Origin: Actinacidiphila glaucinigra
GTDB taxonomy: Bacteria > Actinomycetota > Actinomycetes > Streptomycetales > Streptomycetaceae
NCBI RefSeq assembly: GCF_900188405.1
Contig: NZ_FZOF01000023.1
Span: 62,001 to 126,000, forward strand
Reading direction: 5' to 3'
Length of the DNA: 64,000 nt
The notes below the pieces were generated by a model that saw only the letters and a list, made by a program, of their open reading frames with translations, was not told the origin of the DNA and ran no database searches. Positions 1 to 64,000 of this stretch are shown in pieces. Position numbers and translations under genes: made by a program. Every line of letters begins with the position of its first letter. The first letter of the stretch is position 1.

Positions 1-951
1 GCTGGTGTTCGCGGCCAGTCCGAGGACGAGGGTGACCAGCAGATTGCTGGCGTAGTACGGCCATCCCGTGCCGAAGGAGGCCGCGGTCAGCTGGGCCAGC
101 AGGGTCACGCCGCCGCGCGGGGCGACCTCGTCCCGGCGGATGAGGAACGCCAGCCCGATCAGCATGAGTCCCAGCAGGACGCCGAGCATCAGTTCCGTGC
201 GCTGGGCGCGGCGCACCTTGGGCGGCCGGAAGGCGGGCACGGAGTTGGCGATGGCCTCCACCCCGGTCAGGGCGGAGCAGCCGGAGGAGAAGGCCTTCAG
301 GACCAGCAGCACGCTCAGCGCCTCCGTCGCGTGGACGGGCTGCGGGCTGCCCACGACCGCCGCGGGGTGGGCGCGCAGCAGCCCGGCGACGACGATCCCG
401 CCGATGCACACGACGAACAGCGCCGCGGGCAGCATCAGCACCCGCGCGCTGTCGGCGACGCCGCGCAGGTTCACCAGGGTGAGCAGGGCGAGCCCGCCGA
501 GGCAGATCTCCAGCAGATAGGGGGTGAGCGAGGGGAACGCCGAGGCGAGGCTGGCCGCGCCCGCGGCCAGGCTGACGGCGACGGTGAGCACGTAGTCGAC
601 GACGAGACTGCCCGCCGCCAGCAGGCTCACCCGCGCCCCGAGGTCCTTCTTGGCCACGGCGTAGGAGCCGCCGCCGTCCGGGTGCACCGCGATGACCTGC
701 CCGTACGAGATGACCAGGACGACCAGCAGCCCCGCGATGACCAGCATGACGGGCAGCGTCACGGTCAGCGCCGCGGTCCCGGCGGCGATCAGCACGAGGA
801 CGATGGCCTCGGGGCCGTACGCCACCGAGCTGAGGGCGTCCAGCGACAGCGCGGCGAGGCCCTGCGTGCTGGTGAGCAGCGAGCGGTCCCCCTCGCCGTG
901 CCGCAGCGGTACCCGGGGCCGTACCTGGCGGCGTGCCAGCCCGAAGGTCAT
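1..951 (-). CDS. APC-superfamily permease, KimA/YdaO-like (3' end outside window)
   Basis: A polytopic membrane transporter; 317 codons are visible and the C-terminus lies beyond the window edge. The N-terminal part reads LSLDALSSVAYGPEAI, then HPDGGGSYAVAKKDLG and later ALTGVEAIANSVPAF. These are the conserved blocks of the KimA/YdaO branch of the APC superfamily, whose characterised members import potassium with protons; amino-acid transport is the alternative. The start chosen is the ATG at 951. An out-of-frame ATG 29 bases upstream opens only a 10-codon frame that overlaps this start, a possible translational coupling device. It lies 117 bp downstream of a membrane protein gene on the same strand, so the two may be cotranscribed. 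No ydaO-type riboswitch was seen in the gap. Confidence 0.85.
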   Translation of the reverse strand, partial: MTFGLARRQVRPRVPLRHGEGDRSLLTSTQGLAALSLDALSSVAYGPEAIVLVLIAAGTAALTVTLPVMLVIAGLLVVLVISYGQVIAVHPDGGGSYAVAKKDLGARVSLLAAGSLVVDYVLTVAVSLAAGAASLASAFPSLTPYLLEICLGGLALLTLVNLRGVADSARVLMLPAALFVVCIGGIVVAGLLRAHPAAVVGSPQPVHATEALSVLLVLKAFSSGCSALTGVEAIANSVPAFRPPKVRRAQRTELMLGVLLGLMLIGLAFLIRRDEVAPRGGVTLLAQLTAASFGTGWPYYASNLLVTLVLGLAANTS

Positions 952-1068
952 CGCCCGCCCGCCGGCTGCGTCTGGCTCATCGCTGGTCTCCTCCGCCGGC
1001 GGGCCCTCCCGTCAGCCTCCGGCGGCGGCCTCCCCGGCGCAGCGCGGGGCGGCCGATCGGGTGAGCGG

Positions 1069-2361
1069 TCAGTCGGGCCTGGCCAGGAACTCCACGACGG
1101 CGAGGACGAGGACGACGGCGAGGGCCAGCCCGAGGACGACCCAGCCGGTCGGATAGGACCAGAAGGCGAGCGCGAGGGCCGCGGCCGCCACGACGATCCA
1201 GCCGACCAGCAGTTTGTGGCGCACCAGCCAGGGGCCGACGGGACCGGTCCGCAGCCCCACCCGGTGTGCCGCGTCGCCCGCGCCGCCCAGCACGGACTCC
1301 CACACCCCGCGGGTGCGGCGGGCGTACCGCCCGGGCCCGCTCAGCCAGGCGCCCAGCGCGACGACGACACCGAGCACGAACACGGCGCGGACGGTCTGGC
1401 GCAGGAAGCGGATCAGGGTGTCGTAGACCGTCCCGGCGGCCTGCTGGTCGACGCTCGCGGGCAGCGCGTCGAGGTAGATCGCCCGGAACACGGTCAGCGC
1501 CGCGCCGAGTACGAGCGCGGCGGCGGCGAAGCCCAGCGCGGCGGCGACCAGGGCGCGGCGCCGGCGCAGGGCGAGCAGCACGCCGGCGGCCGCGAGGACG
1601 ACGGTGACGATCGGCAGCCAGAAGCCGGCCAGCTGCAGCAGCCGGAAGGCGGTCCTGATCTTGCCGACCTTCTCGGAGCGGACGACGGTGAAGTCGGTGT
1701 GGACCTCGGGGATCTTCGCGGCGATGGTCAGGCCACCGTCGACCAGCCGCTGTTTGACCTGGTCGATGACGGGGGCGAGGTCGACGGCCACGGTGTCGTT
1801 GGTGAGTTTGACCGCGCCGCCGCCCTGGCCGGTCAGCGCCTTGTCCAGCGAGGCGTGGATCCGGCGGTTGGCGTCGGTCCAGACCTTCTCGAAGGCGTCG
1901 CTGCGCACGACCTTCTCCGCCGTCGAGTGCACAAGGCTCTCGATGCCGCTGGTCAGCGGGCCGGAGACACGGCCGAGGAGCTGGTCGAGGCGGGGGCGGT
2001 CCTGCGGGGCGACCTCGTCCAGGAGGCTCTTCACGTCGATGTGCTGCATCACCACGGACGTGATCCGGTTGGCGGCGGCGTCCTGCACGGCGGGGTCGCT
2101 CGCCAGGGGCGCGACGGTGGCGACGTAGCGGCCGGTGTCGCCGACCTCGGAGTCCACCCAGACGGCCAGCGCGCTCAGCGGCACGAAGACGCAGGCCACG
2201 ACGATGAACAGGGCCGAGAAGAAGGCCCGTACGGGTCGCCGGTGAGGCGGCGGGGCCTGCGGTCCGGCGCCTGCGGGAACGGTCTCCCGCGCCTCCAGTG
2301 CCGACAGCCGGGCGCGCAGTTCGGCGAGACCGTCACGCCCCTCGGGCGTTGCATCCGCCAT
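1069..2361 (-). CDS. Integral membrane protein of unknown function
   Basis: 430 residues. A short N-terminal region with a coiled-coil-like stretch (AELRARLSALEARE) is followed by one membrane segment near residues 48-70, a large extracytoplasmic domain of about 180 residues, and then several C-terminal membrane segments (about 225-300 and 385-425). The family is common in Streptomyces and has no known function. The soluble domain has no recognisable catalytic motif. The gene is divergent from a lipoprotein gene, with an AT-richer 96-bp intergenic region between them, and is followed by the KimA-like permease. Confidence 0.75.
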   Translation of the reverse strand: MADATPEGRDGLAELRARLSALEARETVPAGAGPQAPPPHRRPVRAFFSALFIVVACVFVPLSALAVWVDSEVGDTGRYVATVAPLASDPAVQDAAANRITSVVMQHIDVKSLLDEVAPQDRPRLDQLLGRVSGPLTSGIESLVHSTAEKVVRSDAFEKVWTDANRRIHASLDKALTGQGGGAVKLTNDTVAVDLAPVIDQVKQRLVDGGLTIAAKIPEVHTDFTVVRSEKVGKIRTAFRLLQLAGFWLPIVTVVLAAAGVLLALRRRRALVAAALGFAAAALVLGAALTVFRAIYLDALPASVDQQAAGTVYDTLIRFLRQTVRAVFVLGVVVALGAWLSGPGRYARRTRGVWESVLGGAGDAAHRVGLRTGPVGPWLVRHKLLVGWIVVAAAALALAFWSYPTGWVVLGLALAVVLVLAVVEFLARPD

Positions 2362-2457
2362 GCCACCGCCGCCTCTCCTTCACCACGCGACACGGCAATT
2401 TAATCCGTATTGTGAATTATGTGCCATTTGAGGCGCATGAAACTGTGGAGGTAGGGA
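2362..2457. promoter_or_regulatory. Divergent promoter region
   Basis: This is the only clearly AT-rich stretch of this part of the window (around 2395-2435). It lies between the divergent starts at 2361 and 2458. A GGAGG ribosome binding site precedes the rightward gene. Individual -35/-10 elements cannot be assigned with confidence. Confidence 0.4.
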
Positions 2458-2943
2458 ATGACGAGGCCGTACCGGGGCCGTGCGATGTGCGCGGCGGTCG
2501 TACTGTCCGCCACCGCGCTGGCAGCGAGCGCCTGCTCGGACAACGAGAGCACCCCCGCCGAGAAGGCGTCGAAGGCCGCGTCCGCCGCGTCCTCGCTGGT
2601 GTCCGAGGGTGCGGAGGCCGTCGCCTCGGCGACCGCCGCCGCACAGTCCCAGCTGGCGAAGATCAAGAACGGCGTCAACGCGAAGGACGACGTCAGGCTC
2701 GACCCCGTGACCGTCGAGGGCGGCAAGGCCACCACCACGGTCACGGCCACCAACAGCGGCGACAAACAGGCCACGTACACCGTCGAGGTGACCTTCCGCG
2801 ACACCAGCGGCAACCTCCTCGACGCCGCCGTGGTCAACGTCGCCGACGTGGCCCCGCAGAAATCCGGCGAGGCCACGGTACGCAGCAACCGCGACCTGAC
2901 GGGCACGGTCAAGGCCCAGGTGGAGCGGGCGCTGCGGCACTGA
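2458..2943 (+). CDS. Putative lipoprotein with FxLYD-like domain
   Basis: 161 residues. The N-terminus has a positively charged start, a hydrophobic stretch and the lipobox LAASAC (Cys at about residue 26), so it should be a lipid-anchored exported protein. An Ala/Ser-rich segment follows. The C-terminal half (about 80-155) alternates beta-strand-like stretches (ATTTVTATNSGDKQATYTVEV, then FRDTSGNLLDAA), resembling the FxLYD-type domain of secreted actinobacterial proteins. The ATG start has a GGAGG site 6-7 bases upstream. No enzymatic motif is visible. A membrane protein gene follows after 26 bp and is probably cotranscribed. Confidence 0.75.
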   Translation: MTRPYRGRAMCAAVVLSATALAASACSDNESTPAEKASKAASAASSLVSEGAEAVASATAAAQSQLAKIKNGVNAKDDVRLDPVTVEGGKATTTVTATNSGDKQATYTVEVTFRDTSGNLLDAAVVNVADVAPQKSGEATVRSNRDLTGTVKAQVERALRH

Positions 2944-2969
2944 AGCACCATCACCGCGAGGAGGCAGCC

Positions 2970-3401
2970 ATGGCAGCCACCGGCACCACCCCCACACCCA
3001 AGAGGGGCAACCACAGCGCGTGGGCGTACGGCGGCGTCACCTTCGCCGGCGTCCTGCTGCTCGTCGATGGCGTCCTGGCCATCTTCCAGGGCATCTCGGG
3101 GATCGCCGCCGACAACGTGTACGCGCGGATCGGCGACTACGTCTACAAGTTCAACCTGACCGCGTGGGGATGGATCCACCTGGTCCTCGGCGTGCTCCTG
3201 GTGGTCACGGGCACCGGACTCCTCAGCGGCGCCGCGCTCTGGTCACGCATCATGGGTGTCGTCCTGGCGGGCCTGGGCATCATCGTGAGCTTCCTGTACC
3301 TGCCCTACCTGCCGTTCTGGTCGATCATCCTCATCGCGCTCGACATCTTCATCATCTGGGCGCTCTCGCACTACAGGCCGGAGCGCTCACCGGCCGCCTG
3401 A
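2970..3401 (+). CDS. DUF7144-type four-helix membrane protein
   Basis: 143 residues with four predicted membrane helices. The family hallmarks are an N-terminal helix with FAGVLLLVDGVLAIFQGI and the segment YKFNLTAWGWIHLVLGVLLV. The product is a small integral membrane protein of unknown function, widespread in Streptomyces. The ATG at 2970 has a GAGGAGG site just upstream. Its 3' end overlaps the convergent YihY/BrkB gene by 31 bp. Confidence 0.8.
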   Translation: MAATGTTPTPKRGNHSAWAYGGVTFAGVLLLVDGVLAIFQGISGIAADNVYARIGDYVYKFNLTAWGWIHLVLGVLLVVTGTGLLSGAALWSRIMGVVLAGLGIIVSFLYLPYLPFWSIILIALDIFIIWALSHYRPERSPAA

Positions 3402-4309
3402 CCGCCGCCCGCCCGGCCCTCCCCCGGCGGGCCGGGCGCGGCGGGCACGGCCCCGGCCCCCGGCTCGTCCCCGTGGAACACCGCGCCCACGGTGAGGCTG
3501 ACGGTCGCCACGACGGACAGCGCGATCAGCCCGGACAGCAGGGTGAACACCGATCCCAGCGAGCCGTACGTCTGCAGGCTGCGGTTGAGCGCCGTCGGCA
3601 CGTACAGCGGCGCGGCGAAGACGGCCGCCTCCAGGAGCACCGCCGTGAGCAGCGCCCCGGGCAGCAGCGGCCGCCAGCCGATCCGGCCGCCCAGCAGCAG
3701 GTGCTGGGTCCACCACCAGATCGCCACCGCGGTCACCAGGGACAGCGGCACGCCGAGCCAGCGGCCCACGCCGAAGCCCTCCCGCAGCGGTCCCTGCACC
3801 GCCAGGTAGAGCAGCGCGGCGCACACCCAGGCGAACCAGCGCCAGGCCGCGATCCGCGCCGCCGACTTCGGCAGGTGCCAGGCGCGTTCGCACACCCGCT
3901 GCATCGCCCGGCTGCAGGCCGTCGCCGACAGCAGGGCCATCAGGGTGCCCACCACCCCCACCGTCTGCCGCAGGCTCCCGGGATCGGACTCGTAGACCGA
4001 GCGCAGCTGTTCACGGGAGGGACCCGAGAGCCCCAGCACCCGCACCAGCGAGTCGAGGAGTTCCTTGCGCACGCTCTCCGGGGCCAGGGACGCGATGACG
4101 AACAGCAGCGGCACGGCGGTCAGAAAGGCCTGGGCGGCCAACCGGGTGGCGGCGTCGAGCACGTTGACGCTCAGCAGCCGGGCGGCGAGCCGGGTGACGA
4201 TGGGGAACCGCCGCTCGGTGTCCGCCCGCAGGGCGCGCGCCCGCCCCGGCAGGTCCGCGAACCGCGCACGGAGCCCCTCCGGGATGCTGACCCGTGGCCG
4301 CCCTTTCAC
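3371..4309 (-). CDS. YihY/BrkB (UPF0761) family membrane protein
   Basis: About 312 residues from the GTG at 4309. The protein has six membrane segments and the family pattern of an N-terminal amphipathic region (RRFPIVTRLAARLL), FLTAVPLLFVIASL, a central CERAWHLP-like block and TYGSLGSVFTLLSGLIAL near the C-terminus. The family was once called ribonuclease BN, but that activity is not supported; it is an inner-membrane protein of unknown transport or envelope role. The frame is open up to 4948, but the extension is Arg/Pro-rich low-complexity sequence. The start was placed next to the AT-richer stretch at 4317-4326, a likely promoter; the start is uncertain. Confidence 0.75.
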   Translation of the reverse strand: MKGRPRVSIPEGLRARFADLPGRARALRADTERRFPIVTRLAARLLSVNVLDAATRLAAQAFLTAVPLLFVIASLAPESVRKELLDSLVRVLGLSGPSREQLRSVYESDPGSLRQTVGVVGTLMALLSATACSRAMQRVCERAWHLPKSAARIAAWRWFAWVCAALLYLAVQGPLREGFGVGRWLGVPLSLVTAVAIWWWTQHLLLGGRIGWRPLLPGALLTAVLLEAAVFAAPLYVPTALNRSLQTYGSLGSVFTLLSGLIALSVVATVSLTVGAVFHGDEPGAGAVPAAPGPPGEGRAGGGQAAGERSGL

Positions 4310-4793
4310 AGTCCGACTATTTTTCAGCCCGCCGGGCCCCGCAACCGGGGCCTCCGGCCGGGACCGGGAGGGCCTCAGGCGACCACCGCCGGTACGGCCG
4401 AACCCGCGGGAAGCACCGCGAGTCGTCCGCGGGCCGCCGGGTTCACGGCTTCCGGACCGCCGCAGCGACTTCCCCACCGGTACGGGCGGGCGGGGACGCG
4501 TGCCGATGAAGCCCCGCCGGCCCGGCCGTCGACCGGACCGGGAAGGCGCGAACGGTGTGCGGTGGGACCACTCGGGCCGGCCTCCCGCGCGTCCACCCGG
4601 CAGTGGCCGAGCACGCCCCCACGACCGCGGAAGCCGGCCGCGCGGGCCGGTCCGGGCGAAGGACGGCCGGGCGGTGCCGCAGGGGCCCGCCTCCGGATCG
4701 CCCGCGGCAACCGCGACGGCCACCCGTGCTCTCGCCGCGCTCGCCCCGCAGAGGACCGCGCCCGGCCGGGAGACCGGCGCGTGGGGCGGAGGC
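4310..4793. other. Intergenic stretch without a recognisable gene
   Basis: 484 bp of very GC-rich DNA. All six frames are open for long distances, but the translations are Arg/Pro/Gly-rich with no domain. I see no RNA gene here. The AT-richer part at about 4315-4330 probably holds the promoter of the leftward YihY/BrkB gene. Confidence 0.5.
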
Positions 4794-5192
4794 TCAGTCG
4801 CGCTCCGCGCGCCAGCGCTCGACGACGGCCTCCACGTCGTACGGGACGAGATTGAGCGGCGGCCCGTCCATCGGGGTGCGGATGCCCGCCCGGATCTTCT
4901 CGTTGGCCCCCTCGACGATGCGGCGCACCTCGCGTTCGGAGGGGGCACGGGAGGCGGCCTCCAGCGCGTCCTCCACCTCCTTGCGCAGCCTGAGGCTCGC
5001 CGGGAGGTGGGACAGCCCCTCGCGGGCCATCTTCTCCCTGATCCACCACAGCTCGTCGTAGGGCCGGTCCATGGAGGCCAGCGGCTTCCCCGCGCCAGGC
5101 AGGTTGTCGAAGGCGCCGCGCTCCGTCGCCTCCCGGATCTGCTTGTCGACCCAGGACTCGAAGGGGACGCCCGGTGGCTTGCGCTCCGTCAT
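4794..5192 (-). CDS. DUF1992 (DnaJ-homologue C28-type) protein
   Basis: 132 residues. The motif VDKQIREATERGAFDNLPGAGKPL near the N-terminus is diagnostic of DUF1992, a small domain also found in DNAJC28; its biochemical role is unknown. The start at 5192 has a GGGAGGGA ribosome binding site. An in-frame GTG at 5243 would overlap the upstream gene and lacks such a site. The gene lies just downstream of, and on the same strand as, the MazG-like gene (47-bp gap). Confidence 0.85.
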   Translation of the reverse strand: MTERKPPGVPFESWVDKQIREATERGAFDNLPGAGKPLASMDRPYDELWWIREKMAREGLSHLPASLRLRKEVEDALEAASRAPSEREVRRIVEGANEKIRAGIRTPMDGPPLNLVPYDVEAVVERWRAERD

Positions 5193-5239
5193 ACCGCCGA
5201 TTGTCCCTCCCGCCGCACCGGTGGGGGAGGGCCGGGGCG

Positions 5240-5644
5240 TCACTCCCCGGCGGGCGTCCAGCCCTGGGCGCGCAGCACCGCCGCGACGTCCGGGGCCTGG
5301 TAGTGCTCGCCCTTGAGGACCTTGCCGTCGGCCCGCAGGGTCGGGCGGCCGTCGGGGCCGAGCTTGCTCATGTTGGCGCGGTGGATCTCCGCGATGACCG
5401 CGTCCAGGTCGATGCCGTGCACCAGCGCGGTGCCGTACGCGACGTAGACCACGTCGGCCAGTTCGTGCGCGAGGTGGTCCAGGGGGCCGGTCTCGGAGGC
5501 CTCGGCGACCTCCGCCACCTCCTCGGCGAGCAGATCCTGCCGGTGCGCCGCGTACTCGGGCGTGATCTCGGTCGGACGGGGGCGGGCGTCGAGGCCGAAG
5601 GCGGTGTGGAACTCACGGACCAGGCCGGCGGGGGAGGGGCGCAT
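5240..5644 (-). CDS. MazG-like nucleotide pyrophosphohydrolase
   Basis: 134 residues, all-alpha NTP-PPase type. The metal-binding signature is visible: EEVAEVAEA (ExxE) at about 41-49 and ELADVVYVAYG (ExxD) at about 61-71. Members hydrolyse nucleoside triphosphates to monophosphates and pyrophosphate, usually for nucleotide-pool cleaning. The substrate cannot be read from the sequence. It heads a probable operon with the DUF1992 gene. Confidence 0.8.
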   Translation of the reverse strand: MRPSPAGLVREFHTAFGLDARPRPTEITPEYAAHRQDLLAEEVAEVAEASETGPLDHLAHELADVVYVAYGTALVHGIDLDAVIAEIHRANMSKLGPDGRPTLRADGKVLKGEHYQAPDVAAVLRAQGWTPAGE

Positions 5645-5665
5645 TCCGCCGATCGTAGTGCCCGC

Positions 5666-6163
5666 TCACACGCCCCCGTCGCCCTCCGCCGCCGGGCCCC
5701 CGCCGTACCCGCCGTCCACGCGGATGGCGGTGATGCCGCTGATGTGCCGGGCCCCGCAGCGGTCCTGGGGCAGCACCAGTTGCGGGCCCCGCGCGTCCAG
5801 CGGGGTGCCGTCGATGCGGGTGGCGAGCAGGACGCGGGCCTGCCCGAAGTCCGGGTCGATCTCGGCCCAGGACAGCAGCGCGTGGTGCCCGTCCGCCCCG
5901 GTGACGGCGATGAGGAAGCGCATCCGGTCCTTGCGGCGCCCGGGGTCGAAGCCGGGACCGGCCGAGCACAGCACCTCGTGGAGCAACGGGCCCTCGAAAC
6001 GGTGGTGCTGCACGCCGCTGGTCTGGCACTCGAAGCTCACCCGGGCCGTGTGCTGGGGCCAGGCGCGCAGGTCGGGCACCGTGAGCGGGGCAGGGCGGGC
6101 CAGGTCGCCGCTCAGGACGAACCCGGCGGGCCCCGGCGGCGGCGCGGGGACGGACACGGTCAC
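5666..6163 (-). CDS. Molybdopterin-dependent oxidoreductase-like protein (small form)
   Basis: About 165 residues. It resembles the Mo-pterin-binding core of the sulfite oxidase/YedY group: VPDLRAWPQHTARVSFECQTSGVQHHRFEGPLLHEVL, then RFLIAVTGADGHHALLSWAEIDPDF. The Cys of FECQTSG is the position that ligates molybdenum in YedY-like proteins. The GTG at 6163 is preceded by GGGGGAGGTGG; the longer frame to 6220 has no such site. It is divergent from an HTH-TOBE gene, consistent with a molybdate-related function. A partner redox subunit is not present. Confidence 0.7.
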   Translation of the reverse strand: MTVSVPAPPPGPAGFVLSGDLARPAPLTVPDLRAWPQHTARVSFECQTSGVQHHRFEGPLLHEVLCSAGPGFDPGRRKDRMRFLIAVTGADGHHALLSWAEIDPDFGQARVLLATRIDGTPLDARGPQLVLPQDRCGARHISGITAIRVDGGYGGGPAAEGDGGV

Positions 6164-6290
6164 GGGCTTCCACCTCCCCCGATGACCGTACCCGCCCCCG
6201 AAGGTCCTGGAAACGCACATGCGACCCTCTGTGCCGACAGATCCTGCTGATGCAATGCGGAAAGGGTCTTCCCGCTCGCATCTGCGCCAC

Positions 6291-6302
6291 TATGATCGAG
6301 TC
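6291..6302 (+). promoter_or_regulatory. Predicted -10 element giving a leaderless transcript
   Basis: TATGAT at 6291-6296 ends six bases before the ATG at 6303. Transcription would therefore start at or next to the A of the start codon. No Shine-Dalgarno is present. Confidence 0.55.
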
Positions 6303-6689
6303 ATGCACACCTACCGGATCGGCGAGGCAGCCGCATTGATGGGCGTGAGCGCCGACACCCTCAGGCGCTGGGTCGACGGCGGGCGGCTGCGCGCGGAACG
6401 CGACGAGCAGGGCCGGCGCATCATCGAGGGCCCCGATCTGGCCGCCTTCGCCCGGGAGTTCAACCGCACCGAAAGCGAGCGTACCGGCTCCTCGGCCCGC
6501 AACCGCTTCGCGGGCATCGTCACCGAGGTGATCCTCGGCGACGTCTCCGCGCAGGTCGAGATCCAGGCCGGCCCGTTCCGCGTGGTGTCCATGATCAGCC
6601 GGGAGTCGGCCGAGGAGCTGAAGCTCGAGCCGGGCGTACCGGCGGTCGCCGTCATCAAGTCGACCAACGTGGTCGTCGAGACACCGTAG
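6303..6689 (+). CDS. HTH (MerR/excisionase-type) plus TOBE domain molybdenum-responsive protein
   Basis: 128 residues. Residues 1-50 are a MerR/excisionase-like helix-turn-helix (YRIGEAAALMGVSADTLRRWVDGGRL). Residues about 62-127 are a molybdopterin/molybdate-binding TOBE (Mop) domain (RNRFAGIVTEVILGDVSAQVEI, then ESAEELKLEPGVPAVAVIKSTNVVV). This architecture is typical of small molybdate-binding regulators. It is probably a DNA-binding Mo sensor or Mo storage protein; the divergent oxidoreductase gene may be its target. Translation appears leaderless. Confidence 0.85.
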   Translation: MHTYRIGEAAALMGVSADTLRRWVDGGRLRAERDEQGRRIIEGPDLAAFAREFNRTESERTGSSARNRFAGIVTEVILGDVSAQVEIQAGPFRVVSMISRESAEELKLEPGVPAVAVIKSTNVVVETP

Positions 6690-6720
6690 AGACACCGCAG
6701 TCGCCGCGGACCTCACCACG

Positions 6721-6800
6721 ATGGCCACCGCCGGACTCGGGCTGCACCCCGGCGCCGAGGTGTGGGCCACCGTCAAGGCGGCCCAGACGCACGCCTGCCC
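6721..6800 (+). pseudogene. Remnant of a TOBE domain (ModC-type C-terminus)
   Basis: Directly after the HTH-TOBE gene, one frame reads GLGLHPGAEVWATVKAAQ, closely resembling the final strands of the TOBE domain that ends ModC-type ABC ATPases (LxLxPGxEVWAxVKATE). The frame then runs into unrelated sequence up to 6915, and no ATPase domain precedes it. It looks like the 3' relic of a deleted molybdate transporter ATPase gene. The start at 6721 is only the first ATG, not a proposed true start. Confidence 0.4.
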
Positions 6801-6907
6801 GGACTGGGACCCGGCGGGTCAGGGCGGCGTCAGGAGTACGCGGGCCGGCGACAAGGGGACGACAAGAAGCCTCCGCGGGCACCCCGCCCGGGTCTTCCAT
6901 AAAGGAC

Positions 6908-7438
6908 ATGGATGACGCCGGAGACCACCGCCGCGTGGTCGTGGGGTTGAGCGGCTCCCTCGGCAGCCTCACGGCGCTGCACCAGGCCGCCGCCGAGGCA
7001 CGCCGCACGGGCGCGGTGCTGGTCGCCGTGCTCGCCTGGGAACCGCCGGGCGGGGAGTTCGCCTACCGGCGCTCCCCCTGCCCCCCGCTGCTGGACGCGG
7101 GGCAGGACCAGGCCCGGCAGCGGCTGCTCCACGCCGTCGAGTCCGCCTTCGGCGGCCTCCCGGAGGGCCTCCCCATGCGCGCGCTGACCGTCCGCGGGCC
7201 CGCGGGACGGGCGCTGACCCTGGTCGCGGACCGCCCGGACGACCTGCTGGTCGTGGGAGCCGGGCGACGCGGCCGGCTGCGCCGGCTGCTGAGCCCCTCG
7301 GTGGCCCGGCACTGCCTCGTCCACGCGGTCTGCCCGGTGCTCGCCGTGCCCCGCTCCCCGCTCCACGAGGTCCTCGAGGACATGCACCGCCGCAACGCCT
7401 GGCGGCTGCCCCTGCACACCGCCGCGCCCCTGCGGTGA
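6908..7438 (+). CDS. Universal stress protein (UspA) family protein
   Basis: 176 residues, a single Usp domain: N-terminal RVVVGLSGSLGSLTALHQAAAEA, and the nucleotide-binding loop LLVVGAGRRGRLRRLLSPSVARHCLVHAVCPVLAVP (G-x2-G-x9-G[S/A] form, with variation). Such proteins bind ATP and adjust stress or dormancy physiology. It lies 34 bp upstream of a DUF4118 membrane protein; both domains occur fused in the K+ sensor kinase KdpD, so the pair looks like a split KdpD sensory region. A short basic tail follows the domain. Confidence 0.85.
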   Translation: MDDAGDHRRVVVGLSGSLGSLTALHQAAAEARRTGAVLVAVLAWEPPGGEFAYRRSPCPPLLDAGQDQARQRLLHAVESAFGGLPEGLPMRALTVRGPAGRALTLVADRPDDLLVVGAGRRGRLRRLLSPSVARHCLVHAVCPVLAVPRSPLHEVLEDMHRRNAWRLPLHTAAPLR

Positions 7439-7472
7439 ACCCCGGGGCGGCCGGGCCCCTCCAACGGAGGCG

Positions 7473-8240
7473 ATGACCATGACGCGCTCTTCCTCCCGCT
7501 TCCCCGACCCGGCGCGCTTCGCCCCGGCGGCCGGACTGCTCCTGCCGCCGCTGGTGTGCCTGGTGCTCGTGCCCTTCCGCACCCGGCTGTCGGACACGCA
7601 CGTCGTCCTCGTGCTGGTGGTCGCGGTCGTGGCCGTGGCCGTCCTCGGCAGCCGCCGCGCCGCCGCGCTCGCCGCGCTGTCGGCGGCGGCCTGGTTCGAC
7701 TTCTTCTTCGCCCCACCCTACGAGCGGTTCACGATCAGCGGCCCGGGCGACGCGGCGACGGCGGTCCTGCTGCTCGCGGTGGGCCTGGCGGTCTCCCGGC
7801 TCGCCGTCCGCACCAGGCGGCTGGCGGTGATCGCCATCACCGACGCCGACCACCTCGCCCGCATCCACGAGACGGCGCGGCTGGCCGGGTCCGCGGTGTC
7901 CCCGCACGTCGTGGTCGACCACGTCCGCGACCAGCTGGTCAGCCTGCTGCACCTGCGGGGCTGCCGGTTCGAGTACGGCACCCTCGTCGGGCACCCGCCG
8001 CGGCTGGAGCAGGACGGCACCGTGGTGCGGGGCCGCCGCCCCTGGGACGCGGACACGCTGGGCCTGCCGGACCAGGAGGTCGAACTCCGCGTCTTCCACA
8101 ACGGGCGCTTCCACGGCCGCTTCATGATGCTCCCCACCCCCGGCACCGTCCCCTCCCGCCAGGCCCGCCTGGTCGCGACCACCCTTGCCGAACAGGCCGG
8201 CAGCGCGATCGCCGGCACGCCCACCGCCCCGGTCTCCTGA
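7473..8240 (+). CDS. DUF4118 (KdpD-type) membrane sensor protein without kinase domain
   Basis: 255 residues. Four membrane segments lie in residues about 15-110, with the DUF4118 hallmark AAWFDFFFAPPYERFTI. A GAF-like cytoplasmic domain (about 130-250, TDADHLARIHETARLAG and VDHVRDQLVSLLHLRGCRFEYG) follows. KdpD has this order, but here the histidine kinase DHp/CA domains are missing and the protein ends naturally, so it cannot signal by phosphotransfer alone. An ATG at 7479 is an equally possible start. The UspA-family gene just upstream is its likely functional partner. Confidence 0.8.
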   Translation: MTMTRSSSRFPDPARFAPAAGLLLPPLVCLVLVPFRTRLSDTHVVLVLVVAVVAVAVLGSRRAAALAALSAAAWFDFFFAPPYERFTISGPGDAATAVLLLAVGLAVSRLAVRTRRLAVIAITDADHLARIHETARLAGSAVSPHVVVDHVRDQLVSLLHLRGCRFEYGTLVGHPPRLEQDGTVVRGRRPWDADTLGLPDQEVELRVFHNGRFHGRFMMLPTPGTVPSRQARLVATTLAEQAGSAIAGTPTAPVS

Positions 8241-8331
8241 CCGCTTCCGCGGGGGGAACCACTCGCCGAGCCGGCGGGAGGAGACGCGGCGGAGGGGGGC
8301 GTATCGTCCCCTTATAAGTGGTGTCGGCCCG

Positions 8332-10461
8332 ATGGTGGAGCCACGCATGGTGGTGACTGCCCCCGCGCGGGAGCTGCTGGACCAGGTGCTCGCCGAAGTG
8401 GTGCGCGAGACGGGCGCCCATGTCGGTGCGGTCTTCCTGCTGATGCCCGAGGGCCGCGTGCTGGGGATGGAGGTCGTCACCGGGGCGCCGCGCGAGTTGT
8501 CGATGCCCTGGTCGCGGTTGCCCATGGAGCGGTCGACCCCGGTGGCCGACGCCGTACGGGAGGGCCGGACCATCCGGGTCGGCTCCAGGGAGGAGCTGGC
8601 CGACCGCTACCCGCGCACGGCGCTGGTCATGCCCTACGACCTGTCCATGGTCGCCGCCCCGCTCACCGGCGCCGACGCCGTGCTCGGCACGCTCGTGCTG
8701 ATCTGGTCCCGTCCCCGCCCCGCCGAGGCGCCGCCCGCGGAGCGCGCGCTACTGGAGCAGGCCCGTGAGCGGCTCTCCGACCACCTCGTACGGGCCGGCG
8801 CCGGCGGGGAGCCGATCCTGCCGGGGCCCGAGCCGCGGGTGCTGCGGACCGCGCGTGCGGTCCCGGTGCACCCGGACGAGGCCCTCGCGGCGGCGGACTG
8901 GGCCCGGCGGCTGCCCGAGGGGGCCTGCGCGCTCGACTTCGACGGGCGGATCACCTACGTCAGTCCCCGCGCGGCGGAACTCGTCGGCGTGCCCGTCGAG
9001 CGGCTCGTGGGCTCCCTCCCCTGGGAGAGCCTGCGCTGGCTGCGGGACCCCGCCCACGAGGACCGCTACCGCGCCGCCGTGCTCAGCGGGCAGCCGGTCT
9101 CGTTCACCGCCCTGCGGCCGCCCGACCACTGGCTGCTCGTGCAGCTCTACCCCGACGCGACCGGGGTCAGCGTGCGGATCTCCCCCACCGACGCGGCTGC
9201 GGGCCCCGCCCCGCAGGCGGCGCCGTACGACGAGTCCGCGGTGCCGATCCGGATCGGGGCGATCTACCACCTCATGCACCTCGCCACGGCCCTCACCGAG
9301 GCCGTCGGGGTGGACGACGTCGTCCGGCTGGTCGCCGACCTCTTCCCGTCCGCGATCGGCGCCGACGCCTTCGTGCTGTGCGTCGCCGAGGGCGGCCGGC
9401 TGCGCGTCATCGGCGACCGCGGCTACCGGCCCGAGGTCATGGCGGCCCTGGACGGCACCGCGCTCACCGCGCACCTCCCGGCGACCCGGGCCCTGAACAC
9501 CGGCGTCCCCAGCTTCTACGGCTCCCCCGAGGACCTCGTCCGGGCCTACCAGGGCCTGGAACTGCTGTCGGACATGTCGGCCTGGGCCTTCCTGCCCCTG
9601 ATCGCCTCCGGCCGCCCCGTGGGCGCCTGCGTCCTCGCGTTCGCCGAAGAGCGTTCCTTCCCCGCCGACGAGAGAGCCGCCCTGACCTCGCTGAGCGGGC
9701 TGATCGCCCAGGCCCTGGACCGGGCCCGGATCTACGACGCCAAGCACCACCTCGCGCACAGCCTGCAGTCCGGGCTGCTGCCGCACACCCTGCCCAGCGT
9801 GCCCGGCCTTGAGGTCGCCGCCCGCTACCTGCCCGCGACCACCGGCATGGAGGTCGGCGGCGACTTCTACGACCTGATCCGGCTGGACGACACCTGCGTC
9901 GCCGCCGTCATCGGCGACGTCCAGGGCCACAACGTCAACGCCGCCGCCCTGATGGGCCAGGTGCGCACGGCGGTGCACGCGCACGCCACCGCCGGTGCCT
10001 CCCCCGACCAGGTGCTGTCCCGCACCAACCGGCTGCTGGAGGAACTCGACACCGGGCTCTTCACCAGCTGCCTCTACGCCCACCTCCGGCTCACGGAGGG
10101 CGTCCTGCGGATGGCCTCCGCGGGCCACCCGCCGGCCCTGCTGCGCTTCCCCGACGGCCGCACCGACATCCTGAGCAGGCCGGCCGGCCTGCTGCTCGGC
10201 ATCGACCCGGGCGCCGAGTACCCCACCAGCACGATGACGCTGCCCCGCGGCGCGGTCCTCGCCCTCTACACCGACGGGCTCATCGAGACCCCCGGCGGCG
10301 ACCTGGACGAGTCCATCGCCGCCCTGGCCGTGACCCTGTCCTCCCGGGGCAGGCTCCCGCTGGACGAACTCGCCGAGGTCCTCGTCCACCACGACGGCCG
10401 GGCCACCGACCGCACCGACGACACCGCGCTCCTGCTGCTGCGTCCCGTGCCCCCGTCATGA
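8332..10461 (+). CDS. PP2C/SpoIIE-type serine phosphatase with GAF and PAS sensors
   Basis: 709 residues from the ATG at 8332. Order: GAF-like (about 8-150), PAS (about 185-285, ALDFDGRITYVSPRAAELVGV), GAF (about 310-480), and a SpoIIE/PP2C phosphatase (about 490-705). Metal-binding motifs are intact: GGDFYDL, GDVQGH, SAGHPPALL, YTDGLIE and TDDTALLLL. Such RsbU-like enzymes dephosphorylate anti-sigma antagonists (STAS proteins). Unlike two other phosphatases in this window it lacks a C-terminal HATPase domain. The frame is open to 8185, but that would overlap the upstream gene. Confidence 0.88.
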   Translation: MVEPRMVVTAPARELLDQVLAEVVRETGAHVGAVFLLMPEGRVLGMEVVTGAPRELSMPWSRLPMERSTPVADAVREGRTIRVGSREELADRYPRTALVMPYDLSMVAAPLTGADAVLGTLVLIWSRPRPAEAPPAERALLEQARERLSDHLVRAGAGGEPILPGPEPRVLRTARAVPVHPDEALAAADWARRLPEGACALDFDGRITYVSPRAAELVGVPVERLVGSLPWESLRWLRDPAHEDRYRAAVLSGQPVSFTALRPPDHWLLVQLYPDATGVSVRISPTDAAAGPAPQAAPYDESAVPIRIGAIYHLMHLATALTEAVGVDDVVRLVADLFPSAIGADAFVLCVAEGGRLRVIGDRGYRPEVMAALDGTALTAHLPATRALNTGVPSFYGSPEDLVRAYQGLELLSDMSAWAFLPLIASGRPVGACVLAFAEERSFPADERAALTSLSGLIAQALDRARIYDAKHHLAHSLQSGLLPHTLPSVPGLEVAARYLPATTGMEVGGDFYDLIRLDDTCVAAVIGDVQGHNVNAAALMGQVRTAVHAHATAGASPDQVLSRTNRLLEELDTGLFTSCLYAHLRLTEGVLRMASAGHPPALLRFPDGRTDILSRPAGLLLGIDPGAEYPTSTMTLPRGAVLALYTDGLIETPGGDLDESIAALAVTLSSRGRLPLDELAEVLVHHDGRATDRTDDTALLLLRPVPPS

Positions 10462-10501
10462 GGCCTTGTCACTTCCGGCTCCGGCCCCAACACTGGTGTC
10501 C

Positions 10502-11749
10502 ATGCCGGTGGTTGCGCTGCTGGGAACGCTGGACACCAAGGGCACGGAGTACGCCTGGCTGCGGGACCGCCTCCTGCGCGGCGGCGTCGAGGTCGTGCTG
10601 ATCGACGCGGGCGTGGCCGGCGAGCCCCTCGTGGCCCCCGACATCCCCCGCTCCGTCGTGGCCTCCGCCGCGGGTGCGGACGCCGAACGGCTGCGCAGGG
10701 CGGGCGACCGCGGCGCCGCGGTGACGGTCATGGCCGAGGGGGCGGCCCGAGTCGTACGCCGGCTGCACGACGAGGGCAGGCTGCACGGCGTGCTGGCCAT
10801 CGGCGGCAGCGGCGGCACCTCGATCGCCACCCGCGCGATGCGGGAGCTGCCGCTGGGTGTGCCGAAACTGATGGTCTCCTCGATGGCCGCGGGCGACGTC
10901 TCCGCGTACGTCGGCACGACCGACATCGCCATGATGTACAGCGTCGTCGACATCGCGGGCGTCAACCGGGTGTCGGCGCCCATCCTGGCGAACGCGGCCG
11001 ACGCGATCGCCGGGATGGCCAGGGGCTTCGCCGGGACGCCCGCCCCGCCCGCCGGGGACCGGCCGCTGGTGGCCGCGAGCATGGCGGGGGTGACGACCCC
11101 CGGGGTCGACGCCGCCCGGGCGCGGCTCACCGAACTCGGCTACGAGGTGCTGGTCTTCCACTCCGTGGGCTCCGGCGGCCGCTCCCTGGAGTCGCTCGCC
11201 GGGGAGGGCACGTTCAGCGGGGTGCTCGACCTGACGCTCAGCGAGCTCGCCGACGAACTGGTGGGCGGTGCCTTCGGCGCGGGGCCCGACCGGCTGCGCG
11301 CCGCGGGCCGCGCGGGGCTGCCGCAGGTGGTGAGCCCGGGGGCGCTCGACATGGTCAAGTTCGGCCCGCTCGCCTCGCTGCCGGACCGCTTCCGGGCCCG
11401 TCACGTCCACGTCCACAACCCCTCGGTGACCGTGATCCGCACCTCCGCCGCCGAGTGCGCCGAACTCGGCCGCCAGGTCGCCGCGAAACTGCGCGCGGCC
11501 ACCGGCCCGGTCACGCTCCTGCTGCCGCTGCGCGGGCTGTCCACCCTCGGTGCGCCGGGCGGGCTCTACCACGACCGGGCGGTGGACGAGGTGCTGTTCC
11601 GCACCCTCCGCGAGGAGCTGCGCGGCAGCCGGGTGGAGGTCGCCGAACACGACACGCACCTCAACGACCCGGCCTTCGGCCGCGCCGCGGCGGAGCGGCT
11701 GCACGCGCTCATCTCCTCCGCACACGCGACCGCCCGCACGACGCGCTGA
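10502..11749 (+). CDS. Tm-1-like ATP-binding domain protein (UPF0261)
   Basis: 415 residues. The N-terminus VALLGTLDTKGTEYAWLRDRL and the internal IGGSGGTSIATRAMRELPLGVPKLMVSSMAAGD are hallmarks of the UPF0261/Tm-1-like family. The fold has an ATP-binding N-terminal half and a TIM-barrel-like C-terminal half. Plant Tm-1 inhibits viral replication; the bacterial role is not established. Start at the ATG 10502, 40 bp after the phosphatase gene. A hairpin overlaps the stop codon. Confidence 0.85.
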   Translation: MPVVALLGTLDTKGTEYAWLRDRLLRGGVEVVLIDAGVAGEPLVAPDIPRSVVASAAGADAERLRRAGDRGAAVTVMAEGAARVVRRLHDEGRLHGVLAIGGSGGTSIATRAMRELPLGVPKLMVSSMAAGDVSAYVGTTDIAMMYSVVDIAGVNRVSAPILANAADAIAGMARGFAGTPAPPAGDRPLVAASMAGVTTPGVDAARARLTELGYEVLVFHSVGSGGRSLESLAGEGTFSGVLDLTLSELADELVGGAFGAGPDRLRAAGRAGLPQVVSPGALDMVKFGPLASLPDRFRARHVHVHNPSVTVIRTSAAECAELGRQVAAKLRAATGPVTLLLPLRGLSTLGAPGGLYHDRAVDEVLFRTLREELRGSRVEVAEHDTHLNDPAFGRAAAERLHALISSAHATARTTR

Positions 11750-11766
11750 GCGTCGTACGGGCGGTC
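11728..11766 (+). terminator. Hairpin overlapping the stop codon of the UPF0261 gene
   Basis: 17-base arms at 11728-11744 and 11750-11766 with a single mismatch. The loop is the five bases GCTGA containing the TGA stop. There is no T-tract, which is usual for Streptomyces terminators. It lies between convergent genes. Confidence 0.55.
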
Positions 11767-11799
11767 GTCCGTACGGTACGGCGGGCCCGGCCCGAGGCC

Positions 11800-12579
11800 C
11801 TAGACGGAGGCCGCCGTGCCCGCGCCCACGGAGCCGCGCCCCGCGGAGGCGGCGGCCTGGGCCGGTTCCAGCAGGCGTCCGGCCAGGTGGCCGAAGACCA
11901 GCCCGAAGGAGGTCCACAGCGTCAGCTGGATCGCCAGCGCCGCCAGACGGAACTGCCACAGCAGCCCCGCCGGGAAGTGCTCCGGCACCTCGTTGATCCC
12001 GGGCAGGAGCGCGTACGCGAGCCCCACGGTCACGACGAGGAAGACGCCGGCGGCCACGGTCGCGTACCAGTTGCCCAGGCGCGGCGCGAGGCGCCTGCCG
12101 AGGATCACGGTGGCGATCGCGAGCAGCACGCTGAGCAGCATCATCAGGAAGTACAGCGTGGTGCGTTCGCCGATGGTGTCGGGGTCGCCGACGGCCGGCG
12201 GGTTGGCGGGGTACTTCAGGAAGGGCACGACGTAGACCGCGACGAGCGCCGCGGCCGACAGCAGCATCGCCGTGGGCCGGGCGCCGAAGCGGCCGATCCG
12301 CCCGAGGGCGAAGCAGTAGGCGAGGGCGGCGATGCCGCCCAGCGCCACGCCGTACACGAGGAGGCCGGTGGCCAGGCCGGCGGTGGACTGCAGGGCACGG
12401 CTGACCGGTTCGGCGCCGCCGTGCTCGTGGGCGTGCGACTCCTCGAACGCGATGGCGGCGTCGACCCGGGACTCGCCCAGCAGGTAGGCGACGACCAGGG
12501 CGAGCGCGCCGGCGGCGAGGCCGGCCAGCATGCCCCGCACCAGCAGTTGTCTGACGGTGACGGAGTTGACGGGGTTCAT
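11800..12579 (-). CDS. cbtA: CbtA-type cobalt transporter subunit
   Basis: 259 residues with six membrane helices. The first loop carries the His/acid-rich motif EESHAHEHGG (about residues 46-55), a likely cobalt-binding site. The helices and RGMLAGLAAGALALVVAYLLGE fit the CbtA family (predicted cobalt transporters). The start was set at 12579 because the upstream extension lies in cbtB. It lies 16 bp downstream of cbtB, and a cobalamin riboswitch precedes the pair. Confidence 0.88.
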   Translation of the reverse strand: MNPVNSVTVRQLLVRGMLAGLAAGALALVVAYLLGESRVDAAIAFEESHAHEHGGAEPVSRALQSTAGLATGLLVYGVALGGIAALAYCFALGRIGRFGARPTAMLLSAAALVAVYVVPFLKYPANPPAVGDPDTIGERTTLYFLMMLLSVLLAIATVILGRRLAPRLGNWYATVAAGVFLVVTVGLAYALLPGINEVPEHFPAGLLWQFRLAALAIQLTLWTSFGLVFGHLAGRLLEPAQAAASAGRGSVGAGTAASV

Positions 12580-12595
12580 CGGTGCGGCACCCCTG

Positions 12596-12817
12596 TCAGT
12601 GGCAGGGGAAGCCGAGCAGGTGGCGCCCGTCGTGCAGCCACTCGTGGACGTTCTCACCGGACATGAGGGACGTGGCCCCCTGCTCGGCACCCACGAAGTA
12701 GAGCAGGACCAGCATCAGGACGCCGAAGAAGACCGCCCAGGGCAGGATCGCCCTGATCGGCAGCGTCACGGGGGTGGCGGAAGGGGCGATGGCCGGTGAG
12801 GCGGCGGAGTGCGCCAT
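12596..12817 (-). CDS. cbtB: CbtB-type cobalt transporter subunit
   Basis: 73 residues: a short N-terminal tail, one membrane helix (ILPWAVFFGVLMLVLLYFVG) and a C-terminal metal-binding tail ending HEWLHDGRHLLGFPCH with four His and one Cys. This is the CbtB pattern. The ATG at 12817 follows an AGGAGG site; a second ATG five bases earlier is out of frame. Translation is probably controlled by the cobalamin riboswitch upstream. Confidence 0.88.
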   Translation of the reverse strand: MAHSAASPAIAPSATPVTLPIRAILPWAVFFGVLMLVLLYFVGAEQGATSLMSGENVHEWLHDGRHLLGFPCH

Positions 12818-12847
12818 GGCATGACCTCCTGGTGGGAACTCGCGTCC

Positions 12848-12990
12848 CGGTCGGTGGAGCTCTGTCGGACGACTGCGGGTCTGACTCGCCTGGCGCTGGG
12901 CTGGGCTTACAGTGGCGCGACCGTGCCGGATTTGCACCGGACTTCCGCCGTGTCGTCGTGAATGTCGTCGTGACGGTACCGCGATCCGGT
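12848..12990 (-). promoter_or_regulatory. Cobalamin (adenosylcobalamin) riboswitch
   Basis: Read on the minus strand, the leader of cbtBA contains the conserved core: GGAAGTCCGGTGCAAATCCGG, then GCGCCACTGTAAGCCC (about 12896-12943), and the B12-box-like GCCAGGCGAGTCAGACC (about 12879-12895). These match cobalamin riboswitch consensus elements. The 3' end lies about 30 bases upstream of the cbtB start, so B12 would repress cobalt uptake. Exact ends were not folded. Confidence 0.9.
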
Positions 12991-13114
12991 GATCCGGCCA
13001 AGGGCGCGCGTTCACGCCCCGGCATGCGCGGGAGCCGATTCGGTGCGGCCGGCAGGCCGGGAGTGGGGCGGCAGTTGGCGATTCCACGGGATCGCCGGAG
13101 GGCGAGGAGGGTGC

Positions 13115-13678
13115 ATGACGACCCGGGTGACGTTGATCTCACCGGTGGTGAACGCGGCGCTGCGCGAGGCGCGTTTCGACGACGACGTGCCGCCGGACGC
13201 GCACGCGCTCGGCACCGCCCGCGCGTTGGCCGGTTCGCTGCCCTCCGCGGGACCGGTGTCCGTCTCGCCCACGGTTCGCTGCCGCGCGACCGCGCAGGCG
13301 CTCGGCCTGGCCGCCGAGGAGACGGCGCCCGCGGGCTGGGCACTGGGCCGCTGGCGGGGACGCACCCTGGCCGAGGTGAGCGCCGAGGAGCCGGAGGCGG
13401 TGGCCGCCTGGCTCTCCGACCCGGACGCCGCGCCGCACGACGCCGAGTCGCTGCGCGAGCTGTGCGCCCGCGCCGGCGGCTGGCTCGACGGGCTCGCCGC
13501 CACACCGGGCCGGGTGCTCGCCGTCGTCGAACCGGAGATCGTCCGGGCCTGCGCGGTACGGGCCCTGGGCGCGCCCGAGGCGTCCTTCTGGCGGATCGAC
13601 GTGCCCCCGCTGACGGCGACGGAATTCAGCGGGCGGTCCGGACGCTGGAATCTGCGGGCGGGGCGCCCGCTGGGCTGA
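13115..13678 (+). CDS. Histidine-phosphatase-fold protein lacking the catalytic histidines
   Basis: 187 residues with the phosphoglycerate-mutase-like layout. The usual N-terminal (L)xRHG motif is replaced by LISPVVNAALREARFDDD, and the second catalytic His region (normally VxHG) reads AVVEPEIVRACAVRAL. The substrate-binding SPTVRCRATAQALGL block remains. It is therefore likely to be catalytically inactive or to have changed function. It is divergent from cbtBA and their riboswitch, so a cobalt or B12-related role is possible. The ATG at 13115 has GGAGGGCGAGGAGG upstream. Confidence 0.75.
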   Translation: MTTRVTLISPVVNAALREARFDDDVPPDAHALGTARALAGSLPSAGPVSVSPTVRCRATAQALGLAAEETAPAGWALGRWRGRTLAEVSAEEPEAVAAWLSDPDAAPHDAESLRELCARAGGWLDGLAATPGRVLAVVEPEIVRACAVRALGAPEASFWRIDVPPLTATEFSGRSGRWNLRAGRPLG

Positions 13679-13761
13679 CCGGGAACCGGAAGCGCGGATG
13701 AAGCGGGGATGAAGCGCGAACGGATATACGCGGGGGATGCGCTCCAGCATCAGACAGGCTC

Positions 13762-13792
13762 TTGCAAGTCAGTCGCAATAGGACTCTATGAT
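13762..13792 (+). promoter_or_regulatory. cbiM promoter with Nur-like operator
   Basis: TTGCAA-GTCAG-TCGCAA at 13762-13778 matches the Nur box described in Streptomyces (TTGCAA, five bases, TTGCAA) in 11 of 12 positions. The left half also serves as a -35, with TATGAT at 13787-13792 as -10 (19-bp spacer). A Ni-Nur repressor bound here would block RNA polymerase. The regulator gene is not in this window. Confidence 0.6.
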
Positions 13793-13834
13793 TGAGCGTT
13801 CGACTTCCGATGCGACCCCGGAGCGGAGCTCTCC

Positions 13835-14515
13835 ATGCATGTACCCGACGGATTCATCGACGCCCCGGTGTCGGTGGCGGCCGGTGCCGTCGCGGCCGCA
13901 GCCGTGGCCGTGAGCCTGCGCGGTGCGCGACGCGAACTGGACGAGCGCACCGCGCCGCTGGCGGGACTCGTCTCGGCGTTCATCTTCGCCGTCCAGATGC
14001 TCAACTTCCCGGTGGCCGCCGGCACCAGTGGTCACCTCCTCGGCGGCGCACTCGCGGCGATACTCGTCGGCCCCTACACAGGGGTGTTGTGCGTGTCCGT
14101 CGTCCTGCTCATCCAGGGCGTGCTCTTCGCCGACGGCGGCCTCACCGCCCTCGGCGTGAACATCACCGACATGGCGATCGTGACCGTGGTCGTCGCCTAC
14201 GCCCTCTTCCGCGCGCTGGTCAAGGTGCTGCCGAACGGGCGCGGCGGGGTGACAAGCGCGGCCTTCGTCGCGGCCCTGGTCTCCGTCCCGGCCGCGGCGG
14301 TCGCCTTCACCGGGATCTACGCGCTGGGCGGGACGACCGACGTCGCGCTCGGCAAGGTCTTCACCGCCATGGTCGGCGTGCACGTCCTGATCGGCATCGG
14401 TGAGGCGGTGATCACCGCCGCGACGGTGGGCGCCGTCATCGCCGTCCGCCCCGACCTCGTCCACGGCGCCCGTGACCTGCGCCGCCCGCTGGAGCTCAAG
14501 GAGGCGACCGTCTGA
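13835..14515 (+). CDS. cbiM: CbiM, substrate-specific membrane component of Co/Ni ECF transporter
   Basis: 226 residues and six or seven helices. The mature N-terminus MHVPDGFID is the conserved CbiM/NikM motif whose amino group and His2 coordinate the metal. Further blocks are NFPVAAGTSGHLLGGALAAILVGP and VLLIQGVLFADGGLTALGVNITDM. With CbiN, CbiQ and CbiO it forms an energy-coupling factor importer for Co2+ or Ni2+. The stop overlaps the cbiN start (TGATG). A Nur-like box upstream favours nickel as the sensed, and possibly transported, metal. Confidence 0.93.
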   Translation: MHVPDGFIDAPVSVAAGAVAAAAVAVSLRGARRELDERTAPLAGLVSAFIFAVQMLNFPVAAGTSGHLLGGALAAILVGPYTGVLCVSVVLLIQGVLFADGGLTALGVNITDMAIVTVVVAYALFRALVKVLPNGRGGVTSAAFVAALVSVPAAAVAFTGIYALGGTTDVALGKVFTAMVGVHVLIGIGEAVITAATVGAVIAVRPDLVHGARDLRRPLELKEATV

Positions 14516-14850
14516 TGGCGGCCGTGACCGACACCCCGAAGCGCGGCGGCATACGGCCGCTGTGGATCGCCGGCCTGATCGCCGCCCTGGTGCTCGCCGG
14601 ATTCGTCAGCTACTACGCCTCGGCCAGCCCGGACGGACTGGAGAAGGTCGCCGCCGACCACGGCATCGACAAGAGGACCGAGGACCACGCGGCCAAGGAC
14701 TCCCCGCTGGCGGACTACCAGACCAAGGACGTCGGCGACGCCCGGCTCTCCGGCGGCCTCGCCGGCGTGATCGGCGTCGGCGCCACCCTCGCGCTCGGCA
14801 CCGGCGTCTTCTGGGTCGTCCGCCGCCGTCCGCGCGCGGACGAGGGCTGA
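14515..14850 (+). CDS. cbiN: CbiN-type accessory component (PDGF domain)
   Basis: 111 residues with an N-terminal helix (LWIAGLIAALVLAGFVSYYA) and a C-terminal helix (GVIGVGATLALGTGVFWVV) flanking an extracytoplasmic loop with SPDGLEKVAADHGI. The segment SPDGLEKVA is the PDGLE/CbiN hallmark. It supports metal loading of CbiM. Translationally coupled to cbiM. Confidence 0.88.
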   Translation: MAAVTDTPKRGGIRPLWIAGLIAALVLAGFVSYYASASPDGLEKVAADHGIDKRTEDHAAKDSPLADYQTKDVGDARLSGGLAGVIGVGATLALGTGVFWVVRRRPRADEG

Positions 14851-14852
14851 CC

Positions 14853-15610
14853 GTGGGCGCTGGGCACGCACACCGGCTCTACCGGCACGGGCATTCACCG
14901 GTGCACGCACTGCCCCCGCAGTGCAAGCTCGCAGCGGTCTTCTGCTTCGTCCTCGTCGTCGTGTCCACACCGCGCTCCGCGGTGTGGGCCTTCGGCCTGT
15001 ACGCGGTGCTGCTGGCCACGGTCGCCGCCGTGGCGCGCGTCCCGGCCGGCTTCCTGCTGCGGCGATTGCTGATCGAGGTGCCCTTCGTCGCCTTCGCCGT
15101 CCTCATGCCGTTCGTCGCCGAGGGCCCGCGCACCGAGGTGCTGGGCCTGTCCCTGAGCGTGCACGGCCTGTGGGGCGCCTGGAACATCCTCGCCAAGGGC
15201 ACCCTGGGCGTCGCCGCCTCCGTGCTGCTGGCCTCCACCACCGAGCTGCGCGAACTCCTGCTCGGCCTGCAGCGGTTGCGGCTGCCGGCGCTGCTGGTGC
15301 AGATCGCCTCGTTCATGATCCGGTACGGGGACGTCATCACCGACGAGATGCGCCGGATGCGCGTCGCCCGCGCCTCGCGCGGCTTCGAGGCGCGCGGCCC
15401 GCGCCACTGGGGCGTGCTCGCCAAGTCCGCGGGCGCCCTGTTCATCCGCTCCTACGAGCGCGGCGAACGCGTCCACCTGGCGATGGTCAGCCGCGGCTAC
15501 GCCGGCAGCATGCCGGTGATCGACGACGTGACGGCCTCGCGTGCCCAGTGGTCGTACGCCGCCGTGCTCCCGGCCGCCGCACTGCTGGTCTGTCTGATGG
15601 GATGGTTCCT

Positions 15611-15614
<4 letters not shown>
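14853..15614 (+). CDS. cbiQ: CbiQ, ECF transporter T component
   Basis: 253 residues from the GTG at 14853, two bases after the cbiN stop. The N-terminal segment is His-rich (GHAHRLYRHGHSPVHALPPQCKLAA). The two coupling-helix motifs of EcfT proteins are seen as ARASRGFEARG and MVSRGYAGS near the C-terminus; these contact the ATPase. The 3' end overlaps the cbiO start by four bases (GTGA). Confidence 0.9.
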
Positions 15615-16363
<749 letters not shown>

Positions 16364-16552
16364 TCCCCGGGCGTCGAACCGCTCCGCGGCGTTCACGGCC
16401 GCGCAGCAGCGCACAGCCGTGCTCACGCCCCAACTCCCCTTTCGGCAAACGAAGTCACGCCTTGCTACTTGTGTGGAAACCGTGAAAGGCTCCCGGCACC
16501 ACAAGGCGCAGGCGCATCCGCCTCCCGACGCCGAAGGTTGGTTCACCGCCCG

Positions 16553-18040
16553 ATGACTGCCGCAGCCCCGGTCCCCGAGGCCGTACCGCTGTCCGAGTAC
16601 TGGGCGGAAGCGCTGTGCTTCGCCCAGCTGTGCACACTCTCCCCCGAGGACGGCGGGCGCCTGGCCGCCGACGCGTTCGAACGCGGCCTGGACCAGGTGC
16701 CCGACGTGATGGACCCCGCGTTCGCACCGGGACCGCTGCCGCTGCCCCTCCTGCCGCTGCTGCTGACCGTCGTACGGGACACCGCCGCGGACTGGCAGGC
16801 CCGGGGCGAGGGGGACAGCCTGCATCCGGAGTTCCGCATCTGGCTCAACGCGGAACGCGCCGCACGCCGGGGCAGGGCACCGCGCCCGGAGCCGCTGGCC
16901 CTGCGCGGGCTGCGGGACATGGCGGAGGCGGACGCGGCACTGCTGTGGTCCACCGAGGTCGAGTGCCGCCCCGTGGCCGTGACCGCCCGCTTCCTGGGCG
17001 TCGACGCCGCCGCAGCGGAACGGGAGATCGACCGGGCCCGCGAGGACTTCCGGGACCGCTGCCTGCGCGCCCACCAGGAGGAACCGCCCTCCGACGAGTG
17101 CCAGGGGTACGCCCGGCTGCTGGACGCGGCCACCCGGATGCCCGTCGAGGCGGCGCCCGAGGACCTGCGCCGGCACCTGCGCGGGTGCGCCGACTGCGCG
17201 CGGGCCGCCGTGTGCCTGACCCCGTTCGGCGGCGGCCCGGCGGAGGCGCTGGCCGAAGGGGTGCTGGGCTGGGCCGGTCCCGCCTACCTGGAGGCCCGGC
17301 GCCGGGCGGCCGGACGGGGAGCCGTTCCACCCCGGCCGTCGCGGCGTGCCGTCCGCGCCGCCCGCACGGCGCGGACGCGGACCGGGACACCCCGCGGCAG
17401 GGCCGCCGTGACCGCGGCCGTCGCGGCGCTGGCCGCCGTGGTCTGCGTGACGGTCCTGGTCACCGCCGACGACTCCGCCCCCCGGTCCGCCCAGGCCGCG
17501 CCGACGGCGCAGGGCGGCAACGACGGCGCCGCCCCGGACGGTCCCGGATTCCCCCCGCTGCGCTCACCGGGCGCGTCCGGCGCCTCCGGGGCTCCCGAAC
17601 CCTCCGGGAGCGCGCCGTTCCCCGAGGAGATCGTGCCCTCGGCCGCCGAGCACACCATCCCCGCCGCCCGCCGCACGCCGTCCTCCGCCGCGCCGCCCGC
17701 GCGGGACGCGCCGGTGAAGGCGCCGCCGTCCTGCACGATCGCCTACGAGGTGACCAACCGGTGGTACGACGGCTTCCAGGCCTCGGTCACCCTGACGTCC
17801 CGCAAGGACATCCACGACTGGACGGTCGGCTGGCGGTACTCCGACGGCCGGCGGGTGACGCAGATGTGGGACGCCGACTTCTTCCAGCGCGGCGGGACGG
17901 TCATCGCCCGGGCCAAGGACTACAACCGGTCGGTGCGGGCGGGCGAATCGGTCACCTTCGGCCTGGTCGGCACCCGGTACGGAGCCACCTCCCCGCCCTC
18001 GGGCTTCACCCTCGACGGCGCGCCCTGCGCCACCGGCTGA
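16553..18040 (+). CDS. Sigma-factor-like / zinc-finger / membrane / CBM2 fusion protein
   Basis: 495 residues. Residues about 10-180 look like a degenerate ECF sigma factor, including a region-4-like ALRGLRDMAEADAALLWSTEVECRPVAVTARFLGV. A zf-HC2-like anti-sigma zinc finger follows (Cys in DECQGYARLL, then HLRGCADC, about 185-225), then a basic segment, one membrane helix (about 290-312), a Pro/Ser/Ala-rich linker, and a C-terminal CBM2 (about 394-495, SCTIAYEVTNRWYDGFQASVTL to FTLDGAPC). The topology places the carbohydrate-binding module outside. It lies convergent to a CBM2 chitinase. A role as a polysaccharide-sensing transcription regulator is an inference. Confidence 0.7.
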   Translation: MTAAAPVPEAVPLSEYWAEALCFAQLCTLSPEDGGRLAADAFERGLDQVPDVMDPAFAPGPLPLPLLPLLLTVVRDTAADWQARGEGDSLHPEFRIWLNAERAARRGRAPRPEPLALRGLRDMAEADAALLWSTEVECRPVAVTARFLGVDAAAAEREIDRAREDFRDRCLRAHQEEPPSDECQGYARLLDAATRMPVEAAPEDLRRHLRGCADCARAAVCLTPFGGGPAEALAEGVLGWAGPAYLEARRRAAGRGAVPPRPSRRAVRAARTARTRTGTPRGRAAVTAAVAALAAVVCVTVLVTADDSAPRSAQAAPTAQGGNDGAAPDGPGFPPLRSPGASGASGAPEPSGSAPFPEEIVPSAAEHTIPAARRTPSSAAPPARDAPVKAPPSCTIAYEVTNRWYDGFQASVTLTSRKDIHDWTVGWRYSDGRRVTQMWDADFFQRGGTVIARAKDYNRSVRAGESVTFGLVGTRYGATSPPSGFTLDGAPCATG

Positions 18041-18057
18041 CGCGCCCCGGACACGAC

Positions 18058-18097
18058 CGGGCCGGAGGAGCGGTGGCGAACCCGCCCCTCCGGCCCG
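18058..18097. terminator. Bidirectional terminator hairpin
   Basis: CGGGCCGGAGG at 18058-18068 pairs with CCTCCGGCCCG at 18087-18097. Additional pairing inside the loop (AGCGG with CCGCC) is possible. It lies between the convergent CBM2-fusion and chitinase genes. Confidence 0.55.
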
Positions 18098-18121
18098 TCG
18101 TACGGCCGTGCTCCCGACTGC

Positions 18122-19768
<1,647 letters not shown>

Positions 19769-19857
19769 GGGGTGCTCCTCGAGTGGGGGGCCGACGGGGA
19801 AACCAGTGCCGCCTGGCGGGCGATTGACTCGTGTCATGCCCACCACAGTTCCCTGGC

Positions 19858-19900
19858 AGAGTAGAAAGGTCTGGACCAGATGGTCAATAGGTCTGGACCA
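19858..19900 (-). promoter_or_regulatory. Chitinase promoter with two 12-bp direct repeats
   Basis: On the minus strand TGGTCCAGACCT occurs twice, at 19900-19889 and 19878-19867, exactly 22 bp apart (two helical turns). Between them lies a -35 TTGACC (19887-19882), and after an 18-bp spacer a -10 TACTCT (19863-19858). This layout is the one known from Streptomyces chitinase promoters, where the repeats mediate chitin induction and glucose repression and resemble DasR sites. Confidence 0.85.
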
Positions 19901-19989
19901 TCTCGGCCTCACGGCCCGCAGCACGACGCCCCGGCGACGGCGCCGGGGCGTACGGGTGAACGAAGGAGCGCGAGCGGTGGCGTCCGGCG

Positions 19990-22563
19990 TCAGGCCGGTC
20001 CGCCCATGGTGACCGCGTCGAAGCCGATGCCGATGTCGACCCCGACGCCGGGAGCGTGCCCGTCGAGGAACTGCTCGGCCCAGATGATCTTCCCGTCGTC
20101 GGTGTAGCGGGTGCCCCACCGCTGGGCGAACTGCGAGATCAGGAAGAGTCCGCGACCGCCCTCGTCCGTCGTACGGGGGTGCCGCAGGTGCGGCGAGGTG
20201 CTGCTGGCGTCGGAGACCTCGCAGATCAGCGCACGCTCCAGGATCAGCCGGAGGCGGATCGGACCGGAACCGTGCCGGATCGCGTTGGTGACCAGCTCGC
20301 TGACGACCAGTTCGGTGGTGAACGCCAGGTCGCCCAGACCCCAGTCCTCCAGCTGCCGGGTCGACAGCTCGCGGGCCCGGCCGACGACCGCGGGGTCGGT
20401 GGCCAGGTCCCAGGAGGCGACCCGGCCGATGTCCAGGCACCGGGTCCTGGCCAGCAGCAGCGCCACGTCGTCGTGCGGGCGGGCCGGGGCCAGCTCGTCG
20501 ACGACGCCGCGGCACAGCGCGTCCAGCGACGCCTCCTCGGCCTCCAGGGCCGCCCGCAGCCGGCCCCGCCCGCTGTCCTGCCCCTCGTCCACGCCCTCCA
20601 CCGGGGCGACCAGGCCGTCGGTGTACAGCGCGAGGACGCTGCCCTCCTCCATCTGCAACTCGGTGGCCTCGAAGGGCAGTCCGCCCAGGCCCAGCGCGGG
20701 ACCGATGGGCAGCTCGGGGAAGTGGACGGCCTCCGCGCCGTCGGCCCCGCACCGCTCGCCGGAGGGCCGGAGCACGGCGGGCGGCAGGTGCCCGGCACTG
20801 GCCATGACGCAGTGCCTGCTGACCGGGTCGTACGTCACGTACAGGCAGCTCGACCCCAGCGCGCTGCCGCCGACCCCGACCGTCGCGGACTCCCCGGCCT
20901 CCCGCGAGACCTGCACGACCAGGTCGTCCAGGTGCGCCAGCAACTCCTCCGGCGGCAGGTCGAGGTCGGCCAGGGTCCGCACCGCCGTGCGCAACTGGCC
21001 CATCGTCGCGGCGGCCTCGATGCCGTGGCCCACCACCTCTCCCACCACCAGCGCGATGCGTGCCCCGGACAGCGGGATGACGTCGAACCAGTCGCCCCCC
21101 ACGCCCGACAGCTCGTCCGCCGGCCGGTAGTAGGTGGCGACCTCCACCGCGTCCTGCGGGGGGAAGGCGTGCGGCAGCAGACTGCGCTGGAGCACGAGGG
21201 CCGCGTCCCGCTCACGGGTGTAGCGGCGCGCGTTGTCCAGGCAGACCGCGGCCCTGGCCACGACCTCCTCCGCCAGGCGCAGGTCCTCCCCGTCGAAGGG
21301 GTCGGCGCGGCGCACCCGGAAGAAGAGGGTCACGCCGAGGGTGACCCCGCGGGCGCGGATCGGCACCACCATCGCCGTGTGCATCCCGAGTTCGCCGAAG
21401 TGGAGCGCCCTGGTGCCGGCCGGACCGGCGGCCCACTCCAGCCCCAGCGGATCCAGCCGGGAGCTGATCCAGGAGGTGCCGTCGGTCAGGGACCGGATCG
21501 GCGGGGTGTCCTCCAGGTAGGCGGAGACCGCCCCGATGCCGAACGCGGGCTCGGGCTCGCCCACCCGCGCCGACCGCATCCCGGCGCGGCGCAGCGGCAC
21601 GGTGACCGCGTCGCCCAGCGGACCGGCCTGCGGCTCCGCCCCCTTGATGACCGACTCCAGCAGCTCGACGGCCACGTAGTCGGCGAGGTCGGGCACGACC
21701 ACGTCCGCCAGGTCCTGCGCGGTGTGCATCACGTCCAGGGTGCGGCCGATGTGCTCACTGGCCCGGTCAAGCAGCGACAGCCGCTTCCGGGCCCGCCAGC
21801 GGTCGCTGATGTCGACCACGGAGTAGCAGACGCCCACCGGGACGCCGCGCTCGTCCTCCAGCCGCACGAAGGACATCGAATGGGCCTGCTCGCGGCGCGG
21901 GTCGGTGCGGAAGCGCCCCACGTGCTCGTAGTCGATCACCGGCACGCCCGTCTCCAGGACCTGGCGCATCTGCGCCTCCAGGACCGTGGCGTTCAGGCCC
22001 GGCTGGATCTCCGCGAGCCGCCGCCCCAGCCGCCCCTGGGAGGGACCGCCGCCGAAGCGCTCCAGTGCCGCGTTCGACCAGACGCAGCGCAGTTCGGTGT
22101 CGACCACGGCCAGCCCGATCGGCGTCTGGCCGACGATCCGCTCCATCATCGCCGGGGTCATCCCCGACGCCGCCGAGCGGGCGGTGCTGCGGGACTCCGC
22201 CGCCAGGACCATCCAGCGGGCGGACGAACCGCCGATGCCCTCAGGGAGCCCGGCCACCCGTACACCCAGCGTGACCCTCATGCCGTCGTCGCGGCGGAGC
22301 CGCAGCACCCCCGTCCAGCCGCCCTCGGTGGCGCAGCGCTCGGCGATCTCCGGCGGCCGCGCCGCGTCCTCCGGGGCGAGCAGGTCCACCGCGCGGGTGC
22401 CGATGACATCCACCGCGCGCCGGCCCAGCAGCCGCTCGGCGGCGGGGGGCCAGGTCAGCAGGCACCCATGGGCGTCGAGGAGCAACGTGACGGCGTCCGC
22501 CACGCCCGCGTCCACGCGTTCCTCGGGAGTCCCCATGGCCAGCCACTCCGTATCCGCCCGCAC
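19990..22563 (-). CDS. PAS-PAS-GAF-SpoIIE phosphatase with C-terminal anti-sigma-type ATPase
   Basis: 857 residues. Two PAS domains (about 20-130 and 140-260), a GAF domain (about 270-460), a PP2C/SpoIIE domain (about 470-720) and a HATPase_c domain (about 725-840, FTTELVVSELVTNAIRHG and DEGGRGLFLISQFAQRWG). Phosphatase motifs are GGDWFDVI, SAGHLPPAVL, YTDGL and HDDVALLL, but the GDVxGH motif reads GEVVGHG, so a metal-ligand Asp is replaced by Glu. It probably acts on and binds STAS antagonists. ATG 22536 is an alternative start. Confidence 0.88.
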   Translation of the reverse strand: MRADTEWLAMGTPEERVDAGVADAVTLLLDAHGCLLTWPPAAERLLGRRAVDVIGTRAVDLLAPEDAARPPEIAERCATEGGWTGVLRLRRDDGMRVTLGVRVAGLPEGIGGSSARWMVLAAESRSTARSAASGMTPAMMERIVGQTPIGLAVVDTELRCVWSNAALERFGGGPSQGRLGRRLAEIQPGLNATVLEAQMRQVLETGVPVIDYEHVGRFRTDPRREQAHSMSFVRLEDERGVPVGVCYSVVDISDRWRARKRLSLLDRASEHIGRTLDVMHTAQDLADVVVPDLADYVAVELLESVIKGAEPQAGPLGDAVTVPLRRAGMRSARVGEPEPAFGIGAVSAYLEDTPPIRSLTDGTSWISSRLDPLGLEWAAGPAGTRALHFGELGMHTAMVVPIRARGVTLGVTLFFRVRRADPFDGEDLRLAEEVVARAAVCLDNARRYTRERDAALVLQRSLLPHAFPPQDAVEVATYYRPADELSGVGGDWFDVIPLSGARIALVVGEVVGHGIEAAATMGQLRTAVRTLADLDLPPEELLAHLDDLVVQVSREAGESATVGVGGSALGSSCLYVTYDPVSRHCVMASAGHLPPAVLRPSGERCGADGAEAVHFPELPIGPALGLGGLPFEATELQMEEGSVLALYTDGLVAPVEGVDEGQDSGRGRLRAALEAEEASLDALCRGVVDELAPARPHDDVALLLARTRCLDIGRVASWDLATDPAVVGRARELSTRQLEDWGLGDLAFTTELVVSELVTNAIRHGSGPIRLRLILERALICEVSDASSTSPHLRHPRTTDEGGRGLFLISQFAQRWGTRYTDDGKIIWAEQFLDGHAPGVGVDIGIGFDAVTMGGPA

Positions 22564-22858
22564 GTTACGCTCCGCTCACCCTCTTCTTGTTCTTCCCACT
22601 CGGCGGACGCCGCTCACGGGGTCACGGGAAGCGGTGGAGCGGACCTGCCGTCTGCCGGGGCTCGCGGCCTGCGCGGGAGGGACGGGCGGGCGGCTTCGGG
22701 AGCGTGCCCGGCGGGGACGGGTTCTCGGGGCGGGCGGCGGCCCCCTCGGGGGCGGGCGCTGCCAGGGGAAACCGGCCGAACGGCACCGGGACGTCCATCG
22801 AGACCTCCGGAGTACGGCCCCCGTGTCCCCCGCGCATCAGGTTACTCGTCGGCCCCGG
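22564..22858. other. Intergenic region, no gene seen
   Basis: 295 bp between the phosphatase start and the ABC permease stop. The AT-richer part at 22575-22605 probably holds the phosphatase promoter. The rest is GC-rich with no domain-bearing frame. Confidence 0.4.
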
Positions 22859-23676
22859 TCAGCGCCCCCCACGTGCGTACCGCCGTACCGCCGACGGGAC
22901 GAAGACCGCGAGCAGCACCAGCGACCAGCCCACCGAGGCCGCGACCGGATGGGCCATGGGCCAGGCCGCGCCCGGAACGTCGGCGAGTCCGGCGGCCGGT
23001 CCGCCGAAGAGCCCGCGGCAGGCGGCGGCCACCGCGCTGAGCGGATTCCACTCGGCGACGGCGCGCAGCCAGCCGGTCATACCGGAGGTGGGAACGTAGG
23101 CGCCGGAGACCAGTTGCAGCACGAAGGTCGCGCTCCCGAGTTGCGCCGCCGCCTCCTCGTCGCGGAGCAGCAGCCCCAGGTGGATCCCGGCCCAGCAGGT
23201 GGCGAAGCGGAAGAGCAGCAGCAGGCCGTACGCGCCCAGCACCGGGCCCGCGCCCGCCTCCACGCGCCAGCCCACGGCCCACCCCACCAGGGCGAGCGGT
23301 ATCAGCCCGGCGGCGGTGACCAGCACATCGGCGGCCGCCTGCCCGAGCGGCACCGCGGCCCTGCTGATCGGCAGGGTGCGGAAGCGGTCGGCCACCCCGC
23401 GCTGCGCGTCCTGCGCGGCCTGCATCATCCCGGTCATGAGCCCGCCGGCGGCGACGGCGGTGAACAGCCCGGGCAGCAGGTAGGAGCGGTACCCGCCGTC
23501 CCCGGGGAGGGTGAGCGCGCTGCCGAAGACATAGCCGAAGAAGAGCAGCAGGATCAGCGGCATCGCCTGGGTCAGCACGAACAGTCCCGGAGCCCGGCGC
23601 ACCCGCAGCAGATGGCGGCCGAGCAGCGCCAGCCCGTCGGCCAGGGCGCCTCCGTCCCCTCGTCGCGCGAGCGCGG

Positions 23677-23680
<4 letters not shown>
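22859..23680 (-). CDS. ABC-2 type transporter permease (DrrB-like)
   Basis: 273 residues with six membrane helices. The ABC-2 signature region reads YLLPGLFTAVAAGGLMTGMMQAAQDAQRGVADRFRTLPISR, typical of daunorubicin-resistance DrrB-type permeases. The start overlaps the ATPase stop by four bases (ATGA). The pair probably exports a hydrophobic compound, and its expression is likely controlled by the divergent TetR protein. Confidence 0.88.
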
Positions 23681-24678
<998 letters not shown>

Positions 24679-24685
24679 ACCCCAC

Positions 24686-24702
24686 TACGTACGCCGTACG
24701 TA
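24686..24702. promoter_or_regulatory. Perfect palindromic TetR operator
   Basis: TACGTACGCCGTACGTA is a perfect inverted repeat with 8-base arms around a single central C. It lies between the divergent ABC exporter and TetR-family genes, so it probably controls both. Confidence 0.8.
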
Positions 24703-24730
24703 ACTACCATGGTGGACGAGGTGATGATCG

Positions 24731-25483
24731 ATGCCAGCCAGCACCGGGCGACCCGCCGCCCCCGAGGTGATCTGGACCCGTCCGGAACGGGCGGCCAGGG
24801 GCCCGAGGCCCGCCCACAACCGCGCCGAGATCGCGGCGGCCGCGGTGCGGATCGCCGACGCCGAGGGCATCGACGCGGTGTCGATGCGGCGCGTGGCGGC
24901 CGAGGTCGGCGCGGGCACGATGTCGCTCTACAACTACGTCCCCCGCAAGGAGGACCTCCACGAGCTGATGGTCGACGCCGTCACCGGCGAGTACGAGCTC
25001 CCGGAGGAGCCCTCCGGCGACTGGCGCGCCGACCTGCTGGCCCTGGCCAGGGCCAGCCGCGACCTGCTGCGCCGCCATCCGTGGGTGCCGCGGCTGTACA
25101 CCTCCGTCCACGGCTTCAGCCCCAACGGCCTGCGCTACCTGGAGCACTGCCTCGCCGCCCTGGAGGGCCTGGACGAGGACGACGCCACCAAGATGGAACT
25201 GCTCGCGGTGGTCCACGGCGCCGTCATGACGTACGTGGGCAACGAGGTGGCAACGCAGGAGCGCAGCCGCGCGCTGCCGTGGACGCCGCTGGAGGAACAG
25301 GCCGCGCGCATGGCCTACCTGACGGACCGGGTCGGCGGGGGTGCGTACCCGCGCCTGGCCGCGGCGCTGGCGAACGCGGGCCCGGCCGTCGACCTGGACG
25401 CCTACTTCGAGCGCACGATCGGCCGGATCCTGGACGCCTACGGGCGCGGCGGCCCGCGCGAGGACCGGGGCGGCGACGCCTGA
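24731..25483 (+). CDS. TetR-family transcriptional repressor
   Basis: 250 residues. The N-terminal HTH (about 28-75) reads RAEIAAAAVRIADAEGIDAVSMRRVAAEVGAGTMSLYNYVPRKEDL. The C-terminal domain (about 90-235) is the TetR_C_1 type found in drug-responsive regulators. It is divergent from the DrrAB-like exporter, with a perfect palindrome between them, so it very likely represses the exporter and itself until a ligand binds. The ligand is unknown. Confidence 0.88.
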   Translation: MPASTGRPAAPEVIWTRPERAARGPRPAHNRAEIAAAAVRIADAEGIDAVSMRRVAAEVGAGTMSLYNYVPRKEDLHELMVDAVTGEYELPEEPSGDWRADLLALARASRDLLRRHPWVPRLYTSVHGFSPNGLRYLEHCLAALEGLDEDDATKMELLAVVHGAVMTYVGNEVATQERSRALPWTPLEEQAARMAYLTDRVGGGAYPRLAAALANAGPAVDLDAYFERTIGRILDAYGRGGPREDRGGDA

Positions 25484-25601
25484 CCCCGCGACTGGAAGGC
25501 GGCCGGGCCCGGGACCGGGCGCCGGTCCGGGTGAGGTGCGGCCGTTACCCGGCGGGCTCGGGCTACCCTGCTCGCAAGGCCCGAAAGAGGGGGTGCTGCC
25601 G

Positions 25602-26777
25602 GTGTCCGGGCGTCGACTGCGAGCCTTGCGCGCACTGAGCAACTCGGCGAGGGAAAGGGCGAGGACGGCCCGTCCGCCCCGGCCCTCCGCGCCGCCCGCC
25701 GGGGAGGGCGAAGCCTCCCTGGAGCCGAGGATCGCGGACACCGCGGTCACCGGCGTGAGCAGCGTGATGGACGCGGCCCTCTACCGCGACGGCCGGCGTA
25801 TCGCGACGCCCTCCTCGCTCGCCGAGGCGTACGCCCAGCTGCGCGCGGAGCCGGGCGCGATGGCGTGGATCGGGCTCTACCGGCCGAGCGAGGCCGAGCT
25901 GGTCTCGCTGGCGAAGGAGTTCGACCTCCACCCGCTGGCCCTGGAGGACGCGATCCAGGCCCACCAGCGCCCCAAGCTGGAGCGCTACGGCGAGACCCTC
26001 TTCGTCGTCCTGCGCGCCGCCCGCTACCTCGACGCCCCGGAGGAGGTCGACTTCGCGGAGCTGCACATCTTCGTCGGCCCCGGTTTCGTCCTGACCGTCC
26101 GCCACGGGGCGGCCCCCGACCTGTCCGCCGTGCGGCGCCGCATGGAGAGCAACCCGGAGCTGCTGACGCTCGGGCCCGAGGCGGTGCTCTACGCGATACT
26201 CGACACGGTCGTCGACGGCTACGCACCGGTCGTCGCGGGGGTCGAGAAGGACATGGAGGAGAGCGAGATCCAGGTCTTCGGCGGCGACCCCCAGGTCTCC
26301 CGCCGGATCTACGAGCTCTCCCAGGAGGTGCTGGAGTTCCAGCGCGCCACCCGCCCGCTCGTCCCCATGCTGGACGGCCTGCAGGCGGGCTTCGTGAAGT
26401 ACGGCACGGACGAGGAACTGCAGCGCTACCTGCGCGACGTGGCCGACCACGTCACGCACACCATCGAGCGCGTGGACGGCTTCCGGCAGGCGCTCGGCGA
26501 CCTGCTCACCCTCAACGCGACCCTCGTCGCGCAGCAGCAGAACGCCGAGATGCGGGCGCTGGCGGAGGCGGGCTTCGAGCAGAACGAGGAGATCAAGAAG
26601 ATCTCCGCCTGGGCCGCCATCCTCTTCGCGCCCACGCTCGTCGGCACGATCTACGGCATGAACTTCGACCACATGCCCGAGCTGCACTGGCTGCTCGGCT
26701 ACCCCTTCGCGATCATGCTGATGGGCGTGGTCTGCGTCAGCCTCTACCTGGTCTTCAAACGGCGCGGCTGGCTGTGA
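25602..26777 (+). CDS. corA: CorA-family magnesium/cobalt channel
   Basis: 391 residues. A long cytoplasmic domain (FDLHPLALEDAIQAHQRPKLERYGE) leads through a long helix (EDQ/E-rich, RATRPLVPMLDGLQAG) to two C-terminal membrane helices. The pore signature YGMNFDHMPE, with GMN, lies between them. The basic C-terminus KRRGWL is typical. The GTG at 25602 follows AAAGAGGGGG; the GTG at 25593 is an alternative. A -10-like TACCCT lies about 35 bases upstream. Mg2+ is the usual substrate. Confidence 0.92.
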   Translation: MSGRRLRALRALSNSARERARTARPPRPSAPPAGEGEASLEPRIADTAVTGVSSVMDAALYRDGRRIATPSSLAEAYAQLRAEPGAMAWIGLYRPSEAELVSLAKEFDLHPLALEDAIQAHQRPKLERYGETLFVVLRAARYLDAPEEVDFAELHIFVGPGFVLTVRHGAAPDLSAVRRRMESNPELLTLGPEAVLYAILDTVVDGYAPVVAGVEKDMEESEIQVFGGDPQVSRRIYELSQEVLEFQRATRPLVPMLDGLQAGFVKYGTDEELQRYLRDVADHVTHTIERVDGFRQALGDLLTLNATLVAQQQNAEMRALAEAGFEQNEEIKKISAWAAILFAPTLVGTIYGMNFDHMPELHWLLGYPFAIMLMGVVCVSLYLVFKRRGWL

Positions 26778-26799
26778 GGGCGCGCAGCCGGGCGCGCCC
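26778..26799. terminator. Terminator hairpin between convergent genes
   Basis: GGGCGCGC at 26778-26785 pairs with GCGCGCCC at 26792-26799 across a six-base loop, directly after the corA stop. Confidence 0.5.
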
Positions 26800-26802
26800 G
26801 GC

Positions 26803-27072
26803 TCAGATCCTGGGATGCGCGGGCACCCGGGTGACCTCCTCGATCTCGTGCGCCGCCTTGCCGAGGAGCTGACGGGCGAGGTCGTTGAGCGCCCTGGCCG
26901 CCGCCAGTTCCTCGCCGACCCGTTCCTGCTCGGGGTCGGAGGGGTGCCGGTTGGCGTGACCGTGCGACCTGACCTCAGTGCCGTCCGGGAGGCGGAGCAG
27001 CGCGGCGGCCTTCGTCCGCGCGCCGTCCTCCCGGAAGTCCATCTCGATGTGCCATCCGACGAGGGTCTGCAT
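26803..27072 (-). CDS. DUF1876 (dsRBD-like fold) protein
   Basis: 89 residues. The sequence WHIEMDFREDGARTKAAALLRLPDGTEVRSHGHANRHPSDP is characteristic of DUF1876, a small alpha/beta protein family of actinobacteria with no known function; the conserved His/Asn/Pro segment is present. The ATG at 27072 has a GGAGGTG site. It is divergent from the CBS-domain gene. Confidence 0.85.
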   Translation of the reverse strand: MQTLVGWHIEMDFREDGARTKAAALLRLPDGTEVRSHGHANRHPSDPEQERVGEELAAARALNDLARQLLGKAAHEIEEVTRVPAHPRI

Positions 27073-27193
27073 GACGGAACACCTCCAGCGGTCCCGGTGG
27101 TCTCCTTCCAGCGTGCTCCCTCTCGCGGAACTACTCCACCAGGGTGACGATGGAGCCAAAGGAAATCGGTCCACGCCCCAGGGAGGCGCCGTC

Positions 27194-27616
27194 ATGACCA
27201 CCGCACTGGACATCATGCACCCCGGCGCCATGTGCGTGGGGGAGCGGGAGAGCCTCACCGACGCGGCCCGGATCATGCGTGAGCAGGACATCGGCGCGCT
27301 GCCGATCTGCGGGGACGACGACGTGCTGGTCGGCATCCTCACCGACCGCGACATCGTGCTGAAGTGCGTCGCCGAGAAGCGCGACCCGTCCGAGGTCACC
27401 TGCGGGGAGCTGGCCATGGGACGGCCGCAGATCATCGAGGGCGACGAGCAGATCGAGCGGGTGCTGGAACTGATGGAGGAGTACCGGGTGCGCCGGCTGC
27501 CGGTGATCGACCATCCCGCGCACCGCCTCATCGGCATGATCACCGAGGCGGACGTGGCCCGTCACCTGCCGCAGGAACGGGTCGCCGAGTTCGTGTCGGC
27601 CGTCTGCTGCGACTGA
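27194..27616 (+). CDS. Tandem CBS-domain protein
   Basis: 140 residues forming a Bateman module: CBS1 (about 5-62, DIMHPGAMCVGERESLTDAARIMREQDIGALPI to GILTDRDIV) and CBS2 (about 72-128, to GMITEADVAR). Such stand-alone modules bind adenosine nucleotides and report energy state to partner proteins. The partner here is unknown. An AGGGAGG site precedes the ATG. Confidence 0.88.
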   Translation: MTTALDIMHPGAMCVGERESLTDAARIMREQDIGALPICGDDDVLVGILTDRDIVLKCVAEKRDPSEVTCGELAMGRPQIIEGDEQIERVLELMEEYRVRRLPVIDHPAHRLIGMITEADVARHLPQERVAEFVSAVCCD

Positions 27617-27636
27617 TCCGCGACCAACGGCCGTGT

Positions 27637-27664
27637 GGATCGGGCGGTCACGGCCGCCCGATCC
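27637..27664. terminator. Terminator hairpin shared by CBS and STAS genes
   Basis: GGATCGGGCGG at 27637-27647 pairs perfectly with CCGCCCGATCC at 27654-27664. On the minus strand the stem spans the stop and last codons of the STAS gene. Confidence 0.6.
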
Positions 27665-27995
27665 GGGCGAGCGCCTCGTACACGCTCGGCACCGGCCGGA
27701 AGGCGTTCAGCAGCCCGGTGGCGCGCAGGACCTTGAGGGTCGGGGGCCGGGAGCAGACGAACTGCACCTGCCCGCCGTTGCCGCGGACCCGGCTGCGGAC
27801 CCGGCAGAGCACGGAGAGTCCGGAGCAGTCGATGAAGTCGACGGGCTCCAGGTCGACGACGAGACCCGGGCCGGGCGCGCGGGTCAGCGCGTCGAGCGGC
27901 GGAGTGATCTCCATTGCCGCGACGATGTCGATCTCCCCGCTGAGTTCCGCCACGACGCACCCGTCGATCGTGCGGGTGCGCAGGTACGGGCTCAC
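27648..27995 (-). CDS. STAS-domain anti-sigma factor antagonist
   Basis: 115 residues, a single STAS domain. VVAELSGEIDIVAAMEI begins the fold, and DLEPVDFIDCSGLSVLCRV carries the phosphorylatable Ser (the S of DCSGL). When dephosphorylated by a SpoIIE-type phosphatase, such proteins sequester an RsbW-like kinase and free a sigma factor. Candidate partners nearby are the ATPase at 29220-29705 and three PP2C phosphatases. A 16-bp palindrome lies 53 bp upstream of the start. Confidence 0.9.
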   Translation of the reverse strand: MSPYLRTRTIDGCVVAELSGEIDIVAAMEITPPLDALTRAPGPGLVVDLEPVDFIDCSGLSVLCRVRSRVRGNGGQVQFVCSRPPTLKVLRATGLLNAFRPVPSVYEALARIGRP

Positions 27996-28047
27996 GGCAG
28001 CATGAGATCACCGGGCCGATGAGCCGACCAATGCGTCAAGGTCCACT

Positions 28048-28063
28048 TCACTCGATCGAGTGA
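28048..28063. promoter_or_regulatory. Perfect palindrome upstream of the STAS gene
   Basis: TCACTCGATCGAGTGA is a perfect 16-bp palindrome in the otherwise gene-free stretch between the XRE gene and the STAS start. The half-site CTCGATCG recurs twice in the XRE/ATPase divergent promoter (29086-29110), suggesting one regulator binds both. Confidence 0.5.
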
Positions 28064-28106
28064 GATCTGTGAAAAGCTGCAAAGCCCCTGTTCAGAGGGG
28101 TGAGGA

Positions 28107-28140
28107 GCGGCACCCGGCGTTGCCGCCGGGGTGCGCCGCC
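28107..28140 (-). terminator. Terminator hairpin after the XRE gene
   Basis: A CACCCGGCG arm pairs with CGCCGGGGTG across a short loop, with extended GC pairing on both sides, just downstream of the XRE stop on the minus strand. No T-tract. Confidence 0.4.
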
Positions 28141-28156
28141 GGTACCGACCGCGGTC

Positions 28157-29026
28157 TCAGATGTCCCGGAGGACGGCGTTCAGCCGGTCCCGGGTGGCCT
28201 CCGGGGAGAGGCTGTCCGCGCGGAGCTTCGCCATGACGACACGGTACTGGTCGACCTCCTCGCGCTTGTCGATGTACATCGCCCCGGTGAGCTGCTCGAC
28301 GTACACGACGTCGGGGACGTCGGACTCCGGGAAGGTCAGCTGGGTGAAGGTACCGCTGGCCCCCGCGGAGTACCCGGTGAACTCCAGCGGCAGCAGCTGC
28401 ACCGTCACGTTCGGCTGCTCCGAGGCCTCGACCAGGTGCGCGAGCTGAGCCCGCATCACCTCCCGCCCGCCGAACCTGCGGAGCACCACCGCCTCGTCCA
28501 TCACGGCCACGATCTGCGGGGCGAGCTCCGAGGTGAGCAGCTTCTGGCGCTTGTGCCGCAGGTCGAGCCGGCGTTCCACCTCGTCGGCGGGCGCGTCCGG
28601 GTGACCCAGCTCGATGACGGCGCGGGTGTAGTCGTCGGCCTGCAGCAGTCCGTGCACGAACTGCGTCTCGAAGGAGCGGATGACCGAGGCGGACTCCTCC
28701 AGGCCCACGTACGTCTGGAACCACGCCGGCAGGACGTCGCCGAAGCCGTGCCACCAGCCGGCGACGTTCGCCTCGCGCACCAGCCCGAGCAGCCCGGTGC
28801 GCTCCGCGTCGTCCGTGATGCCGTAGAGGGTGAGCAGGTCGGCCACGTCGCGCTCCTTGAAGCTCACGCGCCCGAGCTCCATGCGGCTGATCTTCGACTC
28901 CGACGCGCGGATCGAATAGCCCGCGGCCTCACGGGTGATGCCCTGCGCCTCGCGGAGCCTGCGCAGCTGTGAGCCAAGGAGGATGCGGCGCACCATGGAT
29001 CCGCTCCCCGACTGCACTGTGGTCAT
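28157..29026 (-). CDS. XRE-family regulator with DUF5753 domain (WhiJ-like)
   Basis: 289 residues. The N-terminal HTH_3 reads LGSQLRRLREAQGITREAAGYSIRASESKISRMELGR (about 18-55). The remainder is DUF5753 (about 100-285, VIRSFETQFVHGLLQADDYTRAVI). This is the WhiJ-like family of Streptomyces, whose genes usually neighbour a DUF397 gene and often a small ATPase gene; both are present here. The role is probably in developmental or antibiotic regulation. Confidence 0.9.
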   Translation of the reverse strand: MTTVQSGSGSMVRRILLGSQLRRLREAQGITREAAGYSIRASESKISRMELGRVSFKERDVADLLTLYGITDDAERTGLLGLVREANVAGWWHGFGDVLPAWFQTYVGLEESASVIRSFETQFVHGLLQADDYTRAVIELGHPDAPADEVERRLDLRHKRQKLLTSELAPQIVAVMDEAVVLRRFGGREVMRAQLAHLVEASEQPNVTVQLLPLEFTGYSAGASGTFTQLTFPESDVPDVVYVEQLTGAMYIDKREEVDQYRVVMAKLRADSLSPEATRDRLNAVLRDI

Positions 29027-29085
29027 TTGCGCCTACCTTCTCCCCGTGGCATCCAGCAGTCTGCCATCTTCGCGCTGCGTTCAGT

Positions 29086-29153
29086 ACTCGATCGGTCACT
29101 CTCGATCGTCACTTCCGCCCCACCTGCCTCGTGTCATGCAAATGCACGTGCAT
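29086..29153. promoter_or_regulatory. Operator region between XRE and ATPase genes
   Basis: The 193-bp divergent promoter holds ACTCGATCGGT at 29086-29096 and CTCGATCGTCAC from 29101, which repeat the half-site of the palindrome at 28048. A separate palindrome ATGCACGTGCAT lies at 29142-29153, related to repeats upstream of the DUF397 gene. Confidence 0.45.
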
Positions 29154-29219
29154 CCGCCCCTTGCATCGGCCACCGGCCGTACGGGACGATGACGTACGTG
29201 CCGATACCGGGTGGTGCGC

Positions 29220-29705
29220 ATGTGGACTGAGAGCTCGGCCGGGGTGCAGCCCTTATGGGACGGGCTGGTTCCGGAGCGCCTTTCGTCATCGAGCGCCACC
29301 TCCTGCCCGCTCCCGCCGCGTTTCGAGGCGGTCGGCGACGCACGAAGATTCGCGCGGACGACCCTCCGCGCCTGGGACCTCGAGGAACTCCAGGACGGCA
29401 TCGAACTGGTCGCCTCGGAACTGGTGACGAACGCCCTGCGCTACGCACTCCCCCAGGACGCGGCCCACGGGTGCGTCAGGCTCAGCCTGGTCAGATGGTC
29501 AACGCGCGTAGTCTGCGCGGTGCGCGACCCCAGCTGCCACGGACCCGTCGCCAAGGCCCCGGACTTCGTGGCCGAGTCCGGGCGCGGGCTGCATCTGGTG
29601 GAGTCCTTCAGCGAGACCTGGGGCTGGCATCCGCTGACCAACACGGGGAAAGTCGTCTGGGCCCTCTTCCGCATGCCCGGACAGCACGACGGCCCGTCAC
29701 ATTGA
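29220..29705 (+). CDS. RsbW-like anti-sigma-type ATPase (HATPase_c_2)
   Basis: 161 residues. N-box VASELVTNALRYA (about 68-80), a G1-like VRDPSCHGPV segment and G2 SGRGLHLVESFSETWGW. This is the small GHKL ATPase/kinase family of anti-sigma factors, abundant in Streptomyces. ATG 29220 chosen; GTG at 29211 or 29214 are alternatives. It sits between a WhiJ-like XRE gene and a DUF397 gene. Confidence 0.85.
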   Translation: MWTESSAGVQPLWDGLVPERLSSSSATSCPLPPRFEAVGDARRFARTTLRAWDLEELQDGIELVASELVTNALRYALPQDAAHGCVRLSLVRWSTRVVCAVRDPSCHGPVAKAPDFVAESGRGLHLVESFSETWGWHPLTNTGKVVWALFRMPGQHDGPSH

Positions 29706-29727
29706 GCCGTATCGGGGACGACCGCGG

Positions 29728-29967
29728 TCAGTTCGCCACGAAATGATCGAACTCCCCGTTCTTCATCCCCACGATGAGGGATTCGATCTCCGCCTTCGTA
29801 TATATCAGCGCGGGTCCGTCCGGAAAACGTGAATTGCGCACGGCCACGTCCCCGTCGGGAAGCGCGGCCAGCTCCACACACTGACCGTTCGCATTGCTGT
29901 GCCGGCTCTTCTGCCACACCACTCCGCGGAGATCGGACGCGGCCATGCCGTTGTACGTGTGGCGCAT
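29728..29967 (-). CDS. DUF397 protein
   Basis: 79 residues. The DUF397 core VVWQKSRHSNANGQCVELAALPDGDVAVRNSRFPDGPALIYTKAEI is nearly canonical (WxKSxxS, CVEVA, VAVRDSK-like). DUF397 proteins are partners or antagonists of XRE-DUF5753 regulators. The ATG at 29967 is preceded by GGAGAGAAG. It is convergent with the ATPase gene and has tandem CACGTGCA repeats upstream. Confidence 0.9.
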   Translation of the reverse strand: MRHTYNGMAASDLRGVVWQKSRHSNANGQCVELAALPDGDVAVRNSRFPDGPALIYTKAEIESLIVGMKNGEFDHFVAN

Positions 29968-30022
29968 GCTTCTCTCCAGATAAGTGCCGTGCAGGACAGG
30001 GGAGATGATAGCCAGAGACGAA

Positions 30023-30056
30023 GTCACGTGCATCTGCACGTGCAAGTGCACGTGCA
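30023..30056. repeat. Three tandem TGCACGTGCA-type palindromic repeats
   Basis: GTCACGTGCA (30023-30032), TGCACGTGCA (30035-30044) and TGCACGTGCA (30047-30056) are phased at exactly 12 bp, upstream of the DUF397 start. The same palindrome occurs once at 29142-29153. Likely a cooperative binding array. Confidence 0.65.
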
Positions 30057-30133
30057 GTCACTCAGGGTGAATGCAGCAGCCAATGAAGAGCCAACGAACC
30101 GCCCGACGGAATTGCTCCCACCGTATGCGACAG

Positions 30134-30164
30134 CCCCGCCCGGGAATCGGATTCCCGGACGGGG
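30134..30164 (-). terminator. Terminator hairpin of the pirin gene
   Basis: CCCCGCCCGGGAAT (30134-30147) pairs with ATTCCCGGACGGGG (30151-30164), 14 bp with one mismatch and a three-base loop, located 35 bp beyond the pirin stop. Confidence 0.65.
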
Positions 30165-30199
30165 CCGTTTAATGCCGGAGCTACCCGGAGCCGCCTGCG

Positions 30200-31153
30200 T
30201 CACTCCTGACCGGCGGGAACGGTGCCGAGCCGGCCGGCCTTGAAGTCGTCGAAGGCCTGGGCGAGTTCCGCGTGGGTGTTCATCACGAACGGGCCGTACT
30301 GCATCATCGGCTCACGGATCGGCAGCCCACCCAGAAGGACGACCTCGAAGTTGGGGCTGCGCGATTCCTGGGTCTCGTCGGCACGGATCGTGAGGGAATC
30401 GCCGCGCCCGAAGACCACCGCCTGCCCCATGCGGAAGGCCCGGCCCTCCGGGCCCGCGGTGCCGCGGCCGGACAGGCCGTACGCCAGGGCGTTGAAGTCC
30501 GCGCGCCAGGGCAGCGTGAGCTGGGCGCCCGGGTTCACCGAGACGTGCAGCATGGTGATCGGGGTGTGCGTGGCGCCCGGGCCCTGGTGCCCGTCGATGT
30601 CACCGGCGATGATCCGGATGAGCGCGCCGCCGTCCTCCGACGCCAGCAGCCTGACGCTGCCGCCGCGGATGTCCTGGTACTTCGGCGCGATCATCTTGTC
30701 CTTGGCGGGCAGGTTGACCCACAGCTGCAGACCGTGGAAGAGACCGCCGCTCATGACCAGCGCCTCGGGCGGGGTCTCGATGTGGAGCAGACCGCTGCCG
30801 GCGGTCATCCACTGGGTGTCGCCGTCGGTGATGGTGCCGCCGCCGCCGTGGGAGTCCTGGTGGATGAAGGCGCCGTCCATGATGTAGGTGACGGTCTCGA
30901 AGCCGCGGTGCGGGTGCCAGGGCGTGCCCTTGGGCTCTCCGGGCGCGTACTCCACCTCACCCATCTGGTCCATCATGATGAACGGGTCGAGGTTCTTGTA
31001 GTCGATGCCCGCGAAGGCGCGACGCACGGGGAAGCCCTCCCCCTCGTAGCCGCTGGGGGCGGTGGTCACCTGCAGCGCACGCCGCTGCACCGCGTCGGCG
31101 GGGGCGTGAACGCGCGGCAGGGTCAACGGGTTCTCGACGGTCACTGCGGGCAT
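30200..31153 (-). CDS. Pirin-family protein containing the phiC31 attB site
   Basis: 317 residues, bicupin. The N-terminal cupin carries the metal ligands in GTPWHPHRGFETVTYIMDGAFIHQDSHG (HPHRG with a downstream His and Glu). Pirins are metal-binding; some are quercetinases and others are redox-sensing cofactors. The ATG at 31153 follows AGGAGGATCC; the frame extends to 31180. Its coding sequence includes the attachment site used by phage phiC31 in Streptomyces. A GTTCAAC/GTTGAAC operator-like repeat lies upstream. Confidence 0.9.
   Translation of the reverse strand: MPAVTVENPLTLPRVHAPADAVQRRALQVTTAPSGYEGEGFPVRRAFAGIDYKNLDPFIMMDQMGEVEYAPGEPKGTPWHPHRGFETVTYIMDGAFIHQDSHGGGGTITDGDTQWMTAGSGLLHIETPPEALVMSGGLFHGLQLWVNLPAKDKMIAPKYQDIRGGSVRLLASEDGGALIRIIAGDIDGHQGPGATHTPITMLHVSVNPGAQLTLPWRADFNALAYGLSGRGTAGPEGRAFRMGQAVVFGRGDSLTIRADETQESRSPNFEVVLLGGLPIREPMMQYGPFVMNTHAELAQAFDDFKAGRLGTVPAGQE
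30914..30947. other. phiC31 attB site, unoccupied
   Basis: The 34-bp segment reproduces the minimal phiC31 attB as I know it, with one difference (T at 30938 where the canonical site has C). The central TT dinucleotide of the crossover (in CCCTTGGGC) is at 30930-30931. The flanking bases also match. No insertion is present. Confidence 0.93.
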
Positions 31154-31174
31154 GGCCAGGATCCTCCTCGGATT

Positions 31175-31198
31175 GTTCAACGTTCAACATAGTTGAAC
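31175..31198. promoter_or_regulatory. Operator-like repeats upstream of the pirin gene
   Basis: GTTCAAC (31175-31181), GTTCAAC (31182-31188), ATA, GTTGAAC (31192-31198). The last two form a perfect 7-base inverted repeat. This is AT-rich for the region and fits a MarR/winged-helix operator overlapping the promoter. The cognate regulator is not adjacent. Confidence 0.55.
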
Positions 31199-31258
31199 TC
31201 CGAACCGCCCGCAACCATTCCCCGGCCTTTGTCCGGTTTCCGTGGGATGAGGAGTGGA

Positions 31259-31702
31259 TCAGCCGTACATCCGCCGCATGGTGAACTCCACCATCTGCTC
31301 GACCGCCTTGGCGTCGAACACCATCCGGTGCTCGCCCTCCATGTCCAGCACGAAGCCGTAGCCGGTCGGCAGCAGGTCCAGCACCTCGGCACCCGTGATC
31401 ACGAAGTACTTGGACTCCTTGCCGGCGTAGCGGCGCAGCTGCTTCAGCGAGGAGAACATGGGGATCACCGGCTGCTGCGTGTCGTGCAGCGCCAGGAAAC
31501 CGGGGTTGTCACCGCGCGGGCAGTACACCTTGGACGTGGCGAAGACGGCCTGGAAGTCCTCGGCCGACATCGAGCCCGTCGTGAAGGCGCGGACCGCGTC
31601 CGCCAGCGAGGGCGGTGACGGCTCGGGGTAGCTCGCACCCATCGCCGCGCCGCCCATCGGCGGCGCCGCCCCTGCCATCCCGTTCTGGTCGTAGCCGTAC
31701 AC
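31259..31702 (-). CDS. SseB-domain protein
   Basis: 147 residues. A Gly/Met/Pro-rich N-terminus is followed by an SseB N-domain-like core (LADAVRAFTTGSMSAEDFQAVFATSKVYCPRG, then VIPMFSSLKQLRRYAG). The function in actinobacteria is unknown. GTG start at 31702. TACGCT at 31715-31710 lies seven bases before it and there is no Shine-Dalgarno, suggesting a leaderless mRNA. Confidence 0.8.
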   Translation of the reverse strand: MYGYDQNGMAGAAPPMGGAAMGASYPEPSPPSLADAVRAFTTGSMSAEDFQAVFATSKVYCPRGDNPGFLALHDTQQPVIPMFSSLKQLRRYAGKESKYFVITGAEVLDLLPTGYGFVLDMEGEHRMVFDAKAVEQMVEFTMRRMYG

Positions 31703-31723
31703 GGCACACAGCGTATCGGGCCG

Positions 31724-33838
31724 CTAGCCCACCATGGGAGCCTCGTGGAGTTCGAACCAGATCGCCTTGCCGTCACCCAGCGGATCCACGCCCCAGGCGT
31801 CCGCCATCTCCTGCAGGAGCAGCAGTCCGCGACCGGAGGCGGCCATCTCGCCCGGGGTGCGGCGGTGCGGCATCTCGTCGCTGCGGTCGGTCACGTCGAC
31901 CCGCAGCCGCCGGACGCCGGGGACGCCGAGCAGCTGCGCGCCCAGCACCGCGTCGTCGTCGGTGTGCAGCAGCACATTGGTGACCAGCTCCGAGACCAGC
32001 AGCACGGCCGCGTCCACCTGGTCGCCGGACGTCCAGTCGTGCAGCAGCGCGCGGACCTCCTCCCGGGCCGCCCGCAGCTGACGGGCGTCGGTCTGGGCGA
32101 CGGTGAGCACGCTGCGCCGCACCGGGACGTCGCGGCGCGCCCCCACGGGGTCGCGTCGCACCAGCAGCAGCGCGACGTCGTCCTCACGGCGGTCGGCGAG
32201 CGGGCCGGTCAGATGGTGCGAAGCCGGGCCGTGCACCATCTCGACCAGGGTGTCGGCGAGCACCTCCAGCCCGTCGTCGACCGGGCCCTCCAGCACCGGA
32301 CGGAGCCGTTGGAACCCGGAGTCCAGGTCGTGGCCACCGGTCTCGATCAGGCCGTCCGTGCAGATCAGCATCGTCTCGCCGGGCTCCAGGGTGAGCCGCG
32401 TGGTCGGGTAGTCGGAGTCGGGGGCGATCCCGAGCGGAAGGCCGCCGGCCGTGCGCCGGACGATCGTCGTGCCGTCCGCGAGCCGCACGACCGGGTCCAG
32501 GTGACCGGCCCGCACCACGTCCAGGGTGCCGTCCACCGGATCGACCTCCATGTAGAGGCAGGTGGCGAAGCGGGCGTCCTCGCTCTCGTCGGAGCACTCG
32601 GTGAGCCCGGCCAGGAAGCGGGACGTCCGGGACATCACCGCGTCCGGACGGTGCCCCTCGGCGGCGTACGCGCGCAGCGCGATGCGCAACTGCCCCATCA
32701 GCCCCGCCGCGCGGACGTCGTGGCCCTGCACGTCGCCGACGACCAGCGCGGTGCGCCCCGACGGCAGGTCGATCACGTCGTACCAGTCGCCGCCCACCTG
32801 CAGCCCGCCGCCGGTCGGCACATAGCGGGCGGTCAGCGTCATCCCCTCGACGTCCGGCCGCCGTCCCGGCAGCATCGCGCGCTGCAGCCCGTCGGACAGC
32901 TCCCGCTCGGACTCGTGCAGATGCGCCCTGGACAGCGCCTGGGCGAGCATCCGGGCGACGGTGGTCAGCACCGACCGCTCGTCCGGGGTGAAGGCGACGC
33001 GTTCCCGGAAGCAGGCCATCCACGCGCCGATCGTGCGGCCCGCGGACACCAGCGGCAGATACGCCCAGGACGACCGCCCGAAGTCCCGCACCAGCGGCCA
33101 CGTGGCCGGGAAGCGCTCCTCGTACGCCTGCGGGCTCGGCAGGTAGACCGCACGGCCGGTGCGCACCACGACCGCCGCCGGGTACTCCGTGGCGAGCGGC
33201 ATGTCCAGGAAGGGCACCTCGTCGCCCGGCTGCTGCCCGTGGAACCCGATGGCGCGGAGCCGGTCGCCCTGGACGCCGAAGACGGCGAGGCGGTCGGGGG
33301 AGAACCCCGGCATGGACAGGTGGGCGGCCACGCGGAGCACCTCCTCGGTGCTGTCCGCCTCCGCCAGCGCCCGGCCCGCGTCCAGCAGGAAGGCCTCGCG
33401 GGACCGCCGCCAGTCCGCGGGGGCGGCGGGTGCCGTCCCGGTGGGCCGGGTGCCGGTGCCCGCGCCGGCGATCGCGTGCACCGCGGGCGCCTCCTGCAGC
33501 GTGCCCACGATCTCCTCCGGCCGGCCGGAGGCGGAGGGGAGCCCGAAGGTGCGCATCACGACCGTGCGGACGACCTGTCCGTCCTCCCGGACCACGCGCA
33601 GCAACGACTCCGAGGAGGTGCCCTCGGCGATCGCCAGGGCGACCGCCGCCGACATCTCCACGTAGTCGGAGGCGTGGTAGCAGGCCCTGGTCACCCCCGA
33701 GTGGACCTTCTGCGGCCGGGGCGGAAGCCCTATCAGCCCGGCGCTCACGGCGTCGAGCTCCACCGTGTCGGTGGCGCTGTCCCAGCGCCAGACGCCCGTG
33801 CCGAGCGAGGCCAGCACGTCCTCGATGCGCATTCGCAT
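31724..33838 (-). CDS. PAS-GAF-SpoIIE phosphatase with C-terminal anti-sigma-type ATPase
   Basis: 704 residues: PAS-like (about 1-115), GAF (about 145-310), PP2C/SpoIIE (about 320-545) and HATPase_c (about 560-700). Phosphatase motifs are complete: GGDWYDVIDL, VGDVQGHD, RAGHLDPVV, CTDGLIE and EDDVALLL. The ATPase N-box is VSELVTNVLLHT and G2 is ASGRGLLLLQEM. It is expected to act on STAS antagonists and to bind them through the ATPase domain. It is divergent from aspS. Confidence 0.9.
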   Translation of the reverse strand: MRMRIEDVLASLGTGVWRWDSATDTVELDAVSAGLIGLPPRPQKVHSGVTRACYHASDYVEMSAAVALAIAEGTSSESLLRVVREDGQVVRTVVMRTFGLPSASGRPEEIVGTLQEAPAVHAIAGAGTGTRPTGTAPAAPADWRRSREAFLLDAGRALAEADSTEEVLRVAAHLSMPGFSPDRLAVFGVQGDRLRAIGFHGQQPGDEVPFLDMPLATEYPAAVVVRTGRAVYLPSPQAYEERFPATWPLVRDFGRSSWAYLPLVSAGRTIGAWMACFRERVAFTPDERSVLTTVARMLAQALSRAHLHESERELSDGLQRAMLPGRRPDVEGMTLTARYVPTGGGLQVGGDWYDVIDLPSGRTALVVGDVQGHDVRAAGLMGQLRIALRAYAAEGHRPDAVMSRTSRFLAGLTECSDESEDARFATCLYMEVDPVDGTLDVVRAGHLDPVVRLADGTTIVRRTAGGLPLGIAPDSDYPTTRLTLEPGETMLICTDGLIETGGHDLDSGFQRLRPVLEGPVDDGLEVLADTLVEMVHGPASHHLTGPLADRREDDVALLLVRRDPVGARRDVPVRRSVLTVAQTDARQLRAAREEVRALLHDWTSGDQVDAAVLLVSELVTNVLLHTDDDAVLGAQLLGVPGVRRLRVDVTDRSDEMPHRRTPGEMAASGRGLLLLQEMADAWGVDPLGDGKAIWFELHEAPMVG

Positions 33839-33940
33839 AGTTTATGGTTTTTCGCGGCTTTCATACGAATGGGGTCGGGCGCGCGTACCCCCGTAGACTG
33901 GGGACGCCTCATCCCCGAAATCAGACGACTTGGATGAACG

Positions 33941-35710
33941 ATGCATCGGTACCGGTCCCACACCTGCGGTGAGCTGCGCGCCACCGACGTAGACGCGGAA
34001 GTGCGCCTGAGTGGTTGGCTGCACAATCGCCGGGATCTGGGCGGCATCCTGTTCGTCGATCTCCGGGACCACTACGGGGTGGTCCAGCTCGTGGCCCGCC
34101 CGGGATCGCCCGCGTACGAGGCCCTGAGCCACCAGTCCAAGGAGTCGGTGCTCCGCGTCGACGGACGCGTCGTCGCCCGTTCGGGGGAGAACGTCAACCC
34201 CGACCTGCCCACCGGCGAGGTCGAGGTCGAGGTCTCCGAGCTGGAGGTGCTCGGCGCCGCCGACCAGCTGCCGTTCCCGGTCTTCCCCGAGGACAACGCG
34301 AACGAGGAGATGCGGCTCACCAACCGCTTCCTCGACCTGCGCCGTGCCCGCATGCACCGCAACATCATGCTGCGCACCCAGGTCATCAGCTTCCTGCGCC
34401 GTGAGATGACCGCGCTCGGCTTCAACGAGCTGGCCACGCCGATCCTGTCCGCGACCTCCCCCGAGGGCGCGCGCGACTTCCTGGTGCCCTCCCGCGTGCA
34501 CCCGGGCACCTTCTACGCGCTCCCGCAGGCCCCGCAGCAGTTCAAGCAGCTGCTGATGATCGCGGGCTTCGACCGCTACTTCCAGATCGCGCCCTGCTTC
34601 CGCGACGAGGACAGCCGCGCCGACCGCTCGCCCGGCGAGTTCTACCAGCTCGACGTCGAGATGAGCTTCGTCGAGCAGGAGGACGTCTTCGGGGTCATCG
34701 AGAAGGTCATGACCGACCTCTTCGAGGAGTTCGGCGGCGGCCGCCACGTGACCTCGCCGTTCCCGCGGATCCCGTTCCGCGAGTCGATGGTCAAGTACGG
34801 CAACGACAAGCCCGACCTGCGCGCCCGCCTGGAACTGGTGGACGTCTCGCCGGTCTTCGCCGACTCCGGCTTCAAGGCCTTCGCCGGCAAGCACGTCCGC
34901 GCCCTGCCCGTGCCGGACACCGCCGAGCAGCCGCGCAAGTTCTTCGACAACCTCGGCGACTACGCCGTCGAGCAGGGCGCCAAGGGCCTGGCCTGGGTCC
35001 GGGTCGGCGACGACCTGACCCTGACCGGCCCCATCGCCAAGTTCCTCACCGAGGACGACGTCAAGGCGCTGCTCTCCGCCGTCGACGCCAAGCCCGGCCA
35101 CGCGATCTTCTTCGGCGCCGGCGAGTTCGACGAGGTCTCCAAGATCATGGGCGCCGTCCGGGTCGAGGCCGCGAAGCGGGCCGGCCAGTTCGAGGAGAAC
35201 GTCTTCCGCTTCTGCTGGATCGTCGACTTCCCGATGTTCGAGAAGAACGAGGACACCGGCCAGGTCGAGTTCTCCCACAACCCGTTCTCCATGCCGCAGG
35301 GCGGCCTGGAGGCGCTGGAGACCAAGGACCCGCTGGACATCCTCGCCTGGCAGTACGACATCGTCTGCAACGGCGTCGAGCTGTCCTCCGGCGCCATCCG
35401 GAACCACGAGCCCGCGATCATGTACAAGGCCTTCGAGATCGCCGGCTACGACCGGGACACCGTCGAGCACGAGTTCGGCGGCATGCTCCGCGCCTTCCAC
35501 TTCGGCGCCCCGCCGCACGGCGGCATCGCCCCGGGCGTGGACCGCATGGTCATGCTCCTCGCGGACGAGCCCAACATCCGCGAGACCATCGCCTTCCCGC
35601 TCAACCAGAACGCCCAGGACCTCCTCATGGGCGCCCCGAGCCAGGTCGACGAGGCCCGTCTGAAGGAGCTGCACCTCGCGCTGCGGCTGCCCCCGGAGAA
35701 GAAGGCCTGA
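33941..35710 (+). CDS. aspS: Aspartyl-tRNA synthetase
   Basis: 589 residues, the length of bacterial-type AspRS. N-terminal OB-fold anticodon domain ([32 protein letters not shown]), class II core with motif 2 ([24 protein letters not shown]), a bacterial GAD insert (about 300-420) and motif 3 near the C-terminus ([13 protein letters not shown]). It charges tRNA-Asp; the bacterial form may be non-discriminating if no AsnRS is present. TAGACT (33894-33899) is a plausible -10. Confidence 0.97.
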
Positions 35711-35718
35711 CCCCCGCC

Positions 35719-35784
35719 CGCGGGGCATGACGCCGATGGGCCCGGAACCGTGAGGTTCCGGGCCCATCGGCGTCATGCCCCGCG
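35719..35784. terminator. Perfect 31-bp inverted repeat, bidirectional terminator
   Basis: Arms at 35719-35749 and 35754-35784 are perfectly complementary around the tetraloop GTGA. It lies between the convergent aspS and vapC genes. This is the longest perfect hairpin I found in the window. Confidence 0.85.
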
Positions 35785-35802
35785 TCGCGCGCCGACCCAC
35801 CG

Positions 35803-36198
35803 TCAGCCGACGACCTCGACCGCGCAGCGGATGCCGGAAGCCCGGGCCATCCGTCCGTCGGTGGTGAGGAGCGGGCAGCCGTACGCCTCTGCGGCGGCCA
35901 CGTACGCCGCGTCGTAGGCGGTGAGATTGCCCCGGAGTTCCCAGACACGGGGCAGCAGAACGCGGGTCGCCGGAACGATGGGGTCGAGCCCGCACAGTGC
36001 CTCCACCGCGTCCGCGGCATGGCCGGCAGTGATCTTGCCACCGAGCAGATTGCCGCGGATCACGGACATCACCTCGATCGTCCAGTGCTGCGGCGCGATC
36101 CAGCGGTCGTCCGCGGCCAGGGCGCTTCGGCAACGCTCGCCGGTCGTGCCTTCGTCCAGGAGCGAGAAGGCGAAGACGGACGCATCGACGACGATCAC
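35803..36198 (-). CDS. vapC: PIN-domain ribonuclease toxin (VapC-like)
   Basis: 131 residues. The acidic active-site residues of the PIN domain are present: VVDASVF (Asp5), the Glu of WTIEVMSVIRG (about 42), and YDAAYVAAAEAYGCPLLTTDGR (two Asp). VapC toxins are RNases cutting tRNA or rRNA. The start overlaps the antitoxin stop by four bases (ATGA). Confidence 0.9.
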   Translation of the reverse strand: MIVVDASVFAFSLLDEGTTGERCRSALAADDRWIAPQHWTIEVMSVIRGNLLGGKITAGHAADAVEALCGLDPIVPATRVLLPRVWELRGNLTAYDAAYVAAAEAYGCPLLTTDGRMARASGIRCAVEVVG

Positions 36199-36461
36199 TG
36201 ATCGCCTCCCGGCACACCGAGTTCCGCGTCACGCTCTGCCCGCGCCGCACGCAGCGAGTCCGCGACGTCGCCTTCGGAGAGCCGGGTGCCGTACGTGGAC
36301 CTCGAGAACCGTTCGAGGACGGCCAGGTTGTCCCTGCGCCGCACCTCGTCGCGCACGAGGTCGAACAGATACGCCTGAAGCGACTGACCGCGTTCCTCGG
36401 CTATGGCCGCGAGGCGGTCGCGCAGTTCCTCGGGCACGTCACGGATCTGGAGAGCAACCAT
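36195..36461 (-). CDS. vapB: FitA/VapB-like ribbon-helix-helix antitoxin
   Basis: 88 residues. The N-terminal ribbon-helix-helix ALQIRDVPEELRDRLAAIAEERGQSLQAYLFDLV is FitA-like. The C-terminal tail should wrap and inhibit the PIN toxin. ATG 36461 chosen over 36488 because the extension crosses a perfect inverted repeat that is probably the operator. Confidence 0.87.
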   Translation of the reverse strand: MVALQIRDVPEELRDRLAAIAEERGQSLQAYLFDLVRDEVRRRDNLAVLERFSRSTYGTRLSEGDVADSLRAARAERDAELGVPGGDQ

Positions 36462-36470
36462 ACGGACAGT

Positions 36471-36508
36471 CTCCCACCCTGCATGCACATCTGCATGCAG
36501 GGTGGGAG
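36471..36508. promoter_or_regulatory. Perfect 17-bp inverted repeat upstream of vapBC
   Basis: Arms 36471-36487 and 36492-36508 around CATC, starting 10 bp before the vapB ATG. The inner parts read TGCATGCA on both sides, a typical TA autoregulation site. It could also terminate transcription of the upstream gene on the same strand, 20 bp away. Confidence 0.65.
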
Positions 36509-36527
36509 GAGGGCGACGGCCCGACGC

Positions 36528-37073
36528 TCAGCCGTCCAGGGCGACGAGCGCGACCACCGGGTGGGCCGGGTCGCTGTCGTCGACGGCGACGCCGCGGTTG
36601 TAGGCGCCGCGGCCCGCGGCGGCGGGCACGTGGTCGCCGGCGTAGCGGGCGTGCGCGAGGCCGCCGGCGGCGCGGCGGCAGGGGTCGGCGGGGGGCTCGC
36701 CCACACGTAGTGCCTGGACGTCGGGGCCGAGCGGGCCGAAGCCGGACGCGGAGAGGAACTGCTTCAGGCCCGCGGCCGTGGTGCGGAAGCGCAGTTGGAG
36801 GTCGTGCTGACCGGACAGCCCGCCGCCCTGCGCGAGGTAGTGCACGTCCTGCGGGTCGTCCGGCAGCCGCAGGCCGAAGCGCCCCGCGGCCTTCTCCAGC
36901 GTGACGTTGCTGCCGCGGCACGCGCCGTCCGGTCCCGGGGCGGCGCCGGAGCGGCGGTCGCCCGAGCCGGTCAGCGAGACCGCGAGGATCACCCCGGCCA
37001 CCACCAGCACCAGGGTCAGGCCCACCGCGAGGATCAGCACCAGCGGGGACCTGTCCCTGGCCGTGGCGGACAT
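36528..37073 (-). CDS. Single-pass membrane protein of unknown function
   Basis: 181 residues: a short cytoplasmic tail, one membrane helix (VLILAVGLTLVLVVAGVILAVSL, about 10-32) and an extracytoplasmic domain of about 140 residues with three Cys (ACRGSNVTLEKAAGRFGLRLP and DPCRRAAGG) and FRTTAAGLKQFLSASG. No known catalytic motif. The start overlaps the metG stop (TGATG), so it is translationally coupled to metG. Confidence 0.75.
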   Translation of the reverse strand: MSATARDRSPLVLILAVGLTLVLVVAGVILAVSLTGSGDRRSGAAPGPDGACRGSNVTLEKAAGRFGLRLPDDPQDVHYLAQGGGLSGQHDLQLRFRTTAAGLKQFLSASGFGPLGPDVQALRVGEPPADPCRRAAGGLAHARYAGDHVPAAAGRGAYNRGVAVDDSDPAHPVVALVALDG

Positions 37074-38800
37074 CAGGCGGCCTCCGGCTCCCCGCCGAAA
37101 CGCTCCCGGTAGGACTCCAGGTCCTCCTCGGTGATCTTCGCGAAGAGCACCGGCGGGACGGTGAAGGCCGTGCCCGCCGGGACGGCGGCCAGGGCGCGGG
37201 CCTCCTCGGGGGCCACCCAGACGGCGGTGTCGTCCGTCAGGGCGAAGGCACCGCGCATGGCGGCGGCCGTGGCCGGGATGAAGGGCTCGGAGACGACCGC
37301 GTAGAGGTGGATCAGGTTCATGGCCGTGCGCAGGGTCAGGGCGGCGCCGTCGGCGTCCGTCTTGATCTCCAGCCAGGGCGCCTTCTCCTCCAGATAGGAG
37401 TTGCCGGCGCTCCACAGGGCGCGCAGTGCCTGCGCCGCCTTGCGGAACTGCAGGTCCTCCATGTGCCGCTCGTACTCCGCGAGGAGCTCGGCGATCTGCT
37501 CGCCGAGGCGCTGCTCGGCCTCCCCGGCCTCCTTGCCCGCGGGCACCTCGTCACCGAAGCGCTTGCGGGAGAAGGACAGCACACGGTTGACGAAGTTGCC
37601 GAGGGTGTCGGCGAGGTCCTTGTTGACCGAGGCCGCGAAGTGCTCCCAGGTGAAGGACGTGTCGTCGGACTCGGGCGCGTTCGCGATCAGGAAGTAGCGC
37701 CAGTAGTCGGCGGGCAGGATCTCCAGGGCGGCGTCGGTGAAGATGCCGCGCCGCTGCGAGGTGGAGAACTTGCCGCCGTAGTAGTTCAGCCAGTTGAAGG
37801 CCTTGACGAAGTCGACCTTCTTCCACTTGTCGCGGGTGCCCAGCAGGGTGGCCGGGAACATCACGGTGTGGAAGGGGACGTTGTCCTTGGCCATGAACTC
37901 GGTGTAGCGGACGTCGGTGTCGACGTCGTACCACCACGAGCGCCAGTCGCGCTCCTCGCCCTCGGGCGCGGCGTCGGACCACTCCTTGGTGGCGCCGATG
38001 TACTCGATCGGGGCGTCGAACCAGACGTAGAAGACCTTGCCCTCGGCCGCCAGCTCCGGCCAGGTGTCGGCCGGCACCGGCACGCCCCAGTCCAGGTCGC
38101 GGGTGATGGCGCGGTCCTGCAGGCCCTCGGTCAGCCACTTGCGGGCGATGGAGGAGGCGAGCGTCGGCCAGTCCTTGCCGTGCTCGTCGACCCAGGCCTC
38201 GACCTCGTGGGAGAGCTTGGACTGGAGCAGGAAGAGGTGCTTGGTCTCGCGGACCTCGAGTCGGCTGCTGCCGCTGATCGCGGAGCGCGGGTCGATCAGG
38301 TCGGTCGGGTCCAGGACGCGGGTGCAGTTCTCGCACTGGTCGCCGCGGGCCTTGTCGTAGCCGCAGTGCGGGCAGGTGCCGACGATGTAGCGGTCGGGCA
38401 GGAAGCGCTCGTCGTCCAGGGAGTACACCTGGCGGATGGCGCGCTCCTCGATGAAGCCGTTCTGCTTCAGCTCGCGCGCGATGGCCTGGGTGATCTCGAC
38501 GTTCTGCGGCGAGGAGCTGCGGCCGAAGTAGTCGAAGGAGAGCGCGAAGCCGTCGTAGACCGCCTTCTGCGCGTCGTGCTGCTGCGCACAGAACTCGGCG
38601 ACCGGCAGCCCGGCCTCCTGCGCGGCGAGCTCGGCCGGGGTGCCGTGCTCGTCGGTGGCGCAGATGTAGAGGACCTCCTGGCCGCGCTGGCGCAGGTACC
38701 GGGAGTAGACGTCGGCCGGGAGCATGGACCCCACCATGTTGCCCAGGTGCTTGATCCCGTTGATGTACGGAAGGGCGCTGGTGATGAGGTGTCGAGCCAT
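37073..38800 (-). CDS. metG: Methionyl-tRNA synthetase
   Basis: 575 residues. The HIGH-type motif is in [16 protein letters not shown] zinc knuckle [17 protein letters not shown] sits at about 143-159. The class I KMSKS equivalent reads KFSTSQRRG, where the second Lys is replaced by Thr. The anticodon-binding helical domain follows and there is no C-terminal tRNA-binding (EMAP) domain. A GGGAG site precedes the ATG. It is cotranscribed with the downstream membrane protein gene. Confidence 0.96.
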
Positions 38801-38936
38801 TGCCGGCTGCTCCCAAGTCGCTACTGTGGGTGAGGAATTCCTCTACGGACCGTCAATATCGTATCCGACCGCCACGGGCCACCCGTTCGCCTTTTCCGGC
38901 ATGCGGACAACGGGGACCCCGTGATCCGCTGGGCAG

Positions 38937-40013
38937 GTGGACGCGCCCCTTCTGCCGGCCTCCGCGCGACGGACGGCCGCGTGGTGCGCCGTCGTGCTGC
39001 TGGTGGCCGGCGTGGGCGCGCTCGCGGTCTGGCTCGTCGTCACCTTCGCGGCGGTGGTCACGCCCGTACTGCTGGCCCTGCTGGGCAGCGCCCTGCTGGG
39101 CCCCCTCTACCGGCGGATGCGGGCCGTCAAGGTGCAGCGGTCGGCGGCCGCGGCACTGACCTGCGTGGCGCTGGTGGTCTTCGTGGCGGGCGTGGGGTTC
39201 GTCGTCGTCCACAGCCTGCTGGAGACCGGGGACGAGATCGTGGCCTCGCTCAAGGAGGCGGCCCGGAAACTGCTGCCGCGCCTGGGCGCGTCGGGGACCT
39301 CGCTGAACGACACCATCGACAGCCTCAAGGCCTTCGCCACCAAGTACGGCGCCCGCGCCGCCTCGGGGGTGGTGTCCGGGATCAGCATCGTGGGGCAGCT
39401 CATCGCCACCGCCGTGCTGGCGCTGCTGCTGACCTTCTTCTTCCTGCGTGACGGCGCCCGCTTCCCGGCACTGCTGCGCGAGGCAGCCCCGGACGGCACC
39501 GGTCCGCTGCTGGAGCGGATCGCCCACCGCGCCTTCGCCGCGGTCCAGGGCTTCATGCGGGGCACGACCGTGATCGCGCTGATCGACGCCGTGCTCATCG
39601 GCATCGGCCTGCTGATCCTGCGGGTGCCGGGGGCGGCGGGCCTGGCCGCGCTGGTCTTCGTCGGCGCCTACATCCCGTACCTGGGGGCGTTCATCTCCGG
39701 CGCGGTGGCGGTGCTCGTCGCCCTCGCCGACCGGGGCTGGGTGATCGGCCTGTGGGCCCTGGGGGTGGTGCTGGCGGTGCAGGTGCTGGAGGGGCACGTG
39801 CTGCAGCCGATCGTGCAGAGCCGCACGGTGCACATGCACCCCGCGCTGGTACTGCTGGCGATCACCGCGGGGGCGAGCCTGGCGGGCATCCTCGGGATGC
39901 TGCTCGCGGTGCCGATCGCCGCCGCCGCCTTCGGGGCCCTGGACGAACTCCGGCACCGGGAGCCGGATGTTCCTCCAGAAGTCGAAGGTCCTCCGTCACA
40001 TCCGGCCGGTTAG
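38937..40013 (+). CDS. AI-2E family transporter
   Basis: 358 residues. Two N-terminal helices, a long amphipathic region (SLLETGDEIVASLKEAARKL) and five or six C-terminal helices with FVGAYIPYLGAFISGAVAVLVAL and LEGHVLQPIVQSRTVHMHPALVLLAI, the conserved blocks of the AI-2E (TqsA/PerM) family. Members include AI-2 exporters and Na+/H+ antiporters, so the substrate is open. GTG start; the ribosome binding site is weak. Confidence 0.88.
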   Translation: MDAPLLPASARRTAAWCAVVLLVAGVGALAVWLVVTFAAVVTPVLLALLGSALLGPLYRRMRAVKVQRSAAAALTCVALVVFVAGVGFVVVHSLLETGDEIVASLKEAARKLLPRLGASGTSLNDTIDSLKAFATKYGARAASGVVSGISIVGQLIATAVLALLLTFFFLRDGARFPALLREAAPDGTGPLLERIAHRAFAAVQGFMRGTTVIALIDAVLIGIGLLILRVPGAAGLAALVFVGAYIPYLGAFISGAVAVLVALADRGWVIGLWALGVVLAVQVLEGHVLQPIVQSRTVHMHPALVLLAITAGASLAGILGMLLAVPIAAAAFGALDELRHREPDVPPEVEGPPSHPAG

Positions 40014-40025
40014 GGGTTGTTTTTA

Positions 40026-40058
40026 TTACCGACGGGTAGCATCATTACCGATCGGTAA
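40026..40058. promoter_or_regulatory. Two TetR-type operators before the acyl-CoA dehydrogenase
   Basis: TTACCGATCGGTAA (40045-40058) is a perfect palindrome; TTACCGACGGGTAG (40026-40039) is a second, imperfect copy 19 bp away. The form is typical of TetR repressors of fatty-acid degradation. No matching regulator gene is nearby. Confidence 0.7.
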
Positions 40059-40122
40059 GTGATAAAGCTGCGAGGACTGGCACCCTTCCCGCCGTCCGAC
40101 CGACCCCGACGGAGCCGTCGCC

Positions 40123-41952
40123 ATGGGCCACTACAAGTCAAACCTTCGCGACATCGAGTTCAACCTCTTCGAGGTCCTCGGACGCGACACGCTGTACGGG
40201 ACCGGCCCGTTCGCCGACATGGACGTCGAGACCGCCAAGGACATCCTGTCCGAGGTCGCGCGCCTGGCGGAGAACGAGCTCGCCGACTCCTTCGCGGACG
40301 CCGACCGCAACCCGCCGGTCTTCGACCCGTCGACCAACACCGCCCCGGTGCCGGACTCCTTCAAGAAGAGCTACAAGGCCTTCATGGCCTCCGAGTACTG
40401 GCGCCTGGGCCTGCCCGAGGGCATCGGCGGCACCACCGCCCCGCCGTCCCTGATCTGGTCGTACGCGGAGCTGATCCTCGGCTCCAACCCGGCCCTGTGG
40501 ATGTACTCCTCCGGCCCGGCCTTCGCCCGCATCCTCTTCGAGGAGGGCAACGAGGTCCAGAAGAAGATCGCCGGCATCGCGGTCGAGAAGACCTGGGGCT
40601 CCACCATGGTCCTCACCGAGCCGGACGCCGGCTCGGACGTGGGCGCCGGCCGCGCCAAGGCCGTCGAGCAGGAGGACGGCTCCTGGCACATCGAGGGCGT
40701 GAAGCGCTTCATCACCTCCGGCGAGCACGACATGGAGGAGAACATCCTCCACTACGTCCTCGCCCGCCCCGAGGGCGCCGGCCCCGGCACCAAGGGCCTG
40801 TCCCTCTTCCTCGTCCCCAAGTACCTCTTCGACTTCGAGACCGGCGAGCTGGGCGAGCGCAACGGCGTCTACGCCACCAACGTCGAGCACAAGATGGGCC
40901 TGAAGGCCTCCAACACCTGCGAGATGACCTTCGGCGACAAGCACCCCGCCAAGGGCTGGCTCATCGGCGACAAGCACGACGGCATCCGCCAGATGTTCCG
41001 CATCATCGAGTTCGCCCGCATGATGGTCGGCACGAAGGCGATCTCCACCCTCTCCACCGGCTACCTCAACGCGCTGGAGTACGCCAAGGAGCGCGTGCAG
41101 GGCCCGGACCTCGCGCAGTTCATGGACAAGTCCGCGCCCAAGGTCACCATCACCCACCACCCCGACGTGCGCCGCTCCCTGCTGACGCAGAAGGCCTACG
41201 CCGAGGGCATGCGCGCCCTAGTCCTCTACACCGCCTCCGTCCAGGACGCGATCGCCGCGGCCGAGGCGTCCGGCGAGGAGGAGAAGGGCCTCGAGGCGCT
41301 CAACGACCTGCTCCTGCCGATCGTCAAGGGCTACGGCTCCGAGCGGGGCTACGAGCAGCTCGCCCAGTCCCTGCAGATCTTCGGCGGCTCCGGCTTCCTG
41401 CAGGAGTACCCGATCGAGCAGTACATCCGCGACGCCAAGATCGACACCCTCTACGAGGGCACCACCGCGATCCAGGGCCAGGACTACTTCTTCCGGAAGA
41501 TCGTCCGCAACCAGGGCACCGCGCTCACCGCCCTCTCCGAGGAGATCAAGAAGTTCCTCGCCGAGGCCACCGGTGGCGAGGAGCTCTCCGCGGCCCGCGA
41601 GCAGCTCGCCAAGGCCGCCGTGGACCTGGAGGCCATCGTCGGCAAGATGCTGAGCGACCTCGCCGCCACCGAGCAGGACGTCAAGAACATCTACAAGGTG
41701 GGCCTGAACACCACCCGCCTGCTGATGGCGTCCGGCGACGTGGTCGTCGGCTACCTGCTGCTCAAGGGCGCGGCCGTCGCCGCCGCGAAGCTGGCCGCCG
41801 GCGCCTCCGCCAAGGACACCGCCTTCTACACCGGCAAGATCGCCGCCGCGCGGCACTTCGCCGCCGAGGTCCTGCCCCAGGTGTCCGTCGCGCGGTCCGT
41901 CGCCGACGGCGTCACCCTCGACGTCATGGACCTGCCGGAAGAGGCGTTCTGA
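40123..41952 (+). CDS. Acyl-CoA dehydrogenase (long C-terminal form)
   Basis: 609 residues. The central domain has MVLTEPDAGSDVGAGRAKAV, the FAD/substrate-binding strand region. The helical domain includes LAQSLQIFGGSGFLQEYPIEQYIRDAKIDTLYEGTTAIQGQDY, where the Glu of YEGTTAIQ is in the catalytic-base position. A C-terminal helical extension of about 130 residues follows, as in FadE5-type enzymes. It catalyses the first oxidation of beta-oxidation. Expression is probably controlled by the two operators upstream. Confidence 0.93.
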   Translation: MGHYKSNLRDIEFNLFEVLGRDTLYGTGPFADMDVETAKDILSEVARLAENELADSFADADRNPPVFDPSTNTAPVPDSFKKSYKAFMASEYWRLGLPEGIGGTTAPPSLIWSYAELILGSNPALWMYSSGPAFARILFEEGNEVQKKIAGIAVEKTWGSTMVLTEPDAGSDVGAGRAKAVEQEDGSWHIEGVKRFITSGEHDMEENILHYVLARPEGAGPGTKGLSLFLVPKYLFDFETGELGERNGVYATNVEHKMGLKASNTCEMTFGDKHPAKGWLIGDKHDGIRQMFRIIEFARMMVGTKAISTLSTGYLNALEYAKERVQGPDLAQFMDKSAPKVTITHHPDVRRSLLTQKAYAEGMRALVLYTASVQDAIAAAEASGEEEKGLEALNDLLLPIVKGYGSERGYEQLAQSLQIFGGSGFLQEYPIEQYIRDAKIDTLYEGTTAIQGQDYFFRKIVRNQGTALTALSEEIKKFLAEATGGEELSAAREQLAKAAVDLEAIVGKMLSDLAATEQDVKNIYKVGLNTTRLLMASGDVVVGYLLLKGAAVAAAKLAAGASAKDTAFYTGKIAAARHFAAEVLPQVSVARSVADGVTLDVMDLPEEAF

Positions 41953-41991
41953 CCCGGCACTGACCGGTTCCGGCCGGGACCGGTAAGGCGA

Positions 41992-42027
41992 CGACGGCCC
42001 GCTCCTCCCACGAGGAGCGGGCCGTCG
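41992..42027 (+). terminator. Terminator of the acyl-CoA dehydrogenase gene
   Basis: CGACGGCCCGCTCCT (41992-42006) pairs perfectly with AGGAGCGGGCCGTCG (42013-42027) across a six-base loop. Confidence 0.75.
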
Positions 42028-42035
42028 CGCGTCCT

Positions 42036-42047
42036 TATGCTTGAAGC
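42036..42047 (+). promoter_or_regulatory. Predicted -10 giving a leaderless aminopeptidase mRNA
   Basis: TATGCT at 42036-42041 lies six bases before the ATG at 42048, immediately after the preceding terminator. No Shine-Dalgarno is present. Confidence 0.5.
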
Positions 42048-43337
42048 ATGAACCCTCAGCCCCACTTCGGCCGCGGCCACACCGACGACCTCGCAGCTTT
42101 CCTGACCGCCAGCCCGTCGCAGTACCACGCGGTCGCGAGCGCCGCCGAGCGTCTGGAGAAGGCCGGATTCCAGCAGGTGGCGGAGACCGAGGCGTGGGGC
42201 GCCGAGGCGGGCGGCAGGTACGTGCTGCGGGGCGGCGCGATCATCGCCTGGTACGTGCCCGAGGGCGCCGGCCCCGCCACCCCCTTCCGGGTGGTCGGCG
42301 CGCACACCGACTCCACCAACCTGCGCGTCAAGCCGCGTCCCGACTCCGGCTCCTTCGGATGGCGCCAGATCGCCGTCGAGATCTACGGCGGCGCCCTCCT
42401 CAACACCTGGCTCGACCGCGACCTGGGCCTGTCCGGCCGGCTGGTGCTGCGCGACGGGACGACGACGCTGGTCAACGTCGACCGGCCGCTGCTGCGGGTG
42501 CCGCAGCTCGCCGTCCACCTCGACCGCGGTGTCAACGACAACGGTCTCAAGCTCGACAAGCAGCGCCACATGCAGCCCGTCTGGGGCCTCGGCGAGGTCA
42601 AGGAGGGCGACCTGATCGCGTTCCTCGCGGAGGAGGGCGGCGTGGCCGCCGCCGACGTCGTCGGCTGGGACCTGATGACCCACGACGTCCAGCCGCCCGC
42701 CTACCTCGGCCGCGACCGCGAGTTCCTGGCCGCCGGCCGGCTCGACAACCTGCTCTCGGTGCACGCCGGCACCGCGGCCCTGGCCGCCGTCGCCGGGGCC
42801 GACCTGCCCTGCATCCCCGTGCTGGCCGCCTTCGACCACGAGGAGACCGGCAGCGAGTCCGACACCGGCGCCCTCGGCCCGCTCCTCGGCAACGTCCTGG
42901 AGCGCTCCGTCTTCGCCCGGGGCGGCAGCTACGAGGACCGCGCCCGCGCCTTCGCCGGCACCGTGTGCGCCTCCGCCGACACCGGCCACGCCGTCCACCC
43001 CAACTACGCGGAGAAGCACGACCCGACGCACCGCCCGATGCCCAACGGCGGCCCGATCCTCAAGGTCAACGTCAGCCAGCGCTACGCCACCGACGGCACC
43101 GGCCGCGGCATCTTCGCCGCCGCCTGCGAGCGGGCCGGGGTGCCCTGGCAGTCCTTCGTCTCCAACAACGCCATGCCCTGCGGCACCACCATCGGCCCCA
43201 TCACCGCCGCCCGGCACGGCATCACGACCGTGGACGTCGGCGTGCCGATCCTCTCGATGCACTCCGCGCGCGAACTGTGCGGCGCGGACGACCCGTTCCT
43301 GCTGGCCGGCGCCCTGAAGGCGTTCCTGGAGGGCTGA
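42048..43337 (+). CDS. M18-family aspartyl aminopeptidase-type metallopeptidase
   Basis: 429 residues. Zinc ligands and catalytic motifs: GAHTDSTNLRVKP (His/Asp), GRLDNLLS (Asp), AAFDHEETGSES (Glu-Glu) and, near the end, ILSMHSARE (His). The N-terminal FLTASPSQYHAV is the family hallmark. M18 enzymes remove acidic residues from peptide N-termini and form dodecamers. Translation is probably leaderless. Confidence 0.93.
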   Translation: MNPQPHFGRGHTDDLAAFLTASPSQYHAVASAAERLEKAGFQQVAETEAWGAEAGGRYVLRGGAIIAWYVPEGAGPATPFRVVGAHTDSTNLRVKPRPDSGSFGWRQIAVEIYGGALLNTWLDRDLGLSGRLVLRDGTTTLVNVDRPLLRVPQLAVHLDRGVNDNGLKLDKQRHMQPVWGLGEVKEGDLIAFLAEEGGVAAADVVGWDLMTHDVQPPAYLGRDREFLAAGRLDNLLSVHAGTAALAAVAGADLPCIPVLAAFDHEETGSESDTGALGPLLGNVLERSVFARGGSYEDRARAFAGTVCASADTGHAVHPNYAEKHDPTHRPMPNGGPILKVNVSQRYATDGTGRGIFAAACERAGVPWQSFVSNNAMPCGTTIGPITAARHGITTVDVGVPILSMHSARELCGADDPFLLAGALKAFLEG

Positions 43338-43350
43338 GCCACGCCCCACC

Positions 43351-43387
43351 CGGTGAAGTCCGCCCACCGCGAGCGGACTTCACCGGC
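43351..43387 (+). terminator. Terminator hairpin after the M18 gene
   Basis: CCGGTGAAGTCCGC (43351-43364) pairs perfectly with GCGGACTTCACCGG (43374-43387) across a nine-base loop. Confidence 0.75.
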
Positions 43388-43469
43388 ATCCGACGGTCAT
43401 GAGATTCCCGCCCCCGGGTACACGAGTTCTACGAGTCCGTAGACCCAACCCAGTTCGGAGGCGGACATC

Positions 43470-43691
43470 ATGGGCATCGGCGGTTGCATCGGCCTGATCG
43501 CGGTGGGGGCCATCCTCACCTTCGCGACCGACTGGCACATGGCCGGCGTCAATCTGGACCTGGTCGGCCTGATCATGATGGCGGTCGGCGTCATCGGCCT
43601 GGCCGCGTACATCAGCATCTTCAAGAAGCGCCGCGTCGTGGAGCCGATGCCGGTGATGGACGAACGAGCCCGCAACTACCCGCACGTGTGA
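43470..43691 (+). CDS. DUF6458-type small membrane protein
   Basis: 73 residues with two helices: MGIGGCIGLIAVGAILTFAT, then VNLDLVGLIMMAVGVIGLAAYISIF, followed by a basic stop-transfer KKRR and a short polar tail. The MGIG...GAILTFA...LDLVGLILM layout is the DUF6458 family, common in actinobacteria; its function is unknown. Confidence 0.85.
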   Translation: MGIGGCIGLIAVGAILTFATDWHMAGVNLDLVGLIMMAVGVIGLAAYISIFKKRRVVEPMPVMDERARNYPHV

Positions 43692-43707
43692 CGGACGTGC
43701 GGACGCG

Positions 43708-45495
43708 TCAGGCGTCCATCCCGGCGAGCACCAGGACGAGCCGGGTGTCCCCCTCGGCCGTCAGCCGGACGGGGACACCCCAGTCCTGCTGGTGCACATG
43801 GCAGGCCGGGAACTCGTTGTCCGGGTCGTCGTCGCACGACGCGGCCATCGCCGACACATGGAGCACCCCCTCGCCGACGTCCCCGTTCAGGACGACGTCG
43901 CGGAAGAGGTCCGTGCCCTTGCCGGCCCCCTCCAGCAGCAGCTCCGGAGGCGTCGCGCCGACCAGCAGCCGCGTCGACGGGCCGTAGCGCTCGTCGAGCT
44001 TCTGGCCGGCCGGGGCGGAGAACACCACGTCCAGCCGCAGCGGCCCCGGCGCCACGTCGGTCGCGGGCCGCTGCGTGCGGTGCGCCGCGCCCTCGACCCG
44101 CACCGCGTCCTCCGGCAGGCGCAGCCGCGTCAGCCGGTGCCGGGCGGACTCCACCACCACGATCTCCCCGCCGTCCAGCACCGCGCCCGACGGCTCCCGC
44201 AGGTCCGTGGCGAGCGTGCCGACCTCACCGGTCGCCGGGTCGAAGCGGCGCAGCGCGTGGTTGTACGTGTCGCTGACCGCGACCGACCCGTCCGGCAGGG
44301 CCGTCACCCCCAGCGGATGCTGCAGCAGCGCCTGCTCCGCGGCCCCGTCACGGTGACCGAAGTCGAACAGCCCCGTGCCGACGGCGGTGCGCACCACGTA
44401 CCCCGCGCCGTCCCCGGCCCGCTCCACCCAGCGCAGCGCGCTGGTCTCGGAGTCCGCGACCCACAGCCGCTCCCCGGCGGCCGCCAGACCCGACGGTTGC
44501 GCGAACCACGCCTGATCCGCCGGCCCGTCGACCAGCCCCTCGTTGGTGGTTCCGGCCACCACGGCGACCGTCCCGTCCGCCGGGTCGTACGCCCACAGCT
44601 GGTGGACGCCCGCCATGGCGATCCACACCCTGCCGTCCCACCACGCCACGTCCCATGGCGACGACAGGTCGGTCCCGAGCGCCGGGCCCGAGGTCGCCGA
44701 CCCCTGCCACCACTGCTTCCCGGTGCCGGCCACCGTCTCAAGAGCCCCGCTCGCCGGGTCGAACGTCCGCAGCCGGTGGCCCACGGTGTCCGCGACGACC
44801 ACGGTGCCGTCCGGCAGCAGCGCGAGCCCCTGCGGCTCGTTGAAGTCCCCCGGGCCGCCGATCCGCCGTACGACGGTCTCCCCGTCCGGCTCCATCTCCA
44901 CCAGCTGGTGCCGGGTCGAGTCCGACACCAGCAGGTTCCCCGACGGCAGCCGCAGCGCCTTCCCCGGGAACCGCAGGTCCGTCGCCACCGGCTCCGGCGC
45001 CACGTACGGCCCGTCCCCGCGGCGCAGCGTCCCCTTCGCCGCGTGCTCGGCCTCCAGCTCGGTGACCAGCACCTCCAGCGCGTGCGCGTGCCCCTCCCCG
45101 GAGTGCTGGGCGACGACGTACCCCTCCGGGTCGATCACGGTCAGCGTGGGCCACGCCCGCACGGCGTACTGCTTCCACGTCGTGAGCTCCGGATCGTCCA
45201 GCACCGGGTGGTGCACCCCGTACCGCTCCACGGCGTCGACGACGGACTCGTGCTCCGCCTCGTGCACGAACTTCGGCGAGTGCACGCCGACGATCACCAC
45301 GGTGTCGCGGTGCTTCTCCTCCAGCTCACGCAGCTCGTCCAGGACGTGCAGGCAGTTGATGCAGCAGAAGGTCCAAAAATCTACCACCACTAGACGACCT
45401 CGGAGGTCCGCCAAGGTGAGGTTCTTCCCGCCGGTGTTGATCCAGCCGCCCTTGCCGACCAGCTCAGGGGCCCGGACGCGTACGCGCTTCGTCAT
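43708..45495 (-). CDS. Thioredoxin-like / NHL beta-propeller protein, 5' end at an integration junction
   Basis: 595 residues. Residues about 20-150 are a thioredoxin-like domain with the redox motif in DFWTFCCINCLHVL (CINC). About 160-480 hold NHL/six-bladed beta-propeller repeats (NEPQGLALLPDGTVVVADTVGHRLR and similar). A C-terminal beta-rich domain follows. No signal peptide is seen. The first 40 codons are related to a second, displaced 5' fragment at 49110-49235 beyond the serine-recombinase element, and use more A/T-ending codons (CTAGTGGTGGTAGATTTTTGG) than the rest of the gene. Confidence 0.88.
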   Translation of the reverse strand: MTKRVRVRAPELVGKGGWINTGGKNLTLADLRGRLVVVDFWTFCCINCLHVLDELRELEEKHRDTVVIVGVHSPKFVHEAEHESVVDAVERYGVHHPVLDDPELTTWKQYAVRAWPTLTVIDPEGYVVAQHSGEGHAHALEVLVTELEAEHAAKGTLRRGDGPYVAPEPVATDLRFPGKALRLPSGNLLVSDSTRHQLVEMEPDGETVVRRIGGPGDFNEPQGLALLPDGTVVVADTVGHRLRTFDPASGALETVAGTGKQWWQGSATSGPALGTDLSSPWDVAWWDGRVWIAMAGVHQLWAYDPADGTVAVVAGTTNEGLVDGPADQAWFAQPSGLAAAGERLWVADSETSALRWVERAGDGAGYVVRTAVGTGLFDFGHRDGAAEQALLQHPLGVTALPDGSVAVSDTYNHALRRFDPATGEVGTLATDLREPSGAVLDGGEIVVVESARHRLTRLRLPEDAVRVEGAAHRTQRPATDVAPGPLRLDVVFSAPAGQKLDERYGPSTRLLVGATPPELLLEGAGKGTDLFRDVVLNGDVGEGVLHVSAMAASCDDDPDNEFPACHVHQQDWGVPVRLTAEGDTRLVLVLAGMDA

Positions 45496-45529
45496 TCGTC
45501 CAGCATCGCCGACCGCCACGTGAACGTGA

Positions 45530-45557
45530 AACGCCCCCACCTGAGGGCGGGGGCGTT
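45530..45557 (-). terminator. Hairpin at the left end of the element
   Basis: AACGCCCCC (45530-45538) pairs with GGGGGCGTT (45549-45557), and outer GAACG/CGTTC bases extend the stem with a bulge. It follows the small gene at 45576-45806 on the minus strand. Confidence 0.55.
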
Positions 45558-45575
45558 CGCGTTCAAGTGGGCCCG

Positions 45576-45806
45576 TCAGGCGTCGTCGCCCGCCACGATC
45601 ACGGCGCACCCACCGCACCAGTCCTGCGGGCGCCGGCGAGCGGTCCACGCGTCGCGGTGGGTCGGGTGGAAGTTGTGCTCACGTGGCACCGGTGGCGACC
45701 AGCTCCCGTACACGCCCTGCTTGTCGCAAACGGTCCAACCGGACGCCGGGACGACGTGCACAGCGGCGCCCTTGCCCATCGTTCGGTGCTGGCGCTTCGT
45801 GTTCAT
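45576..45806 (-). CDS. Small protein of the integrated element, unknown function
   Basis: 76 residues from the ATG at 45806, which has a GGAGGGGA site. The sequence is rich in aromatic, His and Cys residues (VHVVPASGWTVCDKQGVYGSW to WCGGCAVIV). The CGGC near the C-terminus plus the earlier Cys and His could bind metal, but no family was recognised. Phage-like in size and position. Confidence 0.5.
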   Translation of the reverse strand: MNTKRQHRTMGKGAAVHVVPASGWTVCDKQGVYGSWSPPVPREHNFHPTHRDAWTARRRPQDWCGGCAVIVAGDDA

Positions 45807-45884
45807 CGGTTCCCCTCCGCAGTCCACCGGCTCCGCTCTGTCGTGGTGCCGGGGTCGGTGATCAGACGCTGCTCCGAGCGATCT

Positions 45885-46113
45885 CCCGACGTCCCTCCGA
45901 CCAAGCAAATCGCGGCCTATGTCGCCGCACTCTTGGAACAATGGCCCGATCTCACCGAGGATGAAGGCGACATATCGCCGTGGTCAACCGGTCCGCTTCC
46001 CGATGCGCTGGAGCATGGCGGAGGAGGCGTCCGCCCACGCGGCCGAGGTGGCTTCGTCGATGGGCATCAACTGTCACGACCCGCAGGCACGGTGCATCCG
46101 ACCCTGGTGATCG
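45885..46113 (+). pseudogene. Frameshifted, truncated remnant of a conserved Streptomyces hypothetical gene
   Basis: One frame reads IAAYVAALLEQWPDLTEDEGDISPWSTGPL (to about 45990). The next frame continues with MRWSMAEEASAHAAEVASSMGINCHDPQARCIRP and stops at 46110. Together they match a common Streptomyces family whose members run PWxxGPL-(xGEASGPxxYF)-MxxSxxEEASAxAAxLAxxHGLVCxDPQ. About ten codons between GPL and MRW are missing and the frame is lost. The N-terminal third of the family is also absent. Confidence 0.6.
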
Positions 46114-46495
46114 CGCGGGATGCGCGGGCGAGCCGGCTGCGGGTCGGCCGGTACGGGTGCGGGCACTGCTGGCCGCTGAACGGGCGCACGGATCGAGGCC
46201 GGTGTCGTCCCGCCGGTACATCCGCCGTTGACGCGTCCTCGGGGCCGCTGTGGGTCGTGAGCGCGTGGACCCGCCACAGGACCAACGGGGCGATCGCCGA
46301 CACGGCCACGACCACCGGCACGGACACCGGAAGCAGCCCAGATGCGATCACATGCGCGACCGTATTCACGGCGATGAGCGCAACGGCGACAGCGAATACA
46401 TCGCGCTCGCCGGGCGAATGCGCGGAGGGCGTAGAGGTCCAGGGCCCGCCCGGTGGGTCGGCGGTGTCCCCTTGGCTGCCTTCTAGGCTGGCGCC
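46114..46495. other. No confident gene inside the element
   Basis: 382 bp. On the minus strand one frame encodes a strongly hydrophobic stretch (FAVAVALIAVNTVAHVIASGLLPVSVPVV, about 46320-46400). It lacks a credible start codon or ribosome binding site, so it was not called as a gene. TAGGCT at 46484-46489 is a probable -10 for the gene at 46496. Confidence 0.4.
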
Positions 46496-47014
46496 ATGGA
46501 CAACGGGCTCGTTCACGAGGGAACCGCCTTCATCAACTTTCGACACTACGTGCCGGCTCCGAAGGAGCACGGGTTTCGGTGGGTCGACATCAAGCAGCTC
46601 CGCTTCTCTGCGAAGTCCCTGGCCGATAGAGAGCTGCTTGCCGCACTGATTGGGCATGAGCAGTTCCGGGACGACTATGCAGGTGGTGGAGTACTGCCGG
46701 ATGGGCCCCGGCACGGTCCGTATTGGTTGCGGTTGATCACTCCCGACCTCTACGAGCCCGTGAGCCAGGAGAAGGCCGTACAGATCCTGTGGGAGTGGGT
46801 GGAGCCGCTCCGGGACTCGCCCACCAAGTTGGAGGCAGATCTGCAGCGGGAGGTGTTCGACCGCCTGACTGCAGCCGATGGCATCTACTACCTCAGCGAG
46901 CTCGGTGATGAGGCGATTCACGACTGGGGACGTGTGCACGAGTACTTCCACGAGTTCGTGCTCATCGACCGCTCGGCTGGGCAGATCACTCTCGTCGTCG
47001 CGGCCGACGACTGA
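46496..47014 (+). CDS. Unknown protein carried by the element
   Basis: 172 residues, acidic, without membrane segments. It contains several aromatic patches (FINFRHYVP, HGFRWVDIKQL, YWLRLITPDLYEP, VHEYFHEFVLID) and looks like a globular alpha/beta protein. No known motif was recognised. TAGGCT ends six bases before the ATG and there is no Shine-Dalgarno, so the mRNA may be leaderless. GC content is lower than in neighbouring host genes, fitting cargo of the mobile element. Confidence 0.65.
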   Translation: MDNGLVHEGTAFINFRHYVPAPKEHGFRWVDIKQLRFSAKSLADRELLAALIGHEQFRDDYAGGGVLPDGPRHGPYWLRLITPDLYEPVSQEKAVQILWEWVEPLRDSPTKLEADLQREVFDRLTAADGIYYLSELGDEAIHDWGRVHEYFHEFVLIDRSAGQITLVVAADD

Positions 47015-47119
47015 GCCAAGCACCCGGGCATCCGCTACGGCAGCGGCGACGAGGTGCTCACGCCGTGTGCGGGGGCAGTCAAGGCCAACCGCCCCAACGC
47101 GATCGGTTATGGACGCCAC

Positions 47120-47400
47120 ACCAGCGGGACGCGGGCGAGCCGGCTTGTCGTCGGCCTCGACCTCGCCGATCACCCATCGGTTCCGGGCCATGCCCGACGC
47201 CGTGAGCCCCAGCGACTCGCCGACCTGCTTCACCTGCGCCCACAGCATCGAGGACGACTGCGGTTGCTCGGCGCGAGCCAGGACGCGGACGTACGACGCG
47301 ACCTCCCACTCAAGCCGGGCCGCGTCCCACGCGACGGCCTGGGTTCCCACAGGTCGAGCCCACGGTCGGACAGGGTGATGAGCGGGAACTCGGGTCTACG
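47120..47400 (-). pseudogene. Remnant resembling a phage terminase small subunit
   Basis: From about 47335 leftward the minus strand reads AVAWDAARLEWEVASYVRVLA, then MLWAQVKQVGESLGLTASGMARNRWVIGEVE. This resembles the C-terminal part of terminase small subunits of Streptomyces phages. The upstream segment continues in a different frame (ITLSDRGLDLW at about 47370), and the downstream frame runs into unrelated sequence, so the gene is broken. It supports a phage origin for the element. Confidence 0.45.
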
Positions 47401-47554
47401 TCACTCTTCGCCATATCCGTGTCCGTTCCGCGCCGCCCGGCGGGCCGCCCCGTCCGGCGCATCCCCGCGTTCACTGCTGGGCGTGTAAACGACGCGGGCG
47501 GCGCCCCGGGGTCCATCCGCCCGAGACACCGCCCGTCCGCCGTCAGCGGTGGCG

Positions 47555-49081
47555 CTATTCGCTGCTCCCCGCCCACACGATCCGGACGCGGTCTTCAGCG
47601 ACGAACCGCGCACCGTGTCGGCCCTTGGTGACCTCGACGCGGTCGATGGCAAGCTTCAGCAGCTCGCGCCGCTCCAGCACCTCGGCGGCTTCCCACGCCT
47701 CCGCCAGCAACTCGCCGTCGAGGAGAGGGGAAATGTCGGCCTCCGGCGTCGGCAGCTTGGCGAGGTCGTACCGCAGCCCGTCGATGCGACCACGCAGCCG
47801 GTCAGCGAGCCGGCTGTACCGCTCGATCGCTTCGGCGCCAGTGAACTCGCCGCGAACGTAGCGCGCGTCTTCCAGGTCGCCCATGCGTGCTTCGGCGTCG
47901 GCAAGTTCGGCGGTTATCGCGTCTCGCTGCGCGAACAGTGCCGGGTCGGCCTTGTGTATCCATCGATCCGCGACGGCGTCCAGCAGCGGGTCTCCCAGCT
48001 CCAACATCGGCAGCCGAGCGAGGAACTGGAAGGTCACGTACTCGTCGACACGGATCGCCATCGCTGACGCACCGGGGCATGTGTTGCCTTGCAGCGCGCC
48101 GAGGCACCGGTACGAGTTCCCCGAGATAGCCATGGCCTTGCCACAGCCGTCGTGCGCGCAGCGAGCGATGGACGTCAGCAGAGCTGTACCGATCGGCTTC
48201 GGGTGTCGGCGACCGGCGTACTGGAACGTACGCGACTCCAGCTGAGCGATGATCTTCTCCCGTTCGGCGACCGTGATGATGCCTTCGCCGACCTCGACGA
48301 CGTCGCCGGTGTCGGGGTGCCGGTACGGGACGACCTTGGACGTGTAGCGGCCGGTCTCTTTGTTCTTGATCGTCTCCGGCATGAGCCCGGCGAACGCGGG
48401 CGATCGCAGCAGATGCATGACCGTAGCCGCGTTCCACTGGCCACCACGCGGGGACAAGATTTCGTGCTCGTTGAGCAGTCGGGCGATCTTCGCCATGGGC
48501 TTGCCGTCGAGGGCTTCGTCGGCGATGAGCCGGGCGTAGACGGCGTCCTCGGGGTCGTGGACAAGCTTCTTGGTGGCGGGTTCGATCAGGAGGCCGAACG
48601 GCGGCTGTCCGCCGACCCACTGCCCGCGTGCACGGAGGTACTGCTTGGCGTGACCGACGCGAGTGCCGAGATTCTTCGACTCCGTGTATGCGAGCTCGGA
48701 CAGCATCGCGATGACGAGCCGGGCGCTGTCATTAGAGGTGTCCATCCCATCCATGACGGACACGAGGCGGCCCTTGGCGGCGGTGATGGCTTCGAGGGCG
48801 TTGCCGACCTCAGCCATGCCTTTGCGCGAGAGTCGGTCGAGCTTCCAAACGATCAGCGTTCCGACGACGCCGGAGGTCACGGCGGCTAGGGCGGCTTCGA
48901 ACCCCCTGCGCTCGACCTTCTTGTAGCCGGACACGCCCCGGTCGATGTGGACCTTGCGGACTTCGAGGCCGTTCCGTACGGCCCAAGCTCGGCAGTCGGC
49001 CTCCTGGCGCTCGATGGCCGTCTTCCCGTCCCGGTCGAGCGAGAGCCGGAGGTAGAGGTCGGCCAACGTGTGATGGTGCAT
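47555..49081 (-). CDS. Large serine recombinase (phage-type integrase)
   Basis: 508 residues. The catalytic resolvase domain starts YLRLSLDRDGKTAIERQEADC with the nucleophilic Ser at about residue 14. A recombinase domain (about 160-270, PFGLLIEPATKKLVHDPEDAVYARLI) is followed by a zinc ribbon (CAHDGCGKAMA to CPGASA, about 315-350) and a coiled-coil-containing C-terminus. It catalyses attP x attB integration. It is intact and may be functional. TAGGAT lies six bases before the ATG with no Shine-Dalgarno (leaderless). Confidence 0.95.
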   Translation of the reverse strand: MHHHTLADLYLRLSLDRDGKTAIERQEADCRAWAVRNGLEVRKVHIDRGVSGYKKVERRGFEAALAAVTSGVVGTLIVWKLDRLSRKGMAEVGNALEAITAAKGRLVSVMDGMDTSNDSARLVIAMLSELAYTESKNLGTRVGHAKQYLRARGQWVGGQPPFGLLIEPATKKLVHDPEDAVYARLIADEALDGKPMAKIARLLNEHEILSPRGGQWNAATVMHLLRSPAFAGLMPETIKNKETGRYTSKVVPYRHPDTGDVVEVGEGIITVAEREKIIAQLESRTFQYAGRRHPKPIGTALLTSIARCAHDGCGKAMAISGNSYRCLGALQGNTCPGASAMAIRVDEYVTFQFLARLPMLELGDPLLDAVADRWIHKADPALFAQRDAITAELADAEARMGDLEDARYVRGEFTGAEAIERYSRLADRLRGRIDGLRYDLAKLPTPEADISPLLDGELLAEAWEAAEVLERRELLKLAIDRVEVTKGRHGARFVAEDRVRIVWAGSSE

Positions 49082-49099
49082 TCGGACATCCTAGGATCG

Positions 49100-49235
49100 T
49101 TACTCCCTTATGGACGCCCAGAAGTCGAGAATGACGCATGTGCCCCGCAGGTCGACAACGGTGAGGTCCTGACCGCCGGTGTTGATCCAGCCGCCGTTGC
49201 CGACGAGCTCGGGGGCGCGGACGCGGGCACGAACC
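49100..49235 (-). pseudogene. Displaced 5' fragment of a thioredoxin/NHL gene
   Basis: Codes for RVRAPELVGNGGWINTGGQDL, then a further segment ending LDFW, and stops shortly after. It aligns with residues about 6-41 of the protein at 43708-45495 but ends exactly before the CINC motif. There is no start codon in a normal context. It marks the right junction of the element. Confidence 0.75.
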
Positions 49236-49390
49236 ACGACGGCTGCCCGGACCTCGCGGCCGGTGTGCCCGGGGAGATATTCGGCACCGTCACGCGCGCG
49301 GGCGCCGTGCACGTCCTGCCCGGCGGCACGAAGGGCATCACCGCGGCCTCCGCCCGGTTGATCCCGCTGCGGGCCGCGTTCCCGCAGTAG
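49236..49390 (+). pseudogene. Fragment of an FG-GAP repeat protein gene
   Basis: The plus-strand frame reads NHDGCPDLAAGVPGE, then TVTRAGAVHVLPGGTKGITAAS, a typical FG-GAP/integrin-alpha repeat (DxNGDGxxDLAVGxPGE...GAVxVLxGxxxGLT), ending at TAG 49388-49390. No start or signal peptide is present. It abuts the displaced thioredoxin/NHL fragment on the opposite strand. Confidence 0.5.
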
Positions 49391-49418
49391 CCGGGCCGGG
49401 GTCCGGCTCGACGGCGGA

Positions 49419-49448
49419 AGGGCCCGGGCAGCCGCTTGCCCGGGCCCT
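49419..49448 (-). terminator. Terminator hairpin
   Basis: A perfect 12-bp stem, 49419-49430 with 49437-49448, core GGGCCCGGGCA, located just beyond the small membrane protein stop. Confidence 0.65.
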
Positions 49449-49472
49449 CCCGTCCGCCGGCGCCGCCGGAGC

Positions 49473-49667
49473 TCAGGGGCGCAGGTCGCTCACGGCGTCC
49501 GTGGTGGCGACGAGGCCGGAGTGGATGGTGGGGGCGAGGCTGGAACTGGCGAGGCAGAAGCCGAGGAGGACGCACAGGACCGCGTGGGAGACCTTCAGCG
49601 ACTTCGCCCTGAGCAGGATGAGCGTGATCACGATCAGGAGCAGGACCACGGAGATGGATACCGCCAT
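49473..49667 (-). CDS. Conserved small membrane protein
   Basis: 64 residues with two hydrophobic segments: MAVSISVVLLLIVITLILLRAKSLKVSHAVL, then LLGFCLASSSLAPTI. Genes of this size and sequence occur widely in Streptomyces without a known function. It lies between two terminator hairpins, so it is probably transcribed alone. Confidence 0.7.
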   Translation of the reverse strand: MAVSISVVLLLIVITLILLRAKSLKVSHAVLCVLLGFCLASSSLAPTIHSGLVATTDAVSDLRP

Positions 49668-49714
49668 GGCCGTATGACGTCACAGATCGCCGCCCGGGTG
49701 GGGGCGACACGCGC

Positions 49715-49752
49715 GGGAAGGGCCCGGACGCACAAATGTCCGGGCCCTTCCC
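49715..49752 (-). terminator. Terminator of the 2-oxoacid dehydrogenase operon
   Basis: GGGAAGGGCCCGGAC (49715-49729) pairs perfectly with its complement at 49738-49752 across an eight-base AT-rich loop, 19 bp after the E2 stop. Confidence 0.8.
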
Positions 49753-49771
49753 TTCGTCGTGTCCGGGCGGC

Positions 49772-51211
49772 TCAGGCCCAGGTGATCAGGCGCTTCGGGT
49801 ACTCCAGGACCGCCGCGACGTCGGCGAGGAACCTGGAGCCGAGCTCGCCGTCGACCAGGCGGTGGTCGAAGGAGAGCGCGAGCGTGGTGACCTGGCGGGG
49901 CTTGACCTTGCCCTTGTGGACCCAGGGCATCTCCTTGACCGCGCCGAAGGCGAGGATCGCGGACTCCCCGGGGTTGAGGATGGGCGTGCCCGTGTCGACG
50001 CCGAAGACGCCGACGTTGGTGATGGTGACCGTGCCGCCCTGCATGTCGGCCGGCGAGGTCTTGCCCTCACGGGCCGTGGCGACGAGGTCACCGAGGGCGG
50101 ACGCCAGTTCGGGCAGGGTCTTGGCCTGGGCGTCCTTGATGTTGGGGACGATCAGCCCGCGCGGGGTCGCGGCGGCGATGCCCAGGTTGACGTAGCCCTT
50201 GTGGACGATCTCCTGGTTGGCCTCGTCCCAGGCGGCGTTGATCTCCGGGTTGCGGCGGACCGCGACCAGCAGCGCCTTGGCGACCAGCAGCAGCGGGCTG
50301 ACCTTGAGCCCGGCGAAGGCCGGGTCGGTCTTCAGCTCCTGGACGAGCCGCATGGTCCGGGTGATGTCGAAGGTGACGAACTCGGTCACGTGCGGCGCGG
50401 TGAAGGCGCTGGCGACCATGGCCGCGGCCGTGGCCTTGCGAACGCCCTTGATCGGGACGCGGGTCTCCCGCGCACCGGCCGCGAGGGCCGGGGCGGTCGG
50501 AGCCGGTACCGCCTGCGCGGCGGCGGGCACCTGCGCGGGGGTGGCCGGCGCGGCGGCGGGGGCCACCGCCCTCTGGACGTCCTCGCGGGTGATCGTGCCC
50601 TGCGGCCCGGTCGGGGCGACCGCGGCCAGGTCCACGCCCAGGTCCTTGGCGAGCTTGCGCACCGGCGGCTTGGCCAGCGGGCGCACCTCGGCGGGGGCGA
50701 AGGCGGCGGGGGCCGCCGGGGCCGGGGCCACAGCGGCCGGGGCGTGGCCGTTCAGCTCGCCCTGGACGGCCTGCAGGGCACCGGTCTGCGCCGGTACGGC
50801 GGCCTGCTTGCGGGGCCGGCGCTTGGTCGACGAGGCGGCGACGCCGTAACCGACCAGCACGGGCTGCCGCTTCTGCTCCGGCTCCGCGGCGGGGGCCGCG
50901 GCGGCCGGCTCCGGGGCGGCCTCGGCGGCCGCTTCGCCGGCGTCGCCCTCACCGGTGTCGACGGTGATGATCACGGTGCCGACGTCGACGGTCTCGCCCT
51001 CGGGGAAGCGCAGTTCGTGCACCACCCCGTCGAACGGGATCGGAAGCTCGACCGCGGCCTTGGCGGTCTCCACCTCGCAGACCACCTGGCCGTCGGTGAC
51101 GGTGTCGCCGGGCTTGACGTACCACTTGAGGATCTCGGCCTCGGTGAGTCCCTCGCCGACGTCCGGCATCTTGAACTCACGGAAGCGCTGCGGTGCTGCC
51201 ACTGTCGTCAC
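49772..51211 (-). CDS. bkdC: Dihydrolipoamide acyltransferase E2, branched-chain type
   Basis: 479 residues. A lipoyl domain (about 10-85, with the lipoylated Lys in VETAKAAVEL), an Ala/Pro-rich linker, a peripheral subunit-binding domain (about 188-222, AKPPVRKLAKDLGVDLAAVAPTGPQGTITREDV) and a catalytic domain with SFDHRLVDG (catalytic His/Asp) near the C-terminus. It transfers branched acyl groups to CoA, supplying starters for branched fatty acids and polyketides. It is the third gene of the operon. Confidence 0.92.
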   Translation of the reverse strand: MTTVAAPQRFREFKMPDVGEGLTEAEILKWYVKPGDTVTDGQVVCEVETAKAAVELPIPFDGVVHELRFPEGETVDVGTVIITVDTGEGDAGEAAAEAAPEPAAAAPAAEPEQKRQPVLVGYGVAASSTKRRPRKQAAVPAQTGALQAVQGELNGHAPAAVAPAPAAPAAFAPAEVRPLAKPPVRKLAKDLGVDLAAVAPTGPQGTITREDVQRAVAPAAAPATPAQVPAAAQAVPAPTAPALAAGARETRVPIKGVRKATAAAMVASAFTAPHVTEFVTFDITRTMRLVQELKTDPAFAGLKVSPLLLVAKALLVAVRRNPEINAAWDEANQEIVHKGYVNLGIAAATPRGLIVPNIKDAQAKTLPELASALGDLVATAREGKTSPADMQGGTVTITNVGVFGVDTGTPILNPGESAILAFGAVKEMPWVHKGKVKPRQVTTLALSFDHRLVDGELGSRFLADVAAVLEYPKRLITWA

Positions 51212-51221
51212 AACCCTCTCC

Positions 51222-52196
<975 letters not shown>

Positions 52197-52198
52197 GG

Positions 52199-53350
52199 TC
52201 AGTGGCCCTCCGTGCTGTCCGTGAACGACGCCTGGTACTCGGCGAACTGGGCGCGCTCCTCGTCGACGAGCGCGTGCCCGTCGGCGTAGATGTTCTCGAA
52301 GATCGACATCGGGTCGGGGTCGGGCATGGCGCGCACGGCCTCGCGGACCCGCTTGCCGAGCGTCTCGCTCTCCGCCTCGACGCCGGCGAAGAAGGCCTCG
52401 TCGGCGATGCCGTCCTTCTCCAGGTAGGTGCGCAGCCGCAGGATCGGGTCCTTGTGCTCCCACTGCTCGCGCTCCTCGTCGAGGCGGTAGCGGGTGGGGT
52501 CGTCGGACGTGGTGTGGGCGCCCATGCGGTAGGTGAAGGCCTCGACGAGCATCGGGCCCTGGCCGGAGCGGGCGTGCTCCAGGGCGGCGCGGGTGACCGC
52601 GAGGACCGCGAGGACGTCGTTGCCGTCGACCCGCACGCCGGGGAAGCCGAAGCCGGCGGCGCGCTGGTAGATCGGGACGCGGCTCTGCTTCTCGGTGGGC
52701 TCGGAGATCGCCCACTGGTTGTTCTGGCAGAAGAAGACCACGGGAGCGTTGTAGACGGCGGCGAAGGTGAAGGCCTCCGCGACGTCGCCCTGGCTGGAGG
52801 CACCGTCGCCGAAGTAGGCGATGACGGCCGAGTCCGCGCCGTCCTTGCTGATGCCCATGGCGTAGCCGGTCGCGTGCAGCGTCTGGGAGCCGATCACGAT
52901 CGTGTACAGCTGGAAGTTGTTCTCGTTCGGGTCCCAGCCGCCGTGGTTCACCCCGCGGAACATCCCGAGCAGGTTGACCGGGTCCACTCCGCGGCACCAG
53001 GCGACGCCGTGCTCGCGGTAGGTGGGGAAGACGTAGTCGTCCGGCCTGGTGGCCCGACCCGAGCCGATCTGTGCGGCCTCCTGGCCCAGCAGCGACGCCC
53101 ACAGACCCAGCTCACCCTGCCGCTGCAGGGAGGTCGCCTCCGCGTCGAAGCGGCGGGTCAGGACCATGTCCCGGTACAGACCGCGCAGCTCTTCGGGGCT
53201 CAGGTCGATGGAGTACTCACTGTGCTGGACGCGCTCGCCCTCGGGGGTCAGGAGCTGTACCAGCTCCGGCTCGCCCTCACGGCGCTTCGCTCCACCGCGC
53301 GTGCCCGTACGGGGCGTACGGGGCTTCGCGGCAGTGCTTTTCACGCTCAC
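52199..53350 (-). CDS. bkdA: 2-oxoacid dehydrogenase E1 alpha subunit, branched-chain type
   Basis: 383 residues. The thiamine diphosphate motif GDGASSQGDVAEAFTFAAVYN to NN (about 200-228) and the phosphorylation-loop-like YRMGAHTTSDDPTRYR are present. Decarboxylation of branched-chain 2-oxoacids is expected. The GTG at 53350 follows GGACGGAGGAG; the frame is open to 53503 without a site. The long divergent region to the response regulator (292 bp) holds the operon promoter. Confidence 0.93.
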   Translation of the reverse strand: MSVKSTAAKPRTPRTGTRGGAKRREGEPELVQLLTPEGERVQHSEYSIDLSPEELRGLYRDMVLTRRFDAEATSLQRQGELGLWASLLGQEAAQIGSGRATRPDDYVFPTYREHGVAWCRGVDPVNLLGMFRGVNHGGWDPNENNFQLYTIVIGSQTLHATGYAMGISKDGADSAVIAYFGDGASSQGDVAEAFTFAAVYNAPVVFFCQNNQWAISEPTEKQSRVPIYQRAAGFGFPGVRVDGNDVLAVLAVTRAALEHARSGQGPMLVEAFTYRMGAHTTSDDPTRYRLDEEREQWEHKDPILRLRTYLEKDGIADEAFFAGVEAESETLGKRVREAVRAMPDPDPMSIFENIYADGHALVDEERAQFAEYQASFTDSTEGH

Positions 53351-53642
53351 GCTTGCTCCTCCGTCTGTCCGGCCCCCGGGATCCGCCGGCGGCCAGTGCG
53401 GCTCCTGCCCGACTCGTCGCGGCGCACGGGGTGTGTGCGGCACGGCCGAGCCGGGAGTGTTGGTGGACCCGGCGGGAGGCCCTGCGAAGTGAACGTTACC
53501 CACACCTTCCGCTTTCGCGCGAAGGGTGTTCTACCTGCGGTTTTGTTTGGATTTCCTAGTAAATGGGCGTTCTCGCAGGCCACCGGGACAACGGCACGGT
53601 ATCCCGAGGATCGATTCTTCGTAAGAGGTCGGCGCGGGTCGC

Positions 53643-54359
53643 GTGTGCAACGCTGAACTTGTGACCGAAAAGTCGGGTATCACGGTTTTCCTACTGGACG
53701 ACCATGAAGTCGTCCGGCGCGGGGTGCACGAGCTCCTCGCCGCCGAGGACGGGATCGAGGTCGTCGGCGAGGCCGGCACGGCCGCCGAGGCGCTGGCCCG
53801 GATCCCCGCCGTGCGCCCCGACGTGGCGGTGCTGGACGTCCGGCTGCCGGACGGCAGCGGGGTCGAGGTGTGCCGGGAGATCCGCTCCTCCCAGCCGGGG
53901 GTCGCGTGCCTGATGCTCACCTCCTACGCGGACGACGAGGCCCTCTTCGACGCGATCATGGCGGGCGCGTCGGGCTACGTGCTCAAGGACATCCGCGCCA
54001 GCGACCTGGTCGGCGCCGTACGGGACGTCGCACGGGGCCGGTCGCTGCTGGACCCGGTCGCCACCGCGCGCGTCCTGGAGCGGCTGCGCGGCGGCGGGGA
54101 ACGCCAGGAGGGCCGCCTCGCCGATCTGACCGACCAGGAGAAGCGGATCCTCGACCTCATCGGCGAGGGCCTCACCAACCGGCAGATCGGCGACCGGCTG
54201 CACCTCGCCGAGAAGACGGTCAAGAACTACGTCTCCTCCCTGCTCGCCAAGCTCGGGATGCAGCGGCGCACCCAGGCCGCCGCCTACGTCGCGCGGCTGC
54301 GCAGCGGCGGCTCCGCGGGAACGGACACGGGAGCGGGCCCCGGGCCGTCCGGATCCTGA
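53643..54359 (+). CDS. NarL/LuxR-family response regulator (orphan)
   Basis: 238 residues. Receiver domain (about 13-130): acidic pocket LLDDHE, phosphoacceptor Asp in [19 protein letters not shown] and YVLKD (Lys). The LuxR HTH (about 158-215) reads [44 protein letters not shown]. No histidine kinase gene is adjacent. The position beside a bkd operon matches the orphan regulator SCO3818 of S. coelicolor, reported to affect antibiotic production (from memory). GTG 53661 is an alternative start. Confidence 0.9.
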
Positions 54360-54460
54360 CCGCCCCGGCCCGTCGAGGCGACCCACGTACCAGTCCGTAT
54401 GCCGGAGGCGGAGTGCGTCCGCATGCCGGACGCGGACTGCCGGCGCATACGGCTTGTATC

Positions 54461-54477
54461 TATGATGTGCGCATCAT
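54461..54477 (+). promoter_or_regulatory. Operator and -10 overlapping the GntR start codon
   Basis: TATGAT (54461-54466) is a likely -10, nine bases before the ATG. The inverted repeat ATGATG-TGCG-CATCAT (54462-54477) overlaps both the -10 and the start codon. A looser CCGTATG...CATACGG repeat lies further upstream (about 54395-54452). This suggests autoregulation and a near-leaderless mRNA. Confidence 0.5.
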
Positions 54478-55156
54478 GACCCGAAGCCCCGTCGCGACCG
54501 CCGGCACCACCGCCGAGCCGGCCGTCAAGCAGCCGCCCGCCGCCGAGCGGGTCTACACCCATGTCAAGCAGGCGGTGCTCGACCGCCGCTACGAGGGCGG
54601 CACCCTCCTGAGCGAGGGCGAGCTGGCCGAGGCGGTGGGCGTCTCGCGCACCCCCGTCCGCGAGGCCCTGCTGCGCCTGGAGGCCGAGGGCCTGCTGAAG
54701 CTCTACCCGAAGAAGGGCGCCCTGGTGCTGCCGGTCTCCGCGCAGGAGATCGCCGACGTCGTGGAGACCCGGCTGCTCGTGGAGCGCCACGCGGTGACGA
54801 AGGTGGTGCCCGCCCCGGAGCGGCTGCTGACCCGCCTGGAGGAGCTGCTGGACGAGCAGCGCGGCCACGCCGCCACCGGCGACCTGGCCGCCTTCGCGGC
54901 GGCCGACCGCTGCTTCCACGCCGAGATCGTGCGCGCCGCCGGCAATCGCATCCTCTCCCAGCTGTACGACCAGCTGAGGGACCGTCAACTGCGGATGGGC
55001 GTGGCCACGATGCACGCCGAGCCGGGCCGCATCGCCAAGAACGTCGCCGAACACACCGAGATCCTCGCGGCGTTGCGCGCGGGGGACAGCGCCTCGGCGG
55101 CCATGCTGGTCGAGCGGCACGTCAGCTGGGTGAGCCACCTGGCCCGGGGGGAGTAA
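54476..55156 (+). CDS. GntR/FadR-family transcriptional regulator
   Basis: 226 residues. The winged helix (about 25-90) reads VYTHVKQAVLDRRYEGGTLLSEGELAEAVGVSRTPVREALLRLEAEGLLKLYPKKGA. The C-terminal FCD domain (about 95-220) has Arg/His residues of the effector/metal site (DRCFHAEIV, NVAEHTEILAAL, ERHVSW). It is cotranscribed with an MFS transporter gene, whose substrate is likely the effector. Confidence 0.9.
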   Translation: MTRSPVATAGTTAEPAVKQPPAAERVYTHVKQAVLDRRYEGGTLLSEGELAEAVGVSRTPVREALLRLEAEGLLKLYPKKGALVLPVSAQEIADVVETRLLVERHAVTKVVPAPERLLTRLEELLDEQRGHAATGDLAAFAAADRCFHAEIVRAAGNRILSQLYDQLRDRQLRMGVATMHAEPGRIAKNVAEHTEILAALRAGDSASAAMLVERHVSWVSHLARGE

Positions 55157-56460
55157 TGGCAACGAGCGGCACCACCGTCGGTGAACCGCCCGGCGGCACC
55201 AGGGCGGTCGCCGTCTGGAGCATCGGCACCCTCGTCTACACGGTCGCGGTCGTGCACCGCACCAGCCTCGGCGTCGCCGGCATCGACGCCGCGGAGCGCT
55301 TCCACATCGGCGCCTCGGCGCTGTCCACCTTCTCGATCCTGCAGGTGCTGGTCTACGCGGGCATGCAGATACCCGTGGGCCTGATGGTCGACCGCCTCGG
55401 CACCAAGAGGGTGCTGAGCATCGGCATCGTCCTGTTCACCGCGGGCCAGCTCGGCTTCGCCCTCTCCCACGCGTACGGCCCCGCCCTGGCCGCCCGCGCG
55501 GTGCTGGGCTGCGGCGACGCCATGACCTTCGTGAGCGTGCTGCGGCTGGGCTCGCGCTGGTTCCCGGCCCGCCGCGGGCCGATGATCGCGCAGGGCGCCG
55601 CGCTGTTCGGCGTGGCGGGCAACCTGCTGAGCACCGTGCTGCTCGCGCGGCTGCTGCACTCCGCGGGCTGGACCTCGACCTTCGTGGGCACGGCGCTGGG
55701 CGGCGCGCTCGTCCTCGTCCTCGTGCTGGCCTTCATGAAGGACCACCCCGAGGGCTTCGAGCCGGCGCCCCCCGAGCACCCGGGGCGCGGTTACGTGAAG
55801 CGGCAGATCGCCGCCGCCTGGCGGGAGCCCGGCACCCGGCTGGGGATGTGGACGCACTTCACCACCCAGTTCTCCGGGATGGTCTTCCTGCTGCTGTGGG
55901 GGCTGCCGTACCTGGTGGAGGACCAGGGGCTGTCCCGCGAGACCGCGGGCACCCTGCTGACGGTGGTCGTGATCGCCAACATGGTCTTCGGGATGCTCTT
56001 CGGCCAGATCATCGGCCGCCACCACGGCGCCCGGATGCCGCTCACCCTGGGCGTCGTCGGGGCGACCGCGGTGATGTGGGCGGTGGTCCTGGTCTGGCCC
56101 GCGGACCACGCGCCGCTGTGGCTGCTCGTGCTGCTCTGCGTCGTGCTGGGCACCTGCGGGCCGGCGTCGATGATCGGCTTCGACTTCGCCCGCCCGGCGA
56201 ACCCTCCCGAGCGCTTCGGCACCGCCTCCGGCATCGTCAACATCGGCGGCTTCACCGCCTCGATGGCCGCGCTGCTGGCCATCGGCGTGCTGCTGGACGC
56301 GAGCGGCGACGACTACCGGGTGGCCTGGAGCAGCGTCTTCGTCCTCCAGGCCCTGGGCCTGAGCCAGATCCTGCGGCTGCGCGGCCGGGCCGCGCGGCTG
56401 GAGCGGCAGCGCATCGCCGTCAGCCGCGTCGAGAGCGTCCACGTCCCCGCCGGGACATGA
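55156..56460 (+). CDS. Major facilitator superfamily transporter
   Basis: 434 residues with 12 membrane helices. The loop 2-3 motif is LMVDRLGTKRVL (GxxxDRxGxRR type). Close to the NNP/ACS-type carboxylate importers in layout, but the substrate is not evident. The start overlaps the GntR stop (TAATG), so the two are translationally coupled. Confidence 0.88.
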   Translation: MATSGTTVGEPPGGTRAVAVWSIGTLVYTVAVVHRTSLGVAGIDAAERFHIGASALSTFSILQVLVYAGMQIPVGLMVDRLGTKRVLSIGIVLFTAGQLGFALSHAYGPALAARAVLGCGDAMTFVSVLRLGSRWFPARRGPMIAQGAALFGVAGNLLSTVLLARLLHSAGWTSTFVGTALGGALVLVLVLAFMKDHPEGFEPAPPEHPGRGYVKRQIAAAWREPGTRLGMWTHFTTQFSGMVFLLLWGLPYLVEDQGLSRETAGTLLTVVVIANMVFGMLFGQIIGRHHGARMPLTLGVVGATAVMWAVVLVWPADHAPLWLLVLLCVVLGTCGPASMIGFDFARPANPPERFGTASGIVNIGGFTASMAALLAIGVLLDASGDDYRVAWSSVFVLQALGLSQILRLRGRAARLERQRIAVSRVESVHVPAGT

Positions 56461-56475
56461 ACGCTCCCCCCGGCG

Positions 56476-57306
56476 TCACTGCGTGACGGCGATGTTCGCC
56501 AGGATCGCGTCGGCCAGCGACCGGTCGCCCTCGGTCTTCAGCCGGTCCTCCACGGCGGCCGCGCGCGTACGGCCGCAGGTCAGCCGGACGAAGGTCTCCC
56601 AGTCCAGGGTCAGCGTGACCGCGGGACCGAGCGAGACGCTGCCGTCGATCGAGCCGTGGCCCTCGGTGTCGACCCGGACCGTCCGCATGAACTCCAGCTC
56701 ACCGTGGACGTCGAACACCACGGCGGAGCCCGCCGGGGCGCCCGCGCGCTCGGCGACCACCTTCGGCAGCTCGGCGAGGATGTGGTCCCGGGCGACGACC
56801 GCGCCCGGCGAGTCGAGGTTGCCGGGCTCGCCCAGCGCCCGGCGCAGGTCCTGCTCGTGCACCCACACGTCGAAGACCCGCCACTTCAGCAGCTCCTCGA
56901 GGGTCGTCTCCCTGCCCATGGGACCGCGGACGGTGTCCTGCGCGCCACGGGTCTCGTTCCGCAGCTGCCGGGAGCGGCGGATGATGGTGTAGTCGAGTTC
57001 GCCGACGACCTCCGGCGCGGTGTGGTGCCGCCGCTTGTCGACCGGCACCTCCACGTAACGGGCGTGCTCCGTGGCCATGTGCCGCAGGTCGCTGGGGAGC
57101 GTGTGGATCGGCCGGGGATCGCCGAGCAGCTCGCACTCGAACCCGATCACATGCGACACGACGTCGCGCACGGACCAGTACGGGCACTCGGTCGGCCGGT
57201 TCCAGGCGCCCGCCGGTACGGGACGGACCAACTCGGCTATGGATTCTATGGAGTGGGTCCAGGCGTCGATGTACGGCTGGATCTGGCTGTGGACGGTGCC
57301 GGTCAC
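56476..57306 (-). CDS. Mycothiol-dependent maleylpyruvate isomerase-family protein
   Basis: 276 residues. The DinB-like N-terminal four-helix domain (about 8-165) has TECPYWSVRDVVSHVIGFECEL with the metal-binding His, and FDVWVHEQDLRRALG with a second. The C-terminal domain (about 180-270) is the MDMPI_C type. Members use mycothiol, consistent with an actinobacterium; the actual substrate is unknown. GTG start; divergent from the nitrilase-family gene. Confidence 0.85.
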   Translation of the reverse strand: MTGTVHSQIQPYIDAWTHSIESIAELVRPVPAGAWNRPTECPYWSVRDVVSHVIGFECELLGDPRPIHTLPSDLRHMATEHARYVEVPVDKRRHHTAPEVVGELDYTIIRRSRQLRNETRGAQDTVRGPMGRETTLEELLKWRVFDVWVHEQDLRRALGEPGNLDSPGAVVARDHILAELPKVVAERAGAPAGSAVVFDVHGELEFMRTVRVDTEGHGSIDGSVSLGPAVTLTLDWETFVRLTCGRTRAAAVEDRLKTEGDRSLADAILANIAVTQ

Positions 57307-57438
57307 GGGACCCCTCGACGGTCGGAGCGCGGTCGTGGTGTGCGCCTTAAATTACGCTGCGCAGTGACACCACGGGAGTGCTTTCGTGTGACGATCGTAG
57401 GCCCGCAAGAACGTGCCGAACTCATGGGCGGTGGTAGT

Positions 57439-58239
57439 GTGCGCGTTTCCCTGCTCCAGATCGACGTCGACCCGGGCGAAGCGGTGGACGCCCGGCGCGA
57501 ACGGGTCGCCTCGCTCGTCCGCGGACAGGCCGGGTCGGACCTGGTCGTCCTGCCCGAACTGTGGCCCGTCGGCGCCTTCGCCGCCGATCTTTTCCAGCCA
57601 GAGGCCGAGCCGCTGCGGGGTCCCACCGCCGAGGTCATGAGCGCCGCGGCGCTCGACGCGGGCGTCTGGCTGCACGCGGGGTCGATCGTCGAGCGCGCCC
57701 CCGACGGCGCGCTGTACAACACCTCGCTGCTCTTCTCCCCCGACGGCGAACTGCGCGCGACCTACCGCAAGATCCACCGCTTCGGCTTCGACCGGGGCGA
57801 GGCCGTGCTCATGAGCGCCGGCGACCGCATCGTCACCGGCGACGTCCAGGGCGTCACCGTGGGCCTGGCCACCTGCTACGACCTGCGCTTCCCCGAGCAG
57901 TTCCGGCTGCTCGTCGACGCGGGTGCCACCGTCCTGCTCGTCCCGGCCGGCTGGCCCGCCCGGCGCCGCGAGCACTGGACGCTGCTGGCCCGCGCCCGCG
58001 CGATCGAGTCGCAGGCCTATGTGCTGGCCTGCGGTACCGCGGGCACCCACGCCGGGGTGGAGCTGGCCGGGCACAGCGTCGTCGTCGACCCCTGGGGCGC
58101 CGTCCTCGCCGAGGCCGGACCGGGGGAGGAGGTCCTCACCGCCGACCTCGACCCGGGCCTGGTGGCGAAGACCCGGGCGGACTTCCCGGTGCTGCGCGAC
58201 CGCGTGCTGGGCCTGCCGGTGCCGGATTCAACCGGTTGA
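57439..58239 (+). CDS. Carbon-nitrogen (nitrilase-superfamily) hydrolase
   Basis: About 266 residues. The catalytic triad is visible: Glu in VVLPELWP, Lys in TYRKIHRFGF and Cys in GLATCYDLRFPE. The family hydrolyses amides such as omega-amidase substrates; substrate unknown. GTG 57439 begins the conserved RVSLLQIDVD strand; ATG 57424 is an alternative five codons upstream. Confidence 0.88.
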   Translation: MRVSLLQIDVDPGEAVDARRERVASLVRGQAGSDLVVLPELWPVGAFAADLFQPEAEPLRGPTAEVMSAAALDAGVWLHAGSIVERAPDGALYNTSLLFSPDGELRATYRKIHRFGFDRGEAVLMSAGDRIVTGDVQGVTVGLATCYDLRFPEQFRLLVDAGATVLLVPAGWPARRREHWTLLARARAIESQAYVLACGTAGTHAGVELAGHSVVVDPWGAVLAEAGPGEEVLTADLDPGLVAKTRADFPVLRDRVLGLPVPDSTG

Positions 58240-58330
58240 GGCGGTATGGCCCCATCAGGGACCATCGGCCCCGGAGGTGGGGGCGGAGTGCTCTGCGCCT
58301 CCGGGGGGCCGGACCGGCAAGGTGGTTCCC

Positions 58331-58699
58331 ATGGAATTCGAGGGGCGCGCTGCGCTGGCGCTGCTGGGAAGGGTTCGGTACGGGCGGCTGGCGCTGACGC
58401 GGGGGGCCCTGCCGTACATCGCCGTGGCCCGGCACGTCGTCACCGACGACTCCGTGCTGATCCGCACCGACCGCTCATGGGGTGTGGACGGCACGGTCGT
58501 GGCCTACCAGGCGGACGACCTCGAAGCGGGCTGGGCGGTGCAGTTCCTCGGGACGGCGCGCGCTTTCCACCCGTCGACGGCACAACAGGCGCTCTTCGGC
58601 ACAGATCGTCAAAACGATACAAGCCGGGAGCCGGGCCATGTGTACGTACGGCTCGACCCGCGAGTCCACCACCGGAATGATCTAGCATCTGCCTGGTGA
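58331..58699 (+). CDS. Pyridoxamine 5'-phosphate oxidase-like flavin-binding protein
   Basis: 122 residues, a single split-barrel domain: LLGRVRYGRLALTRGALPYIAVARHVVTDDSVLIRT, then WAVQFLGTARAF. This is the small PNPOx-like family that binds FMN, F420 or haem. The last bases overlap the next gene (GTGA), suggesting coupled synthesis. An MEFEGRAALALL start agrees with family members. Confidence 0.8.
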   Translation: MEFEGRAALALLGRVRYGRLALTRGALPYIAVARHVVTDDSVLIRTDRSWGVDGTVVAYQADDLEAGWAVQFLGTARAFHPSTAQQALFGTDRQNDTSREPGHVYVRLDPRVHHRNDLASAW

Positions 58700-59724
58700 T
58701 CGGGAGTTCGGCGACGGCGCCGCCCTCCGCCGGGACACTGGACACCCTGCTGCGCCGATACACGGACGCCGGCGCCCCGCTGTCCTGCGAACCCGTTGCC
58801 CAGGGCCTACTGAACCGGGGATTCCGGCTGGCCACCACCCGCGGCCGCTACTTCCTCAAGCTGTACGTCGACAGCGCCACCTCCGACTCCGCCGTCATCG
58901 CCCGGCAGCACCGGGCGACCCAGCGGCTCGACGAGGTGGGCCTGCCCGTCGCGCCGCCGGTGCCGGACGCCGACGGGCGCACCGTCGCCGTGGTCGGCGG
59001 CCGCCGCTTCGCGCTCTACCCGTGGGTGGAGGGACGGCACCGCGAGGGCGGCGAGCTCACCACCGCCGACTCCCGCCGCCTCGGCGCGCTGCTCGGTCTC
59101 GTCCACACCACCCTGGCCCAGGTGCAGCCCGCCCCCGAACCGGGCCGGCACGCCAGCGCCGACCCCGAACTGACCTACGCGCTGATCGCCGCACTGCTGC
59201 GCCGGGTGCGCGTCCGCGCCCCGCGCGAGACCTTCGACGAACTGGCCGAGCACCGGCTGCTGGAGCGCCGCGCCCTGCTGGAACGTCACGCCCACCGCCG
59301 CCCGCCCGACGCCGCCGGCCCGGTGTCCGGCTGGGTGCACGGCGACTTCCACCCGCTCAACCTGCTCTACCGCGAGGACGAACCCGTCGCCATCGTCGAC
59401 TGGGACCGGCTCGGCGTGCGGCCGCGCGCCGAGGAGGCGGTACGGGCCGCGGTGATCTTCTTCGTGCAGCCCGGCGGCGCCCTGGACCTCGACAAGATCC
59501 GCGCGTACGCAGGGGCCTACCGCGGCGCCGCGGGCGTGGCGGAGGACGAACTGGCCGCGGCCGTGCACCGGGTGTGGTGGGAGCGGCTCAACGACTTCTG
59601 GATGCTGCGCTGGCGCTACGTCCTCGACGACCGCAGGACCGACCCCCTCTTCCCGGCCTCGTCCGCCCTGGTCGTCTGGTGGACCGCGGCGTACGAGGCC
59701 GTGCTGGAGGCCTTCACGGGCTGA
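58696..59724 (+). CDS. Phosphotransferase (APH / homoserine kinase II-like)
   Basis: 342 residues. Kinase-like motifs are RGRYFLKLYV (ATP-binding Lys), the catalytic loop VHGDFHPLNLLY and the metal-binding IVDWDRLG. The fold is shared by aminoglycoside phosphotransferases, choline kinase and homoserine kinase type II; the substrate is unknown. GTG start overlaps the PNPOx-like gene by four bases. Confidence 0.85.
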   Translation: MIGSSATAPPSAGTLDTLLRRYTDAGAPLSCEPVAQGLLNRGFRLATTRGRYFLKLYVDSATSDSAVIARQHRATQRLDEVGLPVAPPVPDADGRTVAVVGGRRFALYPWVEGRHREGGELTTADSRRLGALLGLVHTTLAQVQPAPEPGRHASADPELTYALIAALLRRVRVRAPRETFDELAEHRLLERRALLERHAHRRPPDAAGPVSGWVHGDFHPLNLLYREDEPVAIVDWDRLGVRPRAEEAVRAAVIFFVQPGGALDLDKIRAYAGAYRGAAGVAEDELAAAVHRVWWERLNDFWMLRWRYVLDDRRTDPLFPASSALVVWWTAAYEAVLEAFTG

Positions 59725-59732
59725 CCCCGAGG

Positions 59733-61292
59733 TCAGCGGGCCGGCCGGTCGCCCGTGACACCGCCGTCCGCGCCCTCGGTGCCGGCCGTGCCGCCGCTCG
59801 CGGACTCGGTCGGCGTCGGCTCGGTCGGCGTCGGCGTGGGCGGTGCGGAGCTGGCCGGGGCGCTCGGCTCCTTGGTCGGCGCCTCGGAGGTGGCGGGCGC
59901 CTCGGAGGTCGGCCGCGTGTAGGAGGGGGTCGAGTTGTACGACGGCTTCTCCGTGACGCCGCCGGTGCTTTCCTGCGTGTCCTGCGTGGAGTCGTCCCGG
60001 GTCGGCTGCGACGTCGGCTTCTCCGGCTGCGACTGCGTCGGCGTCACCTTCTCCGCCGGGGGCTCCTTGTCACCGGTCTTGGAGACGGCGAAGTAGATGC
60101 CGAGCGCCACCGCGAGCACCGCCGCGATCACGAACAGCGCGGGCTTGACCCAGCGCCCGCCGCCGTGCGGGGGCATCGCGCCGTTGTAGCCGTGGTCGCC
60201 GCCGTCACCGCCGGGCGGCCCGAGCAGCAGCGGCGGCTGCAACTCCGCGGTGTTGTGCGGGTTCTGCTGCCCGTACTGCGGGGGGACGCCCATCGGCGCG
60301 GTCGGGGCGGCGTTCGGCGCGGGCACGTAACCGGTGTTCCAGGTGCCGGTGTGGCCACCGCGCTCGCTGAGCATGCCCAGCGCGTACTGGACGACGCCGC
60401 GCATCTCCTCGGCGGTCTGGAAACGGTCGTCCGGGTGCTTGGCGAGGGCGTGCAGCACCAGCCCGTCCAGCTCCGGCGGCACCCGGTCGCTGAGCTGGGA
60501 GGGCGGCCGCGGCTCGTCCTGGACGTGCTGGTAGACCACCGACAGCGGGGTCTCGCCGGTGAACGGCGGCCGCAGCGCGAGGAGTTCGTAGAGCAGGCAG
60601 CCCGTCGCGTACAGGTCGGAGCGCGCGTCCACCGTCTTGCCGAGCGCCTGCTCCGGCGACAGGTACTGCGGGGTGCCCATGACCATGCCGGTCTGCGTCA
60701 TCGTGGTCGAGGCGCCGTGCAGCGCCCGCGCGATGCCGAAGTCCATCACCTTCACCGCGCCGGTGTTGGTGATGATCACGTTCGCCGGCTTGATGTCCCG
60801 GTGGACGATGCCGTGCGCATGGCTGTAGGCCAGCGCCTCCAGCACGCCCGAGACGATGATGAGCGCCTGGTCGACCGGCGGCGGCTGGTCGGAACCCAGC
60901 AGCAGGTCGCGGATCGTGCGGCCCTCGACGAGCTCCATCACGATGTACGGCACGGTGCCGCCCGGCGTGACGTCCTCGCCCGAGTCGTACACCGCCACCA
61001 CCGCATGGTGGTTGAGCCCGGCGACCGACTGCGCCTCGCGTGTGAAGCGGGCCTTGGACACCGGGTCCTCGGCGAGATCGGAACGGAGCAGCTTGACGGC
61101 CACCGTCCGCCCCAGGCGCACGTCCTCCGCAGCGAAGACCTCGGCCATGCCGCCGCGTCCGAGACGCCCGGTCAGCCGGTAGCGGCCGTCGCCCACCAGG
61201 CCCGCGGCCCCCCACAGCTCGGGCGAGTCGGGCACGCCCCGGCCGTCGGCAGAGGGCTCGTCAGGGCCCCCGGCGGCTGTCGTCTGTGCCAT
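59733..61292 (-). CDS. Transmembrane Ser/Thr protein kinase (Hanks type)
   Basis: 519 residues. Kinase domain (about 37-300): GRGGMAEVF, catalytic VAVKLL Lys, VHRDIKPANVI, DFGIAR and GTPQYLSPEQ. A Pro/Gln-rich juxtamembrane segment, one membrane helix (about 396-417) and a Thr/Ser/Pro-rich extracellular tail of about 95 residues follow, with no PASTA or other sensor domain. ATG 61292 chosen, with GCGAGGA upstream. Divergent from a second kinase gene. Confidence 0.93.
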   Translation of the reverse strand: MAQTTAAGGPDEPSADGRGVPDSPELWGAAGLVGDGRYRLTGRLGRGGMAEVFAAEDVRLGRTVAVKLLRSDLAEDPVSKARFTREAQSVAGLNHHAVVAVYDSGEDVTPGGTVPYIVMELVEGRTIRDLLLGSDQPPPVDQALIIVSGVLEALAYSHAHGIVHRDIKPANVIITNTGAVKVMDFGIARALHGASTTMTQTGMVMGTPQYLSPEQALGKTVDARSDLYATGCLLYELLALRPPFTGETPLSVVYQHVQDEPRPPSQLSDRVPPELDGLVLHALAKHPDDRFQTAEEMRGVVQYALGMLSERGGHTGTWNTGYVPAPNAAPTAPMGVPPQYGQQNPHNTAELQPPLLLGPPGGDGGDHGYNGAMPPHGGGRWVKPALFVIAAVLAVALGIYFAVSKTGDKEPPAEKVTPTQSQPEKPTSQPTRDDSTQDTQESTGGVTEKPSYNSTPSYTRPTSEAPATSEAPTKEPSAPASSAPPTPTPTEPTPTESASGGTAGTEGADGGVTGDRPAR

Positions 61293-61537
61293 CAGTCCTC
61301 GCCGTCGATCGTCGCCGTACAGGGTCCTCCAGCGCACCACGCTACCGCGTTCCGTGACGGACGCGCTCCCGTGCCACCCGTGCCCCCGATGAAGGGATTC
61401 ATACGCATCCGGTGACGAACAGGTCAACGAACTTGACCTGTCCAGGCCGTCCGGCAGACTGGGCTGGCAGGATCGGGACAACTGTCTTGTGCGTACGCGC
61501 GGTGCGCCCAGGGGGAACGTCAAGGGGACGGGTACGG

Positions 61538-63313
61538 ATGAGCGGGGACGGCACGCGGGGCACTCATTCGGGGCGCTCGGTCGGTAACGGTCGCTACGTA
61601 CTCCGCGACCTGCTGGGACAGGGTGGCATGGCCGCCGTGCACCTGGCACACGACACAGTGCTGGACCGTCCGGTGGCCGTCAAGACGCTGCACACGGACC
61701 TCGGCCGGGAGCAGTCGTTCCGCGAGCGGTTCCGGCGCGAGGCGCAGGCCGTCGCCAAGCTCAACCACACCAACATCGTCTCGGTCTTCGACTCCGGCGA
61801 GGACACCGTCGACGGCGCGCTCGTGCCGTACATCGTCATGGAGTACGTCGAGGGCAAGCCGCTGCGCGACGTGCTGGACGAGGACATCGCCCAGTTCGGC
61901 GCCATGCCCACCGAGAAGGCCCTGAAGATCACCGCGGACGTGCTCGCGGCGCTCTCCGAGAGTCACAGCATGGGCCTGGTCCACCGGGACATCAAGCCGG
62001 GCAATGTGATGCTCACCAAGCGCGGCGTGGTGAAGGTGATGGACTTCGGCATCGCCCGCGCGATGCAGTCCGGCGTCTCGTCGATGACGCAGACCGGCAT
62101 GGTCGTCGGCACCCCGCAGTACCTCTCGCCGGAACAGGCGCTGGGACGCGGCGTGGACGAGCGCTCCGACCTGTACTCGGTGGGCTGCCTGCTCTTCGAG
62201 CTGCTCACCGGGCGGCTGCCCTTCGACGGCGACTCCCCGCTGTCCATCGCCTACCAGCACGTGCAGGAGGTCCCGCCGGCCCCGTCGGCGCTCAACCGGG
62301 CGGTGCAGCCGGGCGTCGACGCGCTCGTCGCCCGGGCCCTGAGGAAGAACCCCGCCGAGCGCTTCCCCACCGCCGACGCCATGCGCGACGAGGCGGAGCG
62401 GGTCGCGGCGCCGGGCCGCGGCGCGGCGACCACACCGCTGATCATCGGCGGCGGGCCGCGCCCGCGCGGCCGCGGCGAGGAGGTCTCCTCCGCGGTCTTC
62501 CCGCCGGTGCAGGGGGACCTGCGGACCCCGCCGCCGCACGTGCAGACCCCGTACCAGGCCCCGGCCCCGGCTCCGTACCCGCAGCCGCAGCCGCGGCAGC
62601 AGCCCCCGCAGCGCTGGGGCACCGGCGGTCAGGGAGCCGGCGCCCACACCCCGCCGCCCAACCCCGCCTACGGCTACCCGCAGAACGCGCACGCGCCCCA
62701 CCAGGCGCACCCGCAGGCCGCGCAGCAGCACGCCACCCCGCCCTACACGATGCGCCCGGGCACCCCGGCGGGCGGCGGTCGCAGGGGCGGCGGCGTCTCG
62801 ACGGCGGTCGTCGCCATCGGTGCCACGGTCGCCGTGATCGCGGTGGTCGCGGTGGTCATCATCGCGATGGCGATGGGCGAGCAGGGCGAGAAGGGCGACA
62901 CCGGCGGTACCGGCGGCACTCCCACCTACGACTCGCGGCCCGGCGCCTCCGCCACCGCGACCGCCACCGACCGCCGCGAGTCCCCCTCGCGACCGGCGGA
63001 CGAGGAGCCCGCGCCGGGCGTCAGCCAGGCCGACCAGACCCGCACCATCGACGCCTCGCGCTGCACCGAGGCCACCAAGAGCTACCTGGGCGACGACCCG
63101 GACGCCGTGGTGATGCCGGACTTCTTCACCAAGTACGTCGACTCGGTCAAGTCCTGCATGGACGCCGCTGGTTGGGACTACGAGATCAAGTACCGCAACG
63201 AGCAGATCTACGGGAAGGGCGCGGTCGTCGACCAGAAGCCCAAGACCTACGGCGCGTTCAAGCCCGAGAAGGACAAGATCACCATCTGGGTCTCCACCGG
63301 CCAGGGCGGCTGA
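61538..63313 (+). CDS. Transmembrane Ser/Thr protein kinase with PASTA-like domain
   Basis: 591 residues. Kinase domain (about 20-285): GQGGMAAVH, VAVKTL, VHRDIKPGNVM, DFGIAR and GTPQYLSPEQ. A Pro/Gln/His-rich linker (about 310-410), a membrane helix (about 424-447), then a C-terminal domain (about 500-590) with VMPDF, VDSVKSCMDAAGWDYEIKY and VVDQKPKTYG, resembling a single PASTA repeat. It probably senses an extracellular ligand. The paired kinase is divergent, 245 bp away. Confidence 0.92.
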   Translation: MSGDGTRGTHSGRSVGNGRYVLRDLLGQGGMAAVHLAHDTVLDRPVAVKTLHTDLGREQSFRERFRREAQAVAKLNHTNIVSVFDSGEDTVDGALVPYIVMEYVEGKPLRDVLDEDIAQFGAMPTEKALKITADVLAALSESHSMGLVHRDIKPGNVMLTKRGVVKVMDFGIARAMQSGVSSMTQTGMVVGTPQYLSPEQALGRGVDERSDLYSVGCLLFELLTGRLPFDGDSPLSIAYQHVQEVPPAPSALNRAVQPGVDALVARALRKNPAERFPTADAMRDEAERVAAPGRGAATTPLIIGGGPRPRGRGEEVSSAVFPPVQGDLRTPPPHVQTPYQAPAPAPYPQPQPRQQPPQRWGTGGQGAGAHTPPPNPAYGYPQNAHAPHQAHPQAAQQHATPPYTMRPGTPAGGGRRGGGVSTAVVAIGATVAVIAVVAVVIIAMAMGEQGEKGDTGGTGGTPTYDSRPGASATATATDRRESPSRPADEEPAPGVSQADQTRTIDASRCTEATKSYLGDDPDAVVMPDFFTKYVDSVKSCMDAAGWDYEIKYRNEQIYGKGAVVDQKPKTYGAFKPEKDKITIWVSTGQGG

Positions 63314-63420
63314 CCCCCCGGCGTCCCGCGGACGCCCCCACGGCAACGACGGACGGCGGGTGACCCCATGGGTCCCCGCCGTCTGTACCTACGCGTACGT
63401 ACCGTCCTGGTGCCGCCGGC

Positions 63421-63972
63421 TCACAGATACGGGCCGGTGCGCGCCCCGCCCGGGGCGTTCCCCTCCTCGTCGCCCTCGTGGCCCACACCGGGCGGCAGCG
63501 CGCGGCGCATCTGCTCCAACTGAGCGCGGGCGGCCATCTGCTGGGCGAACAGGGCGGTCTGGATGCCGTGGAAGAGGCCCTCGAGCCATCCCACCAACTG
63601 CGCCTGGGCGATCCGCAGCTCGGCGTCGCTCGGCACGCCGTCCTCGGCGAAGGGCAGCGAGAGCCGCTCCAACTCCTCGACGAGCTCGGGGGCGAGCCCC
63701 GCCTCGAGCTCCTTCACGGAGCTGTGGTGGATCTCCTTCAAGCGCACCCGGCTCGCCTCGTCCAGGGGCGCAGCCTTGACCTCTTCCAGGAGCTGCTTGA
63801 TCATGCTGCCGATCCGCATGACCTTCGCGGGCTGTTCGACCATCTCCGTCACGGGGACCTCGCGCTGCTCGTCGCCTTCTCCGGCGCGGTCGGCGTGTCC
63901 GCCGCCGCCGAGGGCCATCCCGTCCGGGCCGACGACCAGGACCTGCGGGCTCTCCTGCGACCGTTCGTTCAT
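63421..63972 (-). CDS. bpa: Bacterial proteasome activator Bpa/PafE
   Basis: 183 residues. The central four-helix region (KVMRIGSMIKQLLEEVKAAPLDEASRVRLKEIHHSSVKELE, then LRIAQAQLVGWLEGLFHGIQTALFAQQMAARAQLEQMR) is the Bpa/DUF2587 family, which forms a dodecameric ring that opens the 20S proteasome without ATP. The C-terminus ends TGPYL, near the GQYL tail that docks into the proteasome in mycobacteria. ATG 63972 has GGAG six bases upstream; 63984 is an alternative. Confidence 0.92.
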   Translation of the reverse strand: MNERSQESPQVLVVGPDGMALGGGGHADRAGEGDEQREVPVTEMVEQPAKVMRIGSMIKQLLEEVKAAPLDEASRVRLKEIHHSSVKELEAGLAPELVEELERLSLPFAEDGVPSDAELRIAQAQLVGWLEGLFHGIQTALFAQQMAARAQLEQMRRALPPGVGHEGDEEGNAPGGARTGPYL

Positions 63973-64000
63973 CGGCATCTCCATGCCGCCATTGTCGCGC

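Follow-up and report, generated by a model that had tools for sequence, protein, structure and literature searches.

ICE SXT is a large conjugative element with a tyrosine integrase, unlike the element described here. In the available portions of PMC8409611 and PMC4482086, rebuilding of the target gene upon integration is reported for tyrosine integrases, namely those of SXT, which inserts at prfC (as cited in PMC8409611), and of the dusA islands. Similar to our element, IMEVchUSA3 and the dusA islands have their insertion site within the 5' end of a conserved gene, but by the same accounts the islands use a tyrosine recombinase, have another target and other hosts, and are typically 30-60 kb long (PMC8409611, PMC4482086). 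Serine integrases enter protein genes as well, as do those of the streptococcal ICEs at rumA, mutT, hsdM and traG, and at rumA the 3' parts of the target and integrase genes are exchanged (PMC4701971). These ICEs differ in that all 29 insertions disrupt genes according to the authors, and the portion of PMC4701971 available contains no protein-preserving replacement of a 5' end. The phiJoe/SCO2603 elements of Streptomyces (PMC5311408) are likewise small, with a serine integrase, one target gene and variable cargo, some holding recombination genes only; their attB differs in lying 74 bp from the gene end, and the available text of that paper mentions no replacement 5' end. Finally, the phiK38-1 integrase (AB251919) also has its attP immediately ahead of its own gene and its attB within a host gene (SCO1148), but it is 29% identical to ours, and its annotated attP measures 40 bp with no coding mimic annotated. 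According to the literature surveyed, protein genes that serine integrases enter are disrupted, and no case of one rebuilding the 5' end of its target was found in the literature searched.

The window analysed here is a stretch of 64,000 nucleotides from Actinacidiphila glaucinigra (NZ_FZOF01000023.1, positions 62,001 to 126,000), whose relevant features are listed in Table 1. We consider it very likely that a large serine recombinase inserts at the Trp41 codon of a thioredoxin-like/NHL gene, through the dinucleotide TG, with a coding arm of attP replacing the 5' end of this target.

Table 1. Features of the locus in window coordinates.
Feature	Position	Strand	Remarks
Thioredoxin-like/NHL target gene, putatively chimeric	43708..45495	-	Open 595-codon frame; thioredoxin-like and NHL domains
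Gene body, probably host-derived, from third base of codon 41	43708..45373	-	About 95% identity with element-free relative G025
5' end, probably element-derived: start codon and codons 1-41	45374..45495	-	One, coding, half of predicted attP
Predicted crossover TG in Trp41 codon, body-side junction	45374..45375	-	Symmetry centre averaged over 18 loci; weak in window
Inverted repeat AACGCCCCC...GGGGGCGTT	45530..45557		Just 5' of new start codon; read by eye
Likely cargo frame, 172 aa	46496..47014	+	Without Pfam or PADLOC match
Large serine recombinase, 508 aa	47555..49081	-	Resolvase PF00239 and Recombinase PF07508
Element-borne tail closing displaced frame (ASIRE-stop)	49100..49117	-	Part of other predicted attP half; 18 nt before recombinase start
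Displaced, putative former 5' end of target gene, about codons 4-41	49118..49234	-	Start codon lost
Predicted crossover TG, recombinase-side junction	49119..49120	-	Where similarity of 5' ends stops; symmetry
C-terminal gene remnant, outside element	49235..49390	+	Complete counterpart in G025

By sequence the target protein is a relative of NHLRC2 and SOQ1, and its gene, initially annotated as complete, indeed forms one open frame. The second 5' end that the initial annotation had placed beyond the recombinase is present, but not from the first codon as supposed: its start codon and upstream DNA are gone, and it abuts the C-terminal remnant of another gene, which by its motifs, read by eye, looks like that of an FG-GAP repeat protein. 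The 23-nt identical block noted earlier is the longest common to both 5' ends and lies at an equal offset in each, and their protein similarity ends, as had been proposed, ahead of the CxxC (Cys45-Ile-Asn-Cys48), at Trp41-Thr42. Unusual A/T-rich codons had been ascribed to the 5' end of the intact copy; third-position GC is 0.94 over codons 1-31, 0.30 over codons 32-41 and 0.97 over codons 42-595, so that the A/T-rich stretch comprises only the ten codons adjoining the junction. Among 5' ends, the one nearest to that of the intact copy belongs to the S. verrucosisporus element (0.85), and both fall in the same clade with a support of 0.80.

The recombinase domains (PF00239, residues 9-155; PF07508, residues 177-283) are of the serine type and not those of a tyrosine integrase, and the protein resembles the phiC31 and TP901-1 integrases in sequence. 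As the similarity of the two 5' ends stops at the TG at 45375-45374 and at 49120-49119, the element would span about 3,745 bp. Its likely cargo frame of 172 aa is matched in 17 of 61 genomes (among them its own), no phage-type genes were seen in the two window frames scanned, and scanning the window for consensus promoters and terminators returned nothing above chance. Some related elements hold phage-type genes, namely a D5-type primase (L046), a terminase small subunit (L048) and an HK97-type capsid (L050); FtsK-type transfer and Rep genes, as in actinobacterial conjugative elements (AICEs), were absent from the cargo proteins scanned. An anti-phage CBASS pair is present in at least one element, and the site may therefore serve as a parking place for defence and satellite cargo.

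Recombinases of this clade were found in 28 of 394 family genomes, the window included, a patchy presence in which carrier counts are lower bounds because only three candidates were scored per genome. Target-gene sequence adjoins the recombinase in 27 of the 27 other carriers (recombinase 58-79% identical), and the intact target gene lies within the examined stretch in 24; in G081 about 15 kb of the contig separate the two, and the gene is split from the recombinase over two contigs in G150 and is reduced to a C-terminal remnant in G361. A displaced 5' end adjoins the recombinase in 19 of these 27 genomes (codons 25-41 only in L053) and was not detected in the other 8. The order is fixed, running from the displaced 5' end through 35-43 nt to the recombinase, the cargo and the intact gene, and this spacing between junction and recombinase start holds in 20 of 20 loci, the window among them. 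Eleven further genomes retain a second 5' end with no recombinase detected. A KC-type pattern occurs in at least 28 of the 394 genomes, a lower bound because the pattern missed the GTACTAG variant; 16 of these 28 have neither a clade recombinase nor a detected displaced copy, and three (G104, G355, G375) of the nine whose upstream DNA was read contain more than 800 bp of element-like DNA. The decayed remains, the fixed order, the junction and the swap in related loci all emerge from comparison of their sequences.

Reconstructed attP and attB sites are, averaged over 18 loci, imperfect inverted repeats about a common dinucleotide, the TG of Trp41, with mean symmetries of 10.8/20 for attP and 8.2/20 for attB that are the highest of 35 centres; the window itself scores 6/20 for each. 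In four loci the two copies do not agree at the last base of codon 41, which places the exchange before that base, and the TG is absent from the displaced copy in 2 of the 18 loci (L042 and L063).

The initial annotation suggested that the element had replaced the start of its target gene, and comparison with element-free genomes supports this: in all five chosen pairs with close element-free relatives, the displaced 5' sequence is the closer one. The cleanest pair joins S. verrucosisporus (G383), which bears the window's element type, with element-free G286: the bodies share 0.97 identity, and in the 5' part the displaced copy reaches 0.94 and the present intact end 0.70, or 0.941 and 0.723 when scored with the other chosen pairs. 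Corresponding displaced and intact identities are 0.970 and 0.752 for G144/G140 (where G140 has 1.2 kb of upstream DNA in common with scar loci), 0.891 and 0.792 for G083/G103, 0.921 and 0.861 for G196/G172, and 0.762 and 0.723 for the window and G025. Because the displaced 5' end and the body match the element-free relative and the present end does not, integration appears to swap the first 41 codons together with the upstream region. The carrier loci further indicate that the target receives from the element both its start codon and an in-frame N-terminus. Among the 29 same-genus loci listed (45 nt before the junction), none combined absence of the element with the present 5' end, a result that would instead point to an older duplication.

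Both ends are present at 29 loci. Measured against the closest host-type relative, the displaced copy is the nearer one in 20 and the intact copy in 7, with 2 ties; G235, which served as the host-type reference at three of the loci, itself bears 857 bp of element-like upstream DNA. For loci with a recombinase the displaced copy is closer in 14 of 18. A first comparison with closest relatives was mixed because 10 of 74 relatives carry element-type 5' ends. With these kept, the displaced copy is closer in 12 of the same 29 loci and the intact copy in 14, with 3 ties; 9 of the 14 relatives favouring the intact copy bear element-type 5' ends, and relatives were drawn from the top matches to the window's N-terminus, a choice that favours such ends. 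Matrix correlations over all carriers failed to separate host from element signals and are partly contrary to a swap: among 17 carriers the intact 5' end correlates with the recombinase at r=0.20 (body held constant) and with the body at r=0.59 (recombinase held constant), and the displaced 5' end with the body at r=-0.22. Overall, the proposed swap is well supported for the system and weakly by the window alone, whose displaced copy is too diverged to establish it unaided.

How might this proceed? We propose that a single crossover by the recombinase at the TG inside the Trp41 codon would fuse the host body to a 5' end brought in by the element, since one arm of attP is predicted to be coding, with a start codon followed by 40 codons that match the host protein. 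The original 5' end of the host gene would come to lie directly before the recombinase. In most loci of the host groups g14 and g3 this arm also bears a SigR-like promoter motif (GGAAT-N18-19-GTT, the consensus given in the available part of PMC9205884). The motif lies upstream of intact copies in 16/19 g14 and 4/5 g3 loci, of element-free loci in 17/21 and 4/4, and of displaced copies in 11/18 and 3/5 (scar loci counted), against a background of 23/3420; none precedes the window's new start, and g9 has 0/12. The recombinase is probably active and the chimeric gene probably expressed, presumably from the swapped promoter, and as the target stays readable, insertion should cost the host little. 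Recombinase and cargo may later decay or be deleted, with the new 5' end persisting because the gene would now depend on the element-borne start, and further elements may replace it again.

An alternative that we think doubtful is that the element-borne 5' end mainly drives the recombinase, providing its own promoter and leader in the circle, with gene rebuilding as a by-product. The constant 35-43 nt to the recombinase start, the stop that, in all 14 translated copies, closes the displaced frame within 8 codons of the junction, and the motif before displaced copies would all suit such a leader. On the other hand, a mere leader would not have to resemble the host protein across 41 codons, related elements at a DUF255 thioredoxin gene carry 250-270 matching codons, and the intact copies are complete frames with a pN/pS of 0.21. 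Displaced copies, at 0.24, show no clear relaxation or decay by this measure, a point against the proposed swap.

It is less probable still that the loci are dead, vertically inherited remnants and not mobile elements. Partial or broken recombinases in several loci (e.g. L057-L063), their absence from the eleven loci mentioned above, and the phage (1155) and plasmid (196) records matching the recombinase, all below 60% identity and thus without a clade member above that value, agree with this idea. The 43-aa N-terminus had no phage match and matched 195 plasmid records, 194 of them below 60%; one IMG/VR relative of the recombinase, 36% identical, had no flanking DNA duplication; and across the class (394 genomes, E<=1e-90) members of the clade turned up in three genomes, all of the same family. 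Against the idea of dead remnants, the window and many carriers have a full-length recombinase frame, presence is patchy, the element closest to the window's is in another genus group, and in seven g14 genomes the intact 5' ends (codons 11-30) share a mean identity of 0.99 where bodies share 0.893, recombinases 0.901 and displaced copies 0.852. The elements probably spread between species. Least credible, and in our judgement very improbable, is that gene duplication or gene conversion made the second 5' end and the recombinase arrived beside it later: almost identical copies in three of the 11 recombinase-less loci (L117, L119, L120) and the weak likeness of the window's displaced copy to its nearest element-free relative fit this, but it is disfavoured by the fixed order and spacing in 20 loci, the average symmetry of both reconstructed sites about one TG, the seat of all 27 clade members at one gene, and the close pairs, in which displaced copies match element-free relatives and the only 5' end of G286 is of the displaced type.

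Returning to integration by a coding attP arm, what appears new here is a serine integrase carrying out the 5'-end gene restoration known for tyrosine integrases. Elements with distantly related recombinases behave likewise at two other genes, one PLP-enzyme-like (about 45-55 codons) and the other the DUF255 gene. The loci comprise about twenty natural attP/attB pairs mapping to one dinucleotide, and may offer integration tools that spare the host a gene loss. A lineage that rebuilds its targets would explain settlement in conserved genes, and we lean, with some reserve, towards the view that an actinobacterial serine-integrase lineage has made its attP a coding graft (promoter plus N-terminal module), each integration trading the promoters of host gene and integrase and replacing part of a conserved protein, at the thioredoxin/NHL, PLP-enzyme-like and DUF255 genes alike, so that one element after another would alter how these host genes begin and how they are regulated. 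Site-specific recombination that rewrites core-gene promoters and N-termini in this way can mislead gene trees and annotation.

The duplicated 5' end at the thioredoxin/NHL gene is real. Both the whole gene, whose sequence relatives include human NHLRC2 and plant SOQ1, and a partial second 5' end past the recombinase are present in the window, as the initial annotation had proposed, and the two have in common a 23-nt identical block with related sequence on either side, their likeness stopping at the Trp41 codon. The A/T-rich codons ascribed to the 5' end of the intact copy do exist, but are limited to those beside the junction (third-position GC of 0.30 in codons 32-41 versus 0.97 in the body). 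The window's cargo is likely a single 172-aa frame with no Pfam or PADLOC match. An inverted repeat lies at 45530-45557, within the new upstream region (45496-45560). At the right flank, 49222-49390 holds what is left of the C-terminal part of another gene, which by eye resembles FG-GAP proteins. The element-free relative G025 has this gene in full, divergent from the target gene and about 1.5 kb from it; a deletion at this flank is likely.

Features of the window locus and cargo genes of related loci
Feature	Location	Strand
Intact thioredoxin/NHL gene	43708-45495	-
Large serine recombinase, 508 aa	47555-49081	-
Second version of the target gene's 5' end	about 49118-49234	-
D5-type primase	L046	
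Terminase small subunit	L048	
HK97-type capsid	L050	
HNH endonuclease	L045	
CBASS cyclase and 2TM effector pair	L052:10471-11879	

At E<=1e-60 the recombinase was matched in at least 39 of 394 genomes of the family, presumably Streptomycetaceae (three candidates scored per genome), 28 of which, the window's included, form one clade with 58-79% identity to the window recombinase, while the remaining 11 have matches of just 34-38%. A search across the class recovered clade members from 3 of 394 genomes, every one in the same family, and phage and plasmid collections gave no recombinase match above 60% identity. For the other 27 members of the clade, up to about 20 kb of surrounding DNA was fetched, some stretches being shortened by contig ends (to 3 kb in G150). 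Target-gene sequence adjoins the recombinase in all 27, and the gene is intact inside the fetched stretch in 24. G081 and G150 have the displaced copy in the stretch, with the intact gene about 15 kb off on the same contig in the former and the target gene on a different contig in the latter; G361 (locus L047) has only a C-terminal remnant (residues 542-595) closely after the recombinase, and here the target gene seems to have been lost. In 20 of the 28 loci a displaced 5' end precedes the recombinase and shares its strand, and in all 20 the start of the recombinase, projected back to residue 1, falls 35-43 nt past the junction; cargo and then the intact gene follow the recombinase. No displaced copy was detected in the other eight loci (L047, L056-L062), about seven codons of it remaining in L062. 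Junction and intact gene are separated by about 0.7 to 9.6 kb in recombinase-bearing loci, and by more in G081.

The proposal that the element replaces the start of its target on integration was examined against element-free relatives. In five chosen pairs, the first 101 nt of the displaced and intact copies were each compared with a close element-free relative, and the displaced copy was the closer in all five: 0.941 and 0.723 for G383/G286, 0.970 and 0.752 for G144/G140, 0.891 and 0.792 for G083/G103, 0.921 and 0.861 for G196/G172, and 0.762 and 0.723 for the window and G025. The cleanest is G383/G286, whose element is of the window's type, because no recombinase was detected at the G144, G083 and G196 loci, and 1.2 kb of DNA upstream in G140 is shared with loci of that kind. 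Over all 29 loci with both ends, when the closest-body relative was taken regardless of the kind of 5' end it carries, the displaced copy was closer in 12 and the intact copy in 14, with three ties; nine of those 14 relatives themselves bear element-type 5' ends. Dropping ten of 74 relatives with such ends, by a criterion (the 30 nt beside the junction) that is not independent of the swap claim, changed these counts to 20, 7 and 2. Restricted to the 18 recombinase-bearing loci, the filtered comparison favored the displaced copy in 14 and the intact copy in four; of these four, three (L043, L044, L050) are decided by a margin of one hundredth and one (L053) has a broken displaced copy. The window's target-gene body is about 95% identical to that of G025, with identity dropping from 1.00 over the 30 nt that follow the Trp41 codon to 0.60 over the 30 nt leading up to it. 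Start replacement has support across the system and is plausible in the window itself.

Swapping the two halves at codon 41 gave reconstructed attP and attB sites for 18 loci. Among 35 centres tested, mean symmetry was maximal at the TG of Trp41 for both sites: attP scored 10.8 of 20, against an average over the centres of 5.2 (sd 1.6), and attB 8.2 of 20, against 4.8 (sd 1.3); the window's own sites have weak symmetry (6 of 20 each), and the displaced copy is without TG in L042 and L063. Since the copies differ at the third base of codon 41 in L037-L040, exchange would occur before this base.

On the sequence evidence, the new 5' ends belong with the element. For seven carriers of genus group g14 (loci L043-L045, L048 and L050-L052) the intact 5' ends (codons 11-30) have a mean identity of 0.99, while the body averages 0.893, the recombinase gene 0.901 and the displaced copies 0.852; for all nine g14 carriers compared the values are 0.929, 0.888, 0.883 and 0.834, respectively. 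The nearest match to the window's intact 5' end (0.85; same clade, support 0.80) is in Streptomyces verrucosisporus, of another genus group, whose recombinase is also nearest to the window's (79% over residues 1-174). Matrix correlations, computed over 17 carriers that have a long recombinase as well as both ends, are confounded and partly contrary.

Among 31 other genomes with at least two N-terminal matches and no clade recombinase, 11 have an additional 5' end that precedes the intact gene by 0.6-3.8 kb, with no recombinase match at these loci; G148 has one more, faint. Three of the eleven (L117, L119, L120) are near-identical copies (0.99-1.00) and may stem from another sort of event or element. 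A Fic domain frame is present in L116, and L119 and L126 have frames of similar look by eye. KC ends, one kind of element-type 5' end, are present in 28 of 394 genomes, and 16 of those show neither a recombinase nor a displaced copy. The displaced copy of L054 is itself of element type and that of the window clusters with element-type ends (support 0.77), which would be a sign, not proof, of repeated replacement. Part of the cargo was scanned, and the genes of L046, L048 and L050, each in a single locus, suggest that such islands may be phage-satellite-like.

The phenomenon is broader than first described. We inspected all 13 sites where the recombinase match is 34-38% identical, by a procedure that recovers the duplicated end from every one of the 14 thioredoxin/NHL carriers tried, and in six of them the recombinase is flanked by a duplicate of a gene's 5' end. 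In L064 and L065 it belongs to a gene that we take, from its motifs, to be PLP-enzyme-like, and that had no Pfam match in its first 160 aa; in L068, L197, L198 and, weakly, L196 it belongs to a DUF255 thioredoxin gene, the displaced part extending to residue 250-270 of about 680. The element-free comparison covers the thioredoxin/NHL gene. The other seven places (L066, L067, L069, L195, L199-L201) gave no duplicated 5' end, a match at L199 being discounted for its inverted orientation.

The SXT integrase is a tyrosine recombinase. So are the dusA integrases (PMC8409611, PMC4482086), unlike the serine recombinase at the thioredoxin/NHL gene. Streptococcal serine-integrase ICEs are said to disrupt their targets in 29 of 29 cases (PMC4701971). 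A large serine recombinase survey likewise speaks of target genes as disrupted, and a term search of it returned no words beginning restor- and no "thioredoxin" (PMC10083194). We found no serine-integrase element that rebuilds its target's 5' end in the literature searched, which was mostly outside subscription journals. Judging by sequence, serine integrases here rebuild the 5' end of the gene they enter, attP having the N-terminus of the host gene built into it; rebuilding as such is already known for tyrosine integrases (SXT, dusA islands).

The reported SigR consensus is GGAAT-N18-19-GTT (PMC9205884). This SigR-like motif was sought in the 85 bp upstream region (carrier counts take in loci without recombinase), against a background of 23 in 3420 random windows. 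It precedes intact carrier copies in 16/19 (g14) and 4/5 (g3), displaced copies in 11/18 and 3/5, and the gene at element-free loci in 17/21 and 4/4, as well as in 20/29 for g1. On these counts the g14 and g3 elements appear to bring their hosts' promoter type. Counts in g9 were 0/12 (intact), 0/6 (displaced) and 1/20 (element-free), and the lone g13 carrier has the motif upstream of neither copy. From the layout we infer a promoter swap between circle and integrated state: the circular form would place the element's promoter and leader upstream of the recombinase, and integration would put the host's there. In the window, the new 5' flank (45496-45560) has no SigR-like motif versus 20 of 29 same-genus loci with one, and since it is missing where most of the genus has it, the regulation of the target gene may have changed.
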